Positions 1 to 64,000 of a stretch of DNA of 64,000 nt are shown piece by piece. The first letter of the stretch is position 1, and each line of letters starts with the position of its first letter. Made by a program: the position numbers and the translations under genes. The notes below the pieces were generated by a model that was not told the origin of the DNA, searched no databases, and was given only the letters and a program-made list of their open reading frames with translations. Location of the stretch: contig NZ_CP094264.1 of assembly GCF_023614235.1 (NCBI RefSeq), forward strand, positions 4,464,001 through 4,528,000, given 5' to 3'. Source of the DNA: Streptomyces sp. MRC013 (GTDB lineage Bacteria > Actinomycetota > Actinomycetes > Streptomycetales > Streptomycetaceae).

Positions 1-124
1 AGAGTCACCGTCAACCCCCTTATCCGGGCGGTGGATCCCGATACCGGGATACACGGCTGCAAGGCGGGGACGATAAGGTTAACGTTGGCCCGGGCCGGGT
101 GCCCTCGTACGGGTGGGGAGTGTC

Positions 125-388
125 ATGGAACAGATAACGATGCGCAGCAGGCCGCGCGTGCCTGCCATCACCTGCGGCGGCGGCGCGACCGGTTCGCGCC
201 TCGACCGCCACCTGTCGGTGCTCGGCGGCCCCGCCGTCCCGCGGCGCGAGACCGCCGAGGCGACGTCCCTGATGCTGGAGCTGACCACGCGCGACGTCGC
301 GCGCAGGCACCGCAGCAAGAGCGCGCGCGTCTCGCTCCTCGCGCCGCTGAGCCGGCTGCGCCGCTCGCTCTTCGGCAACCACGGCTGA
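125..388 (+). CDS. Small basic protein of unknown function
   Basis: An 87-residue protein that I do not recognise. It is basic, has no signal peptide or membrane segment, and holds a single cysteine near residue 18; the C-terminal third is Arg/Ser-rich (ends RRSLFGNHG). The ATG at 125 is preferred over the in-frame GTG at 113 because GGGGAG lies four bases upstream of it. Codon use is typical of Streptomyces (G/C in third position), which is the main reason to believe it is a gene. It is transcribed towards the convergent AfsR-like gene. Function unknown. Confidence 0.55.
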   Translation: MEQITMRSRPRVPAITCGGGATGSRLDRHLSVLGGPAVPRRETAEATSLMLELTTRDVARRHRSKSARVSLLAPLSRLRRSLFGNHG

Positions 389-722
389 AGCGGCCCGGAG
401 CGGACGGGATTCGGCCCTCCGCCCGCCGACGTCCGCGTGGGGCGGCCCGGCCCGCCCGTCCCCGGCAGGACCGCACCCCGCCCACCGGCACCGGCCGCCA
501 CCCGCCCCGCGCGTCCGCGCGCGGTCCCCGCAGCGCCGCGCCCGTGAGCCCGGCCGGCACCGCCGCCCGTCGACCGGTTCCGTCCGCCTGCCCGGCGCGC
601 CCGGCGAGTGCCCGGTGGACACCCGGCCACTGGGACCTCCCGCCCGTCGCGTCCGCCCGGGGACGAGCGGGGCGTGCGGGACCCGCCCGGCGGACCCGCC
701 GCCCCCGCGGGCGCCGACGCGG
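389..722. other. GC-rich gap, nothing recognised
   Basis: This 334-base stretch separates two convergent genes. It is extremely GC-rich and stop-poor on both strands, so long open frames here carry no weight. I see no family motif, clear terminator hairpin or repeat. Confidence 0.5.
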
Positions 723-3707
723 TCAGCCCTGGAGCACCCGCCCGTCCTCCTGCTGCGCCTGCCCCCGGTAGTCCTCGGCGGCCTCGGCGTCACCGAGCTC
801 TTCGGCGATCTCGGCGAGCTGCCACAGCACCTGGGCGGTGTGGACCCGCAGGTGGTGCCGGCGGGCGAGGACCAGGGCGTGCCGGAGGTGCTCGCGGGCC
901 TCGGCCAGGTGGCCGGTGCGGCGCAGCTCCCGGCCGTGGACGCCGGCCATCCAGGCGCGCCACAGCTGGTACTGGTCGGCCGGTGCCAGCGCGAGGGAGC
1001 GGGCGAAGTGGTCGGAGGCGTCCTCCAGCCGGTGCTCCGCCAGGGCGAGTCGGGCCTGCCGGTAGTGCGCCAGCATGCCGGGAGGGCACACGCCCGCCCC
1101 GACCGCCGACGTGAGGGCGCGCACGTGCACGTGATCGGCCCGCTCCGGGCGGCCGAGGCGCGCCTGGGCGTTGCCGAGCATCATCAGGACCTGTGCGTTG
1201 GTGGCGTGCTGAGCGTGGTGCCGCAGGAGCGCGGCCGCCACGGCGAGGTGCCGGCCGCCCTGGGGCAGCCGACCGGTCTCGGCGTACAGCCGTCCCAGCG
1301 CGGCGTGCAGCCGGGCACGCGCCACGGGCACGGCGGAGCCCTCGGGCGGGGGGACGGCGGTGGCGGGCGGGGCCTCGACGGCCCGCAGGGCCCGTTCCAG
1401 CACCGGTGTCCAGCCGCCGTGCGGGCGCCACACGACGAGTGGCCACAGCAGTGCGGGCAGGAGCCAGGCCCGGTGGCCGTCCTCCGCGCCGGGGGGCGTG
1501 CCGGCCGCGGAGGCGAGGGCGAGGGCGGCGGCGGCGCGGAGGTTCTCGTGTTCGGTGCTGTACCAGTGGAGCGCCCGGGCGCTGTCGTCGAAGCGCGGGC
1601 CGTGCGGACCCGCGCCGTCGTGGACGGGCAGGGGGACCGGCGGATCACCGCTGGGGTCCACCACCGTCACCGCGTGCCGCAGGGTACGGGCGTAGTGGTC
1701 GAGCAGGCGGCGTCGTGCGGCGTCGGCTCCGGCGGTGTCGTGGCTCCCTGCATCGCGGGCGAAGAGGCGTACCAGGTCGTGCAGGACGTAACGGCCGGGC
1801 CGCTCCTCGTGGACCAGGTGGGCGGCGCCCAGCCGGTCCAGGCCCTCGCTCGCCTCCGGGCGGGGAAGGCCGACGAGGGCGGCGGCCGTCCAGTCGTCGA
1901 ACTCGCGGCCGGGGAAGCGGCCCAGGGCGTGGAACAGCGCGGCGTCCCGGGCCGTCAGCTGGGCGACGGAGACCCCGAGGGCCGCCGCCACCGACATGTC
2001 CTCGGCCCGCAGGAGGAGGAGGCGCTGCTGCTCGTTGGCGAGTTCGTCGGCCATGGCGCGCAGGGGCCAGGAGGGACGGGCCCGCAGGCGTGCCGCGGTG
2101 ATCCGCAGCGCGAGGGGCAGTCCGTCGCACAACCGGGCCAGGCGGTGGGCTTCGGCCTCCTCGTCCGCCACCCGGGCCTCGCCGAGGACGGCCCTCAGCA
2201 GCGCGACTCCCGTCCGGGCGGGGAACTCCCGCAGCACCAGGGACTCGGCGCCGTCGGTGACGACCAGTCCGTCGAGGCGGTTGCGGCTGGTCACCAGCGT
2301 CGTGCAGTGGCGGCCGCTGGGGAGCAGCGACCGCACCTGGGCGGAGTCGCGTGCGTTGTCCAGCACGACGAGCAGCCGGCGGTCCGCGACCCGTGAGCGG
2401 TACAGGGCCGCCGCGGCCTGGGAGGCGTCCGGTACGTGGGATGCCGGGACGCCCAGGGCCTGGAGGAACATGCGCAGCACCTGCATCTCGTCGGCTTCGC
2501 CGTTCGGGCTGAAGCCGCGCAGGTCGGCGAAGAGGCATCCGTCGGGATAGCGGGCGGTGTGCTGGTGCGCCCAGCGCAGTGCCAGCGACGTCTTGCCGAC
2601 GCCGGCCGGGCCGGTGATGAGGACGACGGGCGGCACGGAGGCGGCCGGGCCGTCCGCGGGGCCGGCCAGGGCGGCGAGGTGCCGCAGTTCCGGCGCGCGG
2701 CCGATGAACCCGGCCGGAGGCCGGGGCAGCAGGTCGGGCCTCCTCCGCGGGGCGGGGCCCACCTCGGGGGCGGGGGCCGGGCGCCGGGCCTCCGGGGGGT
2801 ACGGGCGCGCGGCGTCGGGGGCGGGCGCGGCCCACCCCTCGCCCGCCCTGCGGGGAGGGCCCAGAAGGCCGGCGTACACGCTGCTCAGGACGGGGCCGGG
2901 CTCGACGCCCAGATCCTCCTTGAGGAGCCGGCGGGTGCGATGGAACGCCTCGATGGCCGAGGACTGCTGCCCGCAGGCCGCCATGGCCTCCAGCAGTACG
3001 GCGAGGAGGGTCTCGCGCAGGGGGTGCGCGGCGGCCTCCGGGCGCAGCAGGACCACCGCCTCGGAGGCGTTCTGCGACCGCAGGAGCGCCGCCCCCAGGT
3101 TCTCGACGGCCGTCAGGCGCGCGTCCTCCAGGGACTGCGCCGCGGCGGTGAGCACGCCGGTGCGCGCGGTGCCGGCGAGCGCCGCTCCGTGCCACAGGCC
3201 GAGTGCGCGACGCAGCAGCGGAACGGCGGCGGCCGCCGCCGCCCCACGCGCCCGCGCGGTCAGGGCGGCGAACCGGTGGCTGTCGAGGTGCCCCTCCGGA
3301 GCCCGCAGCACATAGCCCCCGCCGAGGGTGGCCAGCTCGATCCCCCACGCGGGGGCGTCCGCCTCCGCCAGCTCGGCGCGGATCCGCGATATGTGCCCCT
3401 GCACGACGGTACGGCTGTGCCGCGGCGGCTCCTCGTCCCACAGGGCACTGGTCAGCAGGTCGGGGCTGACCGTCCGGTTGAGGTGGAGCAGGAGCGCGGC
3501 GAGCACGCTGGTCCGCTTCTCGGGACCGGTCAGCGCCCGGCCGCCGGCCGTCCGCAGCCCCACGGGGCCGAGCAGCGTGAACGTCGGGGCGGTGTCGTCG
3601 GTGGACGCACCCGGTGTGCGGTCCTCTCCGGAGGGGGGACCCGTCGGCCGGGTACCCACGCTCTCCGCGTCTGCGCTCGTCACGGCTACCGCCGCCTCCT
3701 CGTCCAT
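723..3707 (-). CDS. AfsR/SARP-family transcriptional regulator with NB-ARC and TPR domains
   Basis: About 994 residues with the three-part AfsR layout. Residues ~42-130 form an OmpR-like winged helix (starts TFTLLGPVGL), ~140-285 a bacterial transcriptional activation domain (ends in the LGVEPGP signature), then an NB-ARC ATPase with Walker A GPAGVGKTS near residue 365 and a Walker-B-like LLVVLDNA near 444. A TPR-like helical repeat region runs from about 650 to the end. Such proteins bind direct repeats at promoters and activate secondary metabolism or development, with nucleotide binding gating activity. Starts at ATG 3707 or an in-frame GTG 24 bases downstream are both possible; GAGGAGG lies before the GTG. 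It is divergent from the lipoprotein gene at 4207, a possible target. No biosynthetic cluster adjoins it, so it looks like a free-standing global-type regulator. Confidence 0.88.
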   Translation of the reverse strand: MDEEAAVAVTSADAESVGTRPTGPPSGEDRTPGASTDDTAPTFTLLGPVGLRTAGGRALTGPEKRTSVLAALLLHLNRTVSPDLLTSALWDEEPPRHSRTVVQGHISRIRAELAEADAPAWGIELATLGGGYVLRAPEGHLDSHRFAALTARARGAAAAAAVPLLRRALGLWHGAALAGTARTGVLTAAAQSLEDARLTAVENLGAALLRSQNASEAVVLLRPEAAAHPLRETLLAVLLEAMAACGQQSSAIEAFHRTRRLLKEDLGVEPGPVLSSVYAGLLGPPRRAGEGWAAPAPDAARPYPPEARRPAPAPEVGPAPRRRPDLLPRPPAGFIGRAPELRHLAALAGPADGPAASVPPVVLITGPAGVGKTSLALRWAHQHTARYPDGCLFADLRGFSPNGEADEMQVLRMFLQALGVPASHVPDASQAAAALYRSRVADRRLLVVLDNARDSAQVRSLLPSGRHCTTLVTSRNRLDGLVVTDGAESLVLREFPARTGVALLRAVLGEARVADEEAEAHRLARLCDGLPLALRITAARLRARPSWPLRAMADELANEQQRLLLLRAEDMSVAAALGVSVAQLTARDAALFHALGRFPGREFDDWTAAALVGLPRPEASEGLDRLGAAHLVHEERPGRYVLHDLVRLFARDAGSHDTAGADAARRRLLDHYARTLRHAVTVVDPSGDPPVPLPVHDGAGPHGPRFDDSARALHWYSTEHENLRAAAALALASAAGTPPGAEDGHRAWLLPALLWPLVVWRPHGGWTPVLERALRAVEAPPATAVPPPEGSAVPVARARLHAALGRLYAETGRLPQGGRHLAVAAALLRHHAQHATNAQVLMMLGNAQARLGRPERADHVHVRALTSAVGAGVCPPGMLAHYRQARLALAEHRLEDASDHFARSLALAPADQYQLWRAWMAGVHGRELRRTGHLAEAREHLRHALVLARRHHLRVHTAQVLWQLAEIAEELGDAEAAEDYRGQAQQEDGRVLQG

Positions 3708-4206
3708 TCCCCACCGGTCGCTGCCGGCGAGAGGTGACCATATGCGGTGGGCAGGTCCGCCCCCCGACCCGGAGCCCGGACCGGCGACCCCGCACTGCGC
3801 GGCCTCCGCCGCAGCGTCCCGCGCGGCGCCGGCGCGGCCCGGTAGCCGCGGCCCCCGGTGCACCGCTCCGGGCTCCCGGTGGCGCGGCGCCGTCCGCCGT
3901 CGCCGGATCGCCGTCGCGCCGGAGGAGCCGGACGACGCCGGTGACGCGGGGCCCCGCTCCGGCCGCCCGCGCGGGGCCGCGTTCCCGGGCCGGAGGGCTC
4001 GGGCGGCCGGCCGGCTGAGCGGCCACGCCGACGGGGCGGCCGCGGGGCGGAGCCGTACCGGCGCCCCTTCGGGCACGGCCGCGCCGGCACCGCGCGGGGC
4101 GTGGCAGCGAGATGTTACCGAGGCGTTAGCGCGGGCGTCGAGAGTGGCCCGAGAAATCCGCTCCCGGAACCAGCGGGGGCCGCTCCACCTGCGAAAGGCA
4201 CGACAC
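3708..4206. promoter_or_regulatory. Divergent intergenic region between AfsR-like regulator and lipoprotein
   Basis: About 500 bases between two divergent start codons. The part from 4100 to 4206 is less GC-rich than the rest and is the likely lipoprotein promoter region; GAAAGG just before 4207 is a serviceable ribosome site. The remaining ~390 bases are GC-rich with no gene I can support. I could not identify SARP heptamer repeats by eye. Confidence 0.35.
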
Positions 4207-4893
4207 ATGTCCGGCAAGCACACCCGCAAGGCAGTCATCACGGCAATGGGCCTCGCGGCCGTGTTGTCACTCACCGCGTGCAACGGGGACGAGTACGGCG
4301 GTGCCGACACGCCGGACGCGTCCTCGGCCTCCGTCGGCGGTGCGGCCGGCTCCGCCTCCTCCGGTTCGAGCGGCGGCTCCTCCGGTTCGAACGCGTCCGG
4401 CTCCGGCGGCTCCTCCGGAAGCTCCTCCGGCGGTTCCTCCACCTCCTCCGGCGGAGAGGGCGGCGGCTCCGACGCGGGCAGCGCGACGGACATCTGCCGT
4501 ACCGGCCGGATGCAGATCGACGCCGTCGACAACTCCACCGACGGCAAGGAGGGCGTCGTCACCGTCAGCCTCAAGAACACCGGGTCCGGCCCCTGCAGGA
4601 TCAAGGGCTACGCCGGCGTCGACCTGAAGACGGGCGACGGGGACACCGTGTCCCTGGACCGCAACGGCGACGCGGCTCCCTCGAACGTCCTCGCCGGCGG
4701 CGAGACCGCCGCGTTCAACATCTACTACCCGAAGAACGACTCCGGCGGCACCGGCGTCCGCCCCACCACGATCGTGGTCACGGCACCCGACGACACCGCC
4801 CAGGCCACCGTCGCCTGGCCCGGGGGATCGATTCCCGTCACCGGGGACTCGGGCGGCGGCCTGGAGATCAGCCCCGTCGCCAAGGTCGGCTGA
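4207..4893 (+). CDS. DUF4232-type lipoprotein with long Ser/Gly linker
   Basis: A 228-residue exported lipoprotein. Residues 1-22 form a signal peptide (basic MSGKHTRK, hydrophobic core) ending in lipobox LTAC, so the mature protein is lipidated on cysteine. A flexible Ser/Gly-rich stretch of about 65 residues follows, then a beta-rich domain from ~95 to the end with two cysteines (DICRTG and GPCRIKG) spaced as in DUF4232 domains, which are common in Streptomyces cell-envelope proteins and have no known activity. The linker would hold the domain away from the membrane within the wall. The ATG at 4207 is chosen because the signal peptide begins there. Confidence 0.85.
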   Translation: MSGKHTRKAVITAMGLAAVLSLTACNGDEYGGADTPDASSASVGGAAGSASSGSSGGSSGSNASGSGGSSGSSSGGSSTSSGGEGGGSDAGSATDICRTGRMQIDAVDNSTDGKEGVVTVSLKNTGSGPCRIKGYAGVDLKTGDGDTVSLDRNGDAAPSNVLAGGETAAFNIYYPKNDSGGTGVRPTTIVVTAPDDTAQATVAWPGGSIPVTGDSGGGLEISPVAKVG

Positions 4894-5633
4894 CCCCGGG
4901 GCCGGCGCGGGGCGCCGGGTGGGACCGGGGAGGGGACGCCCGTGCCCGTACGGAGGGCCCGGTGCGCCGGGGGCGCGGCACCGGCTCGCCGTCCCGCCGG
5001 CCGTGACGGCCGCCTCCGCCCCGCCGCCCCGGTCCGCGGCCGCCGCCGGCGCACTCGCGGCGGCGCTCCCGCCCGCCGGGACCGTACGCCCGCGGCGCCG
5101 CCCGCGCCGTGGTGACGGGCGGTCACCTCACGGCGGGCGCGGGACGCCTTCCCCGCGCCCCACCCGGCCCGGCCGGGGGCGCCGGAGGGGCCTTCTCGGC
5201 GTCCGGCGCCCCCGGCCGGGCCGGTGCGCGTGCCGTGATGCCGCCGCGCGGCCGTCCCGACGGCCCCGGGCACCGGGACCGGCGCTCCCGGGTCGCCCCG
5301 CGTCCCCTCCCGTCCGCCGGCCGGTCGCCGCCCCGGCGGTGCCGGCCTTCGCCCGCCGACCACCCGTGCCCGCCGGGCGGCCGGTGCGGCCCGGACGAGG
5401 GCGGGCACCGGCCGCGCCGCCCCGGCGCGGTCCCGGCCTCCCCACCGGCGAACGGCGGATCCCACGCGACGGAAGGGCCCGTCCTCGGGAACGCCCCCGG
5501 CGGCGTCCGCCCACCCGGCGCCTCCCGCCGCCCGGCGCTCCGGCCGATCGCGCACGCGCCGGCCGCGGCACCGACGGCGGGGCTGCCGGCGATCGCCACC
5601 CCGGCCGCGGACGCCCGCCCGTCCCGCCCCGCC
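4894..5633. other. 740-base GC-rich gap, no supportable gene
   Basis: A long stretch between the lipoprotein and the GntR gene, which converge on it. All frames are open for long distances because stop codons are almost absent, but the translations are Arg/Pro/Gly/Ala mixtures without any motif. It may be a degraded gene, as seen at 15914-16373, but no family signature survives. Confidence 0.45.
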
Positions 5634-6383
5634 TCAGTCCGCCTCGACGGTGACCGTGAAGGAGAACCGGTCCCCGCGGTAGCGGATGCGGGCCACGTCC
5701 GCCACGCGGCCGTCCTCGTCGTACGTCACGCCCGTGTAGTGGAGGATCGGCGACAGCAGCGGCACGTCCAGCAGCTCCGCCGTCGCCGGGTCGGCGAGCC
5801 GCGCCTCGACCGTGTCGGTGATCCGGCTGATGCGCACCCCCACCGTGTCCCGCAGCACCTTCGTCATCGGCCAGCGTTCCAGGTCCGCCACGTCGATCCG
5901 GTCCGCCAGCTCCGGACGGACGGCGTTCTCCGCCCAGTTCGTCGGCTCGCCCGTCTCCACGTCCCGGCGGAGCCGCCGGTACGTGACGACCTCCGCCACG
6001 TCCGGGAAGTACTCCGCCAGCTCGCCGGGCACCCCCGCCGCCCCGTGCCCGAGGACCGTGGTCCGCTCGCCGGACTGCTGCGCCACGATCGCGTCGATCG
6101 AGCCGAGCACCCGGCGCGGGGCGCTGCGCCGGGCGCCCGGCTCGATGAAGGTGCCGCGCCGCCGGTGCCTGCTGATCAGGCCCTCCTGCTCCAGCTCCCG
6201 GAGCGCCTGGCGCATGGTCAGCACGCTCACCCCGTAGTGCGCGGCGAGCTGCTCCTCGGTGGGCAGCCGCAGCGGCGCGTCCGGGGAGCGCCCCAGTATC
6301 GAGGCGCGCAGGGACTGGGACACCTGGTACCAGAGCGGCAGCTTCCGGTTCAGGGCCAGGGAGTCGGGGGCGAAGGCGGACAC
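5634..6383 (-). CDS. GntR-family regulator (HutC/UTRA subfamily)
   Basis: 249 residues: an N-terminal GntR winged helix at ~15-80 (LPTEEQLAAHYGVS, then LREL.QEGLI and the wing RRRGTFI) and a C-terminal UTRA ligand-binding domain at ~95-245. UTRA proteins sense small metabolites and release the operator on binding. It lies 48 bases downstream of hmgA on the same strand, so both are probably co-transcribed. An inverted repeat at 7798-7821 before hmgA is a good candidate operator. The likely ligand is a tyrosine-catabolism intermediate; this is inferred from context only. Confidence 0.9.
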   Translation of the reverse strand: MSAFAPDSLALNRKLPLWYQVSQSLRASILGRSPDAPLRLPTEEQLAAHYGVSVLTMRQALRELEQEGLISRHRRRGTFIEPGARRSAPRRVLGSIDAIVAQQSGERTTVLGHGAAGVPGELAEYFPDVAEVVTYRRLRRDVETGEPTNWAENAVRPELADRIDVADLERWPMTKVLRDTVGVRISRITDTVEARLADPATAELLDVPLLSPILHYTGVTYDEDGRVADVARIRYRGDRFSFTVTVEAD

Positions 6384-6431
6384 GGCGTCTCCGTACTGCT
6401 GCGTGCGGCGTGGAGCCCCGGCGAGGGCGTC

Positions 6432-7766
6432 CTACGGGCGGAAGTGGCGCTCGAGACCCTGCCACACGTCGTCGTAGCCCCGCTGCAGGTGGTCCGCCTC
6501 CGCCGCCTGGGCGGTGGTCGCGATCGGCCAGCGGGTCTCGAACATGAAGGCCAGCCCGTCGTCGATCTTCTGCGGCCTCAGCTCGGCGGCGCTGGCCCTG
6601 TCGAACGTCTCCCGGTCGGGGCCGTGGGCGGACATCATGGTGTGCAGCGAGCCGCCGCCGGGCACGAAGCCCTCCGCCTTCGCGTCGTACGCGCCCTCGA
6701 CGAGGCCCATGTACTCGCTCATCACGTTCCGGTGGAAGTACGGCGGCCGGAAGGTGTCCTCGCCCACCAGCCAGCGCGGGGCGAACACCACGAAGTCCAC
6801 GCCGGCGAGCCCCGGCGTGTCGGTCGGCGAGGTCAGCACCGTGAAGATCGACGGGTCGGGGTGGTCGTAGCTGATCGTCCCGATGACGTTGAAGGTCCGC
6901 AGGTCGTAGACGTACGGGAGGTAGTTGCCGTGCCAGGCGACGACGTCCAGCGGGGAGTGGCCGTACTCGGCCCGCCACAGGTTCCCGCAGTACTTGTTGA
7001 CGACCTCGACGGGGCCCTCCACGTCCTCGTACGCGGCGACCGGCGCCCGGAAGTCGCGCGGGTTGGCCAGGCCGTTGGCGCCGATCGGGCCGAGGTCCGG
7101 GAGCTGGAACGGCTGCCCGTAGTTCTCGCACACGTACCCGCGGGCCGTCCCGTCCACCAGCTCCACGCGGAAGCGGACGCCGCGCGGCACCAGCGCCACC
7201 TCGCCGGGGCCCACGGCGAGCAGGCCCAGCTCGGTGCGGAGCAGCAGCCCGCCGCGCTCCGGGACGATCAGCAGCTCGCCGTCCGCGTCGCTGAAGACCC
7301 GCTCCATGGAGGCGTTCGCGTGGTACAGGTGCACGGCCATGCCGGTGCGCTGCGCCACGTCGCCGTTGCCGCCGAGCGTCCACAGGCCGGCCAGCCAGTC
7401 CGTCCCGGGCGCGGGGTCCGGGAGGGGGTTCCAGCGCAGCCGGTTCGGGTCCGGGACGGTCTCGGTGAAGGGCGCCGAGCGCAGCGCGCCGTTGTCGGCG
7501 CGGGTGAACGGCGGGTGCGCCGCCGAGGGGCGGACGCGGTACAGCCACGAGCGGCGGTTGCGGGCCCGCGGCTCGGTGAAGGCGCTGCCGCTCAGCTGTT
7601 CCGCGTACAGCCCGAGCGGCGCCCGCTGCGGGGAGTTGCGGCCCAGCGGGAGGGCGCCGGGAACGGCCTCCGACTGGTGCTCGTTGCCGAAGCCGGAGAG
7701 GTACTCCAGGCCCTCGGCGGTCTTCCTCGTCTGCTCGTCCGCCTGCGCGGCGCCACCCATGTTCAT
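6432..7766 (-). CDS. hmgA: Homogentisate 1,2-dioxygenase
   Basis: 444 residues, the normal length for this non-haem iron enzyme, which opens the ring of homogentisate to maleylacetoacetate in tyrosine and phenylalanine breakdown. Family landmarks are the N-terminal [13 protein letters not shown], the cupin core with [10 protein letters not shown] and GYVCENYG, and the C-terminal iron-site region ([12 protein letters not shown], then MSAHGPD). An ATG at 7766 is preceded by CAGGAG at good spacing; that site is duplicated in a short GCAGCAGGA tandem repeat. The downstream neighbour is a GntR regulator. No fumarylacetoacetase or 4-hydroxyphenylpyruvate dioxygenase gene is in the window. Confidence 0.97.
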
Positions 7767-7797
7767 CGCGTGCTCCTGCTGCTCCTGCTGCTCATGG

Positions 7798-7821
7798 AAT
7801 CCTATGGAAGACCGTAGGATT
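7798..7821. promoter_or_regulatory. Inverted repeat upstream of hmgA, candidate GntR operator
   Basis: AATCCTA at 7798-7804 and TAGGATT at 7815-7821 are a perfect 7-base inverted repeat with a 10-base centre, 32 bases before the hmgA start codon. Spacing and symmetry suit a dimeric winged-helix regulator, and the GntR gene lies directly downstream of hmgA. Confidence 0.55.
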
Positions 7822-8039
7822 TCAGGCCGCCCGCGTCAACGGGGCGGTCCGCCGAAGCTCCGGGCCGCCCCGCCGCGGGCCCGCCCCCGGGCGGCCGCGC
7901 GGGGCGGCCGTCCGCCGCCGCGGAGGGCCGACCGGGCGAACCGGCGGCGGCGCGCCGTACACGCTGCGGGCCCCGGGGGAATGTGACGGATAGTCGGATT
8001 ATCGGTTGATCCGTACGACTCCTCCCGGAGGAACCCGTC

Positions 8040-8714
8040 ATGACCGCAGCTCGACCCCTCCTGCGCACCGCCGTCGCCGGACTCGCCGTCGCCGGACTCG
8101 CCGTGGCCGGCGCGCCCGCCGCCGTCGCCCAGACCGGTGAGAGCGGCGACATCAAGGTCCACGACACCGACACACCACCGCTCGACCAGCGCAGCGAGTC
8201 CAAGGTGTGCCGTTTCTACCTCGCCGCCTTCAACTTCGCGGGGCTGCAGCAGATCACCTACACCCTCACCCCGGAGCCGCTGGAGGCCGGGGACCCCACC
8301 CTCCAGGGGGCGATCACGCTCACCGCGACCGGGACCGGGCAGACCACCGAGCTGACGCTGCCGGACGGCCAGTACCGCCTCACCTGGACCCTCCCCGGCG
8401 CCGCCGGCCCCAAGCTGAAGACCTTCCGCGTCGACTGCCCCGACAAGGAGCACGGCAAGGACGGCAAGAAGGACGCCAAGGACAAGGACGGCAAGGAGGC
8501 CAAGGAGGGGGGCCACGAAGGCGGCGGAGGCAACGGCGACGACCGGGTCCACAAGGAACCGCGCGGCGGTGTGGGCGCGGGCGGCGGCGGCATGGCCGGC
8601 ACGGCCGACGACACGTCGGCGCTGGGCGCCGGAGCGGCGCTCGCGACCGGCCTGGCGGCGACCGCCGGGCTGATCCTCGTCCGTCGCCGCCGCCGCGCCG
8701 ATGGCGCCGCGTAG
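8040..8714 (+). CDS. Secreted, C-terminally membrane-anchored protein paired with a sortase
   Basis: 224 residues: signal peptide (~1-30, repeated VAGLA units), an extracellular domain to about 140 with cysteines at CRFYL and DCPD, a Lys/Asp/Gly-rich hydrophilic stretch (~140-185), then a hydrophobic segment near the C-terminus followed by RRRRR. This is the layout of a sortase substrate, yet no clear LPXTG or LAXTG motif is visible; a candidate region is MAGTADDTS just before the hydrophobic segment. It overlaps the downstream sortase gene by 14 bases, so the two are translationally coupled. GGAGG lies upstream of the ATG. Function unknown; the pairing suggests the sortase attaches or processes it. 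Confidence 0.8.
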   Translation: MTAARPLLRTAVAGLAVAGLAVAGAPAAVAQTGESGDIKVHDTDTPPLDQRSESKVCRFYLAAFNFAGLQQITYTLTPEPLEAGDPTLQGAITLTATGTGQTTELTLPDGQYRLTWTLPGAAGPKLKTFRVDCPDKEHGKDGKKDAKDKDGKEAKEGGHEGGGGNGDDRVHKEPRGGVGAGGGGMAGTADDTSALGAGAALATGLAATAGLILVRRRRRADGAA

Positions 8715-9521
8715 GCCCCGGTACTCACGGTTCACCCGCCGGCAGCGACGCCTCCTGCGCCTCACCAGGACGGTGGCGGCGGTGCTGGTCCTCGGCGGGG
8801 CCTGGTGGGCCCGGGACGACGAGCCGTCCGTGCCCTCCCCGGCGGCGGTGGCGGCGCCGCCGGGGCCCGCGGCCGCGCCGCCGCCCACCGCCGAGTCGAA
8901 GGCCGGGCGGCCGGCCGGCCCGCCGGCGCCGCGGGGCGCCGAACCGCGGGCGCGGCGGGGAGCGGGGCCGCCGGCGGGCCGGGGGGCCGGGCGGCCACGG
9001 CCCGGGGCGCCGAAACCGCCGGCGAAACCGCCTCCCGCCCCGCTTCCCCCTCGCCCGCCGAGCGGATCGCCGTCCCGGCCATCACCATCGAGGCCCCGGT
9101 GATGCGCCTGGGCCTGGACCGGGCGGGACGGCTGAACTCCCCGCCCGTCGACCGGCCCAAGCTGGCCGGCTGGTACGAGGGCGGCGCCGCGCCCGGCGAG
9201 AAGGGCACCGCGATCGTGGTCGGCCACCGCGACACCCGCACCGGTCCGGCCGTCTTCCTGAACCTCGACTCGCTCAAGCCCGGCAACACCGTCCGGGTCA
9301 CCCGCGAGGACGGGATCACCGCCGTGTTCACGGTCGACCGCGTGCGCACCTACGACAAGGCGGACTTCCCCGACCGGGAGGTGTACGGGCCGGCGAACCG
9401 CCCGGAGCTGCGCCTGCTCACCTGCGGAGGGGCCTTCCACCCCCGCGAGGGGTACGCGGCCAACGTCGTGGTCTTCGCCCACCTCACCGACACGGTCCGC
9501 ACCGGCGCCCGCAGGGTGTGA
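8701..9521 (+). CDS. Class E/F-type sortase, frameshifted in this sequence
   Basis: A membrane-anchored transpeptidase. The N-terminal part (basic tail, transmembrane helix ~20-38, then a Pro/Ala-rich linker) is in the frame of ATG 8701, and the catalytic beta-barrel (starts RIAVPAITIEAPV) is in another frame. One missing base, most simply in the six-G run at 8981-8986, joins them into a 273-residue protein of normal layout. Catalytic histidine is in VVGHRDT and catalytic cysteine in LLTCGG. The third catalytic residue, arginine, is not obvious in the closing strand (YAANVVVFA). The start codon lies inside the end of the preceding gene, its likely substrate. The shift is most likely a consensus error. 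Confidence 0.8.
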
Positions 9522-9525
9522 CACG

Positions 9526-9554
9526 GCGGGCCCGTGCCCCCGGCGCGGGCCCGC
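9526..9554 (+). terminator. Hairpin after the sortase gene
   Basis: GCGGGCCCG (9526-9534) pairs perfectly with CGGGCCCGC (9546-9554) five bases after the sortase stop codon. There is no T-tract, as is usual in Streptomyces. Confidence 0.5.
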
Positions 9555-9654
9555 GCGGCGTTTCCCCCGGGGAGGCCCGCCCCGGGGGGACGCTCCCCCC
9601 GCCACGGTGGCCGCGGTACGGCCCGTGGACACCGGACCGGCAGAGGAGACCCGC

Positions 9655-10121
9655 ATGACCCGCCCCGCACCCGCACCCGCCCGCGCCCGCGCCGCGGCCC
9701 TCGTCGCCGCCTGCCTCCTGGCGGCGGGCGCCCCGGCCGCGTACGCCGCCCTCGGCGACGATCCCGCCCCCGCCGCCGGCGCACCCGGATCGCGGGCCCA
9801 CGTCGAGACCCGCCTCCTCTTCGGCACCGCACGGCCGGACGGGGGCCGGCGGTGACGGACGCGCAGTTCACGTCCTTCGTCGACCGCGAGGTCACCCCCC
9901 GCTTTCCCGCGGGGCTGACCGTCCGGCCCGGACGCGGCCAGTGGCGGGACGCCTCCGGACGGATCGTGCGGGAGCGCTCGTACGAGCTGGTCCTGCTGTA
10001 CCCGGCCGCCGAGGCGGTGGCGGCCGGCCGGGAGGCGGAGCGGGTCCGCGCGGCGTACGCGCGCGCCTTCGGCCAGGAATCCGTGGGGCGCGTCGACGAG
10101 CGGGTCCTGGTCGACTTCTGA
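9655..10121 (+). CDS. Secreted DUF3574 protein, frameshifted in this sequence
   Basis: The first frame gives a signal peptide (residues 1-30, Ala-rich core) and the start of the domain (ETRLLFGTARPDGG). The second frame, from about 9846, gives the rest (VTDAQFTSFVDREVTPRFP ... ERSYELVLLY). Adding one G to the five-G run at 9841-9845 fuses them as DGGPAVTDAQF, a normal 155-residue DUF3574 protein. The family is small and exported, with no established role. AGGAGACC precedes the ATG at 9655. Confidence 0.78.
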
Positions 10122-10166
10122 CCGGGGCGGGGTGGCAGGATCGTGCCGAACCCGGGACGCCGGCCC

Positions 10167-10190
10167 CCGGCGGCGGAGGACCGCCGCCGG
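10167..10190. terminator. Perfect 10-bp hairpin after the DUF3574 gene
   Basis: CCGGCGGCGG (10167-10176), loop AGGA, CCGCCGCCGG (10181-10190). It sits between the DUF3574 and aldehyde dehydrogenase genes. A second smaller hairpin follows at 10192-10210. Confidence 0.5.
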
Positions 10191-10246
10191 CCGGGCGGGC
10201 GGCCCGCCCGCGACGGCCGCAGCCGGCCAGGCCGAAGGAGACAGCG

Positions 10247-11638
10247 ATGAAGGCCCACGAGGGGATGTACACGGACGGCGCGTGGCGGCCCGCCACCGGC
10301 ACCGGCACCGTCACCGTGGTGAACCCGGCGACCGAGGAGCCCTTCGCCACGGTGCCGGCCGGCGGGGCGGAGGACGTCGACGCGGCCGTGCGCGCCGCCC
10401 GCGCGGCGTTCCCCGGCTGGTCCGCCACCCCGCCCGGCGAGCGCGCCGCCCACCTCACCGCCCTGCGCGACGCGCTCGCCGCCCGGCAGCACGAGATCGC
10501 CGAGACCGTCACCGCCGAGCTGGGCGCCCCGCCGAAGGCCGCGTACGCGGTGCACGCCGGACTTCCGGTCACCGTGGCCGGCTCGTACGCCGAGCTCCTG
10601 GCGACGTACCCGTTCGAGGAGAGGGTCGGCAACTCGACCGTGCTGCTGGAGCCGGTCGGTGTCGTCGGCGCGATCACGCCGTGGAACTATCCGCTCCACC
10701 AGATCGTCGCCAAGGTCGCCCCGGCCCTCGCGGCGGGCTGCACCGTCGTCGTCAAGCCCGCCGAGGAGACCCCGCTCACCGCGCGGCTCTTCGCCCGGTG
10801 CGTCCACGAGGCGGGCCTCCCCGCCGGTGTCGTCAACGTGGTCACCGGGCTCGGGCACGTCGCCGGCCGGGCCCTCGTCGACCACGACGGCGTCGACATG
10901 GTCTCCTTCACCGGTTCCACCGCCGTCGGCCGGCGCATCGGCGCGGCGGCCGGCGGCGCGGTCAAGCGCGTCGCCCTGGAGCTGGGCGGCAAGTCCGCGA
11001 GCGTCGTCCTGCCCGGCGCCGACCTCGCCCGGGCGGTCGCCGGGAGCGTCGCGAGCGTCATGTCCAACTCCGGCCAGCGGTGCAACGCCCTCACCCGCGT
11101 CCTGGTCCGCGCGGACCGCTACGAGGAGGCCGTCGCCCTCGCCGCCCAGACCGTCGCGGAGTACCCGCCCGGCGACCGGATCGGCCCGCTCGTCAGCGCC
11201 GCCCAGCGCGACCGCGTGGTCTCCTATATGGAGAAGGGCCTCGCCGAGGGCGCCCGGCTCGTCGCGGGCGGCCCCCGGCCTCCCCTGGCGCGCGGCTACT
11301 ACGTCGCGCCGACCGTCTTCGCCGACGTGACACCGGAGATGACGATCGCCCAGGAGGAGATCTTCGGCCCGGTCGTGGCGTTCCTGCGGTACGAGGACGA
11401 GGAGGACGCCCTGCGCATCGCCAACGGCACGGTCTACGGCCTCGCGGGCGCCGTGTGGGGCGAGCCGGAGGCCGCCGCCGCCTTCGCCCGCCGGATGCAG
11501 GCCGGGCAGGTCGACGTCAACGGCGGCCGCTTCAACCCGCTGGCCCCGTTCGGCGGGTACAAGCAGTCCGGCATCGGCCGGGAACTGGGCGCCCACGGCC
11601 TGGCCGAGTACCTCCACACCAAGTCCCTCCAGTTCTGA
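10247..11638 (+). CDS. NAD(P)-dependent aldehyde dehydrogenase
   Basis: 463 residues, complete ALDH fold. Seen: the Rossmann-type [10 protein letters not shown] segment, cofactor lysine in [19 protein letters not shown], the catalytic glutamate in LELGGKSA, the catalytic cysteine in NSGQRCNA, and the C-terminal IFGPVVAF and [12 protein letters not shown]. It oxidises an aldehyde to the acid; the substrate cannot be read from sequence. GAAGGAG precedes ATG 10247. The zinc alcohol dehydrogenase follows in the same direction 61 bases later, so an alcohol-aldehyde-acid route encoded as an operon is plausible. Confidence 0.93.
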
Positions 11639-11639
11639 C

Positions 11640-11657
11640 GCCCGGGGAGCCCCGGGC
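11640..11657. terminator. Small hairpin between aldehyde and alcohol dehydrogenase genes
   Basis: GCCCGGG and CCCGGGC flank a GAGC loop two bases after the aldehyde dehydrogenase stop. It is strong but short, so it could be a terminator, an attenuator or an mRNA-stabilising stem within an operon. Confidence 0.35.
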
Positions 11658-11699
11658 ACCCCGCACACCGTGAACCTCACCAGCCGGGAGAAACCGATC

Positions 11700-12783
11700 G
11701 TGGTCGTCCGCGCCGCCGTCCTGCCCTCCGTCGGGTCTCCACTGGAGATAACCGGCATCGAACTGCCCGAGCCCGGGCCCGGGCAGGTCCGGGTCCGCCT
11801 CGCAGCCGCCGGGGTCTGCCACTCCGACCTGTCCCTGTCCGACGGCACCATGCGGGTGCCCGTCCCCGCCGTCCTGGGCCACGAGGGCGCCGGCACCGTC
11901 GTCTCCGTGGGGGGAGGGCGTCACCCACCTCGCCCCCGGCGACGGCACCGTCCTCAACTGGGCGCCGGCCTGCGGCTCCTGCCACCACTGCGGGATCGGC
12001 GAGGTGTGGCTGTGCTCCGAGGCGCTGTCCGGCGTCGGCCGCGTGCACGCCGTCGCCGAGGACGGCAGACGGCTCCACCCGGGGCTGAACGTCGCCGCGT
12101 TCGCGCAGGAGACGGTCGTCCCCGCCGCCTGCGCCCTGCCCCTCCCGGAGGGCGTGCCGCTCGTCGACGCCGCCCTCCTCGGTTGCGCCGTGCTCACCGG
12201 CTACGGCGCCGTCCACCACTCCGCTCGGGTGCGCGAGGGCGAGTCCGTCGTCGTGTTCGGCGTCGGCGGGGTCGGCCTGGCCGCCCTCCAGGCCGCCCGG
12301 ATCGCCGGCGCCGGGCCGATCGTCGCCGTCGACGCGTCACCGGGGAAGAAGGGGCTGGCGAGGGCCTGCGGGGCCACCGACTTCCTCGTCGCCTCGGACA
12401 CGACCGCGCGCGAGGTCCGCGGCCTGACCGGCGGGCGGGGCGCCGACGTGGCCGTGGAGTGCGCCGGCCGGGCCGCCGCCATCCGCGCCGCCTGGGACTC
12501 CACCCGGCGCGGCGGCCGCACCACGGTCGTCGGCATCGGAGGCAAGGACCAGCGGGTGTCCTTCAACGCCCTGGAGGTCTTCCACTGGGGCCGCACCCTG
12601 TCCGGCTGCGTCTACGGCAACTCCGACCCCGCCCGCGACCTGCCCGTCCTCGCCGGGCACGTCCGCGCGGGGCGCCTGGACCTGGCCGCCCTCGTGACCC
12701 ACCGGATCGGCCTGGACGGCATCCCGGAGGCGTTCGGCACCATGCTCGCCGGCCGGGGCGGGCGCGCCCTGGTCGTCTTCTAG
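11700..12783 (+). CDS. Zinc-dependent alcohol dehydrogenase (MDR family), frameshifted
   Basis: Medium-chain dehydrogenase of 360 residues after repair. The N-terminal part has the catalytic zinc ligands (GVCHSD and GHEGAG). One extra base in the six-G run at 11909-11914 shifts the frame; removing a G gives VVSVGEGVTHLAPGD, continuing to the structural-zinc region (CGSCHHCGIGEVWLC) and the NAD-binding motif FGVGGVGLAALQ. GTG 11700 is chosen with GGGAG upstream; GTG 11670 is an alternative. It follows an aldehyde dehydrogenase. Its stop codon overlaps that of the convergent exporter gene in the CTAG at 12780-12783. The frameshift is probably a sequencing artefact. Confidence 0.85.
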
Positions 12784-13787
12784 CGCCCCGGGCGGCGGGG
12801 CGCGCCCGCCGCCCGGACGCCCTCCTGCCCGGGCGCCTCCCGGTCCGCGCGCCTCCCGGCCCCCGGCCGCGCCACGGCCCCGTCCGGGGCGGGGCGCGGC
12901 CGGGAGCGCGAGACCGCCACCCCCGCCAGGCACAGCGCCCCGCCGGCCAGCGTCAGCATCCCGGGCACCTCGCCCAGCGCCAGCCACGACATCGGCACCA
13001 CCAGCGCGGGCACCGCGTACGTCGTCGCCCCCATCCGCCCGGCCGGCGTGCGGGCCAGCGCGTACGCCCACGTGGTGAACGCCAGCGCGGTCGGGAAGAC
13101 CCCCAGGTACACCATGTTCAACGTGGCGGACGGCGGCGCCCGTCCGGCCTCGGCGACCAGCGCCCCGGAGAACGGCAGGCACGCCACTGTCCCGACCAGG
13201 CACCCGTACCCGGTCACCTGCAGGGCGCTCGCGTGCCGCAGCGCCGGTTTCTGCGCGACCACCCCGGCCGCGTACCCGGCCGCCGCGAGCAGGCACAGGC
13301 CCACGCCGAGCACCGACGCCCGCCCCTCGTCCGACAGCGACAGCCCGACCGCGACGGCCCCCGCGAACGACAGCACCGTGCCGGCCACCAGCCGGGGCGG
13401 CGCCGCCTCGCCCAGGAACCGGGTGCCCAGCAGCACGATGAGGATCGGCCCGGTGTTCACCACCATGGCGGCCGTCCCCGCGTCGACCTCGCGCTCGCCC
13501 CAGTTGAGCACCACCATGTACACCCCGAACCACAGCAGCCCCGACACGGCGATGCCCGGCAGGGCGGCGCGCGGCGGCAGCCCCTCGCGGCGCACCAGCA
13601 GCAGGCACCCCAGGGCGAGCGAACCGGCGAGCAGCCGTCCGAGCGCCAGGGCCCCGGGCGAGTAGGCCGTGCCCGCGCTGCGGATCGACACGAACGCCGA
13701 CGCCCACAGGACGACGCTGACGGCGGCCGCCGCGAGGGCGGCCCAGCGCGCACGCGAGGAGGAAGGGGAAGGGGGAGGGGAATCCAT
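12780..13787 (-). CDS. DMT-superfamily transporter (EamA family)
   Basis: About 335 residues with ten predicted membrane helices arranged as two EamA repeats (first from LWASAFVSIRSAG, second around VPMSWLALGEVPG), ending in a hydrophilic Arg/Pro tail of about 45 residues. EamA proteins export amino acids or other metabolites. ATG 13787 is chosen because it directly precedes the first helix and has AGGGG-type sequence upstream. The ArsR-type regulator ends 85 bases upstream on the same strand and may control it. The long tail overlaps a stop-poor region and may be longer than in relatives. Confidence 0.85.
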   Translation of the reverse strand: MDSPPPSPSSSRARWAALAAAAVSVVLWASAFVSIRSAGTAYSPGALALGRLLAGSLALGCLLLVRREGLPPRAALPGIAVSGLLWFGVYMVVLNWGEREVDAGTAAMVVNTGPILIVLLGTRFLGEAAPPRLVAGTVLSFAGAVAVGLSLSDEGRASVLGVGLCLLAAAGYAAGVVAQKPALRHASALQVTGYGCLVGTVACLPFSGALVAEAGRAPPSATLNMVYLGVFPTALAFTTWAYALARTPAGRMGATTYAVPALVVPMSWLALGEVPGMLTLAGGALCLAGVAVSRSRPRPAPDGAVARPGAGRRADREAPGQEGVRAAGAPRRPGR

Positions 13788-13872
13788 GGCCCGACCGTAC
13801 GGCCGGAACGGTTCGCCGCCCACCGCAGCGTCGTCGCCACCCGCCCGGGACGCCCCGCCGCCCCGGGCGGCG

Positions 13873-14589
13873 TCAGCGCAGCGCCTCGGCGCCGATCCCT
13901 AGCAGGTCCGCCAGCGCCTGCTCCCCCTCACCGGTCACCCTCACCGCGCGTTCCGTCCCGACGCGTACGCACCACCCGGCGTCCAGCACGTGCCGGCACA
14001 GCGCGGCGCCCGCCGCCCCGGCCAGGTGCGGTCTGCGCTCGGTCCAGTCGAGGCAGCCGCGCGCCAACGGCCGCCGCCCCCGCACGGCGAGTTCGAGGCC
14101 GAGCTCCCCGAACCAGCGCAGGCCCTCCTCGCTCGGCGCGAACCCGGCGTCCTGGCGGAGCAGGCCGCGTGCGGTCATCGCGTCCGTGATGGCGATGCCC
14201 AGCCGCCCGGCCAGGTGGTCGTAGCAGGTGCGCCCCCGCGCCATGGCGCTCCTCGCGCCCGCCTCCCGCAGCGTGCGCGGCGGCGGCGGGGGTCCGGCAT
14301 CCGCGACGGTGTGCGCGACGAGGTCCTCCACCAGCCGGGCCGCCCGGGCGTCGGCGAGCCGCACGTACCGGTGGCGTCCCTGCCGCTCCTCCGCGAGCAG
14401 CCCGCCCCCCACCAGCCGGCCCAGGTGGCTGCTGGCCGTGGACGGCGCCACGCGCGCGTGGCGGGCCAGCTCGCCGGCCGTCCAGGCGCGGCCGTCCAGC
14501 AGGGCGAGGCAGAACGCGGCGCGCGTCTCGTCGGCCAGCAGCGCGGCGAGCGAGGCGAGGTCCCGGGCGGCGGGGGAGCGGGTCGTCAT
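13873..14589 (-). CDS. ArsR-family winged-helix regulator
   Basis: 238 residues. A winged helix at ~10-85 is clear (ALLADETRAAFCLALLDG, then recognition region VAPSTASSHLGRLVGGGLL and wing RQGRHRYVRL). The long C-terminal domain has cysteines (TCYDHLAGRLG, RGCLDWTERRPHL, ALCRHVLD, GWCVRV) and resembles the extended ArsR proteins common in actinobacteria. It lacks the classic ArsR metal motif ELCVCDL, so the signal is unknown. It lies upstream of, and co-directional with, the EamA exporter, a frequent regulator-transporter pair. Confidence 0.85.
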   Translation of the reverse strand: MTTRSPAARDLASLAALLADETRAAFCLALLDGRAWTAGELARHARVAPSTASSHLGRLVGGGLLAEERQGRHRYVRLADARAARLVEDLVAHTVADAGPPPPPRTLREAGARSAMARGRTCYDHLAGRLGIAITDAMTARGLLRQDAGFAPSEEGLRWFGELGLELAVRGRRPLARGCLDWTERRPHLAGAAGAALCRHVLDAGWCVRVGTERAVRVTGEGEQALADLLGIGAEALR

Positions 14590-14900
14590 GCCTCCAGCAT
14601 GGCGCGGTCATCCTTCGGCCCCGGCCGTAGCGTGCCCGCCACCACCGCGTCCCGGGCGCGGCCCTCCGCCCCGCGGGGCCGGCGTCCGGCGCGCCGGCGA
14701 CGCCCGCGGGCCTCCGGCGGCCACGGCCGCGACGCCGGGCACCCGGCCGGCAGGCCGCCGCGGGACGCGCGCGGCGACTCCGCACGAGGTCGCCGGCCGG
14801 GTCCGGGAAGCGGGCCGCCCGCGGTGCCCCGGCGCCCTGAGTACCGCGCTGAGTAGCCCGGCGGATGTCCCGGGCGCCGCGGCGCCGCATCCTCGACCGC
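14590..14900. other. Divergent intergenic region
   Basis: 311 bases between the ArsR-like gene (minus) and the YiaA-like gene (plus). It should hold both promoters. The centre is GC-rich without motifs. I see no gene. Confidence 0.4.
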
Positions 14901-15188
14901 ATGAGTGACACACCGGTCAAGCAGCAGAACACCGCGGCCTACTACGCCCAGGCGGTCGCCTCCTTCGCCGTCGCCCTCGCCGCCGTCGCCCTCGGCATCG
15001 GCAACCTGGAGGCGGACGTCTGGGTGCGCGCCTTCCTCGGCATCGCCGTCCTCTACCTCACGACCTCCGCCTTCACCCTGGCCAAGGTCATCCGCGACCG
15101 CCAGGAGGCCGGGCAGATCGTCAGCCGCGTCGACCAGGCGCGGCTGGAGAAGCTGCTCGCCGAGCACGACCCCTTCCAGAAGCTGTGA
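14901..15188 (+). CDS. YiaA/YiaB-family small inner-membrane protein
   Basis: 95 residues with two membrane helices (~14-36 and ~44-62) joined by a short NLEADVWVR loop, then a charged C-terminal tail (RQEAGQIVSRVDQARLEKLL). Layout and length fit the YiaA/YiaB family, whose role is not established. ATG 14901 is the only sensible start. It ends 71 bases before the TetR gene. Confidence 0.85.
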   Translation: MSDTPVKQQNTAAYYAQAVASFAVALAAVALGIGNLEADVWVRAFLGIAVLYLTTSAFTLAKVIRDRQEAGQIVSRVDQARLEKLLAEHDPFQKL

Positions 15189-15199
15189 GCCCGTGACCT

Positions 15200-15207
15200 A
15201 AGCGCTT
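15200..15207. promoter_or_regulatory. AAGCGCTT palindrome, candidate TetR operator
   Basis: A perfect 8-base palindrome inside CCTAAGCGCTTGCTC, 53 bases before the start of the TetR gene. AGCGCT-centred sites are known for TetR regulators of acyl-CoA metabolism in actinobacteria, so autoregulation is likely. Confidence 0.5.
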
Positions 15208-15259
15208 GCTCACCCTCGCGGTAAGGTATCCGTCCCGGTACCGGTGGAAGGAGCGAGCG

Positions 15260-15886
15260 ATGGGCACCGCGGAGGGAACGGCCGGCGGCGAGGACGTGCT
15301 GTGGGGCGAGGTCACCCCGGACGCGGCCCGGCGACTGCTCGTGGCCGCCGTCGAGGCCTTCGCCGAACGCGGCTACCACGCCACGACCACCCGCGACATC
15401 GCGGGCCGCGCCGGGATGAGCCCGGCCGCGCTCTACATCCACTACCGGACCAAGGAGGAGCTCCTCCACCGGATCAGCCGCATCGGCCACGACAAGGCCC
15501 TGGAGATCCTCGAGCACGCGGCGGACGGCCCCGGGACCGCGGCCGAGCGGCTCGCCGGCGCCGTGCGGTCCTTCGTCCGCTGGCACGCCGAGCGCCACAC
15601 CACCGCGCGCGTCGTCCAGTACGAGCTCGACGCGCTCGACCCCGAGCACCGGGCGGAGATCGTCGCCCTGCGCCGCAGGATCGACGCCGTGGTGCGCCGC
15701 GTCGTCGGCGAGGGCGTCGCCTCCGGCGAGTTCGACGTGCCGGACCTGCCGGGCACCACCCTCGCCGTGCTCTCCCTCTGCATCGACGTGGCGCGCTGGT
15801 TCAACGCCGGGGGCGACCGCACGCCCGACGAGGTCGGCGCGCTCTACGCCGACCTCGTCCTGCGCATGGTGCGCGCCCGCGTCTAG
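15260..15886 (+). CDS. TetR-family regulator, acyl-CoA-metabolism type
   Basis: 208 residues. The N-terminal helix-turn-helix at ~20-66 is typical (AFAERGYHATTTRDIAGRAGMSPAALYIHYRTKEELL); the rest is an all-helical ligand domain ending in LADLVLRMVRARV-like helices. GAAGGAG precedes ATG 15260. A MaoC-like dehydratase remnant lies directly downstream on the opposite strand, a pairing typical of regulators sensing acyl-CoA. An AAGCGCTT palindrome upstream is a likely operator. Confidence 0.88.
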   Translation: MGTAEGTAGGEDVLWGEVTPDAARRLLVAAVEAFAERGYHATTTRDIAGRAGMSPAALYIHYRTKEELLHRISRIGHDKALEILEHAADGPGTAAERLAGAVRSFVRWHAERHTTARVVQYELDALDPEHRAEIVALRRRIDAVVRRVVGEGVASGEFDVPDLPGTTLAVLSLCIDVARWFNAGGDRTPDEVGALYADLVLRMVRARV

Positions 15887-15913
15887 GGGGAGGGGGCCCG
15901 GCCCGGACGGGAC

Positions 15914-16373
15914 TCGGGGGAGGAAGCGGGACACCGGCCCGGAGGCGCACACCGACCCGTCGCCGCCCCCGCGCTCCACCGTCACCACGGGAGCGCCCGC
16001 GCCCGCCGGCGATCTCCTCGACCGCCTTCACGACGGCGGTCGCCCGCACCCGCGACCCGGCCGTCACCGGTGCCGGGAGGCGCACCCGGTCCGTGCCCCC
16101 TCCGCCCGCACCGCCCGCGGCACCGGCACGGGCAGCGGGGACGGGGCCGGACAGCCGTGCGCGAGGGTCGTCCCGAACGGGCCGGACGCCGCCCGTTCCC
16201 GGTCGACCTGGATCCACCGGCGGCCCCCGGTGGCGCCGGCGAACAGACCGGTCCGCCCCCGGCCGGTCGCCGTGCCCCGGTCGCTCGCCCACCGCGGCCC
16301 GCCGGCCGGGGCGGAGACCCCCGGCTCCGCCCCCGCCCCCGCCCCCGCTCCCGGTCCCGTGGACCACGGCCAT
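15914..16373 (-). pseudogene. Decayed MaoC-like enoyl-CoA hydratase
   Basis: This interval reads in different frames as successive pieces of one MaoC-like protein of about 150 residues. Segments found in order are: a possible start at ATG 16373, then RRWIQVDRERAASGPFGTTLAHG in one frame (the hydratase motif, with the usual Gly-Asp-His-Gln-Trp-Ile changed to Gly-Arg-Arg-Trp-Ile), then GTDRVRLPAPVTAGSRVRAT in a second frame, then VVTVERGGGDGS...VSRFLP in a third. At least two shifts and many substitutions towards G and C separate it from a working gene. It lies opposite a TetR gene, where an intact MaoC gene is commonly found. Confidence 0.75.
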
Positions 16374-16439
16374 GTCCGAGTGCTCGCCCGGCACGGTGGG
16401 GGCGGTCTCCCCCGTCGGCGGACCAGTAGGGTGCGGGGG

Positions 16440-17579
16440 GTGCCGCAGATCCCGGAGAAGATCCACGAACTGACCGTCGGCCAGCTCTCCGCCCGCAGCG
16501 GCGCGGCCGTCTCCGCCCTGCGCTTCTACGAGGCCAAGGGCCTGATCACCAGTCGGCGCACCAGCGGCAACCAGCGCCGCTACAGCAGGGACGCGCTGCG
16601 GCGCGTCGCCTTCGTGCGCGCGGCCCAGCGCGTCGGCATCCCCCTCGCCACCGTCCGGCAGGCCCTCGCCGAGCTGCCGGAGGAGCGCACGCCCACCCAC
16701 CGGGACTGGGCGCGGCTCTCCCGCGCCTGGCGTGCGGAACTGGACGCGCGCATGGAGCAGCTCGCCCGGCTCCGCGACCACCTCACCGACTGCATCGGCT
16801 GCGGGTGCCTCTCCCTCGACACCTGCGTCCTGTCCAACCCGGACGACGCGTTCGGCGAGAGCCTGACCGGATCCCGCCTGCTTCCGGAGGGCCCCCGCAG
16901 GCGCGGGGAGGACGCACGCGGGCCGGGGGAGCGATCAGGGCGGGGGGCGCGCACGGGCGTGGGCCCGGCCCGTACCCCGCGCCGCCCTTTCGGACCGGGC
17001 GCGGGACCCGCCCCGGCGTCGCGCGCCGCACGGGTCCTCGCGGGGCGCCGGGTCCCCGTGCCCGAGCCCCGGCGGAGCCGCCCGGGCCGCCGCCCGCGTC
17101 ACGCGCCGTCGGGCGTCGGCCGTACGGGCCCGCCCTCCGAGCCGGTACGGCGGACCCGCCGGGCGCGAGGAGACCGGACGGACCCGCCCGGTTCACCCCA
17201 CGGCCGCCAGTTCCCGCGCGGCGTCCGCCCGCGCCCGGCGGCGCGCCGCCGCCAGCGCCTCGTCCGACAGCACGGGCGCGGGCACGAGCACCCCGCACCC
17301 CCGCACACCGGTCCGCACGCCTCGTCCAGGCCGTCCCACCGCCACGCGAACCGGCTCCCGCCGCAGACCGGGCAGCGGCCGCCCCGCCCCGCCTCCAGGG
17401 CCGCGATCAGCCGCCGCAGCGCCTCGGCCAGCGGCAGGTCCGGATGGACCGCCGGGTCGACGCACCGGGCCACGCCGTTGCCGCCCCAGGTGAGCCGGTG
17501 CCAGTCGTCGATCGGACCCGGGGAGCGCAGCCCCAGGTGCTTCTCCCGGCGGCGCCGCTCCGCGAACCGCCGCTCGTAG
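16440..17579 (+). CDS. soxR: Redox-sensing regulator SoxR (MerR family), with unusual open C-terminal extension
   Basis: Residues 1-~165 are a clear SoxR: MerR helix-turn-helix (LTVGQLSARSGAAVSALRFYEAKGL), dimerisation helix, and the 2Fe-2S ligand pattern CIGCGCLSLDTC near residues 119-130. In Streptomyces SoxR answers redox-active compounds and activates a small regulon of oxidoreductases and exporters. Relatives end near residue 150-175, but here no stop codon occurs until 17579, giving 379 residues. The tail (Arg/Pro/Gly-rich, overlapping the opposite-strand gene at 17193) is not protein-like. The true end is probably near 16930-16965 and was lost by mutation or a base error. The GTG start at 16440 fits the MPQIPEKIHELTVG beginning of the family. 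Confidence 0.85.
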   Translation: MPQIPEKIHELTVGQLSARSGAAVSALRFYEAKGLITSRRTSGNQRRYSRDALRRVAFVRAAQRVGIPLATVRQALAELPEERTPTHRDWARLSRAWRAELDARMEQLARLRDHLTDCIGCGCLSLDTCVLSNPDDAFGESLTGSRLLPEGPRRRGEDARGPGERSGRGARTGVGPARTPRRPFGPGAGPAPASRAARVLAGRRVPVPEPRRSRPGRRPRHAPSGVGRTGPPSEPVRRTRRARGDRTDPPGSPHGRQFPRGVRPRPAARRRQRLVRQHGRGHEHPAPPHTGPHASSRPSHRHANRLPPQTGQRPPRPASRAAISRRSASASGRSGWTAGSTHRATPLPPQVSRCQSSIGPGERSPRCFSRRRRSANRRS

Positions 17580-17812
17580 GCGAGCCACACGGCCCGCGCC
17601 TCCTCGACCTCGTCGAGCGCGGCCACCAGCCGCGCCGGATCGAGGTCCCGGTCCTCGTGCCCGAACCCGTGCCGCCGGCACAGGTGGTCCCAGGTCGCCC
17701 GGTGCCCGTACGGGGCGAACCGCTCCAGGCACTTGCGCAGCGAGTAGCGCCGCAGCGCCACGTCGCACCTCGGGTCACGAACCTGTCTGGCGAGACTCCG
17801 GAAACCGGCCAT
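17193..17812 (-). CDS. Zinc-ribbon-ended protein of unknown function, frameshifted
   Basis: 206 residues after repair. The N-terminal 130 residues are charged and helical (AWLAYERRFAERRRREKHL); the C-terminal part has CPVCGG and, after repair, CGPVCGGCGVLVPAP, two cysteine pairs typical of a zinc ribbon, followed by a short helix (SDEALAAARRRARADAARE). One missing base in the five-C run at 17298-17302 (minus strand G) separates the frames. ATG 17812 has GGAGGTGG upstream. It overlaps the runaway tail of soxR on the other strand. Similar proteins occur in Streptomyces without a known role. Confidence 0.75.
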
Positions 17813-17998
17813 CGCTCCGCCACCTCCGTCACTGGTACTTCGGCGTCGTTGAAGAGACGTACGGGTGCCCGTTCCGGATCCATCGAAAATCGAATGGGTC
17901 CCCGCCACCCCGCGCGGGGTGCGGGGGCGGGGCCCGGCACGACGCCGGCGGGCGCGTGACGGGCCGTCACCCCCGCGGCCGGACAGGCGCGTTCCGGT

Positions 17999-19276
17999 TC
18001 AGCGGTACAGCAGGTACTCCTCGCGCACCGCCCGGAAGGCCGCCAGGTCCCGCGCCCACGCGGCGGCCACCTCGTCCGGCCCGGCGCCCGCGTCGATCAG
18101 CGTCCGCACGGTCGCCGAGCCGGTCAGCTTGTCGATCCAGCGGTCGGCGCGCCAGGCGAAGCCGCTCCACGTCCGCTTCGCCGTCACCAGCAGCCCGATC
18201 CCGGTCCGCACGGGGTCGAACGCCGCCCGGTCGTGGACGTGCAGCTGCACCCCGCCGACCGTCCTCCCCTGGAACTTGGAGAACACCGGCGTGAAGTACG
18301 CCTCCCGGAACACCACCCCGGGCAGCTCCAGCGCGTTCGCCGCCTCCGCCCACCGCCGGTCCACGCCCTCGGCGCCCAGCAACTCGAACGGCCGGGTCGT
18401 GCCGCGCCCCTCCGACAGGTTGGTGCCCTCGAACAGGCAGGTGCCGCCGTACACGAGGGCCGTGTCGGGCGTCGGCACGTTCGGGCTCGGCGGCACCCAC
18501 GGCAGCCCCGTCGCGTCGAAGAGGTCGCGCCGCCGCCACCCCGCCATCCGCACCGTCTCCAGGCGCACCGGCCGCGCCAGGAACTCCCCGTTGAACAACC
18601 GGGCCAGCTCCGCCACGGTCATCCCGTGCACCTGCGCGATCGGCTCGCGCCCCACGAACGTGGCGTACGCCCGGTCCAGCACCGGCCCCAGCGCCGCCCG
18701 CCCGCCGACCGGGTTGGGCCGGTCCAGTACGACGAACCGCCTGCCCGCCAGCTCGGCGGCGACCATGCAGTCGTACATGGTCCAGATGTAGGTGTAGAAG
18801 CGCGCGCCCGCGTCCTGGACGTCGAACACGACCGTGTCCACCCCGGCCGCGGCGAACACGTCCGCCAGGGCCCGCCCGCTCCTGCCGTACGTGTCGTACA
18901 CCGGCAGCCCGGTGGCCGGATCGTCGTACCGCCCCTCCGAGCCGCCCGCCTGCGCGGTGCCGCGGAAGCCGTGCTCCGGCCCGAACACCGCCACCAGCCG
19001 CACCCGGTCGTCGGCGTGCATCACGTCCACGACGTGCCGCACCTCGGCGGTCACCCCGGTCGGGTTGGTCACCACGCCCACCCGCTGCCCGGCGAGCGCG
19101 GCGTACCCGTCCGCCGCCAGCCGCTCGAAGCCGGTCCGCACCCGCCGCCCCCCGCGGGCCGCCGCCGCGGACGCCCCGGCGGCCGTTCCGGGAACCGCCA
19201 CCGCCGCGCTCCCGGTCGCCCCGGCGGCCCCCAGCACACCGCCCGCCGCCAGCAGACCCCGTCTGGACACGCCCAT
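17999..19276 (-). CDS. NamZ-type exo-beta-N-acetylmuramidase (DUF1343), Tat-exported
   Basis: 425 residues. The start MGVSRRGLLAAGG carries a twin-arginine-type signal with an Ala/Gly-rich core, so it is exported folded. The rest is a DUF1343 domain: GVVTNPTGV, FGPEHGFRG, VFDVQDAGARFYTYIWTM, LDRPNPVGG, FEGTNLSEGRGTTRPFE. DUF1343 proteins such as NamZ release terminal N-acetylmuramic acid from peptidoglycan fragments in wall recycling. GGAGGTGGCC precedes ATG 19276. It is divergent from the SDR gene; no other muropeptide-recycling gene adjoins. Confidence 0.9.
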   Translation of the reverse strand: MGVSRRGLLAAGGVLGAAGATGSAAVAVPGTAAGASAAAARGGRRVRTGFERLAADGYAALAGQRVGVVTNPTGVTAEVRHVVDVMHADDRVRLVAVFGPEHGFRGTAQAGGSEGRYDDPATGLPVYDTYGRSGRALADVFAAAGVDTVVFDVQDAGARFYTYIWTMYDCMVAAELAGRRFVVLDRPNPVGGRAALGPVLDRAYATFVGREPIAQVHGMTVAELARLFNGEFLARPVRLETVRMAGWRRRDLFDATGLPWVPPSPNVPTPDTALVYGGTCLFEGTNLSEGRGTTRPFELLGAEGVDRRWAEAANALELPGVVFREAYFTPVFSKFQGRTVGGVQLHVHDRAAFDPVRTGIGLLVTAKRTWSGFAWRADRWIDKLTGSATVRTLIDAGAGPDEVAAAWARDLAAFRAVREEYLLYR

Positions 19277-19355
19277 CGGCCACCTCCGTGATCGTTCCGT
19301 CACGCTCCGGCACAGGACCTCGCAGGCTAGCCCGGCGTCCCTTCCCGGCGGACAT

Positions 19356-19369
19356 ACCAACCGGTTAGT
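19356..19369. promoter_or_regulatory. AACCGGTT-centred palindrome, candidate TetR operator
   Basis: ACCAACCGGTTAGT is a 14-base inverted repeat with a single mismatched pair, 68 bases before the SDR start. It is a fitting target for the TetR protein encoded at 20281. Confidence 0.5.
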
Positions 19370-19436
19370 CTGCCCGTCGGGCGGCCGGTCCTCGACGGTC
19401 GGCCCGGTCGGCGCAGGCATGACGAAGGGCGGTCGC

Positions 19437-20201
19437 ATGAGCACGTTCCAGGGTGCGCGGGTGATCGTGACGGGCGCGGGCGGCGGGATCGGGGCCGCAC
19501 TCGCGCGCAGGTTCGCCGCCGAGGGCGCCCGGGTCGCCGTCAACGACCTCGACCGGGCCCGGAGCAGGGCCGTGGCCGACGAGATCGGCGGCGTCCCCGT
19601 GCCCGGCGACGCCTCCGCCGTGGTGGAGGAGGCCCGCGAGGCGCTCGGCGGCGCCGTGGACGTCTACTGCGCCAATGCCGGGCTGGCCTCGCCCGGCGAC
19701 GTCTCCGCCGACGAGGAGGTGTGGGCCGCCGCCTGGGACGTCAACGTCATGGCCCACGTCCGCGCCGCCCGCGCGCTGCTGCCGGGCTGGCTGGAACGGG
19801 GCGCCGGCCGGTTCGTCTCCACCGTCTCGGCGGCCGGCCTGCTCACCATGGTCGGCGCCGCCCCGTACAGCGTCACCAAGCACGGCGCGTACGCCTTCGC
19901 GGAGTGGCTGTCCCTGACGTACCGGCACCGGGGGATCAAGGTCCACGCGATCTGCCCGCAGGGCGTCCGCACCGACATGCTCACCGCCGCCGGATCGGCC
20001 GGCGAACTGGTCCTCGCACCCACCGCCATCGACCCCGCCGACGTCGCGGACGCCCTCTTCGCCGGGATGGCCGAGGACCGGTTCCTGGTCCTCCCGCACC
20101 CCGAGGTGGCCGGCTACTACCGGGCGCGCGCGGCCGGGCCGGAGCGGTGGCTCGACGGCATGAACCGCATCCAGCGCACCTGGGAGGCGACCGGACGGTG
20201 A
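19437..20201 (+). CDS. Short-chain dehydrogenase/reductase
   Basis: 254 residues of classical SDR fold. Seen: the NAD(P)-binding TGAGGGIG near residue 12, a NAG motif in CANAGLA, catalytic Ser in STVSAAG, and YSVTKHG (Tyr-x3-Lys). Asp in NDLDRAR after the second strand suggests NAD rather than NADP. ATG 19437 has GAAGGGCGG upstream. The TetR gene follows 79 bases later, and a palindromic operator lies upstream. In related genomes this SDR-TetR pair sits with acyl-CoA dehydrogenase and phosphotransferase genes, here missing or broken. Substrate unknown. Confidence 0.9.
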   Translation: MSTFQGARVIVTGAGGGIGAALARRFAAEGARVAVNDLDRARSRAVADEIGGVPVPGDASAVVEEAREALGGAVDVYCANAGLASPGDVSADEEVWAAAWDVNVMAHVRAARALLPGWLERGAGRFVSTVSAAGLLTMVGAAPYSVTKHGAYAFAEWLSLTYRHRGIKVHAICPQGVRTDMLTAAGSAGELVLAPTAIDPADVADALFAGMAEDRFLVLPHPEVAGYYRARAAGPERWLDGMNRIQRTWEATGR

Positions 20202-20280
20202 TACGGGCCCGGACCGGTGAGAGGATCGGTCGCACGACCAGCCGACCAGCCGACCGGACGACGAGGAGACGTGGCGACAC

Positions 20281-20877
20281 ATGACCAGGACGACGGACGG
20301 GAACGGGGTCGCCCCCGTCCCCCGCAGACTGCTGGCCGCCGCCACCCGCCTCTTCGCGGAGCAGGGCTACGCCCGCACCTCCGTGCAGGAGATCGTCGAG
20401 GCGGCGGGGGTCACCAAAGGGGCCCTCTACCACTACTTCGGCTCCAAGGAGGACCTGCTGCACGAGGTGTACGCCCGCGTGCTGCGCCTCCAGCAGGAGC
20501 GGCTGGACGCCTTCGCGGGCGCCGACGCGCCGGTCGAGCAGCGGCTGCGGGACGCCGCCGCCGACGTCGTCGTCACCACCATCGAGAACCTCGACGACGC
20601 GGCGATCTTCTTCCGCTCCATGCACCACCTGAGCCCGGAGAAGCACCGGCAGGTCCGCGCCGAGCGGCGCCGCTACCACGAGCGGTTCCGCGCCCTCGTC
20701 GAGGAGGGCCAGCGTGCCGGGGTGTTCTCCACGGACACCCCCGCCGACCTGGTCGTCGACTACCACTTCGGGTCGGTGCACCACCTGTCGACCTGGTACC
20801 GCCCCGACGGTCCGCTCGGCCCGCGGGAGGTCGCCGACCACCTCGCCGGCCTCCTGCTGCGGGCCCTGCGCCCGTAG
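20281..20877 (+). CDS. TetR-family regulator
   Basis: 198 residues. Helix-turn-helix at ~15-60 (RLFAEQGYARTSVQEIVEAAGVTKGALYHYFGSKEDLL) and a helical ligand domain with a TetR_C-like end. GAGGAG precedes the ATG by about 14 bases, a little far. It follows the SDR gene and the two are probably co-transcribed. It likely represses the operon through the AACCGGTT site at 19356-19369 and answers an acyl-CoA or related ligand; this is inferred from context. Confidence 0.88.
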   Translation: MTRTTDGNGVAPVPRRLLAAATRLFAEQGYARTSVQEIVEAAGVTKGALYHYFGSKEDLLHEVYARVLRLQQERLDAFAGADAPVEQRLRDAAADVVVTTIENLDDAAIFFRSMHHLSPEKHRQVRAERRRYHERFRALVEEGQRAGVFSTDTPADLVVDYHFGSVHHLSTWYRPDGPLGPREVADHLAGLLLRALRP

Positions 20878-21169
20878 TCCCGGACCGGACCGGGCCGTCC
20901 GGTCGCCGCGCCGCCCCGGCCCGCGCCCCGGCCCCTCGGGCGCACCGCTCGGACCGCGCCGGGCCGGCGGCCGCCGGTGCGCCCCGGCCCGCACCGCCCG
21001 CCCCCCCTGCGGCCGCACCGCCCGGCCGACGGCCTCCGCGACCGTGCGCGGCGCGGCGACCGGACGGCCCGGATCCCGGCGCGGGCGCCCCGGTCGCCGA
21101 CCGCGTCCATCGGCCGCGCCGTCCCCGGCGCCGGCAGTCGCGACCACTCCGCCCGGTGCGCGCGGCCAC
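20878..21169. other. Degenerate GC-rich stretch
   Basis: About 290 bases between the TetR stop and the broken end of the phosphotransferase remnant. It has no recognisable motif in any frame and very few stop codons. It is where the missing C-terminal third of the phosphotransferase, and an acyl-CoA dehydrogenase gene, would be expected. Confidence 0.4.
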
Positions 21170-21856
21170 GAGGACGGCGGTGATCCGGTCGTCGTCGCCG
21201 AGGAGGACGTTGCCGAGGCGGTAGCCGCCGTGGACGACGGCGACGGCGGGGGAGGCGGGCACGCCGCGCCGGAGAGCGGCGTGCGGCTCGCCGATCCCGG
21301 CCGGCTCGCGGCCGCGCGGGGCGGCGAGCCGCTCGCCCCAGCGGCGCAGCTGCCGCTCCAGGAAGCCGTCCGGCCTCCCGAAGCCCCCGAGGCCCGCGCC
21401 CCGCGGGTCCACCGCGTGCAGTTCGACCAGCGTGTCGACCAGGCCGAGCACGGCCGCCCGGGTGCGCTCGGCGCCCAGCGGGGCCAGCTGCCCGGCGGTC
21501 CGGTAGGGGGTGCCCGGCACGAACCCCCTCACGTGGAACGGCGCCCCGAGCACCGACTCGTCCTCGCACCGCAGCACCGGCCGGGGCACCGGCACGGCGG
21601 TCGGGCGCAGGGCGCTCAGGACGCGGTGCTCGCGCCCCATGCCGTGCGCGGTGGCCAGGACGTGGCCGAGCGGCGGGCGGCGGACGACCCACCGGCCGGT
21701 GCCGTCCGTGACGGCGTACGTCGGGTCGGAGCGGCCGCCCTCGATCAGCCGGGCCTCCAGCGGCGCGCCCACCAGCCCGGGCAGCTCGCGGTCGAGCAGC
21801 CCGCGCAACCGCTCGGGGTCGAGGCCCGGCGGCGGGGCGGGGCTCGTGGTGCGCAC
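21170..21856 (-). pseudogene. Aminoglycoside-phosphotransferase-fold protein, C-terminally truncated
   Basis: From GTG 21856 the frame reads as an APH-like kinase of the ACAD10/11-associated type: LIEGGRSDPTYAVTDGTGRWVVRRPP, the hinge FHVRGFVPGTPYR, and the catalytic-loop region VVHGGYRLGNVLL. Homology stops after DRITAVL near 21170, where DWE.A.LGDP with the metal-binding aspartate should follow. No other frame carries it. The catalytic loop itself also differs: relatives have His-Gly-Asp-x-x-x-x-N, here Gly-Gly. The protein therefore cannot be an active kinase and the gene is a remnant. The open frame runs on without meaning to 20573. Confidence 0.7.
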
Positions 21857-22043
21857 CTCTCGGCAGGGGGTGCGGATCGCCCGGGCGCCACGACCGGCCG
21901 GCAGGCACGCCGCCCACCCGGCACGGGCGGTTCCGACCCCCGGGCCGGCGCCCCGGGCCGGCCCGGCGGGTGCGGACGGACCGCCGCGCCCGTCCGCGCA
22001 CCGGTGCCGGAGCACCGGGACCGCGGGGCCGGGCCGGACGCCG

Positions 22044-22955
22044 TCAGGCGTGGCAGGCCACCGGCCGGCCGCCGTTCATCGCGGTCATGTCCCCGAACAC
22101 CGCCGCCACGTCCAGCGGCGACCCCTCCGGCAGCCCCTCCAGCTCCGCGTAGGCACGGTGGACGTTGGCCACCAGACGCTCCGGTTCGCGCAGCTCGCCG
22201 AAGACGCCCAGATCCGCGCGGCGCGCCACCTCCAGCGGCGTCAGCCCCCTGGCGTGCCCGTCCTCCGCCAGTTCGGCCACGAACCGCAGGTACGCCTCCG
22301 TCTCGTCGTACACGGAGGGGTCCGCGAGCGGCCCGTGCCCCGGCACGACCGTCTCCGCGTCCAGCGACCGCAGCAGCCCGACGGCCCGCAGCGACCCGCG
22401 CAGCGATCCGGTGGCCAGGAACGGCGTCCCGCCGTGGAAGACCAGGTCCCCGGTGAACACGACGCCCCGCTCCGGCAGGTGCACGATCGTGTCGCCCGTG
22501 GTGTGGGCCGTGCCCGGGTGGATCAGCCGCACCTCCGTGCCCGCCGCGTGCAGGGTCATGCGGTCGCGGTAGGTCACCGAGGGCGGGGTGACGCGGATGT
22601 CGCCGAAGTCGGTCCGCGGCCAGAGCAGGTGCAGCTGCCGGTCCGCCGCCAGCACCTCGCGGCGGCACTCCTCGTGCCCGACGACGGTCGCCCCGGGCAG
22701 GAAGACGCAGTTGCCGTACGTGTGGTCCCCGTGATGGTGGGTGTTGACCACGGTGTCCGGCGGCGCGGCGCCGTGGGCGAGGAGCGCGCCGCGCAGGGCC
22801 AGCGCCCGGCGCTCGGTCGCCGCGGTGTCGATCAGGACGGTCCGTGTGCCGTCGCCGATCCACCCGGCGTTGTTCAGGCACCATCCGCCGTCCGGCTGGA
22901 CGTAGGCGTACACGTCGGACGCGAGCTGGACGGTGTACGGATCGGTCGCGGGCAT
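22044..22955 (-). CDS. Metallo-beta-lactamase-fold hydrolase
   Basis: 303 residues. The zinc motif THHHGDH is at residues 72-78, with further ligands in HPGTAHTTGDT, FTGDLVFHGG and VPGHGPLAD. The N-terminal strand pattern (AYVQPDGGWCLNNAGWIGDG) fits the family. GGGGAGAC precedes ATG 22955. Members hydrolyse thioesters, lactones or similar bonds; the residues seen do not fix the substrate. It stands alone between a broken phosphotransferase gene and the His-rich protein. Confidence 0.9.
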   Translation of the reverse strand: MPATDPYTVQLASDVYAYVQPDGGWCLNNAGWIGDGTRTVLIDTAATERRALALRGALLAHGAAPPDTVVNTHHHGDHTYGNCVFLPGATVVGHEECRREVLAADRQLHLLWPRTDFGDIRVTPPSVTYRDRMTLHAAGTEVRLIHPGTAHTTGDTIVHLPERGVVFTGDLVFHGGTPFLATGSLRGSLRAVGLLRSLDAETVVPGHGPLADPSVYDETEAYLRFVAELAEDGHARGLTPLEVARRADLGVFGELREPERLVANVHRAYAELEGLPEGSPLDVAAVFGDMTAMNGGRPVACHA

Positions 22956-23061
22956 CGCTGTCTCCCCGAGTCGTGGCCGAACTGGACGTGCAGAGCCTGC
23001 CAGTCCGGGGCGGCGGGGGACAGGGCGGGGATGCCCGCGGGCACCCGGACCGGCCTTCCGG

Positions 23062-23358
23062 TCAGTGGTCGTCCCAGTGCCCGTCGTGGGCGGCGTGACG
23101 GTGCCCGTCGTGCACGTAGTCCGTGTGGTCCCCGTGCGCGACCGCCGGGTGGCCGCAGGTGTCGCCGTGCTCGTGGGCGTGGCCGCTGTGGGCGACGTGC
23201 TCGCCCGGCTCGCACTCGTCCCAGTGGCCGGAGTGCTCGCGGTGCAGGTGCCCGTCGTGGGCGTAGTCGACGTGGTCCCCGTGGACCACGGACCGGTGGC
23301 CGCAGGCGGGGCCGTGGTCGTGGGGGTGCGCCTGGTGTTCCTGGTGCGGGGCCGTCAT
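23062..23358 (-). CDS. Histidine-rich tandem-repeat protein, probable metal binder
   Basis: 98 residues, roughly one quarter histidine. Two copies of a ~30-residue unit are clear: CGHRSVVHGDHVDYAHDGHLH...GHWDE and CGHPAVAHGDHTDYVHDGHRH...GHWDDH, joined by another His/Glu-rich stretch. Each unit has one Cys and many His/Asp, ideal for Zn, Ni or Co. No signal peptide, so it acts in the cytoplasm, perhaps as a metal store or buffer. AGAGG precedes the ATG at 23358. I see no clear Zur or Nur box upstream and no metal transporter adjacent. Confidence 0.8.
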   Translation of the reverse strand: MTAPHQEHQAHPHDHGPACGHRSVVHGDHVDYAHDGHLHREHSGHWDECEPGEHVAHSGHAHEHGDTCGHPAVAHGDHTDYVHDGHRHAAHDGHWDDH

Positions 23359-23616
23359 GGCGGGACCTCTGTGTGAAGGGTCGCTGACACTCCCAGGCTA
23401 TCCCGGTACACCCGATCGGTCCCCTTCTGCGGAGTCCGTCCCGTGGCGGCGGCCGGTCACCGCCGCCGCGGCGGGCCCGGGGGGCACGGCGGCCGCCGCC
23501 CCGGCCGACCGGGGGTGCCGGGCCGGCCGCTCCGACACGGGCCCGGACGCGTTCCTCCCCGTCCCGTCCGGCCGGGGCGTGCCGTGCCCGTCCCGTCCGG
23601 CCCGCCGGCGGGCGGC

Positions 23617-23931
23617 TCAGAGCACCACGGCCACCGCGAACCCGGCCAGCGCGACCGTGCAGCCCGCCGCGGCCACGGCGGCGGGCGCCCCCAGCGCGCG
23701 GGGCCGCCCCCGACCCAGCGCGGCGATCCGCCGCTGCGCCACCGCCAGGAACGCCGCCCACACCAGCAGCGAGAACCCCGCCCCCAGCGACCCGGCCGCC
23801 GTCACGCCTCCGCCGTACACGCTCTGCCGCGCGGCCAGCACGGCGGCGACGGTGCACGACAGCGTCGTGCGCCGCCACGCCAGCCGCGTCCGCTCCGGCT
23901 GCAGGCCGGGGTCGCGCGGGTCCTCCGTCAC
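23617..23931 (-). CDS. DUF202 membrane protein
   Basis: 104 residues from GTG 23931 with three membrane helices and the DUF202 start LQPERTRLAWRRTTLS. GTG 23949 is an in-frame alternative but would add only a repeat-encoded MDGVDG. It follows another DUF202 gene by about 30 bases of short GGGGTGGACGG repeats, and the pair is probably one operon. DUF202 proteins are small membrane proteins of unknown role. Confidence 0.82.
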   Translation of the reverse strand: MTEDPRDPGLQPERTRLAWRRTTLSCTVAAVLAARQSVYGGGVTAAGSLGAGFSLLVWAAFLAVAQRRIAALGRGRPRALGAPAAVAAAGCTVALAGFAVAVVL

Positions 23932-23962
23932 CCCGTCCACCCCGTCCACCCGGTCCGTCCCG

Positions 23963-24355
23963 TCACCCCGTCCACCCCGCCGCCACCGCCAGCACCATCG
24001 CGAACGCCACCAGCCCCACCGCCAGGCTCAGCAGCGCCGGGAAGCGGCTCACCGGCAGGTCCTCCCCGCGCCGCATCGCCCGCTCGCACCGCACCCAGTG
24101 GTGGACCGCCCGCAGCGCGCACAGCGCCCCGGCGCCCAGCAGCACCAGCGCCATTCCGACCCGCACCCCCCACCGCAGGTCCGGCAGGAACTGGTCCACG
24201 GCGAACCCGCCGCCCACCAGGGCGAGACCGGTCCGCAGCCACGCCAGGAAGGTCCGCTCGTTGGCGAGCGAGAACCGGTAGTCCGGCGTCCGGCCCTCCT
24301 CCCGCACCCGCTGCGGCGAGAACCACAGCCGCACGCTCCGTCCGAAGTCACCCAC
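23963..24355 (-). CDS. YidH-type DUF202 membrane protein
   Basis: 130 residues, start GTG 24355. The hallmark LANERTFLAWLRTGLALVGGG is near residues 30-50, with helices at ~40-58, ~64-84 and ~105-128. It resembles YidH, an inner-membrane protein without an assigned activity. It ends just upstream of a second DUF202 gene and starts nine bases after the end of the NUDIX gene, so the three may be one transcript. Confidence 0.88.
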   Translation of the reverse strand: MGDFGRSVRLWFSPQRVREEGRTPDYRFSLANERTFLAWLRTGLALVGGGFAVDQFLPDLRWGVRVGMALVLLGAGALCALRAVHHWVRCERAMRRGEDLPVSRFPALLSLAVGLVAFAMVLAVAAGWTG

Positions 24356-24364
24356 GACCGCACC

Positions 24365-24886
24365 CTAACCGCGCGCCGCGCGCAGCCGCCGCCACGCCGC
24401 GAGCCCGTCCGGCACCCACGTCCGCCCGCCCAGCCGCCGCTCCAGCTCCGCGTCGGTCCAGAACGCGTGCCAGGCGACCTCCTCCGCCTGCGGCGACACC
24501 GGCAGGACGCACCGCGCCTCGTACACCCGCGACCACCACGAGCCGCGCCCGCCCGGCCCGTCGTCGTACAGGAACGACAGGACCGGCACCGGCCGGGGCA
24601 GGCCGCGCACGCCCAGTTCCTCCTCGGCCTCCCGGAGCGCCGCCGCGTCGTACGACTCCCCGGCCCCGACGACCCCGCCGACGAACATGTCGTACAGCGA
24701 CGGGAAGAGGAGCTTCGACGCGGTGCGCCGGTGCACGAAGATCCGGTCGGCGGCGTCCCGGACGAGGACGAGGACGCAGCGGTGGCGCAGCCGGCGGGCG
24801 TACACCTCGCCCCGCGGGAGCCGTCCGACCACCTCGTCCCGCTCGTCGACGACGTCCAGGAGCTCCTCGGCGGGCGACGTGTGCAC
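24365..24886 (-). CDS. NUDIX hydrolase
   Basis: 173 residues from GTG 24886, which has AGAGGAC upstream. The Nudix box is GGVVGAGESYDAAALREAEEELG, preceded by VHRRTASKLLFPSLYD. The opening LLDVVDERDEVVG is typical of the isopentenyl-diphosphate-isomerase-like Nudix group of unknown specificity (YfcD-like). It hydrolyses a nucleoside-diphosphate-type bond. The FAD dehydrogenase gene is divergent. Confidence 0.9.
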   Translation of the reverse strand: MHTSPAEELLDVVDERDEVVGRLPRGEVYARRLRHRCVLVLVRDAADRIFVHRRTASKLLFPSLYDMFVGGVVGAGESYDAAALREAEEELGVRGLPRPVPVLSFLYDDGPGGRGSWWSRVYEARCVLPVSPQAEEVAWHAFWTDAELERRLGGRTWVPDGLAAWRRLRAARG

Positions 24887-24998
24887 GTTCCGTCCTCTCC
24901 GGTCGTCCGGGGGCTTCGCGATTCGGAGGGTTGACGCGGTTACCGTCGGGTACGGAAGATCGGTCATCCGCATCATCCCGGAAGAAGGACGGAAGCCC

Positions 24999-26655
24999 AT
25001 GGCCTACGACGCCGACGTGATAGTGATCGGCGCGGGCCTCGCCGGCCTCGTCGCCACCGCCGAGCTCGTCGACGCCGGGCGCAGCGTCATCCTCCTCGAC
25101 CAGGAGCCCGAGCGGTCCGTCGGAGGGCAGGCCCACTGGTCCTTCGGCGGGCTGTTCCTCGTCGACTCGCCCGAGCAGCGCCGCATGCGCGTCCGCGACA
25201 GCCGCGACCTGGCCCTCCAGGACTGGCTGGGCACGGCCGGCTTCGACCGGCCCGAGGACCGCTGGCCGCGCCGCTGGGCCGAGGCGTACGTGGACTTCGC
25301 GGCCGGGGAGAAGCGGGCCTGGCTGCACCGGCGGGGCGTCCGCTTCTTCCCCGTCGTGGGCTGGGCGGAGCGCGGCGGCTACGGCGCCGTCGGGCACGGC
25401 AACTCCGTCCCGCGCTTCCACATCACCTGGGGCACGGGGCCGGGCCTGGTCGCCCCCTTCGAGCGCCGCGTCCGCGAGGGCGTCGCCCGGGGCCTCGTCC
25501 GGACGGGGTTCCGCCACCGCGTCACCGGCCTCGGCCGCACCGGCGGCGCCGTCGACACCGTCAGCGGCGAGATTCTGGAGCCGTCCGACGCGCCGCGCGG
25601 CACGGCCAGCAGCCGCGAGGTGGCCGGCGCCTTCGAGTACCGGGCCCAGGCGGTCGTCATCGCCTCCGGCGGCATCGGCGGCAACCACGACCTGGTCCGC
25701 GCCCAGTGGCCCGAGCGGCTCGGCACCCCGCCGAAGCGCATGCTGTCCGGCGTACCCGCGCACGTGGACGGGCTGATGCTCGGCATCGCCGAGGAAGCCG
25801 GCGCCCACCACGTCAACCGGGACCGCATGTGGCACTACACCGAGGGCATCGAGAACTGGAACCCGATCTGGGCCCGCCACGGCATCCGCATCCTCCCCGG
25901 GCCGTCGTCCCTCTGGCTGGACGCCCTGGGCCGCCGCCTGCCCGTGCCCCTCTTCCCCGGCTTCGACACGCTCGGCACGCTGGAGCACATCATGGGGACC
26001 GGCCACGAGCACACGTGGTTCGTCCTCGACCAGAGGATCATCGGCAAGGAGTTCGCGCTCTCCGGCAGCGAGCAGAACCCCGACCTCACCGGCAAGTCCG
26101 TCCGCGACGTCATCGGCCGCGCCCGCACCGACGTGCCGGCACCGGTGCGGGCCTTCATGGACAAGGGCGCCGACTTCGTCGTGGAGCGGGACCTGACCGC
26201 CCTGGTGCGCGGCATGAACGCGCTCACCGGGGAGCCGCTGATCGACGAGGCGGCGCTGCGCCGCGAGATCGTCGCCCGCGACCGGGAGATCACCAACCCC
26301 TTCACCAAGGACCTCCAGGTCACCGCCATCCGCGGCGCCCGCAGGTACCTCGGCGACCGGCTGATCCGCACCGCCGCCCCGCACCGCATCCTCGACCCCA
26401 AGGCGGGCCCGCTCATCGCCGTACGGCTGAACATCCTCACCCGCAAGTCGCTGGGCGGCCTGGAGACCGACCTGTCGTCGCGGGTCCTCACCGCGGAGGG
26501 CGGACCGCTGCCGGGCGTCTACGCGGCCGGCGAGGCGGCCGGCTTCGGGCGGGGGAGGGGTCCACGGCTACCGCGCCCTGGAGGGCACCTTCCTCGGCGG
26601 CTGCCTCTTCTCCGGCCGCGCGGCCGGCCGGGCGGCGGCGCGGGCCGTGGCCTGA
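24999..26655 (+). CDS. FAD-binding dehydrogenase (fumarate reductase/ketosteroid dehydrogenase superfamily), frameshifted
   Basis: 551 residues after repair. The N-terminal dinucleotide fold is VIVIGAGLAGLVATAEL, followed by VGGQAHWSFGGLF and a long substrate domain; the C-terminal FAD segment PGVYAAGEAAGFG is interrupted because one extra G at 26546-26548 shifts the frame. Removing it gives GFGGGGVHGYRALEGTFLGGC, the normal ending. Members of this group remove or add hydrogen next to a carbonyl; the substrate is unknown. GAAGAAGGAC precedes ATG 24999. It is divergent from the NUDIX gene. Confidence 0.88.
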
Positions 26656-26713
26656 CCCGCCGGGGCGCGGCGCCCCACCCCGACGGCGGGGACGGGGCGC
26701 GGCCGGGGCGGGC

Positions 26714-27575
26714 TCACCCGCCGTCCGGGACCGGCGTCCCCTGGTGGTGGTACATCCGCCAGGGCGCCCCCGTGCCGTCCGCCGCCCGCCGCCACAGCGA
26801 GGAGCGGCGCACCCGCCGGCCGTGCAGGACCGTCTCGTACGTCAGGTGCACCACGCCCGGCGCGAGCGGCACCCCCGCCATGCCGGAGACCTCGTAGCGG
26901 GGGCCGTCCGCCGTCCCGCCCCCCCATCGCGGGCAGCTCGGCGAGCATCTCCTCCCGCGTCCAGCGCCGCCCCGAGGCGCCGACCTCGGTGAACTCCGGG
27001 TCGAGCAGCCGCGCCGCCTCCTCCCGGGACGTCCGCACGGCCGGTTCCAGCAGCCGCAGCTCGCCCGCGACGGCCGCGGCGACCGGGTCGGGGAAGTCCA
27101 CCACGCGCAGCCGCTGCGCCACCACCGGGGTCGTGTCGTCCACCGTGAAACGCGGGTCGCCGAGCGCCGTCCGCACCGCCTCCCCGTGCCAGAGCGCCTC
27201 CTGCACGGCCCGCCACTCGGCCACCGAGCGGTGCCCCCCGCCCTCGCCGACGACGTGCGCGAGGTCCACCCCACCGAGCGGCAGCACCCTCACGTCCGTC
27301 ACCTCCACCACCGCGACGGCCCGGCCCGCCGAGTCGGCCAGCACAGTCCGGGCGCCCGGCGCGGGCAGCGGCCGGCCCGCCGCCCCGTACTCCGCGAGCA
27401 GTCCGGCGGCCGCCGTCCTCGCCCCGGTCAGGACGGCGGCGACCAGCCGGTCGTGCGCCGGGTCGGGAAGGGCCGGTTCGTACGGGGGAAACCCCTGGGG
27501 TCGTTCGTGCGCCGTAGCCTCACACGGACACGGGGCCGGGCGCCTCCCGTCTCGGGCCCGCCCGGTGCCGTGCAC
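26714..27575 (-). CDS. ASCH-domain protein joined to a DUF4440/SnoaL-like domain, frameshifted
   Basis: After repair about 286 residues. The first half matches an ASCH domain, a possible RNA-binding fold (LVAAVLTGARTAAAGLL, then VAVVEVTDVRVLPLG and RSVAEWRAVQEALW). The second half is a DUF4440 domain (LRLLEPAVRTSREEAARLLDPEFTEVGASGRRW...YHHQGTP). One extra C in the seven-C run at 26919-26925 splits the second domain; removing it restores AMGGGTADGPRYEV. The fusion lies upstream of that repair and is in one frame, but the two domains are normally separate, so a lost stop between them is possible. The start is uncertain: GTG 27575 is the upstream limit. Confidence 0.65.
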
Positions 27576-27960
27576 CGCCGACCGCCGACCGCCGACCGCC
27601 GGACACCGGCACGGCCCCCGGTGCGCCCCGTCCCCGCGGGCCGCACGCGAACAGGACGCGTCCGGCTCGGAGGCGACCCGGCGAGGTGCCCCGACACCCG
27701 CGCGAGCGGGGCTTCCTCACTCTCCGTACCGGTTCGCGACACCCTGGGGACACCCACTCTTACCCCCTCCCATACCGGTACGTAATCTCAAACACACCTC
27801 AGATCCCACTTTGCGTCCCCTCGATGTGACGCCGGCCACAGCCAATGCCCCGCGCTGCTGTGACGATGTGCCCCATGCCCGCCGCCGCGGTGAACCACCC
27901 CCTCCACCCGGCCCCTGGCGGTGCACCGCATGATCCCCTCACAAAGGCGAACCACTCCCC
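27576..27960. promoter_or_regulatory. Divergent intergenic region before the permease
   Basis: 385 bases. Near 27573-27601 there is a short fourfold repeat of a GACCGCC unit. From about 27740 to 27960 the sequence is less GC-rich and presumably holds the permease promoter. AAAGGCG lies about 14 bases before the permease ATG. No gene seen. Confidence 0.4.
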
Positions 27961-29425
27961 ATGAGCGACCGAACGCCGCCCGCGGGCACCACCCCGGGCC
28001 CCGGCTCCCCCGGAACGCCCGGGCCCCCGTCACGTCGACGCCGGCGACGTCGGCTACAGCAAGGCCCTCAAGTCCCGGCACGTCAACATGATCGCCATCG
28101 GCGGGGCGATCGGCACCGGCCTCTTCCTCGGCGCGGGCGGCCGGCTGGCGGGCGCGGGCCCGTCCCTCGCCATCGCCTACGCGGTCTGCGGCGTCTTCGC
28201 CTTCTTCGTCGTCCGCGCCCTCGGCGAGCTCGTCCTCTACCGCCCCTCCTCGGGCGCCTTCGTCAGCTACGCGCGCGAGTTCATGGGCGAGAAGGGCGCC
28301 TACACGGCCGGCTGGCTGTACTTCCTGAACTGGTCGACCACCGCCGTCGCGGACATCACCGCGGCCGCCACGTACGCCCACTTCTGGGCGATGTTCAGCG
28401 ACATCGACCAGTGGGTCCTGGCGCTGATCGCCCTCGCCGTCGTCCTCGCCGCGAACCTCATCTCGGTGAAGTACTTCGGCGAGATGGAGTTCTGGTTCGC
28501 CATCGTCAAGGTCGCCGCCCTGGTGGTCTTCATGGGCGTGGGCATCTTCCTCGTCGTCACCTCCCACGACGTCGGCGGCCACACCCCCGGCCTGCACACG
28601 GTCGCCGACAACGGCGGGATCTTCCCGCTCGGCATGCTCCCGCTGCTGCTGGTCGTCCAGGGCGTCGTCTTCGCCTACGCCTCCGTCGAGCTGTGCGGCG
28701 TCGCCGCCGGCGAGACCGAGAACCCCGAGAGGGTCATGCCGAAGGCGATCAACTCGATCATGTGGCGCGTGGGCCTCTTCTACGTCGGCTCGGTCGTCCT
28801 CCTCGCCCTGCTCCTGCCGTACACCGCGTACTCGGCGGACGAGAGCCCCTTCGTCACCGTCTTCGACGAGCTCGGCGTCCCCGGCACGGCCGGCGTGATG
28901 AACTTCGTCGTCCTCACCGCCGCGCTCTCCAGCCTCAACTCCGGCCTCTACTCCACCGGCCGCATCCTCCGCTCGATGGCGATGGCCGGCTCGGCGCCGA
29001 AGTTCACGGCCCTGATGAACCGGGGCCAGGTCCCCTACGGCGGCATCCTCCTCACCGCCGCCTTCGGCGTCCTGGGCGTCGGCCTCAACTACCTCATGCC
29101 GGGCGAGGCGTTCGAGCTCGTCCTCAACTTCGCGTCGATCGGCATCCTCGGCACCTGGGGCATGATCATGCTCTGCTCGCTGGTGTTCTGGCGGCGCGCC
29201 GAGCAGGGCGGGGTCGTCCGCCCGGCCTACCGCCTGCCGTGGGCCCCGTACACGCAGATCGTCACCCTGCTGTTCCTCGCCTCGGTGCTGTTCCTGATGT
29301 GGTGGGGCGGCGGCGTCGGCCGGACCACCGTGAACTGCCTCCCGCTGATCGCGGCGCTCCTGGTCGGCGGCTGGTTCCTCGTCCGCAGGCGGGTGCTGGC
29401 GCTCGCCGCCGAGCGGCGGGGCTGA
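27961..29425 (+). CDS. APC-family amino acid permease (asparagine/GABA permease type), frameshifted near the start
   Basis: 487 residues after repair with twelve membrane helices. The first helix carries MIAIGGAIGTGLFLGAGG and the region ALGELVLYRPSSGAFVSYA, both typical of the AAT group (AnsP, GabP, AroP). One extra C in the five-C run at 28024-28028 separates the N-terminal tail from HVDAGDVGYSKALKSRHV; removing it gives one continuous protein from ATG 27961. It imports an amino acid with protons; L-asparagine is the best guess from the closest family members I know, but not certain. Confidence 0.87.
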
Positions 29426-29437
29426 CCCCCGGGCGGC

Positions 29438-30363
29438 TCACCCGGGCCAGGGGAGCCGCAGCCGGCTCTCGAACCGCACGGGCGAGCCGCCGAACGGGTC
29501 GGTGAACTCCAGGACCCGGGCCAGCAGCCGCAGCGGGCGCCCGTGGTCCTCGGGCCCGTCCTCCCGGACCACCGGGTAGAGCGGGTCGTCGAGGATCGGC
29601 ACCCCGAGCGCGCTCATGTGGACCCGCAGCTGGTGGGTGCGGCCGGTCTCCGGGACCAGTCGGTACCGGGCGAGGCCGCCCCGCCGCTCCACCAGCCCGA
29701 TCCGGCTCTCGCTGTTCGGCTCGGCGCCCGGCACCTCGTACGCGGCGACGACCCCCGCTCCTTGACGATGTGACTGCGCACGGTCGCCGGCAGCACCACC
29801 TCCGGGTCGTACGGCGCCAGCGCCTCGTACTCCTTGCGCACCCGCCGGTCCCGGAACAGGGTCTGGTACGCGCCCCGGTCCTCCGGCCGCACGACGAACA
29901 GCACCAGCCCCGCGGTCAGCCGGTCCAGCCGGTGCGCGGGCTGCAGGTGCGGCAGGTCCAGGTCCCGCCGCAGCCGGGCGAGCGCCGTCTCGGCCACATG
30001 GCGGCCGCGCGGGGTCGTGGCCAGGAAGTGCGGCTTGTCCGCGACGACGATCCGCTCGTCCCGGTGGACGACGCCCACCTCGAACGGCACCGGCTCCTCG
30101 GGCGGAAGCTCCCGGTGGAACCACAGGACCCGTCCCGGGGTGTACGGCTCGTCACCCGCCGCGGGGCGCCCGTCGGCCCCGACGAACGCCCCCTCGGCGA
30201 GCATGGCGTCCACCCGCGCGACCCCGACGGCCCGCGCGTACCGCTCGACGAGGTGGTCCCGCAGGCTCGCCCACTCTCCGGCGGGCAACCGCACCCGCAC
30301 CGCGTCGATCCCGCCGCGCTGTCCCAGCGGCCCGACGATCCCGCGCACCCTCCGACGCCCCAC
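29438..30363 (-). CDS. RluA-family pseudouridine synthase, frameshifted
   Basis: 308 residues after repair. The catalytic motif HRLDRLTAGLVLF, with the nucleophilic Asp, is near residue 140; VRKEYEAL and the C-terminal PETGRTHQLRVHMSALG with PILDDPLYP are also family hallmarks. One missing base in the five-C run at 29752-29756 (minus strand G) splits it; adding G gives VKERGVVAAYEVPG. It isomerises uridine in rRNA or tRNA. The stop lies 12 bases from that of the convergent permease. Confidence 0.88.
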
Positions 30364-30487
30364 GTCCCCACGCTAACCGACGGGCCCGGGCCCGCCGCGT
30401 CGTGCGCGGCCCGCGGGACCGGTCCGCCGCACGGCCGCCCCGCCGCCACGGGGTCCGCGGTCTCCCGCGTCGACCCCCGGCAGCAGA

Positions 30488-30512
30488 AAGACCCCAGGTT
30501 CACTGGGGTCTT
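30488..30512 (-). terminator. Terminator of tRNA-Leu
   Basis: GACCCCAG (30490-30497), loop GTTCA, CTGGGGTC (30503-30510), extended by AA/TT pairs to ten base pairs. On the minus strand it follows the tRNA 3' end by a few bases and is followed by TTT, a classical intrinsic terminator. Confidence 0.75.
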
Positions 30513-30515
30513 CGC

Positions 30516-30603
30516 TGGTGTCCGAGGGGGGACTTGAACCCCCACGCCCGATAAAGGGCACTAGCACCTCAAGCTAGCGCGTCTGCCATTCCGCCACCCG
30601 GAC
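30516..30603 (-). tRNA. tRNA-Leu (anticodon GAG)
   Basis: On the minus strand the cloverleaf starts GTCCGGGTGGCGGAAT with acceptor stem GTCCGGG pairing to CTCGGAC (one G-U), discriminator A and an encoded CCA. The anticodon arm CTAGC-TTGAGGT-GCTAG gives anticodon GAG, reading CUC. A long variable arm (TGCCC...GGGCG) marks it as class II leucine. T arm GGGGGTTCAAGTCCCCC is perfect. Confidence 0.95.
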
Positions 30604-30771
30604 AAGGTGTCTGTCTCGCGGCCCTGGGCCGTTCCGACGTGGAAAACCATAGCAAACATTCGGCGTGCCCGATCACGCCCCGTCCCGGTGGCGCCCTTGG
30701 TCCGGCGCCCCGCCGGTAGCAGGATGGCGCCAGACCAGCCACACCGACAGCACGACGCGGGAGGAACCAGC

Positions 30772-32100
30772 GTGAGCGAGTCGAAGCCGACCAGGCCCGG
30801 CCCCGGTGCCCGGAGCGAGGTCGTCGACCTCTGCAGCGAGCTCATCCGTATCGACACCAGCAACTACGGCGACCACTCCGGCCCGGGCGAGCGGGCCGCC
30901 GCCGAGTACATCGCCGAGAAGCTCGCGGAGGTGGGCCTGGAGCCCCGGATCCTCGAGTCCCACAAGGGCCGGGCCTCCACGGTCGCCAGGATCGAGGGCG
31001 AGGACCCCTCGCGCCCGGCCCTGCTCATCCACGGCCACACCGACGTCGTCCCGGCGAACGCCGCCGACTGGACGCACGACCCGTTCTCCGGGGAGGTCGC
31101 CGACGGCTGCGTCTGGGGCCGCGGCGCGGTCGACATGAAGGACATGGACGCGATGACCCTCGCGGTCGTCCGCGAGCGGATGCGCACCGGCCGCAAGCCA
31201 CCCCGCGACATCGTCCTGGCGTTCCTCGCCGACGAGGAGGCGGGCGGCACCTACGGCGCCCGCTTCCTCGTCGACCGGCACCCCGAGCTGTTCGAGGGCG
31301 TCACGGAGGCGATCGGAGAGGTCGGCGGCTTCTCCTTCACCGTCAACGAGGACCTGCGCCTGTACCTCGTCGAGACGGCGGAGAAGGGCATGCACTGGAT
31401 GCGCCTCACCGTCGACGGCACCGCCGGGCACGGTTCGATGACCAACGGCGACAACGCCGTCACGGAGCTCTGCGAGGCCGTGACCCGCGTCGGCCGCCAC
31501 CGGTGGCCGATCAGGGTCACCAAGACCGTGCGGTCCTTCCTCGACGAGCTGTCCGACGCGCTCGGCACCCCGCTCGACCCGGACGACATGGAAGGCACCC
31601 TGGAGAAGCTGGGCGGCATCGCCAAGATGATCGGCGCCACCCTCCGCAACTCCGCGGCCCCCACCATGCTCGGCGCCGGGTACAAGGTGAACGTCATCCC
31701 CGGCCAGGCGACGGCCCACATCGACGGAAGGTTTCTGCCGGGGTACGAGCAGGAGTTCCTGGCCGATCTCGACCGGCTCCTCGGGCCGCGCGTGCGGCGC
31801 GAGGACGTCCACGCCGACAAGGCGCTGGAGACGAGCTTCGACGGCGCCCTCGTCGACGCCATGCAGACGGCGCTGCGGGCCGAGGACCCGATCGCCCGCG
31901 CCGTGCCGTACATGCTCTCCGGCGGTACCGACGCCAAGTCCTTCGACGACCTCGGCATCCGCTGCTTCGGTTTCGCTCCGCTCCGCCTCCCGCCGGAGCT
32001 GGACTTCGCGGGGATGTTCCACGGCGTGGACGAGCGGGTGCCGGTGGACGGCCTGGAGTTCGGCGTACGGGTGCTGGACCGCTTCATCGACGCGAGCTGA
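30772..32100 (+). CDS. M20-family metallopeptidase
   Basis: 442 residues, start GTG 30772 with GGGAGGAACC upstream. Metal-site motifs are HGHTDVVP (ligand His and following Asp), WGRGAVDMKD (bridging Asp) and LADEEAGG (catalytic and ligand Glu), followed by the lid dimerisation domain from ~200 to ~330 and the last ligand His in MFHGVDERV. This is the M20/ArgE/dapE-like exopeptidase layout with two zinc ions. It acts on an amino-acid amide, dipeptide or N-acyl substrate in the cytoplasm. It lies just upstream of the chaplins in the same direction, but 153 bases apart. Confidence 0.93.
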   Translation: MSESKPTRPGPGARSEVVDLCSELIRIDTSNYGDHSGPGERAAAEYIAEKLAEVGLEPRILESHKGRASTVARIEGEDPSRPALLIHGHTDVVPANAADWTHDPFSGEVADGCVWGRGAVDMKDMDAMTLAVVRERMRTGRKPPRDIVLAFLADEEAGGTYGARFLVDRHPELFEGVTEAIGEVGGFSFTVNEDLRLYLVETAEKGMHWMRLTVDGTAGHGSMTNGDNAVTELCEAVTRVGRHRWPIRVTKTVRSFLDELSDALGTPLDPDDMEGTLEKLGGIAKMIGATLRNSAAPTMLGAGYKVNVIPGQATAHIDGRFLPGYEQEFLADLDRLLGPRVRREDVHADKALETSFDGALVDAMQTALRAEDPIARAVPYMLSGGTDAKSFDDLGIRCFGFAPLRLPPELDFAGMFHGVDERVPVDGLEFGVRVLDRFIDAS

Positions 32101-32253
32101 AAGTCGGCTGAAACGACCCTCCAATAATCGCCCATGTGTGCACATCGGACTGGAAAGGGTGAACAGGACCGTCGCCTCGTAGCCCGCCCTCCTCCCCCTC
32201 GTTACAGGTGGTGCGGTCCGCGGCTGGGACCGCACTGCCAACTAGGAGGAAGA

Positions 32254-32487
32254 ATGATCAAGAAGGTTGTCGCGACCGCGGCCGCCACCGGCGGTCTGAT
32301 GCTGGCCGGCGCGGGTGTGGCCGTCGCCGACGCGGAGTCCTACGGGGCGGCCGTCGGCTCCCCGGGCGTCGTCTCCGGCAACGTGGTCCAGGCCCCGGTC
32401 CACGTGCCGGTCAACGCCTGTGGCAACACGATCGACGTCGTCGGGCTGCTGAACCCCGCCTTCGGCAACACCTGCGTCAACGACTGA
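32254..32487 (+). CDS. chpH: Short chaplin (ChpH-like)
   Basis: 77 residues: a Sec signal peptide (1-26, ends AVADAE) followed by one chaplin domain of about 40 residues (SPGVVSGNVVQAPVHVPVN) with two cysteines (VNACGNT and GNTCVN) that form a disulphide. Short chaplins are secreted, self-assemble into amyloid-like films at the air-water interface, and coat aerial hyphae and spores. AGGAGGAAGA precedes ATG 32254. The next gene is a long chaplin, the same pairing as chpH-chpC in model Streptomyces. Confidence 0.95.
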   Translation: MIKKVVATAAATGGLMLAGAGVAVADAESYGAAVGSPGVVSGNVVQAPVHVPVNACGNTIDVVGLLNPAFGNTCVND

Positions 32488-32508
32488 GCCGTCCCCGACG
32501 CTGAGTCT

Positions 32509-32525
32509 CGACCCCTCAGGGGTCG
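32509..32525 (+). terminator. Hairpin after chpH
   Basis: CGACCCC and GGGGTCG enclose a TCA loop, 22 bases after the chpH stop. Confidence 0.45.
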
Positions 32526-32540
32526 GAGCCCGGCCGGCCT

Positions 32541-32563
32541 CGGAGCGCGCCCCACGCGCTCCG
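32541..32563 (+). terminator. Second hairpin between the chaplin genes
   Basis: CGGAGCGCG, loop CCCCA, CGCGCTCCG: a perfect nine-base-pair stem. With the hairpin at 32509 it suggests that chpH and chpC are separately controlled or have unequal transcript levels. Confidence 0.45.
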
Positions 32564-32635
32564 GGGCCGGTGGGCATTCGGCTCCCGCGCGAGGTGCGCG
32601 GGGGCAACCGGAAGCCAAGAAGGCAGGAACAAGCT

Positions 32636-33361
32636 ATGCGACAGGTCACGCGCAAGGGCCTGACCATTGTGGCGGCGGCGGGCGGCGTACTCGCCCTCGG
32701 CGGCTACGCCCACGCGGCGACGGGGGCCGGGGCGGACGGCGCCGCGGTCAACTCCCCGGGTGTCGCCTCGGGCAACAACGTGCAGGCGCCGATCAGCGTC
32801 CCGGTGAACGTCTGCGGTAACACCGTCGACGTCGTCGGCGCGCTCAACCCGGCGTTCGGCAACAACTGCGTCAACGAGTCCGGCGGCGCGCAGGCGAACG
32901 GCTCGGCCGCCGACTCCCCGGGTGTCGCCTCGGGCAACAACGTGCAGGCACCGGTCGACGTCCCGGTGAACGCCTGCGGCAACAGCGTGAACGTGGGCGG
33001 CGCCCTGAACCCGTCCTTCGGCAACGGCTGCGCCACCGGCGCGACCCCGGACAAGCCCGGTACGCCGGACAAGCCCGATGCCCCGGGCAAGCCCGACGTC
33101 CCGAACAAGCCCGGTACGCCGGACAGGCCGGGTACGCCGGACAAGCCCGGTGCGCCGGACGGGCACGCCGGGCCCGCTGCTCCGAGCACGCCGAGCCCCT
33201 CCCCGCAGGGCGGCGCCACGCCACAGGGCGGCACCGCGCCGCAGGGCGGTGAGCAGCTCGCCGAGACCGGCGCCTCCGCGCTCGGCCTGCTGGCCCCGGC
33301 CGGCGCCGCAGCGCTCCTCGGCGGCACGATCCTCTACCGCCGCGCCCGCCGGACCGCGTAA
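32636..33361 (+). CDS. chpC: Long chaplin with sortase signal (ChpC-like)
   Basis: 241 residues: signal peptide (1-~28), two chaplin domains (~35-80 and ~90-135, each with the CGN...C pair), a Pro/Lys/Asp-rich wall-spanning stretch with many TPDKPG-type repeats (~140-195), then LAETG, a hydrophobic segment and RRARR at the end. LAXTG is the class E sortase signal of Streptomyces, so the protein is covalently attached to peptidoglycan and anchors short chaplins. No housekeeping srtE gene is adjacent. AGGCAGGAAC precedes ATG 32636. Confidence 0.95.
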   Translation: MRQVTRKGLTIVAAAGGVLALGGYAHAATGAGADGAAVNSPGVASGNNVQAPISVPVNVCGNTVDVVGALNPAFGNNCVNESGGAQANGSAADSPGVASGNNVQAPVDVPVNACGNSVNVGGALNPSFGNGCATGATPDKPGTPDKPDAPGKPDVPNKPGTPDRPGTPDKPGAPDGHAGPAAPSTPSPSPQGGATPQGGTAPQGGEQLAETGASALGLLAPAGAAALLGGTILYRRARRTA

Positions 33362-33387
33362 GCGCAGCGCACCCGGTCGTGCACACG

Positions 33388-33424
33388 ACGGAGCGGGCCC
33401 CGCAGTGTGCGGCGCCCGCTCCGT
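33388..33424. terminator. Bidirectional terminator between chpC and the DUF5703 gene
   Basis: ACGGAGCGGGC (33388-33398) and GCCCGCTCCGT (33414-33424) pair perfectly over 11 bases, with an inner CCGCA/TGCGG stem. It lies between convergent genes. Confidence 0.65.
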
Positions 33425-33447
33425 CCCGTTCCGTCACTCCCCGTCCC

Positions 33448-33636
33448 TCACCAGGTGGCGCGCACCTGACGGATGATGCGCCTCCGCAGCCGCACCCGGC
33501 GGCTCCCGTCCCGGTGCAGGCTGAGTCGGTCCAGCTCCCAGTGCCCGTACTCGGCGTGGTCGGTCAGCAGTCGCGTCGCCTCCTTCCGGGAGACTCCCCG
33601 CGGCACATACACATCGACGAATTCATATTCCGGCAT
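33448..33636 (-). CDS. DUF5703-family small protein
   Basis: 62 residues (MPEYEFVDVYVPRGVSRKEATRLL...). Length and opening fit DUF5703, small actinobacterial proteins of unknown function with a strand-helix-strand look and a very basic C-terminus (RRVRLRRRIIRQVR). It is divergent from the gene at 33684, with 47 bases between starts, so promoters overlap. Confidence 0.8.
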   Translation of the reverse strand: MPEYEFVDVYVPRGVSRKEATRLLTDHAEYGHWELDRLSLHRDGSRRVRLRRRIIRQVRATW

Positions 33637-33683
33637 CGCATCTATTGTGCGGGCACGGCCCCGGTACGGATAGCGTCTGCGGT

Positions 33684-34346
33684 ATGTCTGATGCTGCGCA
33701 GCCCACCGCTGCCGAGGTACGCGCCGCCGCCGAGGCGGTCAAAGCCGCGCTCGACCGGCACCTGGCGGCGGTCGAGAACCGCACCGGTGACGACGACCCG
33801 GCGGTCTACGCCGCGTTCAACGACCTGGCCGCCGCGGCCGAGGCGTACGACGAGCGGCTCTACGACCGCTACGACGAGGTCACGCCCTTCGAGATCCCCG
33901 GAGCCGAGGACTCCCTGCCCCCGTACGCGGGGCCGGCCCAGCCCACCGCGCTGAGCGTGCTGATCCGCCGTGACTACGCCGTGGCGGAGCCCCAGCGGCT
34001 GCTCGCCCAGGCCCAGCGCATCGCCGACGCCGAACGCGACGACGAGACGCCGGGGGCGGCCGCCGCGGTCGGCTCCAGCGTCCACGCGGCGGTCGGCGTG
34101 CTGTTCGGCGAGTACGAACCGGACGAGATCGCCTCCCGCCACAAGGAGTTCGGCCTCGACGAGGGCGACTCCACCCTGTGGGTGGCGGCGGCCGACGAGC
34201 TGCCCGAACCGGGGGAGTGGCTCAGCACGCCCTTCGACCAGGCCGACCCGAGCCGTGTCATCTGCCGCTTCGACGTGAGCGCCGTCTTCGACGAGGACGA
34301 ACTCTACGAGGAGGACCCGAGCGGCAGGTCCCACGAACTGCCCTGA
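33684..34346 (+). CDS. Conserved acidic protein of unknown function
   Basis: 220 residues, strongly acidic, no signal peptide or membrane helix. The N-terminal 70 residues are helical (AAEVRAAAEAVKAALDRHL); the rest is mixed with no motif I recognise. The codon pattern and clean flanking terminator support it as a gene. Divergent from the DUF5703 gene. Function unknown. Confidence 0.75.
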   Translation: MSDAAQPTAAEVRAAAEAVKAALDRHLAAVENRTGDDDPAVYAAFNDLAAAAEAYDERLYDRYDEVTPFEIPGAEDSLPPYAGPAQPTALSVLIRRDYAVAEPQRLLAQAQRIADAERDDETPGAAAAVGSSVHAAVGVLFGEYEPDEIASRHKEFGLDEGDSTLWVAAADELPEPGEWLSTPFDQADPSRVICRFDVSAVFDEDELYEEDPSGRSHELP

Positions 34347-34348
34347 CC

Positions 34349-34393
34349 CCCGTCCGCCGCGCCCGCCCTCCTCGGGAGGGCGCGGCGGACGGG
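34349..34393. terminator. Large bidirectional hairpin
   Basis: CCCGTCCGCCGCG (34349-34361) pairs over 13 bases with CGCGGCGGACGGG (34381-34393), and inside it CCCTCC pairs with GGAGGG. It separates two convergent genes. Confidence 0.7.
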
Positions 34394-34403
34394 AACCGGG
34401 ACC

Positions 34404-36551
34404 CTACTCCCCGGCCGGCTCCGCGAGGGCTTCCAGCAGGCCCCGCAGCCGCGTCACCCGCTCCCGGCCCGGCGGCTCGGCGACGGCCCGCGCCAGCGCC
34501 CGGTCGACGCCGTGGACGACCGACAGGTGCCGCTCGCCCCGGCCGAACGCCGTGTACGCCCACGCCCGGTTCAGGCCGCCCACCGCGTCGCCCGGCAGCA
34601 CCACGACCGCCGCGGGCCAGCGCATCCCGGCCGCCTGGTGCGCGGTCAGCGCCCAGCCGTGCCGCACCGCCGGCTCCACCCGGTCCTTCGGCACGACGAC
34701 CGGCTCCGGTCGCCCCTCGCAGTCGAGGTGCAGCCCCTCCGCGTCCGCCGACACCACCCGCCCCTGCAGCGTGCGGCCCGGTGCCTCCGCGTACGCCACC
34801 CGGTCGCCCGGGTCGAAGCCGCCGAAACGGCCCGGCCCCGGGTTCAACCGCTGCTTCAGCGCCGCGTTCAGCGCCCGTGTCCCCGCCGAGCCGCCGTGGC
34901 CCACCGTGATCACCTGCGTCCGCTCCGCCGGCAGGCCCAACGCCCTCGGCACCGAGTCGGCGACCAGCTGCACCGTCCGGTGCACCGCCTCGCCCGCGTC
35001 CCGTACCGGGACGATCACGACCTCCCGGCCCGGCGCGTCCACCTCGACCAGCTCGCCGGCGGCGATCCCGGACACCAGCTCCCCGATCGGTCCCGGGTCC
35101 GGCGTGCGGGACGCGATCTGCGGGCACACCCGCGCCGCCAGCAGATCCCCGAAGACCCGCCCCGCGCCGGCCGACGGCAGGACGTGCGGATCGCCGCTCA
35201 GCACCAGCCGGCAGCCGTCCGGCACGGACTCCACGAGCATCGCCGCCGTCTCCACGTCCAGCTGCGGGGCGTCCAGCACCACCAGCAGGTCGAGGGCGAA
35301 GGCCCCGTCCTCGTCCCGTCCCGGGCCCGCCGCGCCCGACAGCAGCGCCGCCACCGTGACGGCCCCCACCTCGGGGCCGAGCCTGCGGCGGCCGTTCTCG
35401 CCGTGGACCGCCACGGCCGAACGCAGCCCCAGTCCGCGCGCCGCCCCGGCCAGCGCGACCGGCTCGGCGCGCGCCGCCTCACCGCCCGTGTGCACCACCA
35501 GGCCCTGCGCGGCGACCGCCCGGGCCAGCTCCGGCGGGGCGGCCCCCGTCCAGCGCGGGTCGGGACCGGAGCGGGCCAGCCGGGACAGGCCGTCCGCGAG
35601 GCTCTCCTCGGCCAGGGCGTATCGGTCCAGGCCCAGCAGCACCGGCGGCTCCCCGGCCCCTTCCGCGTCCGCCTCCTCGTCCCCCTCGCCGCCTCCTCCG
35701 TCGTGGAAGTCCAGCACGGCACCCTCCGCGACGGCACGCCGCACGGCCTCCCCGGGGTCCGGCACGGACCGCTCGGCGAGCGCCGCCCGCACGGCCGCCG
35801 CCTCCATCGCCGTATGTCCCCGCAGCGCGGCGCGCTCCAGCAGCCAGCCCACGAGGGCGTCCGTCCGCCGCGCGTCACCGGGCCCGTCCTCCGCGCCGAG
35901 CAGTGCCCGCGCGAAGCCGTCCGCCTGCTCCGGCCGCACGCCCGGTACGGCCAGGAGCCGCCAGGGGTCCGCGCGCAACAGCGCGCCGGCCTCCTCCCCG
36001 AGCACGTCCGCGACCCGCACCGCCAGTGACTCGGGCGCGCCGCCCTCGGTCAGCACGGACCGCACGGCCCGCACGGTCTCCGGCGCCGCGCGCGGCCCGG
36101 CCGGCGTGGGCGGCCCGGTCCGCGGGGGCGCCGCGGGCGGGGGAGCGGCCCGGTGCGGCGCCGCCGCCGGGGCGGGGGAGGATTCGAACGCGACGGCCGG
36201 CTTCTCCCCGCTCTCCACGGCCCGTACCGCAGCCAGCAGGTCGGCGGCCCGCCCGCTCAGCTTGGCGCCGCTCGCGATCGGACCACCGCGTTCGGCCTTG
36301 CGGCGCTCGATCCGCTCCCGCAGCTCCCGCTGGGCCGCCAGGACGGCCTGAGCCCCGGAATCCTCCGAGGCGGACCCCGCGCCGTCCGCGTCCGTCTCCG
36401 CGCCTTTCGCGCCCTCCGCGTCCGCCCCGGGCGCCCCCGCCCCGGCGGTGGGCGCGGGCCCCGCGGTGTCCCGCTCCGGCGGGGCGGGGGCGCCCGGGGC
36501 GGTCTCGGCGGCCGGGGAGTCGGGGTTCTCTTCCCGGGGGTGCGCGGTCAC
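34404..36551 (-). CDS. RecD2-like helicase homologue lacking Walker A, predicted inactive as an ATPase
   Basis: 715 residues. An acidic disordered N-terminus (~1-150) precedes a RecD2-type helix-hairpin-helix part (ADPWRLLAVPGVRPEQADGFA) and a helicase-like core. Where RecD2 has TGGPGTGKTT this protein has TGGEAARAEP, so the P-loop lysine and threonine are gone. The Walker B/DEA position reads LDAPQLD. Yet SGDPHVLPSAGAG (motif III), ALNAALKQRLNPG, WALTAHQAAGMRWPA (HKSQG replaced) and YTAFGRGE (motif VI region) still align. The fold is kept while catalysis is lost, suggesting a DNA-binding or scaffold role. Its GTG start overlaps the stop of the aldo/keto reductase gene by four bases, so it is translated coupled to it. 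Confidence 0.75.
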   Translation of the reverse strand: MTAHPREENPDSPAAETAPGAPAPPERDTAGPAPTAGAGAPGADAEGAKGAETDADGAGSASEDSGAQAVLAAQRELRERIERRKAERGGPIASGAKLSGRAADLLAAVRAVESGEKPAVAFESSPAPAAAPHRAAPPPAAPPRTGPPTPAGPRAAPETVRAVRSVLTEGGAPESLAVRVADVLGEEAGALLRADPWRLLAVPGVRPEQADGFARALLGAEDGPGDARRTDALVGWLLERAALRGHTAMEAAAVRAALAERSVPDPGEAVRRAVAEGAVLDFHDGGGGEGDEEADAEGAGEPPVLLGLDRYALAEESLADGLSRLARSGPDPRWTGAAPPELARAVAAQGLVVHTGGEAARAEPVALAGAARGLGLRSAVAVHGENGRRRLGPEVGAVTVAALLSGAAGPGRDEDGAFALDLLVVLDAPQLDVETAAMLVESVPDGCRLVLSGDPHVLPSAGAGRVFGDLLAARVCPQIASRTPDPGPIGELVSGIAAGELVEVDAPGREVVIVPVRDAGEAVHRTVQLVADSVPRALGLPAERTQVITVGHGGSAGTRALNAALKQRLNPGPGRFGGFDPGDRVAYAEAPGRTLQGRVVSADAEGLHLDCEGRPEPVVVPKDRVEPAVRHGWALTAHQAAGMRWPAAVVVLPGDAVGGLNRAWAYTAFGRGERHLSVVHGVDRALARAVAEPPGRERVTRLRGLLEALAEPAGE

Positions 36552-37537
36552 AGGGTGCTCCAGTCCTGGTCGGGGTAGCGGTGTACGGGCGCCGACACGT
36601 CGTCCAGCGCCCTGCGGATCTCGTCAGGAAGGGTAAGGCCCTCCACCGACAGCGCCGCCGTGAGCTGCCGCGCGGTCCGCGCCCCCACCACCGGCGCCGT
36701 CACGCCCGGACGGTCCCGCACCCAGGCCAGGGCGACCTGGAGCGGCGTCACCGCCAGCCCGTCCGCCGCCGTCGCCACGGCGTCCACGACGCGCTGCGCC
36801 GACTCGTCCAGGTACGGCTCCACGAACGGCGCCATGTGCTCCGACGCGCCCCGCGAGCCGGCCGGGACGCCCTTGCGGTACTTGCCGGTCAACACGCCCC
36901 GGCCCAGCGGCGACGACGGCAGCAGGCCCACGCCCAGGTCCCGGGCGGCGGGCAGCACCTCCCGCTCCACGCCGCGCTGGAGCAGCGAGTACTCCATCTG
37001 CGCACCGGCCAGCCGCGTCCGCGCGCCCGGCGCGGACAGCTGCCACGTCGCCGCCTTGGCCAGCTGCCAGCCGCAGAAGTTCGCCACCCCCACGTACCGG
37101 GCCCGGCCGCTGGCCACCGCCGTGTCGAGGGCCTGGAGCGTCTCCTCCAGCGGCGTCCACCGGTCGTAGGCGTGCACCTGCCACAGGTCCACGTAGTCGG
37201 TGCCCAGCCGCGCCAGCGACGCGTCCAAGGCGGCCAGCAGGTGGCCCCGCGAGCCGTCGAAGCGCCGCTCGGGGTCCGGGTCGGGCACGCTCCCGGCCTT
37301 CGTGGCGATGACCAGGTCGCGGCGCGGCACCAGCCGCTCCACCAGCTGCCCCAGCAGGTACTCGGCCTCCCCGCCGCCGTACACGTCCGCCGTGTCGACG
37401 AAGGTCCCGCCGGCCTGCCAGAACGCCTTCAACTGCTCGGCCGCCTCGTGCTCGTCCGTGTCCCGCCCCCACATGAGGGTGCCCAGCCCGATCCGGGACA
37501 CGCGCAGGCCGGTGCTGCCCAGATGCCTCTGCTCCAT
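36548..37537 (-). CDS. Aldo/keto reductase
   Basis: 329 residues of TIM-barrel AKR. Catalytic tetrad is visible: Asp in FVDTADVYGGG with the Tyr of VYGG, Lys in VIATKAG, and His in WQVHAYD. NADPH-binding end has VVGARTARQL. ATG 37537 (MEQRHLGSTGL) is chosen over upstream options because the family starts there. It reduces a carbonyl; substrate unknown. It overlaps the RecD2-like gene and shares an operon with it. Confidence 0.92.
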   Translation of the reverse strand: MEQRHLGSTGLRVSRIGLGTLMWGRDTDEHEAAEQLKAFWQAGGTFVDTADVYGGGEAEYLLGQLVERLVPRRDLVIATKAGSVPDPDPERRFDGSRGHLLAALDASLARLGTDYVDLWQVHAYDRWTPLEETLQALDTAVASGRARYVGVANFCGWQLAKAATWQLSAPGARTRLAGAQMEYSLLQRGVEREVLPAARDLGVGLLPSSPLGRGVLTGKYRKGVPAGSRGASEHMAPFVEPYLDESAQRVVDAVATAADGLAVTPLQVALAWVRDRPGVTAPVVGARTARQLTAALSVEGLTLPDEIRRALDDVSAPVHRYPDQDWSTL

Positions 37538-37676
37538 GGCCGCGAGATTACTGGCCGGGGGCACGGGCCGAGGGACCCTGTGGACAACGCGCCCGACGGG
37601 CCCGCTGCCCCGGCGGCCGCCCGCGCGCTAGAGTCCGCACACCACGGACGTTACTGATCGGTAAAAGGGGATCGGC

Positions 37677-38729
37677 ATGCGGCTCGGCATCAACCTCGGC
37701 TACTGGGGGGCGGGCATGGACGGCGACAACCTCGCCGTCGCCAGGGAGGCGGACCGCCTCGGCTACGACGTGTGCTGGGCCGCCGAGGCGTACGGCTCCG
37801 ACGCGCCCACCGTCCTCGCCTGGGTCGCCGCCCGGACCTCGAACATCGACGTCGGTTCGGCGATCATGCAGATCCCGGCGCGCCAGCCGGCCATGACCGC
37901 CATGACGGCCGCCACCCTCGACTCGCTGTCGGACGGCCGCTTCCGCCTCGGCCTCGGCGTGTCGGGCCCGCAGGTGTCCGAGGGCTGGTACGGGGTCGCG
38001 TTCGACAAGCCGCTCTCGCGCACCCGCGAGTACGTCGAGATCGTGCGCAAGGCCATGTCCCGCGAGCGCCTCGTCCACGACGGCGAGCACTGGACCCTGC
38101 CGCTGCCCGGCGGCCCCGGCAAGCCGATCAGGCTGACCGTCCACCCGCGACGCGAGCGCATCCCGCTCTACATCGCCGCCATCGGGCCCAGGAACCTCGA
38201 ACAGACCGGCGAGATCGCCGACGGCGCGCTGCTCGTCTTCGCCTCGGCCGCCCACCTGGAGGAGACCGCCCTGCGGCACGTCCGCGCCGGACGCCGGAAG
38301 GCCGGGCTGACCATGGACGGCTTCGACGTCTGCCCCACCGTCCCGCTCGCCGTCGGCGACGACGTCCACGCCCTCGCCGACGTCTTCCGCCCCCACACCG
38401 CCCTGTACGTCGGCGGCATGGGCAGCCGCCGGCAGAACTTCTACAACCGGCTCGCCCGGAGCATGGGGTACGAGAAGGAAGCCGCCGAGATCCAGGACAG
38501 GTACCTCGCCGGCGACAAGCACGGCGCCGCCGCGGCCGTGCCGCACCGGCTGATCGACGACACGACGCTGCTCGGCCCCGTCGAGCGGATCGCGGACCGG
38601 ATGCGGGAGTACGCGGCGGCCGGCGTCACCACCCTCACCCTGACCCCCGCCGGCTCCACCCTCGACGAGCGGATCGCCGCGCTGCGCGCCGGCACCGAGG
38701 CGCTGGAGCGCGCCGGCCTCGCCGGCTGA
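37677..38729 (+). CDS. LLM-class F420-dependent oxidoreductase
   Basis: 350 residues, luciferase-like TIM barrel. Seen: LGINLGYWG start, GSAIMQIPARQP, RFRLGLGVSGPQVSEGW, and PLYIAAIGPRNLEQTGEIADG. This subgroup in actinobacteria uses cofactor F420 rather than FMN, by family analogy. Its start is 139 bases from that of the divergent aldo/keto reductase gene. No F420-biosynthesis gene adjoins it. Confidence 0.9.
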   Translation: MRLGINLGYWGAGMDGDNLAVAREADRLGYDVCWAAEAYGSDAPTVLAWVAARTSNIDVGSAIMQIPARQPAMTAMTAATLDSLSDGRFRLGLGVSGPQVSEGWYGVAFDKPLSRTREYVEIVRKAMSRERLVHDGEHWTLPLPGGPGKPIRLTVHPRRERIPLYIAAIGPRNLEQTGEIADGALLVFASAAHLEETALRHVRAGRRKAGLTMDGFDVCPTVPLAVGDDVHALADVFRPHTALYVGGMGSRRQNFYNRLARSMGYEKEAAEIQDRYLAGDKHGAAAAVPHRLIDDTTLLGPVERIADRMREYAAAGVTTLTLTPAGSTLDERIAALRAGTEALERAGLAG

Positions 38730-38957
38730 CCGCGCCCGGTGCCCCGCGACCGCCGGGCAGGCCTGCGGCCGTGGTGGGGGCTCGGGGTCATCCCCGCCAC
38801 GGCCGTCACGCAGCACAACGCGCCACCCGCCGCCCGGTTACGCCCGGCGGCGGACGGGTCCCGCCCGCTGCTCCGTTCGGCGCAGCGGGGGGCGGCGCGG
38901 TGTTGCCTCCCCTCCGGCACGGGCTTTGACTCGTGCCGACACGTGGAGGTGACAGCG

Positions 38958-39743
38958 ATGCTCTCGGCCCGCAGCCTGTTCCAGGAGATCGTCGACAGCG
39001 ACGAGGCCTACCAGCTGTTCTGCTCGATCGCGGCCGGGGGCGAGGCGCAGGGCGGCTGGGAGAACGCCCGGATCGCCGCCCTGGTCCCCCCGTCCCTGAG
39101 CCACCTGGCCCCCAAGATCACCCGGCACGGCGCCGACGAGGACAAGCACGGCCGCATCTTCGGCGCGCTGCTGAGGAAGCGCGGGCTCGACCCGGTGCCC
39201 GTCCCGCCCGAGACCGACTACACGATGCTCCTCGAACGCTCCGGCATCGGCCTCGCCCACGACCGGCTGCGCCGCGACGAGCCGCTCACCGAGCACGACG
39301 TCGTCGTCTACCTCGCGCACAGCCGCGTCACCGAGCAGCGCGCCGCGGAGCAGATGAACCTGCTCGTACGGCACTTCGGCGACCACCCGGAGATCGGCAG
39401 GGCCGTCCGGATGATCGGCGACGACGAGGACAACCACCTCGCCTACTGCCACGAGGAACTGCTGCGTCTGGCCCGCGCCGGCCACGACCGCGCCGTCCGG
39501 CGCACCCTGCGCGAGTGCGCCCTCGCGGAGATCGCGGTCCACCGCGACGTGAGCCTCGCCGTCACGGACCACCTGGGCGGCATCCTGAAGTGGCCGCGCG
39601 CCAAGTCGGCCGTCCTCGAGGCCGGCATCCGCGCCCGGTACGCGTACGAGCGGGCCTTCGGCTGGCGGCGCATGGTCGCCCTCTCCCCGCCCGAGCGCCG
39701 CGACGCCCTCGGCGGCCCCGCCCGGCCCGCGCCCGTCCTCTGA
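38958..39743 (+). CDS. Ferritin-like-domain protein
   Basis: 261 residues, mostly helical. Pairs of Glu and ExxH-type motifs fit a four-helix diiron bundle (ADEDKHGRIFGALL and GDDEDNHLAYCHEEL). GGAGGTGACAGC precedes ATG 38958. It is not the length of a ferritin or bacterioferritin and resembles the general ferritin-like family in Streptomyces, where the reaction is unknown. It is possibly an iron-dependent oxidase. Confidence 0.82.
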   Translation: MLSARSLFQEIVDSDEAYQLFCSIAAGGEAQGGWENARIAALVPPSLSHLAPKITRHGADEDKHGRIFGALLRKRGLDPVPVPPETDYTMLLERSGIGLAHDRLRRDEPLTEHDVVVYLAHSRVTEQRAAEQMNLLVRHFGDHPEIGRAVRMIGDDEDNHLAYCHEELLRLARAGHDRAVRRTLRECALAEIAVHRDVSLAVTDHLGGILKWPRAKSAVLEAGIRARYAYERAFGWRRMVALSPPERRDALGGPARPAPVL

Positions 39744-39817
39744 CGCGCCCGCCCGCACGGCCCGCCGGGCCCCGGCGCGCCGCGCGGCCGGACCGGTCCG
39801 CCGCGGACCCGGGCGCG

Positions 39818-40801
39818 TCACAGCCAGCCGCGCCGCTTGAACAACCGGTACAGGCCGGTCACCGCGGCCGCCATCAGCCCCACCGCCGCCGGGTACCCCC
39901 ACCGCCAGTGCAGTTCCGGCATGTGCGTGAAGTTCATCCCGTACACGCCCGCGACCATCGTCGGCACCGCCGCCATCGCCGCCCAGGCGGAGATCTTCCG
40001 CATGTCGTCGTTCTGCCGCACGCCCATCTGCGCCAGATGCGCGGACAGGATGTCGGTCAGCAGCCGGTCCAGCCCCTCCACGTGCTCCCCGGCGCGGGTC
40101 AGGTGGTCGCTGACGTCCCGGAAGAACGGCCGCGCCGCCTCGTTCACGTACGGCACGCCCGCCCCCGCCAGCCGCTCCATCGGCCCGCCCAGCGGACCCG
40201 TCGCGCGCCGGAACTCCAGCACCTGCCGCTTGAACTGGTAGATCCGCGCGGCCGTGTTCTTCGCGTCGCCCCCCGTCGGCTGGAAGACCTCCGCCTCCAG
40301 CTCCTCCAGGTCCAGCTGGAGCTCGTCGGCGACCTCCACGTAGTGGTCGACCACGGCGTCGCTCACCGCGTACAGCACCGACGTCGGTCCCTGCCGCAGC
40401 ACGTCCGGATCGGACTCCAGCCGCCGCCGCACCTCCGCCAGCGGTGACCCCTCGCCGTGCCGCACCGTCACCACGAACGAGTCGCCCATGAACACCATCA
40501 GCTCGCCGGTGGAGACCGTGTCGCCCTCCGGCTCGTACACCACCGGCTTCAGGACCAGGAACAGCGAGTCGTCGTACACCTCCAGCTTCGGCCGCTGGTG
40601 CGCCTTCAGGGCGTCCTCCACGGCCAGCGGGTGCAACCCGAACTCCGCCGACACCCGGTCGAACTCCTCGGCGGTCGGCTCGTACAGCCCGATCCACAGG
40701 AACGCGTCGACCGCGTCCCGCGCCTCCTCCAGAGCGGTGACGACATCGGAGGGGCCCCGGCGGCGGCGCCCGTCCCGGTAGATGGCACAGTCCACGATCA
40801 C
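39818..40801 (-). CDS. corA: Magnesium/cobalt transporter CorA
   Basis: 327 residues from GTG 40801. A long soluble N-terminal domain is followed by two C-terminal membrane helices with the invariant YGMNF at the pore end, then HMPELHWRWGYP before the second helix. This is the CorA pentameric channel that imports Mg2+, sometimes Co2+. GGGGAAG lies upstream of the start; GTG 40795 is a close alternative. It is divergent from the phosphatase gene, 61 bases apart. Confidence 0.93.
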   Translation of the reverse strand: MIVDCAIYRDGRRRRGPSDVVTALEEARDAVDAFLWIGLYEPTAEEFDRVSAEFGLHPLAVEDALKAHQRPKLEVYDDSLFLVLKPVVYEPEGDTVSTGELMVFMGDSFVVTVRHGEGSPLAEVRRRLESDPDVLRQGPTSVLYAVSDAVVDHYVEVADELQLDLEELEAEVFQPTGGDAKNTAARIYQFKRQVLEFRRATGPLGGPMERLAGAGVPYVNEAARPFFRDVSDHLTRAGEHVEGLDRLLTDILSAHLAQMGVRQNDDMRKISAWAAMAAVPTMVAGVYGMNFTHMPELHWRWGYPAAVGLMAAAVTGLYRLFKRRGWL

Positions 40802-40862
40802 GGCGCGTATTCTTCCCCGGACCACGGCCCCCACGCCTGCCCCGCCGCCTACCCTTGCCGTC

Positions 40863-41549
40863 ATGGCGACGCTGATCCTGGTCCGGCACGGCCGGTCCAC
40901 CGCGAACACCGCCGGCGTCCTCGCGGGCCGCACCCCGGGAGTCGCCCTCGACGAGCGCGGCGCCGCCCAGGCCGCCGCGCTGCCCGGGCGGCTCGACGGG
41001 GTGCCGCTCGCCCTGGCCGTCAGCAGCCCCCTGGAGCGCTGCCGCCAGACGCTCGCCCCGCTCCTCGCCGCCCGTCCCGGGCTGGCCCTCCACACCGAGG
41101 AGCGGGTCAACGAGTGCGACTACGGCGACTGGTCCGGCCGCGAGCTGGCCGAGCTCGCCGGCGAGCCGCTCATGGACGTCGTCCAGCACCACCCGTCCGC
41201 CGCCGCCTTCCCCGGCGGCGAGTCCATGCGCGCCATGCAGGCCCGCGCCGTGGACGCCGTGCGGGACTGGAACGCGCGCGTGGCGTCCGGGCACGGCGAG
41301 GACGCCGCGTACCTGATGTGCTCGCACGGCGACGTCATCAAGGCGCTCGTCGCGGACGCCCTCGGCCTCCACCTCGACCTCTTCCAGCGCCTCCACGTCG
41401 ACCCGTGCTCCGTCACCGCGATCCGCTACACCCGCACCCGCCCGTTCCTGATCCGCCTCGGCGACACCGGCGACCTCGGCGCCCTCGCCCCCCGCGAAGG
41501 CGGCACGGGGGCCGCCGCGCAGGTCGGCGGCGGCGCGGGCGCACCGTGA
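40863..41549 (+). CDS. Histidine phosphatase (MSMEG_4193-type phosphomutase family)
   Basis: 228 residues. Catalytic RHGRST (His 9) near the start, RCRQT, ERVNECDYGDW with the acid/base Glu, and CSHGDVIKAL with the second His. This is a branch-1 histidine phosphatase of the actinobacterial type that regularly sits next to DUF3090 and mshC. Substrate unknown. It is the first gene of a four-gene same-direction block ending in mshC. Confidence 0.92.
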   Translation: MATLILVRHGRSTANTAGVLAGRTPGVALDERGAAQAAALPGRLDGVPLALAVSSPLERCRQTLAPLLAARPGLALHTEERVNECDYGDWSGRELAELAGEPLMDVVQHHPSAAAFPGGESMRAMQARAVDAVRDWNARVASGHGEDAAYLMCSHGDVIKALVADALGLHLDLFQRLHVDPCSVTAIRYTRTRPFLIRLGDTGDLGALAPREGGTGAAAQVGGGAGAP

Positions 41550-41630
41550 TCGCTCCGCACAGTAGGGTTGGACGCGCCGCCGGGCGGCCGTGGCGTCCGA
41601 CCCGCGAACCGAGACCAAGGGAGAGGGAAC

Positions 41631-42221
41631 GTGTCCCGTCAGGTGTTCCTCTACGACCCGCCGGAGCGCTTCGTGGCCGGTACGGTCGGGCTGCCTGGCC
41701 GCCGCACGTTCTTCCTCCAGGCGTCCGCCGGAGGCCGGGTCACCAGCGTCGCCCTGGAGAAGGCCCAGGTCGCGGCGCTCGCCGAGCGCATGGACGAACT
41801 CCTCGACGAGGTCGTGCGCCGCACCGGGGGCAGCGCCCCGGTCCCGGCCGTCGCCCCCGCCGACGCCACCGACACCGCGCCGCTCGACACCCCCGTCGAG
41901 GAGGAGTTCCGCGTCGGGACCATGGCGCTCGCCTGGGACGGCGAGGACCAGCGGCTCGTCGTCGAGGCGCAGGCGCTCGTCGAACTCGACGCGGAGTCCG
42001 AGGAGGACCTCGCCGAGGCGGAGGAGCGCCTCCTCCAGGACGAGGAGAACGGCCCCCCGATGCTCCGCGTCCGGCTCACCGGAGCCCAGGCACGGGCCTT
42101 CGCCAAGCGCGCCCTGGACGTCGTCAACGCCGGCCGCCCGCCGTGCCCCCTGTGCAGCCTGCCGCTCGACCCGGAGGGACACGTATGTCCGCGTCAGAAC
42201 GGATACCGCCGCGGGGCCTGA
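41631..42221 (+). CDS. DUF3090 protein with C-terminal zinc-knuckle-like cysteines
   Basis: 196 residues, start GTG 41631 with AGGGAGAGGG upstream. The opening VFLYDPPERFVAGTVGLPGRRTFFLQ is the DUF3090 signature. The last 30 residues have [15 protein letters not shown], a Cys-x2-Cys ... Cys pattern likely to bind zinc. No enzymatic motif is visible. It overlaps the next gene by 37 bases, so translation is tightly coupled. Confidence 0.92.
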   Translation: MSRQVFLYDPPERFVAGTVGLPGRRTFFLQASAGGRVTSVALEKAQVAALAERMDELLDEVVRRTGGSAPVPAVAPADATDTAPLDTPVEEEFRVGTMALAWDGEDQRLVVEAQALVELDAESEEDLAEAEERLLQDEENGPPMLRVRLTGAQARAFAKRALDVVNAGRPPCPLCSLPLDPEGHVCPRQNGYRRGA

Positions 42222-43018
42222 CGGCCACCGCCGACGTGCTGGAACTGCTCGCCGAGGGTGAGCTGACGGTACGCGGGCGGGTCCGCGGGGCGTCCAACGC
42301 GGTGCTGCTGTGCTCCGTCGCGTACCAGGGTGCCGAGGCCGACTGCGCGTACAAACCGGTCGCGGGCGAGCGGCCCCTGTGGGACTTCCCGGACGGCACG
42401 CTCGCCCGGCGGGAGGCCGCCGCGTACGCCGTCTCCGACGCCACGGGCTGGGGCCTCGTCCCGCCCACCGTCCTGCGCGACGGGCCGTACGGGCCGGGCA
42501 CGGTCCAGCAGTGGATCGACGCCGACCCGTCGGCGCCGCCGCTGCTCTCGCTCGTCGACGGCGACGAGGCGGGCGACGGATGGCGGCCGGTGGGCCGCGC
42601 CGACGTGGGCGGCGGCCGCACGGCACTGCTCGTCCACGCCGACGATCCGCGGCTGCGGCGGCTCGCCGTGCTCGACGCCGTGATCAACAACGGGGACCGC
42701 AAGGGCGGCCACCTGCTCCCGTCCGCCGACGGCCGGCTCCACGCCATCGACCACGGCGTCACCTTCCACGTCGACGACAAGCTGCGGACGCTGTTCTGGG
42801 GCTGGGCGGGGGAGCCCCTGCCCGAGGAGGCGCTGGACGTCCTGGCCCGCCTCGACGCGGAGCTGGCTCCCGGCGCCCCGCTCACCGCCCGCCTGGAACA
42901 ACTGATCACCCCGGCCGAGCTGGACGCCCTGCGCGCCCGTGTCGCGGCCCTGCGCACCACCTCCCGGCACCCCGGGCCCTCCGGCGGCTGGCCGTCCATC
43001 CCCTGGCCGCCCGTCTGA
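42185..43018 (+). CDS. SCO1664-family protein with PI3/PI4-kinase-like fold
   Basis: 277 residues. Kinase-like landmarks are a possible nucleotide lysine in [16 protein letters not shown], a catalytic loop [15 protein letters not shown] (Asp-x2-x-N) and a metal motif AIDHGVTFH, in the same order as in PI3/PI4- and HipA-like kinases. Whether it phosphorylates a lipid, protein or metabolite is unknown. It starts inside the end of the DUF3090 gene and is followed 110 bases later by mshC. Together with the phosphatase this gives an opposing kinase-phosphatase pair. Confidence 0.85.
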
Positions 43019-43128
43019 CCCGGGCCGGGGCGGACAGCACACCGCGGCGCAGTGCGCAAGAACGCCGAACCGGTCGTGCTTCCGCATCCGGTTCGTATCC
43101 GGAACACCCGTCCGGTTACGCTCGGGGC

Positions 43129-44358
43129 ATGCATGCCTGGCCCGCTTCCGAGGTCCCCGCCCTGCCCGGCAAGGGCCGCGACCTCCGGATCCACGACACC
43201 GCGACCGGCGGACGAGTGACCCTCGACCCCGGCCCCGTCGCCCGCATCTACGTCTGCGGCATCACGCCGTACGACGCGACCCACATGGGTCATGCGGCGA
43301 CCTACAACGCGTTCGACCTCGTTCAGCGCGTGTGGCTCGACACCAAGCGGCAGGTGCACTACGTGCAGAACGTCACCGACGTGGACGACCCCCTCCTGGA
43401 GCGGGCCGCCCGCGACGGCGTCGACTGGACCGGGCTCGCCGAGCGCGAGACCTCCCTGTTCCGGGAGGACATGACGGCCCTGCGGATGCTGCCGCCGAAG
43501 CACTACGTCGGCGCCGTCGAAGCGATACCCGGCATCGTCCCGCTCGTCGAGCGGCTGCGCGACACGGGCGCCGCCTACGAACTGGACGGCGACGTCTACT
43601 TCTCCGTGGAGGCCGACCCCCACTTCGGCGAGGTCTCCCACTACGACGCCGGCGTCATGCGGGCCCTGTCCGCCGAACGCGGAGGCGACCCCGACCGCCC
43701 CGGCAAGAAGAACCCGCTCGACCCGCTGCTGTGGCTGGCCGCCCGCGAGGGCGAGCCCAGCTGGGACGGCGGGTCCCTCGGCCCCGGCCGCCCCGGCTGG
43801 CACATCGAGTGCGTCGCCATCGCGCTCGACCACCTCGGCATGGGCTTCGACGTCCAGGGAGGCGGTTCCGACCTGGTCTTCCCGCACCACGAGATGGGCA
43901 CCTCCCACGCCCACGCGCTGACCGGCGAGTTCCCCTTCGCCAAGGCGTACGTGCACGCCGGGATGGTCGCCCTGCACGGCGAGAAGATGTCGAAGTCCAG
44001 GGGAAACCTGGTCTTCGTCTCCGCGCTGCGCCGCCGTGGCGTCGACCCGGCCGCGATCCGCCTCGCCCTGCTCGCCCACCACTACCGGGCCGACTGGGAG
44101 TGGACCGACCGGGTCCTCGACGACGCCGTCGAGCGGCTCGGCCGCTGGCGCGCCGCCGTCTCCCGCCCCGACGGGCCCTCGGCCGACCGGCTGGTCGAAG
44201 AGGTCCGCGAGGCGCTCGCCGACGACCTGGACACGCCGGCGGCGCTCGCCGCCGTCGACCGCTGGGTGGAGCTCCAGCGCGCCGAGGGCGGTACGGACGA
44301 GGGTGCGCCCGGCCTGGTCTCCCGCACCGTCGACGCCCTGATGGGCGTGGCGCTCTGA
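43129..44358 (+). CDS. mshC: Cysteine:1-D-myo-inosityl 2-amino-2-deoxy-alpha-D-glucopyranoside ligase (MshC)
   Basis: 409 residues, a class I cysteinyl-tRNA-synthetase relative without tRNA-binding parts. HIGH-like THMGHAAT is near residue 55, KMSKS as EKMSKSRGN near 287, and zinc ligands include YVCGITPYD and HHEMGTS. It joins cysteine to GlcN-inositol, the third step of mycothiol synthesis. Length fits MshC rather than CysS (~470). Two ATGs overlap at 43129 and 43133; the first is in frame. Downstream, a hairpin separates it from the convergent PAC2 gene. Confidence 0.96.
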
Positions 44359-44491
44359 CGGACGCGGTGCCCTGAGGGGCGCGGTGCCCCCGACCTCCCG
44401 GCCCCCGCCGGCCGCTCGGGAGCCCTCGTCCCGGGGCGGCGCCGGCGTCGCGGACCCGCCGTACGGCGCGGGTCCGCACCGGCCCGAAAGG

Positions 44492-44517
44492 CACGGCGGC
44501 GGGGCGGCCCCGCCGTG
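44492..44517. terminator. Bidirectional terminator between mshC and PAC2 genes
   Basis: CACGGCGG (44492-44499) and CCGCCGTG (44510-44517) form a perfect stem in the 190-base gap between the convergent genes. Confidence 0.5.
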
Positions 44518-44548
44518 ACGGCGCCGCCCCGCCGCGAACTCGCGGGTC

Positions 44549-45640
44549 CTACTCCGCCGAGCCCTCCCGGCCGCCGTCGCCCGAGCCGTCGCCCGAGCCG
44601 CTGTTCGAGTCGCCGTCCTCGGCGTCCTCGGCGCCCTCGTCCCGGCCGCCGCCCGCCGGGCCCCCGGCGCCGGGGCCGGGGCCGGGGGCCTTCGGCGGGC
44701 GCGGACGGCCGCCGGCCGGGTCGCGCAGGTACGAGGCGTCACCGCCGTCGGTGGCGTGCCCGCCCGCACCGGGGGGACCGCCCTGCCCCGCGCCCGGGCC
44801 GCCGTCCCGACGCCGCAGGTAACGCTCGAACTCGCGGGCGATGGCCTCGCCGGACGCCTCGGGCAGTTCGGCCGTGTCCCGCGCCTCCTCCAGCGTCTGC
44901 ACGTACTCGGCCACCTCGCTGTCCTCGGAGGCCAGTTGGTCCACGCCGAGCTGCCACGCGCGGGCGTCCTCGGCCAGTTCGCCGAGTGGGACGCGCAGCC
45001 CGATCAGGTCCTCCAGCCGGTTGAGGAGGGCCAGTGTGGCCTTGGGGTTCGGCGGCTGGGACACGTAGTGCGGCACCGCCGCCCAGAGGCTGACCGCCGG
45101 GACGCCGGCGTGCGCGCACGCCTCCTGGAGGATGCCGACGATGCCCGTCGGCCCCTCGTACCGGGTCTCCTCCAGCTCCATCCGCCGCGCCAGGTCCGGG
45201 TCGGACGTGACGCCGCTGACCGGGACCGGCCGCGTGTGCGGGGTGTCGCCGAGCAGCGCGCCGAGGATCACGACCATCTCCACGCCCAGCTCATGGGCGA
45301 AGCCCAGCAGCTCGTTGCAGAACGACCGCCAGCGCATCGACGGCTCTATGCCGCGGACCAGCACCAGGTCGCGAGGCTTCTCACCGCCCACGCGGACCAC
45401 GGACAGCCGGGTGGTGGGCCAGGTGATCCTCCGCACCCCGCCGTCCAGCCACACCGTGGGCCGGTTGACCTGGAAGTCGTAGTAGTCCTCGGCGTCGAGC
45501 GCCGCGAACACCTCGCCCTTCCACTCCCGCTCCAGGTGCGCGACCGCGGTGGAGGCGGCGTCGCCGGCGTCGTTCCAGCCCTCGAACGCGGCCACCATGA
45601 CCGGGTCGATCAGCTCGGGAACCCCCTCGAGCTCGATCAC
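44549..45640 (-). CDS. PAC2-family protein (proteasome-assembly-chaperone fold)
   Basis: 363 residues. The PAC2 domain covers ~1-270 (MVAAFEGWNDAGDAASTA, RITWPTTRLS, VVILGALLGDTPHTRPVPVSG). The last 80 residues are a Gly/Pro/Ser/acidic tail, probably disordered. Actinobacterial PAC2 proteins resemble eukaryotic proteasome assembly chaperones and are of interest because the organism has a Pup-proteasome; the ATPase gene arc lies about 17 kb away in this window. A direct role is not proven. Confidence 0.92.
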   Translation of the reverse strand: MIELEGVPELIDPVMVAAFEGWNDAGDAASTAVAHLEREWKGEVFAALDAEDYYDFQVNRPTVWLDGGVRRITWPTTRLSVVRVGGEKPRDLVLVRGIEPSMRWRSFCNELLGFAHELGVEMVVILGALLGDTPHTRPVPVSGVTSDPDLARRMELEETRYEGPTGIVGILQEACAHAGVPAVSLWAAVPHYVSQPPNPKATLALLNRLEDLIGLRVPLGELAEDARAWQLGVDQLASEDSEVAEYVQTLEEARDTAELPEASGEAIAREFERYLRRRDGGPGAGQGGPPGAGGHATDGGDASYLRDPAGGRPRPPKAPGPGPGAGGPAGGGRDEGAEDAEDGDSNSGSGDGSGDGGREGSAE

Positions 45641-46026
45641 CCAGGCCTCCTTCCGAAGTTCCGTGCGTACGAACCAACCTTACGGCGTTCGGGCACCCCG
45701 TCCGCAGCCACTTGCACACCTCCGGGTGCGGTGCCGGCCCTCCCGCCCCTACCCCCGGCAGGACCCCGGACACCCGGGATCCGCCGGAGGACCCCCGCCC
45801 CGCCGGGGGACGGGGAGGCACGTCCGGGACGCCCGTCGGCGTCCGCCGGACGGACCGGCCGGGGACCCCGCCCCCGCGGGACCGGGCGCCCGGCGCGCGG
45901 GCCGCGCGGGGGGCGGGCTCCCCCGCGGGGGCGCGGGGGAGCGCCGGGGACCTCGCCCCCGCCCCGGTGGGGGCCCGGGGCGGGTACGGCCCGGCGGCCA
46001 GGACGTTCCGCGGGGCGGCGGCCGGC
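45641..46026. other. GC-rich gap between PAC2 and glpK
   Basis: 386 bases. It contains the PAC2 promoter (the last ~60 bases upstream of 45640 are lower in GC). The region after glpK, where glpD would be expected in the classical operon, shows no glycerol-3-phosphate dehydrogenase motif in any frame. Confidence 0.5.
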
Positions 46027-47559
46027 CTACTTCCCGTCCTCCACCCAGCCCATGGTCCGCTCGACGGCCTTGAGCCACTTCCGGTACTCGCGGTCGCGGG
46101 TCTCCGCGTCCATGCGCGGGGTCCACTCGGCGTCCCGCCGCCAGTTGGACCGCAGCGCGTCGGTGTCGGGCCAGAAGCCGACGGCCAGGCCGGCGGCGTA
46201 GGCCGCGCCGAGGCAGGTGGTCTCGGCGACCACCGGGCGCACCACGGGCACGCCGAGTACGTCCGAGAGGACCTGCATCAGCAGGTTGTTGGAGGTCATG
46301 CCGCCGTCGACCCTCAACGCGGCGAGCTCGACGCCGGAGTCCCTGGTCATGGCGTCGGAGATCTCACGGGTCTGCCAGGCGGTGGCCTCCAGCACCGCAC
46401 GGGCGAGGTGCGCCTTGGTGACGTACCGGGTCAGGCCGGCGATCACGCCGCGGGCGTCGGAGCGCCAGTACGGGGCGAACAGCCCGGAGAAGGCCGGCAC
46501 GAAGTAGGCGCCGCCGTTGTCCTCGACGGACAGGGCCAGAGGCTCGATCTCGGCCGCGGTGCCGATGAGGCCCATCTGGTCGCGCATCCACTGGACGAGA
46601 GAGCCGGTGACGGCGATGGAGCCCTCCAGGGCGTAGACCGGCGCGTCACCGCCGATCCGGTATCCCACGGTGGTGAGCAGTCCGCTGTAGGAGTTGATCA
46701 CTCTGCCGCCGGTGTTCATCAGCATGAAGGTGCCGGTGCCGTACGTCGACTTGGCCTCGCCCTCCGCGAAGCAGGCCTGCCCGAACAGGGCCGCCTGCTG
46801 GTCGCCGAGCGCGGAGGCGACGGGGACGCCGTCCAGGGCGCCGCCCCTGACGCGGCCGTAGACCTCGGCGGAGGAGCGGATCTCCGGGAGGATCGCGGCG
46901 GGCACCTCCATGGACCGCAGGATCCGCTCGTCCCACTCCATCGTGTGGAGGTTCATCAGCATGGTGCGGGAGGCGTTGGTCACATCGGTGACGTGGCGGC
47001 CGCCGTCGGCGCCGCCGGTCAGGTTCCAGACGATCCAGGAGTCCATGGTGCCGAAGAGGATCTCGCCGCGCTCGGCCCGCTCGCGCAGGCCCTCGACGTT
47101 GTCGAGCAGCCAGCGGATCTTGGGACCGGCGAAGTAGGAGGCCAGCGGGAGGCCGGTCTCGCGGCGGAAGCGGTCCTGGCCGACGTTCCGGCCGAGTTCC
47201 CTGCACAGCGCGTCGGTGCGGGTGTCCTGCCAGACGATCGCGTGGTGGACGGGCTCACCGGTCCTCCTGTCCCAGAGCAGCGTCGTCTCGCGCTGGTTGG
47301 TGATGCCGACGGCCCTCACGTCGGCCGCGGTGACGCCGGCCCTCCCGACGGCGCCGTCGACGACCTCCCGGACGTGCGCCCGGATCTCGGCGGCGTCGTG
47401 CTCCACCCAGCCGGGCCTGGGGAGGATCTGCCGGTGCTCCTTCTGGGCGACGGAGACGACGCGCCCGTCGCGGTCGAAGACGATGCAGCGGCTGGAGGTG
47501 GTGCCCTGGTCGATGGCGGCGACGAACGGGCCGGTGCCGCGGGAGGCCGTGGCGGTCAT
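46027..47559 (-). CDS. glpK: Glycerol kinase
   Basis: 510 residues, the usual length. Seen: [18 protein letters not shown] near the start, [37 protein letters not shown] and [19 protein letters not shown]. It phosphorylates glycerol to glycerol-3-phosphate. It lies after glpF in the gyl operon, 45 bases apart. In S. coelicolor the kinase is followed by glpD; here it is not. Expression should be controlled by GylR, encoded upstream. Confidence 0.97.
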
Positions 47560-47604
47560 GGGGTGCGCTCCTCGGGGTGGGTGGGCGGATCGGGCCGGTC
47601 GGGC

Positions 47605-48363
47605 TCAGGCGAACGCGAGGGAGTGGATCCCCGCGGCCGCGGCCGCGCCGACCAGCGGGCCCGCGACGGGGATCCAGGCGTACCCCCAGTCGGAGCCGCC
47701 CTTGTTGGGCAGGGGCAGCAGGGCGTGCACGATGCGGGGACCGAGGTCGCGGGCCGGGTTGACGGCGTAACCGGTCGGGCCGCCGAGCGACAGGCCGATG
47801 CCGACGACGACGAGGGCGACGACCAGGCCGCCGAGGGCGTTCAGACCCCTGCCGCCCTCGTTGAGTCCCTGGGTGAGCACGGCCAGGACGAGCACCAGGG
47901 TGCCGATGGCCTCCGTCGCGAGGTTCTGCCAGACGTTGCGGATCTCCGGGCCGGTGGAGAAGACCCCGAGCACCGGTCCGGGACCCGCGGCGGCGGGCTC
48001 CGAGGCGGTCTCCGGGTCGGTCAGGTGGGCCCGGAACTGGCCGTAGTAGGCCACCCAGACGAGGACGGCCCCGATCATGGCGCCGAGGAACTGGCCGGCG
48101 AAGTAGAAGGGGACGACGTCCCACTCCCCGTTCCCGAGGGCGATGCCGACGGTCACCGCCGGGTTCAGGTGGGCGCCGGAGAGGGAACCGGCCGTGTAGA
48201 CGGCGGTCATGACCGCGAAGCCCCACCCGAAGGTGACGGCCGGCCAGCCGGCGTTCCGCGCCTTCGAGCCCTTGAGCACCACGGCGGCGACGACGCCTCC
48301 GCCGAGCAGGACGAGCACGGCGGTGCCGATGGTCTCGCCGATGAAGATGTCGGAGCTGGACAC
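47605..48363 (-). CDS. glpF: Glycerol uptake facilitator (MIP family)
   Basis: 252 residues with six membrane helices and both half-helix NPA motifs (HLNPAVTVG and [11 protein letters not shown]). The Arg-containing second motif and the residues around it fit a glycerol channel rather than a strict water channel. GTG 48363 has AAAGGAGTCGC upstream. First structural gene of the gyl operon. Confidence 0.95.
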
Positions 48364-48624
48364 CCGCGACTCCTTTGTCCTTCGTCCGGAGGAGAGGGGG
48401 GACCCGGATCTCCCGGCGCCCGGGCCCCGGGGCGAGGGCGGCACCGGCCTCCCGGCGTGCCCACACCCTAACGCGCTGTTCCGTTCACTGTTCGACGATG
48501 ACGACCATCGAACGGCAGTCTCGTCTCCGTGTGACAGCGCGTCAAGACTCCGGGCCGAACGGGTTCGAACACCGCGGCCCCGTGCAGCACCGGCCCCGCC
48601 GCGGGTCCGGGCGGGGTCCACGGG

Positions 48625-49389
48625 TCAGAAGCGCCCGGCGCCCAGGTCGCGCGAGACGGCGCGCGCGCACTCGCGTACGGCGGCGACCAGCCCGGAGCGC
48701 GGCTCGCCCCCCTCGCAGATCCGCTCGACGGCGCCGGTGACGGCCACCGCCCCCACCGCCGTCCGCCACCGGTCGTGGACGGGCGCCGCCACCGACGCGA
48801 CGCCCTCCCAGGTCTCCTCCACGTCCGCGGCCCAGCCGCGCGCCCGCGCCAGCTCCAGCAGCTCCTCGAGGTCGTCCGCCGCCGTGACCGTACGGGAGGT
48901 GAACGCCTCGCGGCGCCCCCGCGCGACCTCGCCGCGTGCCACCGGGTCGTACGCCGACAGCACCTTCCCCAGCGCCGTGGAGTGCAGCGGCTGCATCGCG
49001 CCGACCTCCGGGACCTGGCGGCTGCCGTCCGGGCGGAAGACGTGGTGGACGACGAGCACCCCGTGCCGGTGCGGGACGCCCAGGTGCACGCTCTCGCCGC
49101 TCGACCTGGCCAGGTCGTCCGTCCACGCCAGCGCCCGTGCCCGCAGCTCGCTCACGTCCAGGTAGCCGCAGCCGAGCCGCAGCAGCTCCGCCCCCAGCCG
49201 GTACCGGCCCGACGCGGCGTCCTGCTCGACCAGCCCCTCCGCCTGCAGCGTGCGCAGGATGCCGTGCACCGTCCCCTTGGCCAGGCCGAGGGCCGACGCG
49301 ATGTCGGAGAGGCCCAGCCGGCGCTCCCCGCCCGCGAGCAGCCGCAGCGTCGCCGCCGCTCGCTCGAGCGACTGGATGTTCTTCGCCAT
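48625..49389 (-). CDS. gylR: IclR-family regulator of the glycerol operon (GylR)
   Basis: 254 residues. Winged helix at ~5-60 (SDIASALGLAKGTVHGILRTL) and an IclR ligand domain at ~70-250 (LHSTALGKVLSAY, AAPVHDRWRTAVGAVAVTG). In S. coelicolor GylR represses the operon and is released by glycerol-3-phosphate. The gene is followed by glpF and glpK on the same strand, 260 bases downstream, so the operon keeps its own promoter. It is divergent from metH. Confidence 0.93.
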   Translation of the reverse strand: MAKNIQSLERAAATLRLLAGGERRLGLSDIASALGLAKGTVHGILRTLQAEGLVEQDAASGRYRLGAELLRLGCGYLDVSELRARALAWTDDLARSSGESVHLGVPHRHGVLVVHHVFRPDGSRQVPEVGAMQPLHSTALGKVLSAYDPVARGEVARGRREAFTSRTVTAADDLEELLELARARGWAADVEETWEGVASVAAPVHDRWRTAVGAVAVTGAVERICEGGEPRSGLVAAVRECARAVSRDLGAGRF

Positions 49390-49470
49390 CCCGGCCTGCT
49401 TCCTCACTCCGCGGTTCGACGCTGCCGAACGATATCCGTCTCCGCCGACCCACGGCCACACGGGACGCCC

Positions 49471-49592
49471 CCGTACGAGCTGTACGGACGGCACTCCGCC
49501 CCCGCCCGGCGTGCCGTCCGTCACGTGGGACGGCGTGTCCGTCCCACCCGATGGCGGCTACGCTGGCGGCGTGCGCCCCCTCCCGGGGGCGC
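49471..49592 (+). promoter_or_regulatory. Highly structured leader upstream of metH
   Basis: Four perfect hairpins lie in a row before metH: CCGTAC/GTACGG at 49471-49487; GGACGGCAC/GTGCCGTCC at 49486-49519; GTGGGACGG/CCGTCCCAC with loop CGTGT at 49525-49547; GCGCCCCC/GGGGGCGC with loop TCCC at 49573-49592. The first two share two bases. The last ends 36 bases before the start codon. The region also holds the divergent gylR promoter. It could be a leader RNA control element or DNA sites for a regulator. Confidence 0.5.
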
Positions 49593-49628
49593 AAAGCCGA
49601 CAGCCGTCGCATCCCAGGGAGCACCTCC

Positions 49629-52600
49629 ATGGCCTCGTCGCCGTCCCCTTCCCCCACGTCCGCCGACAGCCGCGCCCGGGTGGCCGCGCTCCGCGACGCA
49701 CTCGCCACACGGGTGGTCGTCGCCGACGGGGCCATGGGCACGATGCTCCAGGCGCAGGACCCCACCCTCGACGACTTCGAGAACCTCGAAGGCTGCAACG
49801 AGGTCCTCAACCTCACCCGGCCCGACATCGTCCGCTCGGTCCACGACGCGTACTTCGCCGCCGGGGTCGACTGCGTCGAGACGAACACCTTCGGCGCCAA
49901 CTTCTCCGCGCTCGCCGAGTACGACATCGCCCACCGCGTCCACGAGCTCTCGGAAGCCGGCGCGCGCATCGCCCGCGAAGCCGCCGACCGGCACACCGCC
50001 GCCGACGCCCGGCAGCGCTGGGTCCTCGGCTCCATGGGCCCCGGCACCAAGCTCCCCACCCTCGGCCACGCCCCGTACACCACCCTCCGGGACGCCTATC
50101 AGAGCAGCGCCGAGGGCCTGGTCTCCGGCGGAGCCGACGCCCTGATCGTCGAGACCACCCAGGACCTCCTCCAGACCAAGGCCGCCGTCGTCGGCGCCCG
50201 CCGCGGCCTGGAGGCCCTCGGCGCCGACGTGCCGCTCATCGTCTCCGTCACCGTCGAGACCACCGGCACCATGCTCCTCGGCTCCGAGATCGGCGCCGCG
50301 CTCACCGCGCTCGAACCCCTCGGCATCGACATGATCGGGCTGAACTGCGCCACCGGACCCGCCGAGATGAGCGAGCACCTGCGCTACCTCGCCCGCCACT
50401 CCCGCGTCCCCCCTGTCCTGCATGCCCAACGCGGGCCTGCCCGTCCTCGGCAGGGACGGCGCCCACTACCCGCTCACCGCCCCCGAACTCGCCGACGCGC
50501 AGGAGGCGTTCGTCCGCGAGTACGGCCTGTCCCTCGTCGGCGGCTGCTGCGGCACCACCCCCGAGCACCTGCGCCGGGTGGTCGAGCGGGTGCGCGGCCT
50601 CACCCCGGCGCCCCGCGACCCGCGCCCCGAGCCGGGGGCCGCGTCCCTGTACCAGAGCGTGCCGTTCCGGCAGGACACCTCGTACCTCGCGATCGGCGAG
50701 CGGACCAACGCCAACGGCTCCAGGAAGTTCCGCGAGGCCATGCTCGAAGGCCGCTGGGACGACTGCGTGGAGATGGCCCGCGACCAGATCCGCGAGGGCG
50801 CGCACATGCTCGACCTGTGCGTCGACTACGTGGGCCGCGACGGCGTCGCCGACATGGAGGAACTCGCCGGCCGCTTCGCCACCGCCTCCACCCTGCCCGT
50901 CGTGCTGGACTCCACCGAGGTCGACGTGGTCCGCGCCGGCCTGGAGAAGCTCGGCGGGCGCGCGGTGATCAACTCGGTGAACTACGAGGACGGCGACGGC
51001 CCCGACTCCCGCTTCGCCCGGATGGCCGCCCTCGCCCGGGAACACGGCGCCGCGCTCGTCGCGCTCACCATCGACGAGGAGGGCCAGGCCCGCACCGCCG
51101 GGAGGAAGGTGGCCGTCGCCGAACGGCTGATCGCCGACCTCACCGGCAACTGGGGCGTCCGCGAGGAGGACATCCTCGTCGACTGCCTCACCTTCACCAT
51201 CTGCACCGGGCAGGAGGAGTCCCGCAAGGACGGCGCCGCGACCATCGAGGCCATCCGCGAACTCAAGCGCCGCCACCCGGACGTGCAGACCACCCTCGGC
51301 CTGTCCAACATCTCCTTCGGCCTCAACCCGGCCGCCCGCATCCTGCTCAACTCCGTCTTCCTCGACGAGTGCGTCAAGGCGGGCCTCGACTCGGCGATCG
51401 TCCACGCCTCCAAGATCCTGCCGATCGCCCGCTTCGACGAGGAGCAGGTCACCACCGCGCTCGACCTCATCTACGACCGCCGCCGCGAGGGCTACGACCC
51501 GCTCCAGCGGCTGATGGAGCTGTTCGAGGGCGCCACCGCCAAGTCCCTCAAGGCGGGCAAGGCCGAGGAGCTCGCCGCCCTCCCGCTGGAGGAGCGCCTC
51601 AAGCGCCGCATCATCGACGGCGAGAGGAACGGCCTGGAGGCCGACCTCGACGAGGCCCTGCGCACCCGCAAGGCCCTCGACATCGTCAACGACACGCTCC
51701 TGGACGGCATGAAGGTCGTCGGCGACCTGTTCGGCTCCGGCCGGATGCAGCTGCCGTTCGTCCTGCAGTCCGCCGAGGTCATGAAGACGGCCGTCGCCCA
51801 CCTCGAACCGCACATGGAGAAGGTCGCGGACGGCGGGGACGCCGTGGGCAAGGGCACCATCGTGCTCGCCACCGTCCGCGGCGACGTCCACGACATCGGC
51901 AAGAACCTCGTCGACATCATCCTCTCCAACAACGGCTACAACGTCGTCAACCTCGGCATCAAGCAGCCCGTCTCCGCGATCCTGGAGGCCGCCGAGGAAC
52001 ACCGGGCCGACGTCATCGGCATGTCCGGGCTCCTCGTCAAGTCCACCGTGATCATGAAGGAGAACCTGGAGGAGCTCAACACCCGCGGCCTCGCCGCCAA
52101 GTACCCCGTCATCCTCGGCGGCGCCGCCCTCACCCGCGCCTACGTCGAGCAGGACCTGTACGAGATCTACCGGGGCGAGGTCCGCTACGCCCGCGACGCC
52201 TTCGAAGGGCTGCGCCTGATGGACGCCCTCGTCGCCGTCAAGCGAGGCGTCCCCGGAGCGGCCCTCCCCGAACTCCGGCGGCGCCGCGTCCGCACCGCCG
52301 CCGCGGCCGTCGAGGAGCGCGAGCCCGAGACCGGCGTCCGCTCCGACGTGGCCACCGACAACCCCGTGCCCGAGCCGCCCTTCTGGGGAACCCGCGTCGT
52401 CAAGGGGATCCAGCTCAGGGAGTACGCGTCCTGGCTGGACGAGGGCGCCCTGTTCAAGGGGCAGTGGGGTCTGAAGCAGGCCCGCACCGGCGAGGGACCC
52501 GCGTACGAGGAGCTCGTCGAGACCGAAGGCCGTCCCCGGCTGCGCGGCTGGCTCGACCGGCTCCACACGGACAACCTGCTCGAAGCGGCCGTCGTCCACG

Positions 52601-53160
52601 GCTACTTCCCCTGCGTGTCCAAGGGCGACGACCTCATCGTCCTCGACGAGGCCGGCAACGAGCGCACCCGCTTCACCTTCCCCCGCCAGCGCCGCGGCCG
52701 CCGCCTGTGCCTGGCCGACTTCTTCCGGCCCGAGGAGTCCGGCGAGACCGACGTCGTCGGCTTCCAGGTGGTCACCGTCGGCTCCCGCATCGGCGAGGCC
52801 ACCGCCGAGCTGTTCGCCTCCGACTCCTACCGGGACTACCTGGAGCTGCACGGCCTGTCCGTCCAGCTCGCCGAGGCCCTCGCCGAGTACTGGCACGCCC
52901 GCGTCCGGGCCGAGCTCGGTTTCGCCGGCGAGGACCCGGCGGACGTCGAGGACATGTTCGCGCTCAGGTACCGCGGCGCGCGCTTCTCCCTCGGCTACGG
53001 CGCCTGCCCCGACCTGGAGGACCGCGCCAAGATCGCGGACCTGCTGCGGCCCGAGCGGATCGGCGTCCACCTCTCCGAGGAGTTCCAGCTCCACCCCGAG
53101 CAGTCCACCGACGCCATCGTCGTCCACCACCCGGAGGCGAAGTACTTCAACGCCCGCTGA
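49629..53160 (+). CDS. metH: Cobalamin-dependent methionine synthase, frameshifted
   Basis: 1,176 residues after repair, normal for MetH. Domains: homocysteine-binding (~1-330; zinc cysteines in GLNCATGP and GGCCGTTP), pterin-binding (~355-640; GERTNANGSRKF), cap and cobalamin-binding (~660-890; DVHDIGKNLV near residue 753, whose His is the lower B12 ligand), and reactivation with S-adenosylmethionine (~930-1176; ALAEYWHARVRAELG). One extra C in the six-C run at 50408-50413 shifts the frame; removing it gives RVPLSCMPNAGLPV. It methylates homocysteine from methyltetrahydrofolate. ATG 49629 has GGGAG upstream. Probably a base-call error, since an intact ORF continues for 2.7 kb. Confidence 0.95.
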
Positions 53161-53180
53161 CCCGCCCGGCACGCCCCGCC

Positions 53181-53202
53181 CGCCGCCGGGCGCCCGGCGG
53201 CG
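53181..53202 (+). terminator. Terminator after metH
   Basis: CGCCGCCGG, loop GCGC, CCGGCGGCG: a perfect nine-base-pair stem 20 bases after the stop codon. Confidence 0.55.
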
Positions 53203-53234
53203 CGGCGCGCCGTACACTGGTCGGCCCAGCGCAG

Positions 53235-53284
53235 GCCGGCCGCGTGCCCCCACCGGATCCCCCGGCGGGGGGCACCCGGCCGGC
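53235..53284 (+). promoter_or_regulatory. Long hairpin in the leader of the HAD gene
   Basis: GCCGGCCG (53235-53242) and GTGCCCCC (53244-53251) pair with GGGGGCAC (53268-53275) and CGGCCGGC (53277-53284), 16 pairs with one C-C mismatch. It lies just before the ribosome site of the HAD gene. A possible TACACT -10 element is at 53211. It may control initiation or be a terminator-antiterminator. Confidence 0.4.
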
Positions 53285-53311
53285 CTTCCCGTCCCCATGG
53301 AGGTGTGCCGG

Positions 53312-54043
53312 ATGACCAGCACGGTCCCCGCGTTCCCGAGCCGAGCGGCCGACGGGTCGGCCCTCCAGGCGGTGTTCCTCGACATGGACGGCACGCTCGT
53401 CGACACCGAGGGCTTCTGGTGGGACGTGGAGGTCGCGGTCTTCCGGGACCTCGGGCACGAGCTGGAGGAGTCCTGGCGCGACATCGTCGTCGGCGGCCCC
53501 ATGACCCGCAGCGCCGGCTACCTCATCGAGGCCACGGGCGCCGACATCGCCCTCCCCGAACTGACCACACTGCTCAACGACCGGTTCGAGGAGCGCATCG
53601 GCGGCGGCGTCCCCCTCATGCCCGGCGCCGCCCGGCTGCTGGCGGAGCTGAGCGGGAACTCCGTGCCCACGGCGCTGGTGTCCGCCTCCCACCGGCGCAT
53701 CATCGACCGCGTCCTGCGTTCCCTGGGCGCCGAGCATTTCACCCTCACGGTGGCCGGCGACGAGGTGCCCCGCACGAAGCCGCACCCCGACCCCTACCTC
53801 CTCGCCGCCCGCCGCGTCGGAGCCGACCCGGCCCGGTGCGCCGTCGTCGAGGACACGGCCACCGGGGTCGCGGCCGCCGAGGCGGCCGGCTGCCGGGTCG
53901 TCGCCGTACCGTCCCTCGCCCCCATCGCCCCGGCCGACGGGCGGGTCGTCGTCGGCTCCCTCGAAGAAGTGGACCTGGGATTCCTGCGCGCCCTGATCAC
54001 CGGGACGGACCGGCACGCCCACCGGGCGCGGCCCGCAGGGTGA
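53312..54043 (+). CDS. HAD-family phosphatase (beta-phosphoglucomutase-like subfamily)
   Basis: 243 residues. Motif I DMDGTLVDTE, motif II TALVSASHR, motif III Lys in RTKPHPDPYL and motif IV VVEDTATGV. The cap is of the C1 type inserted after motif I. GGAGGTG precedes ATG 53312. It dephosphorylates a small metabolite or interconverts sugar phosphates. Its position after metH is common in Streptomyces, but a functional link is not shown. Confidence 0.92.
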   Translation: MTSTVPAFPSRAADGSALQAVFLDMDGTLVDTEGFWWDVEVAVFRDLGHELEESWRDIVVGGPMTRSAGYLIEATGADIALPELTTLLNDRFEERIGGGVPLMPGAARLLAELSGNSVPTALVSASHRRIIDRVLRSLGAEHFTLTVAGDEVPRTKPHPDPYLLAARRVGADPARCAVVEDTATGVAAAEAAGCRVVAVPSLAPIAPADGRVVVGSLEEVDLGFLRALITGTDRHAHRARPAG

Positions 54044-54483
54044 AGGCGGACCCTCGGCGCCGGGACGTGCGCCCTGGGTGACGGAGGGGGAGCCGCCCCG
54101 CGTGACCTTGCTCACCCAGAGTGGCAGCCGCCGGGCGTCCGCACCCGTACGCGTGTCCGGATCGGGCGTTTTCCGAGGTGCCCATCCGTCCGGATTGGCC
54201 GGAATGCGCGGGAACCTTCCCGCGCCCCCGAAACCGTACGGTCACGGTCGGAGACCGCCTCCCCGGAGGCCGCACGCTCCGCCCCGACCCGGAATGAGTG
54301 GTGAGGGCACTAATCTTTCCGCCGAGCACCCCGCCGCACCCCCGGCGCCGCGGCCGCCGCGAGACGGCCGCGGACACGAGGCCGGCCGGCCCCCGTCCGG
54401 GCCCGGTCGCCGCGCCCCGCCGGAGGCCCGCGACGGGAGGCCCCTCGGACGCGCCACCCCCGTGCCGGACCAGGAGTACGCCC
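54044..54483. other. Intergenic region before the oligopeptide-binding genes
   Basis: 440 bases. The part from ~54150 to 54310 is less GC-rich and probably has the promoter. The remainder is GC-rich. No gene or clear operator was found. Confidence 0.4.
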
Positions 54484-56089
54484 ATGAACCGCAAGCGCGC
54501 GGCACTGCCCGCGATCGCCGGACTGCTGGCCCCCCTCCTCGTCGCCTGCAACGTCGTCGGGACGGGCGAGGGCGGCGCGGGCGGCGCCATCGTCGTCGGG
54601 ACCACCGACCGGTTCGCCGTCTCCCGGGACGCCCCCGCCCCCTTCGACCCGGCCTACGCGTACGACACCGGCGCCTGGAACGTGCTGCGCCAGACCGTCC
54701 AGACCCTGATGCGCGTTCCGCGTGGCGGCGGCACCCCGGTCCCCGACGCCGCCTCCCAGTGCGAGTTCACCGACAGCACCAGCGAGAGCTACCGCTGCCT
54801 GCTCCGGCAGGGCCTCGTCTTCTCCGACGGCAAGCCGGTCACCGCCCGGGACGTCGAGTACTCGGTCGAACGCGTCCTGGCCATCAAGTCCGACAACGGC
54901 GTCGCCGCCCTGCTCTCCAACGTCGACGCCGTCGAGGCCGGGGGGGGACCGCGAGGTCACCTTCCGGCTGAAGACGCCCGACGCCACCTTCCCGTACAAG
55001 CTCGCCACGCCCGTCGCCGGCATCGTCAGCCGCGACAGGTACGAGGCCACCAGGCTCCGCGAGGGCTTCCAGGTCGACGGCTCCGGCCCGTACACCATGA
55101 GGCCCCGCGTCCGCGACGGACGCCTCGCCGGCGTCTCCTTCACCAGGAACCCCCGCTACAAGGGCGACGTCGCGGTCCGCAACGACGGCGTCGAACTGCG
55201 CTCCTTCGACGACGCCGCCTCCATGGCCGAGGCGCTGAGGGCCGGCGACATCGACATGATGACCCGCACCCTGGAGCCCGAGCAGATCGAGGAGCTCGAC
55301 GCCCAACCGCGGGAGGGCGTCAAGCTCACCGAGGTGCCCGGCCTCGAGATCCGCTACCTGGCCTTCGACACCGAGGCCCCCGTCGTCGGGGACAAGGCCG
55401 TGCGCCAGGCCATGGCCGCCCTCGTCGACCGCGACCGCCTCGTCCGCAGCGTGTACGGCCCCACCGCGAAGCCGCTGTACTCCCTGATCCCGTCGACGAT
55501 CGTCACCCACAGCAACTCGTTCTTCAACAAGTACGGCGACCCCAGCCGCGCCAAGGCCGCGGCCATCCTGCGCGGCGCGGACGTCGACACCCCCGTCAGG
55601 CTGACCCTGCACTACACCACCGACCACTACGGGGCCGCGACGGCCAGGGAGTTCGCCGCCCTGCGCGACCAGTTCAACGAGAGCGGCCTGTTCGACGTGA
55701 CCGTCCGGGGCGCCGAGTGGTCCGCCTTCCGGCCGGCCCAGAAGCGCGGCGACTACGCCGTCTACGGGCTCGGCTGGTTCCCCGACTTCCCGGACCCCGA
55801 CAACTACATCGCCCCGTTCCTCGACGCCGACAACTTCCTCAACACCCCCTACATCAGCAAGGAGGCCCGCGAGCGGCTCATCCCCGCCTCCCGCCGGGAG
55901 GCCGACCGCGCCGCCGCGGCCCCCTCCTTCCAGCGGCTCCAGGACATCGTCGCCGAGGACGTCCCGGTCCTCCCGCTCTGGCAGGGCAAGCAGTACGTCG
56001 CCTCCCGCTCCACCCTCACCGGCGTCGAATGGGCCCTCAACACCTCCTCGGACCTGCAGCTCTGGGAGCTCGGCCGGGGTGACGCCTGA
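54484..56089 (+). CDS. Family 5 extracellular solute-binding lipoprotein (peptide type), frameshifted
   Basis: 534 residues after repair. Signal peptide with lipobox LVAC at ~22, then SBP_bac_5 domain: FDPAYAYDTGAWNVLRQTVQTL, LRQGLVFSDGKPVTARDVEYS, VRQAMAALVDRDRLV, LTLHYTTDHYG and WFPDFPDPDNYI. One extra G in the eight-G run at 54940-54947 splits it; removing one gives AVEAGGDREVTFRLKTPD. It should bind peptides outside the membrane for an ABC importer, but no permease or ATPase gene is adjacent. A second, related gene follows. Confidence 0.9.
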
Positions 56090-56127
56090 TTCCCGCCGCA
56101 CCGAAGAGATCCAGAGGCAAGGTTCCA

Positions 56128-57714
56128 GTGAAGGCATACGACAAGTGGCTGACGGTCCCGCTCGCCGCGGGACTCGCGGTCGCCGCGATCGGCGGCTGCG
56201 GCACCGACGGGGGCGCCGACGCCGGCGGCTCCGAGAGGATCGTCGTCGGCATGTCCGACCGGGTCCTGGCCACCGACCCCGCCGCCGGGTACGACCCCGG
56301 CTCCTGGCTGCTGTTCAACAACGTCTTCCAGTCCCTGCTGAGCTTCCCCAAGGGCGCCACCACGCCCCAGCCGGAAGCCGCCGAGCGGTGCGGGTTCGAC
56401 AAGGGCGACAGCACCGTCTACCACTGCACCCTCCGCGAGGGCCTGGAGTTCAGCAACGGCAACCCGCTCACCTCCGAGGACGTCAGGTTCTCCTTCGAAC
56501 GCGCCCTGAAGATCGACGACGAGAACGGGCCCGCCCCGCTCCTCTCCACCATCAAGAGGGTCGAGACCCCCGACGCCAGGACCGTCGTCTTCGTCCTCAA
56601 GGTGCCCGACGCCACCTTCCCCAGCAAGATCGCCTCCGGTGCCGGCTCCATCGTCGACCACCGCGAGTACCGGGCCGACCGCCTCCGCACCGACGGCGGG
56701 GCCGTCGGGTCCGGTCCGTACCGGCTGGACTCCTTCGACGACGGGAAGGCCGTCTTCTCCGTCAACCCCGGGTACAAGGGCTCCGCCAGGATCAAGAACG
56801 GCGGCGTCACCCTGAGGTTCTACGACGGCGACCGCAAGGCCCTCGCCGAAGGGCTGGTGAAGGGCGACGTCGACGTCGCCTATCGCGGCCTCGCCGCCGA
56901 GGACATCCGGAGGTTCGAGGACTCCCCGGCCGACGGCGGGAAGGGCGTCGAGGTGGTCGAGGGCTCCAGCGCCGAGGTCCAGTACCTGGTCTTCAACATG
57001 AAGGACCCGGTCGCCGGCAGGCTCGGCGTCCGCAGGGCCATCGCCCACCTCGTCGACCGCCGGGCGCTCGTCCGGGACGTCCACCACTCCACGGCGACCC
57101 CCCTGTACTCGGTCGTCCCCGCCGGCATCCTCGGGCACAACACCGCCTTCTTCGACCGCTACGGCGACCGCCCGCGGCCCGACCTCGCGAGGAAGGCGCT
57201 CCGCGACGAGGGCATCGAGGGCAAGGTCGAGATCACGCTCCACTCCACGCCCAGCCGCTACGGCCCCGGCACGAACGAGCAGACCGAGGCCATCGCCGCC
57301 CAGCTCAACAGGAGCGGGTTGTTCGAGGCCCGGGTGGAGTCCGTCGAGTACGGCCGGTACGAGAAGGAGATCCGGGCCGGCAGGTACGGCGTCTACGTCA
57401 AGGGCTGGGTCCCCGACTACCCGGACCCGGACAACTTCGCCCAGCCGTTCTTCGGCAGGGACAACGTCCTCGGCAACCACTACGAGAACGCCGAGATCAC
57501 CGGCAGGATCATCCCGGACACCGCGGCGGCCGCCGACCGCGGCGCCGCCCGGGACGACTTCGACCGGCTCCAGGACATCGTCGCCGAGGACGTCCCGCTC
57601 CTCCCGCTCTGGCAGGCCAAGCAGTACGCCGTCGCCCGCGGCACGGTCTCCGGCCTGGAGTGGACCCTCGACGCGTCCACCGTGTTCCGGTTCTGGGAGA
57701 TCGGAAAGGACTGA
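56128..57714 (+). CDS. Family 5 extracellular solute-binding lipoprotein (peptide type)
   Basis: 528 residues, start GTG 56128 with AGAGGCAAGG upstream. Lipobox at GGC near residue 24, then the same domain as the preceding gene (DPGSWLLFNNVFQSLL, LREGLEFSNGNPLTSEDVRFS, PDYPDPDNFAQPFF). The two are clearly paralogous along their length and 38 bases apart, so a tandem duplication. Neither has permease partners here, so they must use a shared transporter encoded elsewhere or act as sensors. Confidence 0.93.
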   Translation: MKAYDKWLTVPLAAGLAVAAIGGCGTDGGADAGGSERIVVGMSDRVLATDPAAGYDPGSWLLFNNVFQSLLSFPKGATTPQPEAAERCGFDKGDSTVYHCTLREGLEFSNGNPLTSEDVRFSFERALKIDDENGPAPLLSTIKRVETPDARTVVFVLKVPDATFPSKIASGAGSIVDHREYRADRLRTDGGAVGSGPYRLDSFDDGKAVFSVNPGYKGSARIKNGGVTLRFYDGDRKALAEGLVKGDVDVAYRGLAAEDIRRFEDSPADGGKGVEVVEGSSAEVQYLVFNMKDPVAGRLGVRRAIAHLVDRRALVRDVHHSTATPLYSVVPAGILGHNTAFFDRYGDRPRPDLARKALRDEGIEGKVEITLHSTPSRYGPGTNEQTEAIAAQLNRSGLFEARVESVEYGRYEKEIRAGRYGVYVKGWVPDYPDPDNFAQPFFGRDNVLGNHYENAEITGRIIPDTAAAADRGAARDDFDRLQDIVAEDVPLLPLWQAKQYAVARGTVSGLEWTLDASTVFRFWEIGKD

Positions 57715-57735
57715 CCCCGGCCGGCCGGCCGGCCG

Positions 57736-57781
57736 GGCGCCGGTGCCCTCCCCGCGGATGCGCCACGGGGGCACCGGCGCC
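57736..57781. terminator. Bidirectional terminator after the binding-protein operon
   Basis: GGCGCCGGTGCCC (57736-57748) and GGGCACCGGCGCC (57769-57781) pair perfectly over 13 bases, between convergent genes. Confidence 0.65.
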
Positions 57782-57810
57782 GCCCCTCCCCGCCCGCGGG
57801 GGCCCGCCGG

Positions 57811-58482
57811 TCACTGCGCGCCCGGCCGCACCAGGCCGCTCTCGTACGCGTACACGGCCGCCTGCACCCGGTCCCGCAGCCGCAGCTTCGTCAGCACGTG
57901 GCCCACGTGCGTCTTCACCGTCGTCTCCGAGACGAACAGGTCCGCCGCGATCTCCGCGTTCGACAGCCCCCGCGCCACCAGCTTCAGCACCTCCACCTCC
58001 CGTTCCGTCAGGGTGTTCAGCGCGTCCGGCACCGGCTCGTCCCCCGACGGCAGGTGACCGGCGTACTTGTCCAGCAGCCGCCGCGTGATGCTCGGCGCCA
58101 GCATCGCCTCGCCGGCCGCCACCACCCGGATCGCCTGCACCAGCTCGTGCGCCGGGGCGTCCTTCAGCAGGAACCCGCTCGCCCCCGCCCGCAGCGCCTC
58201 CACCACGTACTCGTCCAGGTCGAAGGTGGTCAGCACCAGCACCTTCGCCGGGCCGTCCCGTCCCGGCCCCGAGATCCGGCGCGTCGCCTCCACCCCGTCC
58301 ATCCGCGGCATCCGCACGTCCATCAGCACCACGTCCGGCTGGAGCGCCCGCACCCGCTCGAGTGCCTGCAGGCCGTCCCCGGCCTCACCCACCACCGTGA
58401 TGTCCTGCTCCGCCTCCAGAATCATCCGGAAACCGGTACGCAGCAGCGGCTGGTCGTCGACCAGTAGGACGCGGATGGCCAC
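57811..58482 (-). CDS. NarL/LuxR-family response regulator
   Basis: 223 residues. Receiver domain with DDQ, phospho-acceptor Asp in VVLMDVRMPRMDG and the Lys of GFLLKDAP; LuxR-type helix-turn-helix at ~150-210 (LTEREVEVLKLVARGLSNAEIA). GTG 58482 is chosen with GAGGAG six bases upstream; GTG 58488 is too close. No sensor kinase gene is beside it, so it is an orphan or its partner is elsewhere. Confidence 0.92.
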   Translation of the reverse strand: MAIRVLLVDDQPLLRTGFRMILEAEQDITVVGEAGDGLQALERVRALQPDVVLMDVRMPRMDGVEATRRISGPGRDGPAKVLVLTTFDLDEYVVEALRAGASGFLLKDAPAHELVQAIRVVAAGEAMLAPSITRRLLDKYAGHLPSGDEPVPDALNTLTEREVEVLKLVARGLSNAEIAADLFVSETTVKTHVGHVLTKLRLRDRVQAAVYAYESGLVRPGAQ

Positions 58483-58491
58483 GGGCACTCC

Positions 58492-59352
58492 TCAAGAGAT
58501 CGCTGGATCCGGCCCATTCTGCCCCGACCCGGCCGACCGCACCGGCAGCGGGTAGACCGGGGGAGTCCCCCCGAACTCCGGGCAGAACGCCCGGTGGTCG
58601 CACCAACCGCACAGCTTCGTCGGCCGCGGCCGCCAGTCGCCCGTCTCCGTCGCCCTCCGGATGGCCTCCCACAGGGCCAGCAGCTTCCGCTCCACCCGCC
58701 TCAGGTCCGCCATCACCGGGTCGTACGTCACCACGTCGCCGCTGCCCAGGTACACCAGCTGCAGCCGCCGCGGCAGCACCCCCTTCAACCGCCACACCAC
58801 CAGCGCGTAGAACGTCATCTGGAACAGCGCGCCGTCCCCGTACTCCGGGCGCGGCGCCCTGCCCGTCTTGTAGTCGACGATCCGCACCTCGCCCGACGGC
58901 GCCACGTCGACCCGGTCGATCACCCCCCGCAGCCGGAGCCCCGACTCCAGCTCCGTCTCCACGAACAGCTCCCGCTCCGCCGGCTCCAGCCGCGTCGGGT
59001 CCTCCAGCGCGAACCACCGCTCGACCAGGTCCTCGGCCTCCCGCAGCCAGCGCCCCAGCCGCTCCCCGTCCGCGTCGCCCTCGAACAGCGAGGCCAGCTC
59101 CGGACGCGACTCCAGCAGCCGCGACCACTGCCCGGGGACCATCGCCCGCGCCCTCGGAGCCGTGCGCTCGGCCGCCGGGTCGTCGAAGAGGCGCTCCAGC
59201 ACCGCGTGCACCAGGGTGCCCCGCGTCGCCGCCGGGCTCGGCTTCTCCGGCAGCCTGTCGATCACCCGGAACCGGTACAACAGGGGGCACTGCATGAAGT
59301 CCCCGGCACGGGACGGCGAGAGCGACGCGGGCGGCTGCGGGCACGAGGTCAT
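58492..59352 (-). CDS. RecB-family PD-(D/E)XK nuclease with iron-sulphur cysteines
   Basis: 286 residues. Catalytic motif is GVIDRVDVAPSGEVRIVDYKTG (Asp and Asp-Tyr-Lys). Cysteines CPLLY near the start and LCGWCDHRAFC near the end form the AddB/RecB-type 4Fe-4S clasp. The start at ATG 59352 fits SLSPSRAGDFMQCPL. This free-standing domain is widespread in actinobacteria near the proteasome locus; its DNA substrate is unknown. Confidence 0.92.
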   Translation of the reverse strand: MTSCPQPPASLSPSRAGDFMQCPLLYRFRVIDRLPEKPSPAATRGTLVHAVLERLFDDPAAERTAPRARAMVPGQWSRLLESRPELASLFEGDADGERLGRWLREAEDLVERWFALEDPTRLEPAERELFVETELESGLRLRGVIDRVDVAPSGEVRIVDYKTGRAPRPEYGDGALFQMTFYALVVWRLKGVLPRRLQLVYLGSGDVVTYDPVMADLRRVERKLLALWEAIRRATETGDWRPRPTKLCGWCDHRAFCPEFGGTPPVYPLPVRSAGSGQNGPDPAIS

Positions 59353-59476
59353 GTCCCCGACCCTATGACCCGCCACCGACAGCCGTCGGCATACCATCGA
59401 CGGCGGGGAACACCGCACTCCGCATGACCGGGCGGGGACGACCCCGGCCCACCCGCCCCCACGCCGAAGGGAACCC

Positions 59477-60727
59477 GTGAACCAGGACGACGAGAACGGC
59501 GAGGGCACGCGCCCGCGGTCCGCGCCCACCCGAGACACCCCCGGCTCCGACGGGCGGCGCCGCGCCGAGCCCGGCGGCGGCCTGCTCATGGGCCGGATCC
59601 TCGGTGTGCCCGTCTACGTCGCCCCCAGCTGGTTCCTCGTGGCCGCCCTCATCACCTGGGTCTTCGGCGGCCAGCTCGACCGCGTCCTGCCCGAGCTGGG
59701 CGGCGCCCGCTACCTGGTCTCGCTGTTCTTCGCCGTCGCCTTCTACGCCTCCGTCCTCGTCCACGAGCTCGCCCACACCGTCGCCGCGCTCCGCTACGGG
59801 CTGCCGGTCCGCCGCATCCAGCTCCAGTTCTTCGGCGGCGTCTCCGAGATCGAGAAGGAGTCCGAGACCCCGGGCCGCGAATTCGTCCTCGCCTTCGTGG
59901 GCCCCCTCCTCTCCCTCGTGCTCTCCGGCGCCTTCTACGCCGGGCTGCACGCCGTCGAACCCGGCACGGTCCCCGGCGTCCTCCTCGCCGGCCTGACGAT
60001 CTCCAACCTGCTCGTCGCCGCCTTCAACCTCCTGCCCGGCCTCCCCCTCGACGGCGGCCGGATGCTCCGCGCCGTCGTCTGGAAGGCCACCGGCGACCCC
60101 ATGAGCGGCACCGTCGCCGCCGCCTGGGCGGGCCGGGCCCTGGCCGTCGCCGTCCTCCTCGGCCTGCCCCTGCTCACGCGGACCGGCGTCCTGGGCGGCG
60201 CCGCGGACCCCAGTGGCATGGACACGGTCATGGACGCGCTCCTCGCCGCCATCCTCGCCGCGATCATCTGGACCGGCGCCGGCAACAGCCTCCGCATGGC
60301 CCGCCTGCGCGAACGCCTCCCCGCCCTGCAGGCCCGCACCCTCACCCGGCGCGCCGTCCCCGTCCCCCCCGAGACCCCGCTGTCCGAGGCGCTCCGCCGC
60401 GCCAACGAGGCCGGGGCCCGCGCGCTCGTCGTCGTCGACGGCCGGGGCGAGCCCACCGCCCTCGTCCGCGAGACCGCCGTGGCCGGCGTGCCGCGGCACC
60501 GCCGCCCCTGGGTCGCCGTCAGCGGCCTCGCCCAGGACCTCACCGACGGCATGAGGATCCCCGCCGACCTCGCGGGCGAGGCCCTCCTCGAAAGGCTCCG
60601 CGAGACCCCCGCCACCGAGTACCTCGTCGTCGAGGAGACCGGCGAGGTGTACGGCGTGCTGTCCACCGCCGACGTCGAGCGCGCCTTCGTCCGGGCCATG
60701 GCCCGCCCGGGCCCCGCCCGCCGCTGA
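59477..60727 (+). CDS. Site-2-protease-type membrane metalloprotease with CBS domains
   Basis: 416 residues, start GTG 59477. The zinc motif HELAH is in the third helix (YASVLVHELAHTVAALRYG), with the second ligand region NLLPGLPLDGGRMLRAV. About six membrane helices are followed by a pair of CBS domains (~275-400; VVVDGRGEPTALV and VVEETGEVYGVLSTADVERAF). This is the S2P/M50 subfamily with C-terminal CBS, probably sensing adenine nucleotides and cutting a membrane anti-sigma factor or other target. It is divergent from the nuclease gene. Confidence 0.93.
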   Translation: MNQDDENGEGTRPRSAPTRDTPGSDGRRRAEPGGGLLMGRILGVPVYVAPSWFLVAALITWVFGGQLDRVLPELGGARYLVSLFFAVAFYASVLVHELAHTVAALRYGLPVRRIQLQFFGGVSEIEKESETPGREFVLAFVGPLLSLVLSGAFYAGLHAVEPGTVPGVLLAGLTISNLLVAAFNLLPGLPLDGGRMLRAVVWKATGDPMSGTVAAAWAGRALAVAVLLGLPLLTRTGVLGGAADPSGMDTVMDALLAAILAAIIWTGAGNSLRMARLRERLPALQARTLTRRAVPVPPETPLSEALRRANEAGARALVVVDGRGEPTALVRETAVAGVPRHRRPWVAVSGLAQDLTDGMRIPADLAGEALLERLRETPATEYLVVEETGEVYGVLSTADVERAFVRAMARPGPARR

Positions 60728-60784
60728 CCGGTCCCGCCCCGCGCCGTGGTCCGGGCCCCCGTCACCGCCGGGTACCCTGGTCAC

Positions 60785-61673
60785 ATGTCCGAACCGACCG
60801 GTGCCGCCCGCCGTCGCGGGCCCTTCGAGGTCGGGGACCAGGTCCAGCTCACCGACCCCAAGGGACGCCACTACACGTTCACGCTCGAGGCCGGGAAGAA
60901 CTTCCACACCCACAAGGGTTCCTTCCCGCACGACGAGCTGATCGGCGCCCCCGAGGGCAGTGTTGTCCGTACCACGGGAAACGTCGCCTACCTCGCGCTG
61001 CGCCCCCTGCTCCCCGACTACGTCCTGTCCATGCCCCGCGGGGCCGCAGTCGTCTACCCGAAGGACGCGGGCCAGATCCTCGCCTTCGCCGACATCTTCC
61101 CCGGCGCCCGCGTCGTGGAGGCCGGCGTCGGCTCGGGTTCGCTCAGCAGCTTCCTGCTCCGCGCCGTCGGCGACAGCGGCATGCTCCACTCCTACGAGCG
61201 CCGCGAGGACTTCGCGGAGATCGCCAAGGCCAACGTGGAGCGCTACTTCGGAGGCCCCCACCCCGCCTGGCGCCTCACCGTCGGCGACCTCCAGGACAGC
61301 CTCACCGACACCGACGTCGACCGCGTCATCCTGGACATGCTCGCCCCCTGGGAGTGCCTGGAGGCCGTCTCCAAGGCCCTCGTCCCCGGCGGCATCCTCT
61401 GCTGCTACGTCGCGACGACCACCCAGCTCGCCCGGACCGTCGAGTCCGTCCGCGAGATCGGCTGCTACGCCGAGCCGCAGCCCTGGGAGTCGATGATCCG
61501 CAACTGGCACGTCGAGGGGCTGGCCGTCCGCCCGGACCACCGCATGATCGGCCACACCGGCTTCCTCGTCACCGCCCGCCGCCTCGCGGACGGCGTCGAG
61601 CCGCCCATGCGCCGCCGCCGCCCCGCCAAAGGGCGCCTACGGCGAGGACTACGAGGGCCCGAACAAGGGCTGA
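60785..61673 (+). CDS. trmI: tRNA (adenine-58-N1)-methyltransferase, frameshifted at the end
   Basis: 295 residues after repair. N-terminal beta domain, then the methyltransferase fold with SAM-binding VVEAGVGSGSLSSFLLRAVG and the catalytic region ILDMLAPWE. One extra A in the three-A run at 61628-61630 shifts the last 14 codons; removing it gives PAKGAYGEDYEGPNKG followed by a stop, as in relatives. It methylates A58 of tRNA. In Streptomyces and mycobacteria it is found beside the proteasome genes. ATG 60785. Confidence 0.94.
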
Positions 61674-61683
61674 CCCGGCGGGC

Positions 61684-61749
61684 AACGCCGCGGCGCCGCC
61701 CCGGACTTCCCCCGCCGAGCCGGGAACTCCGGGACGGCGCCGCGGCGTT
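61684..61749 (+). terminator. Very long hairpin after trmI
   Basis: AACGCCGCGGCGCCG (61684-61698) pairs perfectly over 15 bases with its complement at 61735-61749, and inside it CCGGA-C-TTCCC pairs with GGGAA-C-TCCGG. In all about 25 pairs. It starts 11 bases after the repaired trmI stop. Confidence 0.7.
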
Positions 61750-61896
61750 CACCCGGCCGGTGCGCGAACCCGCGCCGGCCGGCCCGGACAGGGGCCGCCA
61801 CCCCGGGTTCCCGCCGCCCGCGGGGTGTGGAACGATGCTGGCCACTGCCCGCGGCGGCGTCCCACCGCCACCGCACGACCACAGGAGACAGCCCGC

Positions 61897-62466
61897 GTGC
61901 AGACCTCCGCCGCCCCGGACCTCGCGCACACCCACGCCCGCCCCGCGCACTGGCTCGCGACCGCCGCCGCCCTGGCCGGGGTCGTCGTCCTGGCCTCCCT
62001 CACGCAACCCGCCCCGGCCACCGCCACCGATCCCGCCACCGCCCGCCCGGCGCCGGTGGCCGGAGCGTCCGCCCCCGACGCGGCGTCCGCCGCGTACCCG
62101 CTGGACTGCGCCGGGGCCCCCACCGCCGTCCCCAGGACCGCCTCCGGCGACCTCGACGGCGACGGGCGGCCCGAGACGGTCGCCGCCGTCCACTGCCGGG
62201 CCGGCTCGGGCACTCCGCCGCAGGGCCTCTACGTCCTCACGGGCGCGGACGGCACCGCGAAGGGCGCCCGCGTGGTGGCGACCCTCGTCGACCCCGCGGA
62301 CGCCCTCACGGTCGGAGACCTCGCCGTGCGTGACGGCCTGGTCACGGCGACCCTGCTCGGCTACTCGTCCCCCGGCGTGCCCCGCTGCTGCCCCGACGAG
62401 CGCGAGGCCGCCGAATGGCGGTGGTCCGGCGGCGCGTTCCTCCGCGCCGCCGCGACCACCCGCTGA
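61897..62466 (+). CDS. Exported protein of unknown function
   Basis: 189 residues, GTG 61897 with AGGAGACAGC upstream. A membrane helix or signal peptide lies at ~18-45, then an Ala/Pro-rich linker and a domain of about 110 residues with DLDGDGRPETVA (an FG-GAP-like Asp-rich turn that could bind calcium) and a CC pair near the end (PRCCPDE). No known family is clear. It converges on the ferredoxin gene with seven bases between. Confidence 0.78.
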   Translation: MQTSAAPDLAHTHARPAHWLATAAALAGVVVLASLTQPAPATATDPATARPAPVAGASAPDAASAAYPLDCAGAPTAVPRTASGDLDGDGRPETVAAVHCRAGSGTPPQGLYVLTGADGTAKGARVVATLVDPADALTVGDLAVRDGLVTATLLGYSSPGVPRCCPDEREAAEWRWSGGAFLRAAATTR

Positions 62467-62473
62467 CGGACGG

Positions 62474-62785
62474 CTACTCGGCGTCCGGGCCGTACACCTC
62501 GACCCCGTCCGAGGCCCTCCGCACGTGGATGCAGTCGCCCGGGCACTCCTTCGCCGAGTCCACCACGTCCCGCAACAGCGGCAGCGGCACCGGCGCCGTC
62601 GCGCCCGGCTCCTGGAGGAGCTCGTCGTCGGGGCTCTTCACATAGGCCAGGCCGTCGATGTCGAGTTCGAACACCTCCGGCGCGTACTGGGCGCAGATCC
62701 CGTCCCCGGTGCAGAGGTCCTGGTCGATCCAGACCTCCAGAGCCTCCCCGGCGGCCGTGGTGGGGGCCTCGTGCTGCGCGGTCAT
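62474..62785 (-). CDS. Ferredoxin (3Fe-4S/4Fe-4S type) upstream of arc
   Basis: 103 residues. Cluster ligands are CTGDGIC (Cys-x5-Cys) near residue 25 and ECPGDC near 80. The Cys-x5-Cys spacing without the usual Cys-x2-Cys-x2-Cys run fits a 3Fe-4S ferredoxin. An acidic extension surrounds it. It is divergent from arc and conserved in this position in Streptomyces. Possible electron partners are unknown. Confidence 0.9.
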   Translation of the reverse strand: MTAQHEAPTTAAGEALEVWIDQDLCTGDGICAQYAPEVFELDIDGLAYVKSPDDELLQEPGATAPVPLPLLRDVVDSAKECPGDCIHVRRASDGVEVYGPDAE

Positions 62786-62972
62786 ATGCCCTGCCGTTTC
62801 CTGCCTCGGTGAAGCGTCGGGAAGTAAGTCCGGCCCGCCCTGACGGGTGTTGGCCACTGACGACGATACAACCGGGCCGCTTTCCGATGTTGGTGGGTGG
62901 GTATTCCCTTCCCGTGGGGAAAGCGCAAGGGTGAAGATCGGACACACCTCGAGAGTCTTTGTGATCTAGGGG

Positions 62973-63000
62973 TTTCAACCACCACCCACGCAGGTAGGGT
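62973..63000 (+). promoter_or_regulatory. Candidate promoter of arc
   Basis: TTTCAA at 62973-62978 and TAGGGT at 62995-63000, spaced 16 bases, resemble a housekeeping promoter. They are about 40 bases before the arc start codon, in the lowest-GC stretch of the intergenic region. Confidence 0.35.
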
Positions 63001-63038
63001 CTGGAAGCGTCCAGCTCCCTTTGGAGGAGGTGAGGACC

Positions 63039-64000
63039 GTGGCAGCCCACGACGACGACATCAACCGCGGCATCCGGCCGGGGCGGGGGTCTGAGGACCC
63101 CGCCGGCCAGGTTGCCTATCTCGAGCAGGAAATCGCCGTCCTGCGACGCAAGCTCGCCGACTCTCCGCGGCACACGAGGATTCTCGAGGAGCGGATCGTC
63201 GAGCTGCAGACCAGTCTGGCCGGCGTGTCCGCGCAGAACGAGCGGCTCGCCAACACGCTCCGTGAGGCCCGCGACCAGATCGTGGCCCTCAAGGAGGAGG
63301 TCGACCGCCTTGCCCAGCCGCCGGCCGGCTTCGGCGTCTTCCTGCAGGCCAACGAGGACGGCACGTGCGACATCTTCACCGGCGGCCGCAAGCTCCGTGT
63401 GAACGTCAGCCCCAGCGTCGAGCCCGACCGGCTCCGGCGGGGCCAGGAGGTCATGCTCAACGAAGCGCTCAACGTGGTCGAGGCCATGGACTTCGAGCGC
63501 GCCGGGGACATCGTCACCCTCAAGGAGATCCTCGAGGACGGCGAGCGCGCCCTGGTCATCGGCCACACCGACGAGGAACGGGTCGTACGGCTCGCCGAGC
63601 CCCTGCTGGACGCCACCATCCGGCCCGGCGACGCCCTCCTGCTCGAACCCCGTTCCGGCTACGTCTACGAGGTCATCCCCAAGAGCGAGGTCGAGGAGCT
63701 CGTCCTCGAGGAGGTCCCGGACGTCGACTACGACAAGATCGGCGGCCTGGGCAACCAGATCGAGCTGATCCGCGACGCGGTCGAGCTCCCGTACCTCCAC
63801 CCCGACCTGTTCAAGGAGCACGAGCTCCGGCCCCCGAAGGGCATCCTGCTGTACGGCCCTCCCGGCTGCGGCAAGACCCTTATCGCCAAGGCCGTCGCCA
63901 ACTCCCTGGCGAAGAAGGTCGCCGAGGTGACCGGGCGGCCCGCCGGCAAGAGCTACTTCCTCAACATCAAGGGCCCCGAGCTCCTCAACAAGTACGTCGG
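63039..64000 (+). CDS. arc: Proteasome-associated AAA+ ATPase (ARC/Mpa), 5' part
   Basis: Partial: the window ends after about 320 residues. N-terminal coiled coil at ~25-80 ([12 protein letters not shown] ... [10 protein letters not shown]), two OB-fold subdomains (~85-215), and the AAA+ module starting at VDYDKIGGL with Walker A GPPGCGKT. This hexameric ATPase recognises Pup through the coiled coil, unfolds pupylated substrates and feeds them to the 20S core. GTG 63039 has GGAGGAGGTGAGG upstream. The dop, pup, prcB and prcA genes should follow outside the window. Confidence 0.97.

Follow-up and report, generated by a model that had tools for sequence, protein, structure and literature searches.

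Here we describe a family of RecD2-like proteins in actinobacteria whose Streptomyces members have lost the ATPase motifs of a helicase and are maintained by purifying selection. We consider it fairly likely that the member encoded in the window (the whole stretch of 64,000 nucleotides of Streptomyces DNA analysed) is a conserved pseudohelicase, in which the ATP site was lost in an ancestor, the fold was kept and the present role would be one of ATP-independent binding. Direct support exists for the loss of the motifs and how widely it occurs, for the predicted fold, for purifying selection and for a start–stop overlap with the upstream gene. Defining a pseudohelicase by motif loss across a clade together with purifying selection, we find both, with selection examined in Streptomyces.

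Gene and domain layout

The gene lies at 34404..36551 on the minus strand, where an earlier note on this DNA had placed it, starts with GTG and encodes 715 residues; its open reading frame, domain matches and a profile match to Deinococcus radiodurans RecD2 mark it as RecD2-like, and it is the gene of the proposed pseudohelicase. All features of the protein given below are on the same strand. Residues 1–65 (36357..36551) form a head rich in Ala, Pro, Asp and Glu; previously described as long and acidic, it is variable, has a pLDDT below 50 over residues 1–64 and is only moderately acidic by eye. It is followed by two predicted helices (residues 66–115; 36207..36356) that, by alignment and model, are strongly conserved in Streptomyces homologues; in a 21-row alignment, the rows of two other families (f2 and f3) have no convincing alignment there. 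The full-length structure model, made with 30 Streptomyces-type sequences, has a pLDDT of 58.5 and was used only for the head and these two helices.

No Pfam model matched the window protein before residue 159, where an HHH_RecD2 domain begins (residues 159–247; 35811..36077; E value of 1.1e-9), and the scores for AAA_30 and UvrD_C_2 fall slightly below their cut-offs. The RecD2-like part, thought earlier to be preserved over 700 residues, is real but extends only over approximately residues 159–709 according to Pfam, alignment and model.

Degenerate helicase motifs in Streptomyces

Alignments place a degenerate motif I (Walker A), TGGEAARAEP, at residues 355–364 (35460..35489), with Ala362 at the position of the lysine; a degenerate motif II (Walker B), LDAPQLD, at residues 426–432 (35256..35276), with Asp427 kept and Ala428 at the position of the glutamate; and a degenerate motif V, HQAAG, at residues 638–642 (34626..34640). 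These are the three readings given in the earlier note, all of which are correct, and the motif alignment has motifs Ia and IV altered likewise. The motif III region, VLSGDPHVLPSAGAGR (residues 450–465; 35157..35204), keeps its GD and has Val for the Gln of intact members, a motif IV remnant (residues 481–483; 35103..35111) contains Arg482, invariant in Streptomyces loci, and the motif VI region (residues 664–674; 34530..34562) contains Arg671, also kept in these loci. The window protein thus has neither the GxxxxGK[ST] of Walker A nor the DE of Walker B expected of a catalytic RecD2. A GK[TS] elsewhere in the protein would have spoken for a hidden Walker A, a possibility ruled out by its absence from the entire sequence.

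As the earlier note had proposed to check, the loss is conserved across Streptomyces orthologues, with the changes in motifs I and II nearly fixed among 118 homologues and 81 coding sequences. The homologues are 118 of the best 120 of 4482, the window's own included and two shorter than 600 residues omitted, and wherever an organism name is given among the best 120 it is Streptomyces. Within this alignment, again counting the window's own, TGGEAARAEP occurs in 79 of 118 and VVLDAPQLDV in 91 of 118; the lysine position of motif I is mostly Ala and otherwise Gly, Ser, Thr, Glu or Arg, and the stray GK[ST] found in 11 of the 118 falls in the head, the N-terminal helices or linkers and never at motif I. 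In the 81 coding sequences (80 Streptomyces loci and the window), G356, G357, R361, E363 and D427 are invariant though their codons vary, as are the GD of motif III, R482 and R671. These 80 loci are the best of 291 confirmed loci, all Streptomyces, and are uninformative on breadth.

The core of the protein has a median dN/dS of 0.21 (0.14 to 0.41; 25 close pairs), compared with 0.17 for the neighbouring reductase, as simple NG86 estimates over approximately the last 466 codons and with reductase frames read from stop to stop. The gene is under purifying selection in Streptomyces, where this was measured. Conservation and dN/dS together rule out a recent mutant, a pseudogene or a sequencing artefact.

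A family distinct from RecD2

RecD2 (SF1B, TIGR01448) as known from D. radiodurans (PDB 3E1S, 3GP8 and 3GPL) is the best structural match to the window protein, which likewise has an HHH domain followed by an SF1B helicase fold, with the motif order of RecD2 kept, as noted before. The RecD2 model TIGR01448 scores 105 bits (E value of 2.3e-30), far below its curated cut-off of 500, and the family profile matches D. radiodurans RecD2 with an E value of 2.2e-76; judged by these profiles, the relationship is beyond chance. Unlike RecD2, the window protein lacks motifs I, Ia, II and V and belongs to a separate family: in a tree of 71 rows, 58 family rows split from 13 rows of RecD2 and its paralogues at 100/100. 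It falls inside the family clade and shares R525, Q528 and R536 with it, which makes it a member of what we call the aldo/keto reductase (AKR)-linked RecD2-like family. The earlier note took it for a non-catalytic helicase paralogue; ATPase motifs are indeed lost and the fold retained, but it is not a simple split from Streptomyces RecD2 followed by decay, because the tree puts it in a RecD2-like family of its own, some other members of which are apparently catalytic.

A second match in the same genome is a RecD2, with TGGPGCGKS, adjoining citrate synthase. This canonical gene (L002:456-2706; G000:C1, about 3654241-3656491) is apparently in two reading frames, whether real or a sequencing error, and a second Streptomyces genome (G001, L088) likewise has a short RecD2 open frame. 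Some f3 and f19 genomes (L126–L129 and L151) encode another RecD2-like paralogue, with an intact TGGPGCGKSH, that stands apart from both RecD2 and the AKR-linked family. According to a 2005 report, RecD2 was present in both Streptomyces then sequenced, and these were without RecBC (PMC1193525).

Among 31 genomes sampled in the order, all have an HHH match of RecD2 strength and 29 have a weak HHH match like that of the window protein; of the other 28 weak matches, the 16 that were fetched are all family members (13 outside the genus and 3 within). The weak match was not found in 2 of the 31, one of which is 90% complete and in 980 contigs. We rejected a plasmid origin, as none of 67 matching plasmid records covers 80% of the protein, and a defence system, for which PADLOC yields only partial matches, several of them RecD-type.

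Intact and motor-less members across actinobacterial families

A class-wide search for the HHH family, whose listing was not used to call absence, and the loci fetched from it place members with helicase motifs in f9, f12, f14, f16, f18 and f20, and members without the motor in f1, f2, f3, f10, f19 and f30; going by the names of identical or nearest proteins, f19 corresponds to Nocardiopsaceae and relatives, and f14 and f16 to Mycobacteriales or Frankiaceae. Intact members read, for example, GGPGTGKSRTV, VVVDETSMLDV and TVHRAQGSEW, with two ending before motif V at contig ends. Four of the 33 motor-less rows (L114, L115, L119 and L123, all f3) have a Lys-Thr at the end of the P-loop (APGIAKT), without its glycines or an acidic motif II. 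We also observed that one f19 member (L159:3286-5137) is in two overlapping frames, so broken or mis-sequenced, and that the motif region of one f20 member (L178) is masked in the stored genome.

In a set of 5.8 billion sequences, the P-loop is present in all 120 best-listed proteins near an intact query and absent from 118 of the 120 best-listed near a Nocardiopsis query. The two exceptions (P0355 and P0356) are intact, as is P0225, a protein from a metagenome-assembled genome labelled Streptosporangiales, and all three are possibly close to the point of loss. Intact relatives from uncultured bacteria labelled Mycobacteriales or Frankiaceae, annotated as AAA family ATPase or exodeoxyribonuclease alpha subunit, are orthologous to the window protein by the tree and most also by an upstream reductase, but differ in reading GGPGTGKS, DE[AST]S, HRQ, TVHRAQGSEW and YTA..TRA. 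Orthologues with an intact Walker A, which the earlier note would have taken as a sign of a recent mutant, therefore exist, but only in other families, and this confinement points to an old, clade-wide loss.

For the tree, eight motif blocks were removed, and L178 (masked), L139 (cut by a contig end), L159 (split frame) and five f3 loci (L117, L118, L121, L124 and L125) were omitted. The 33 motor-less rows form a single clade (100/99) inside the family, which corresponds to one change of state, and constraining f19 with the intact f9, f14, f16 and f18 rows is rejected (p = 0.0103). The motor was thus probably lost one time, going by this topology. Two separate losses are possible, because branches are longer in the motor-less rows and either motor-less group, taken without the other, joins the intact rows at a fork that is not resolved.

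Gene neighbourhood

Directly upstream lies an aldo/keto reductase (36548..37564, minus strand; open reading frames and domain matches), whose end shares 4 bases (GTGA) with the start of the helicase-like gene. The coupled operon suspected earlier is supported by this overlap, which recurs in 73 of the 77 Streptomyces loci with both genes readable; the reductase is present in 77 of the 80 loci (the best 80 of 291). A divergent F420-dependent LLM oxidoreductase (37677..38729, plus strand) accompanies the gene in 77 of 80 Streptomyces loci, as it does in several other families. On the other side are a convergent gene of 233 residues (33645-34346, plus strand; 78 of 80 loci), with no Pfam match over the cut-off and no NCBIfam match, and a long chaplin (32570-33361, plus strand; 78 of 80 loci) with two ChpA-C stretches and a C-terminal LAETG, which we take to resemble a sortase signal. 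A consensus scan, a weak test for Streptomyces, found no sigma-70-type promoter or terminator near the operon.

Beyond the genus, in two other families of the order, all 13 loci have the reductase upstream, and among 15 f19 loci the fetched stretch includes it in 13 (adjacent in 10, about 3 kb away in 3). Of 14 intact loci (f9, f12, f14, f16 and f18), 13 also have it upstream in the same orientation, 6 as an immediate neighbour and 7 at a greater or unclear distance of up to about 1.7 kb. The remaining locus begins close to the end of a contig. None of 12 f20 loci has it in the fetched stretch, so that a position downstream of the reductase holds in the window but is not general for the family.

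Retained features

Between the 25 intact and the 33 motor-less rows, mean identity declines from 0.92 to 0.30 in motif I, from 0.73 to 0.59 in the 2A helix and surroundings of motif IVa, and from 0.55 to 0.52 in the HHH domain, where conservation is least reduced (ratio of 0.96). The helix in domain 2A (residues 521–538; 34938..34991) is specific to the family: R525, Q528 and R536 are conserved in intact and motor-less members alike, and the commonest residues of the outgroup at these positions are Leu, Asp and Arg. Alignment and the conservation comparison also delimit a conserved C-terminal signature, HLSVVHG...TRL (residues 675–702; 34446..34529). In motifs I, Ia, V and elsewhere, basic residues are mostly gone from motor-less members, whose core has a mean net charge of −28; the corresponding means are −19 for intact members and −3 for eight RecD2 rows. 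The loss of basic motor residues and the more acidic core disfavour strong DNA binding, and the patterns of conservation and charge make the HHH domain and the family-specific part of 2A more likely carriers of the surviving function than the translocation groove. DNA binding has been proposed for the N-terminal region of RecD2 (PMC12143592).

Possible roles

The ancestor would have been an actinobacterial SF1B helicase resembling but separate from RecD2, its gene lying downstream of that of an aldo/keto reductase. Its ATP site would have been lost, most simply once, before the lineages to Streptomyces and Nocardiopsaceae split, and the descendants would retain the fold, in most cases the gene neighbourhood, and a surface composed of the HHH domain, the 2A helix (about residues 521–538) and the C-terminus. 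We infer that the pseudohelicase has neither ATPase nor unwinding activity and that it acts through binding, with a scaffold or regulator associated with nucleic acids as the most likely role; the Streptomyces protein is probably a binding or scaffold protein and not a helicase. More tentatively, and at a little less than an even chance, the ancestor already performed a second, ATP-independent job through the HHH domain, 2A helix and C-terminus, and this job is all that is left in Streptomyces, Nocardiopsaceae and their kin.

The protein might instead serve as a partner or regulatory subunit of the reductase, with its helicase ancestry irrelevant to its present role, and the GTGA overlap, the upstream reductase in the two other families and its presence in most f19 loci fit such a role. 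The same linkage accompanies intact motifs in 13 of 14 loci, which makes it older than the loss of the motor, and none of the 12 f20 loci shows the reductase in the fetched stretch, yet the intact set, f20 among it, retains the family-specific residues; on sequence evidence, we regard a reductase partner as unlikely. Equally improbable to us is that the protein modulates canonical RecD2, for example through competition for shared DNA or partners, its motor being dispensable beside RecD2. Counting genomes regardless of relatedness and with some assemblies incomplete, every one of the 14 genomes that encode an intact member in f9, f12, f14, f16 and f18 has a single HHH match, and so no RecD2 signal, compared with a RecD2-strength match in 26 of the 29 genomes behind motor-less rows; against this, 10 of 11 f20 genomes combine intact motifs with a RecD2-strength match, and in f10 and f30 (3 rows) both the motor and such a match are absent. 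With a working RecD2 in the cell, the motor may have become unnecessary. We give very little credence to ATP being bound or slowly hydrolysed at a non-canonical site: D427, the motif III GD, R482 and R671 do not vary among the 81 Streptomyces sequences and could possibly make a weak nucleotide contact, but the motif I lysine is replaced, invariant Glu363 occupies its Ser/Thr position, Ala428 replaces the motif II glutamate and further residues are altered in other families.

Discussion

The loss of helicase motifs across a whole clade that underlies the pseudohelicase reading resembles that of PriA in D. radiodurans. The helicase motifs of PriA are poorly conserved in the whole phylum, and the protein, devoid of ATPase and unwinding activity, still binds DNA and makes contact with DnaB (PMC4504706). 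PriA differs in belonging to another helicase family and in having a known role. The inactive helicase domains of RecC and AddB are further cases of helicase folds reused for ATP-independent DNA recognition; these are parts of multi-subunit helicase–nucleases, unlike the stand-alone SF1B-type fold of the window protein. We found no paper on the AKR-linked family in the literature searched, with subscription journals outside reach.

Our comparisons suggest that Streptomyces proteins of this family annotated as 'ATP-dependent RecD-like DNA helicase' (for example, P0003) are not ATP-dependent. The orthologues that keep a working motor and those that lack one, many of them sharing a gene neighbourhood, constitute a natural before-and-after pair, and this pairing could isolate an ATP-independent function of a RecD2-like helicase. 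If the ancestor did have such a second job, the family would be an ancient one of pseudohelicases spanning several actinobacterial families, with catalytic relatives extant, many of them beside the same reductase gene. It would be another bacterial helicase turned pseudoenzyme across a whole clade, beside Deinococcus PriA.
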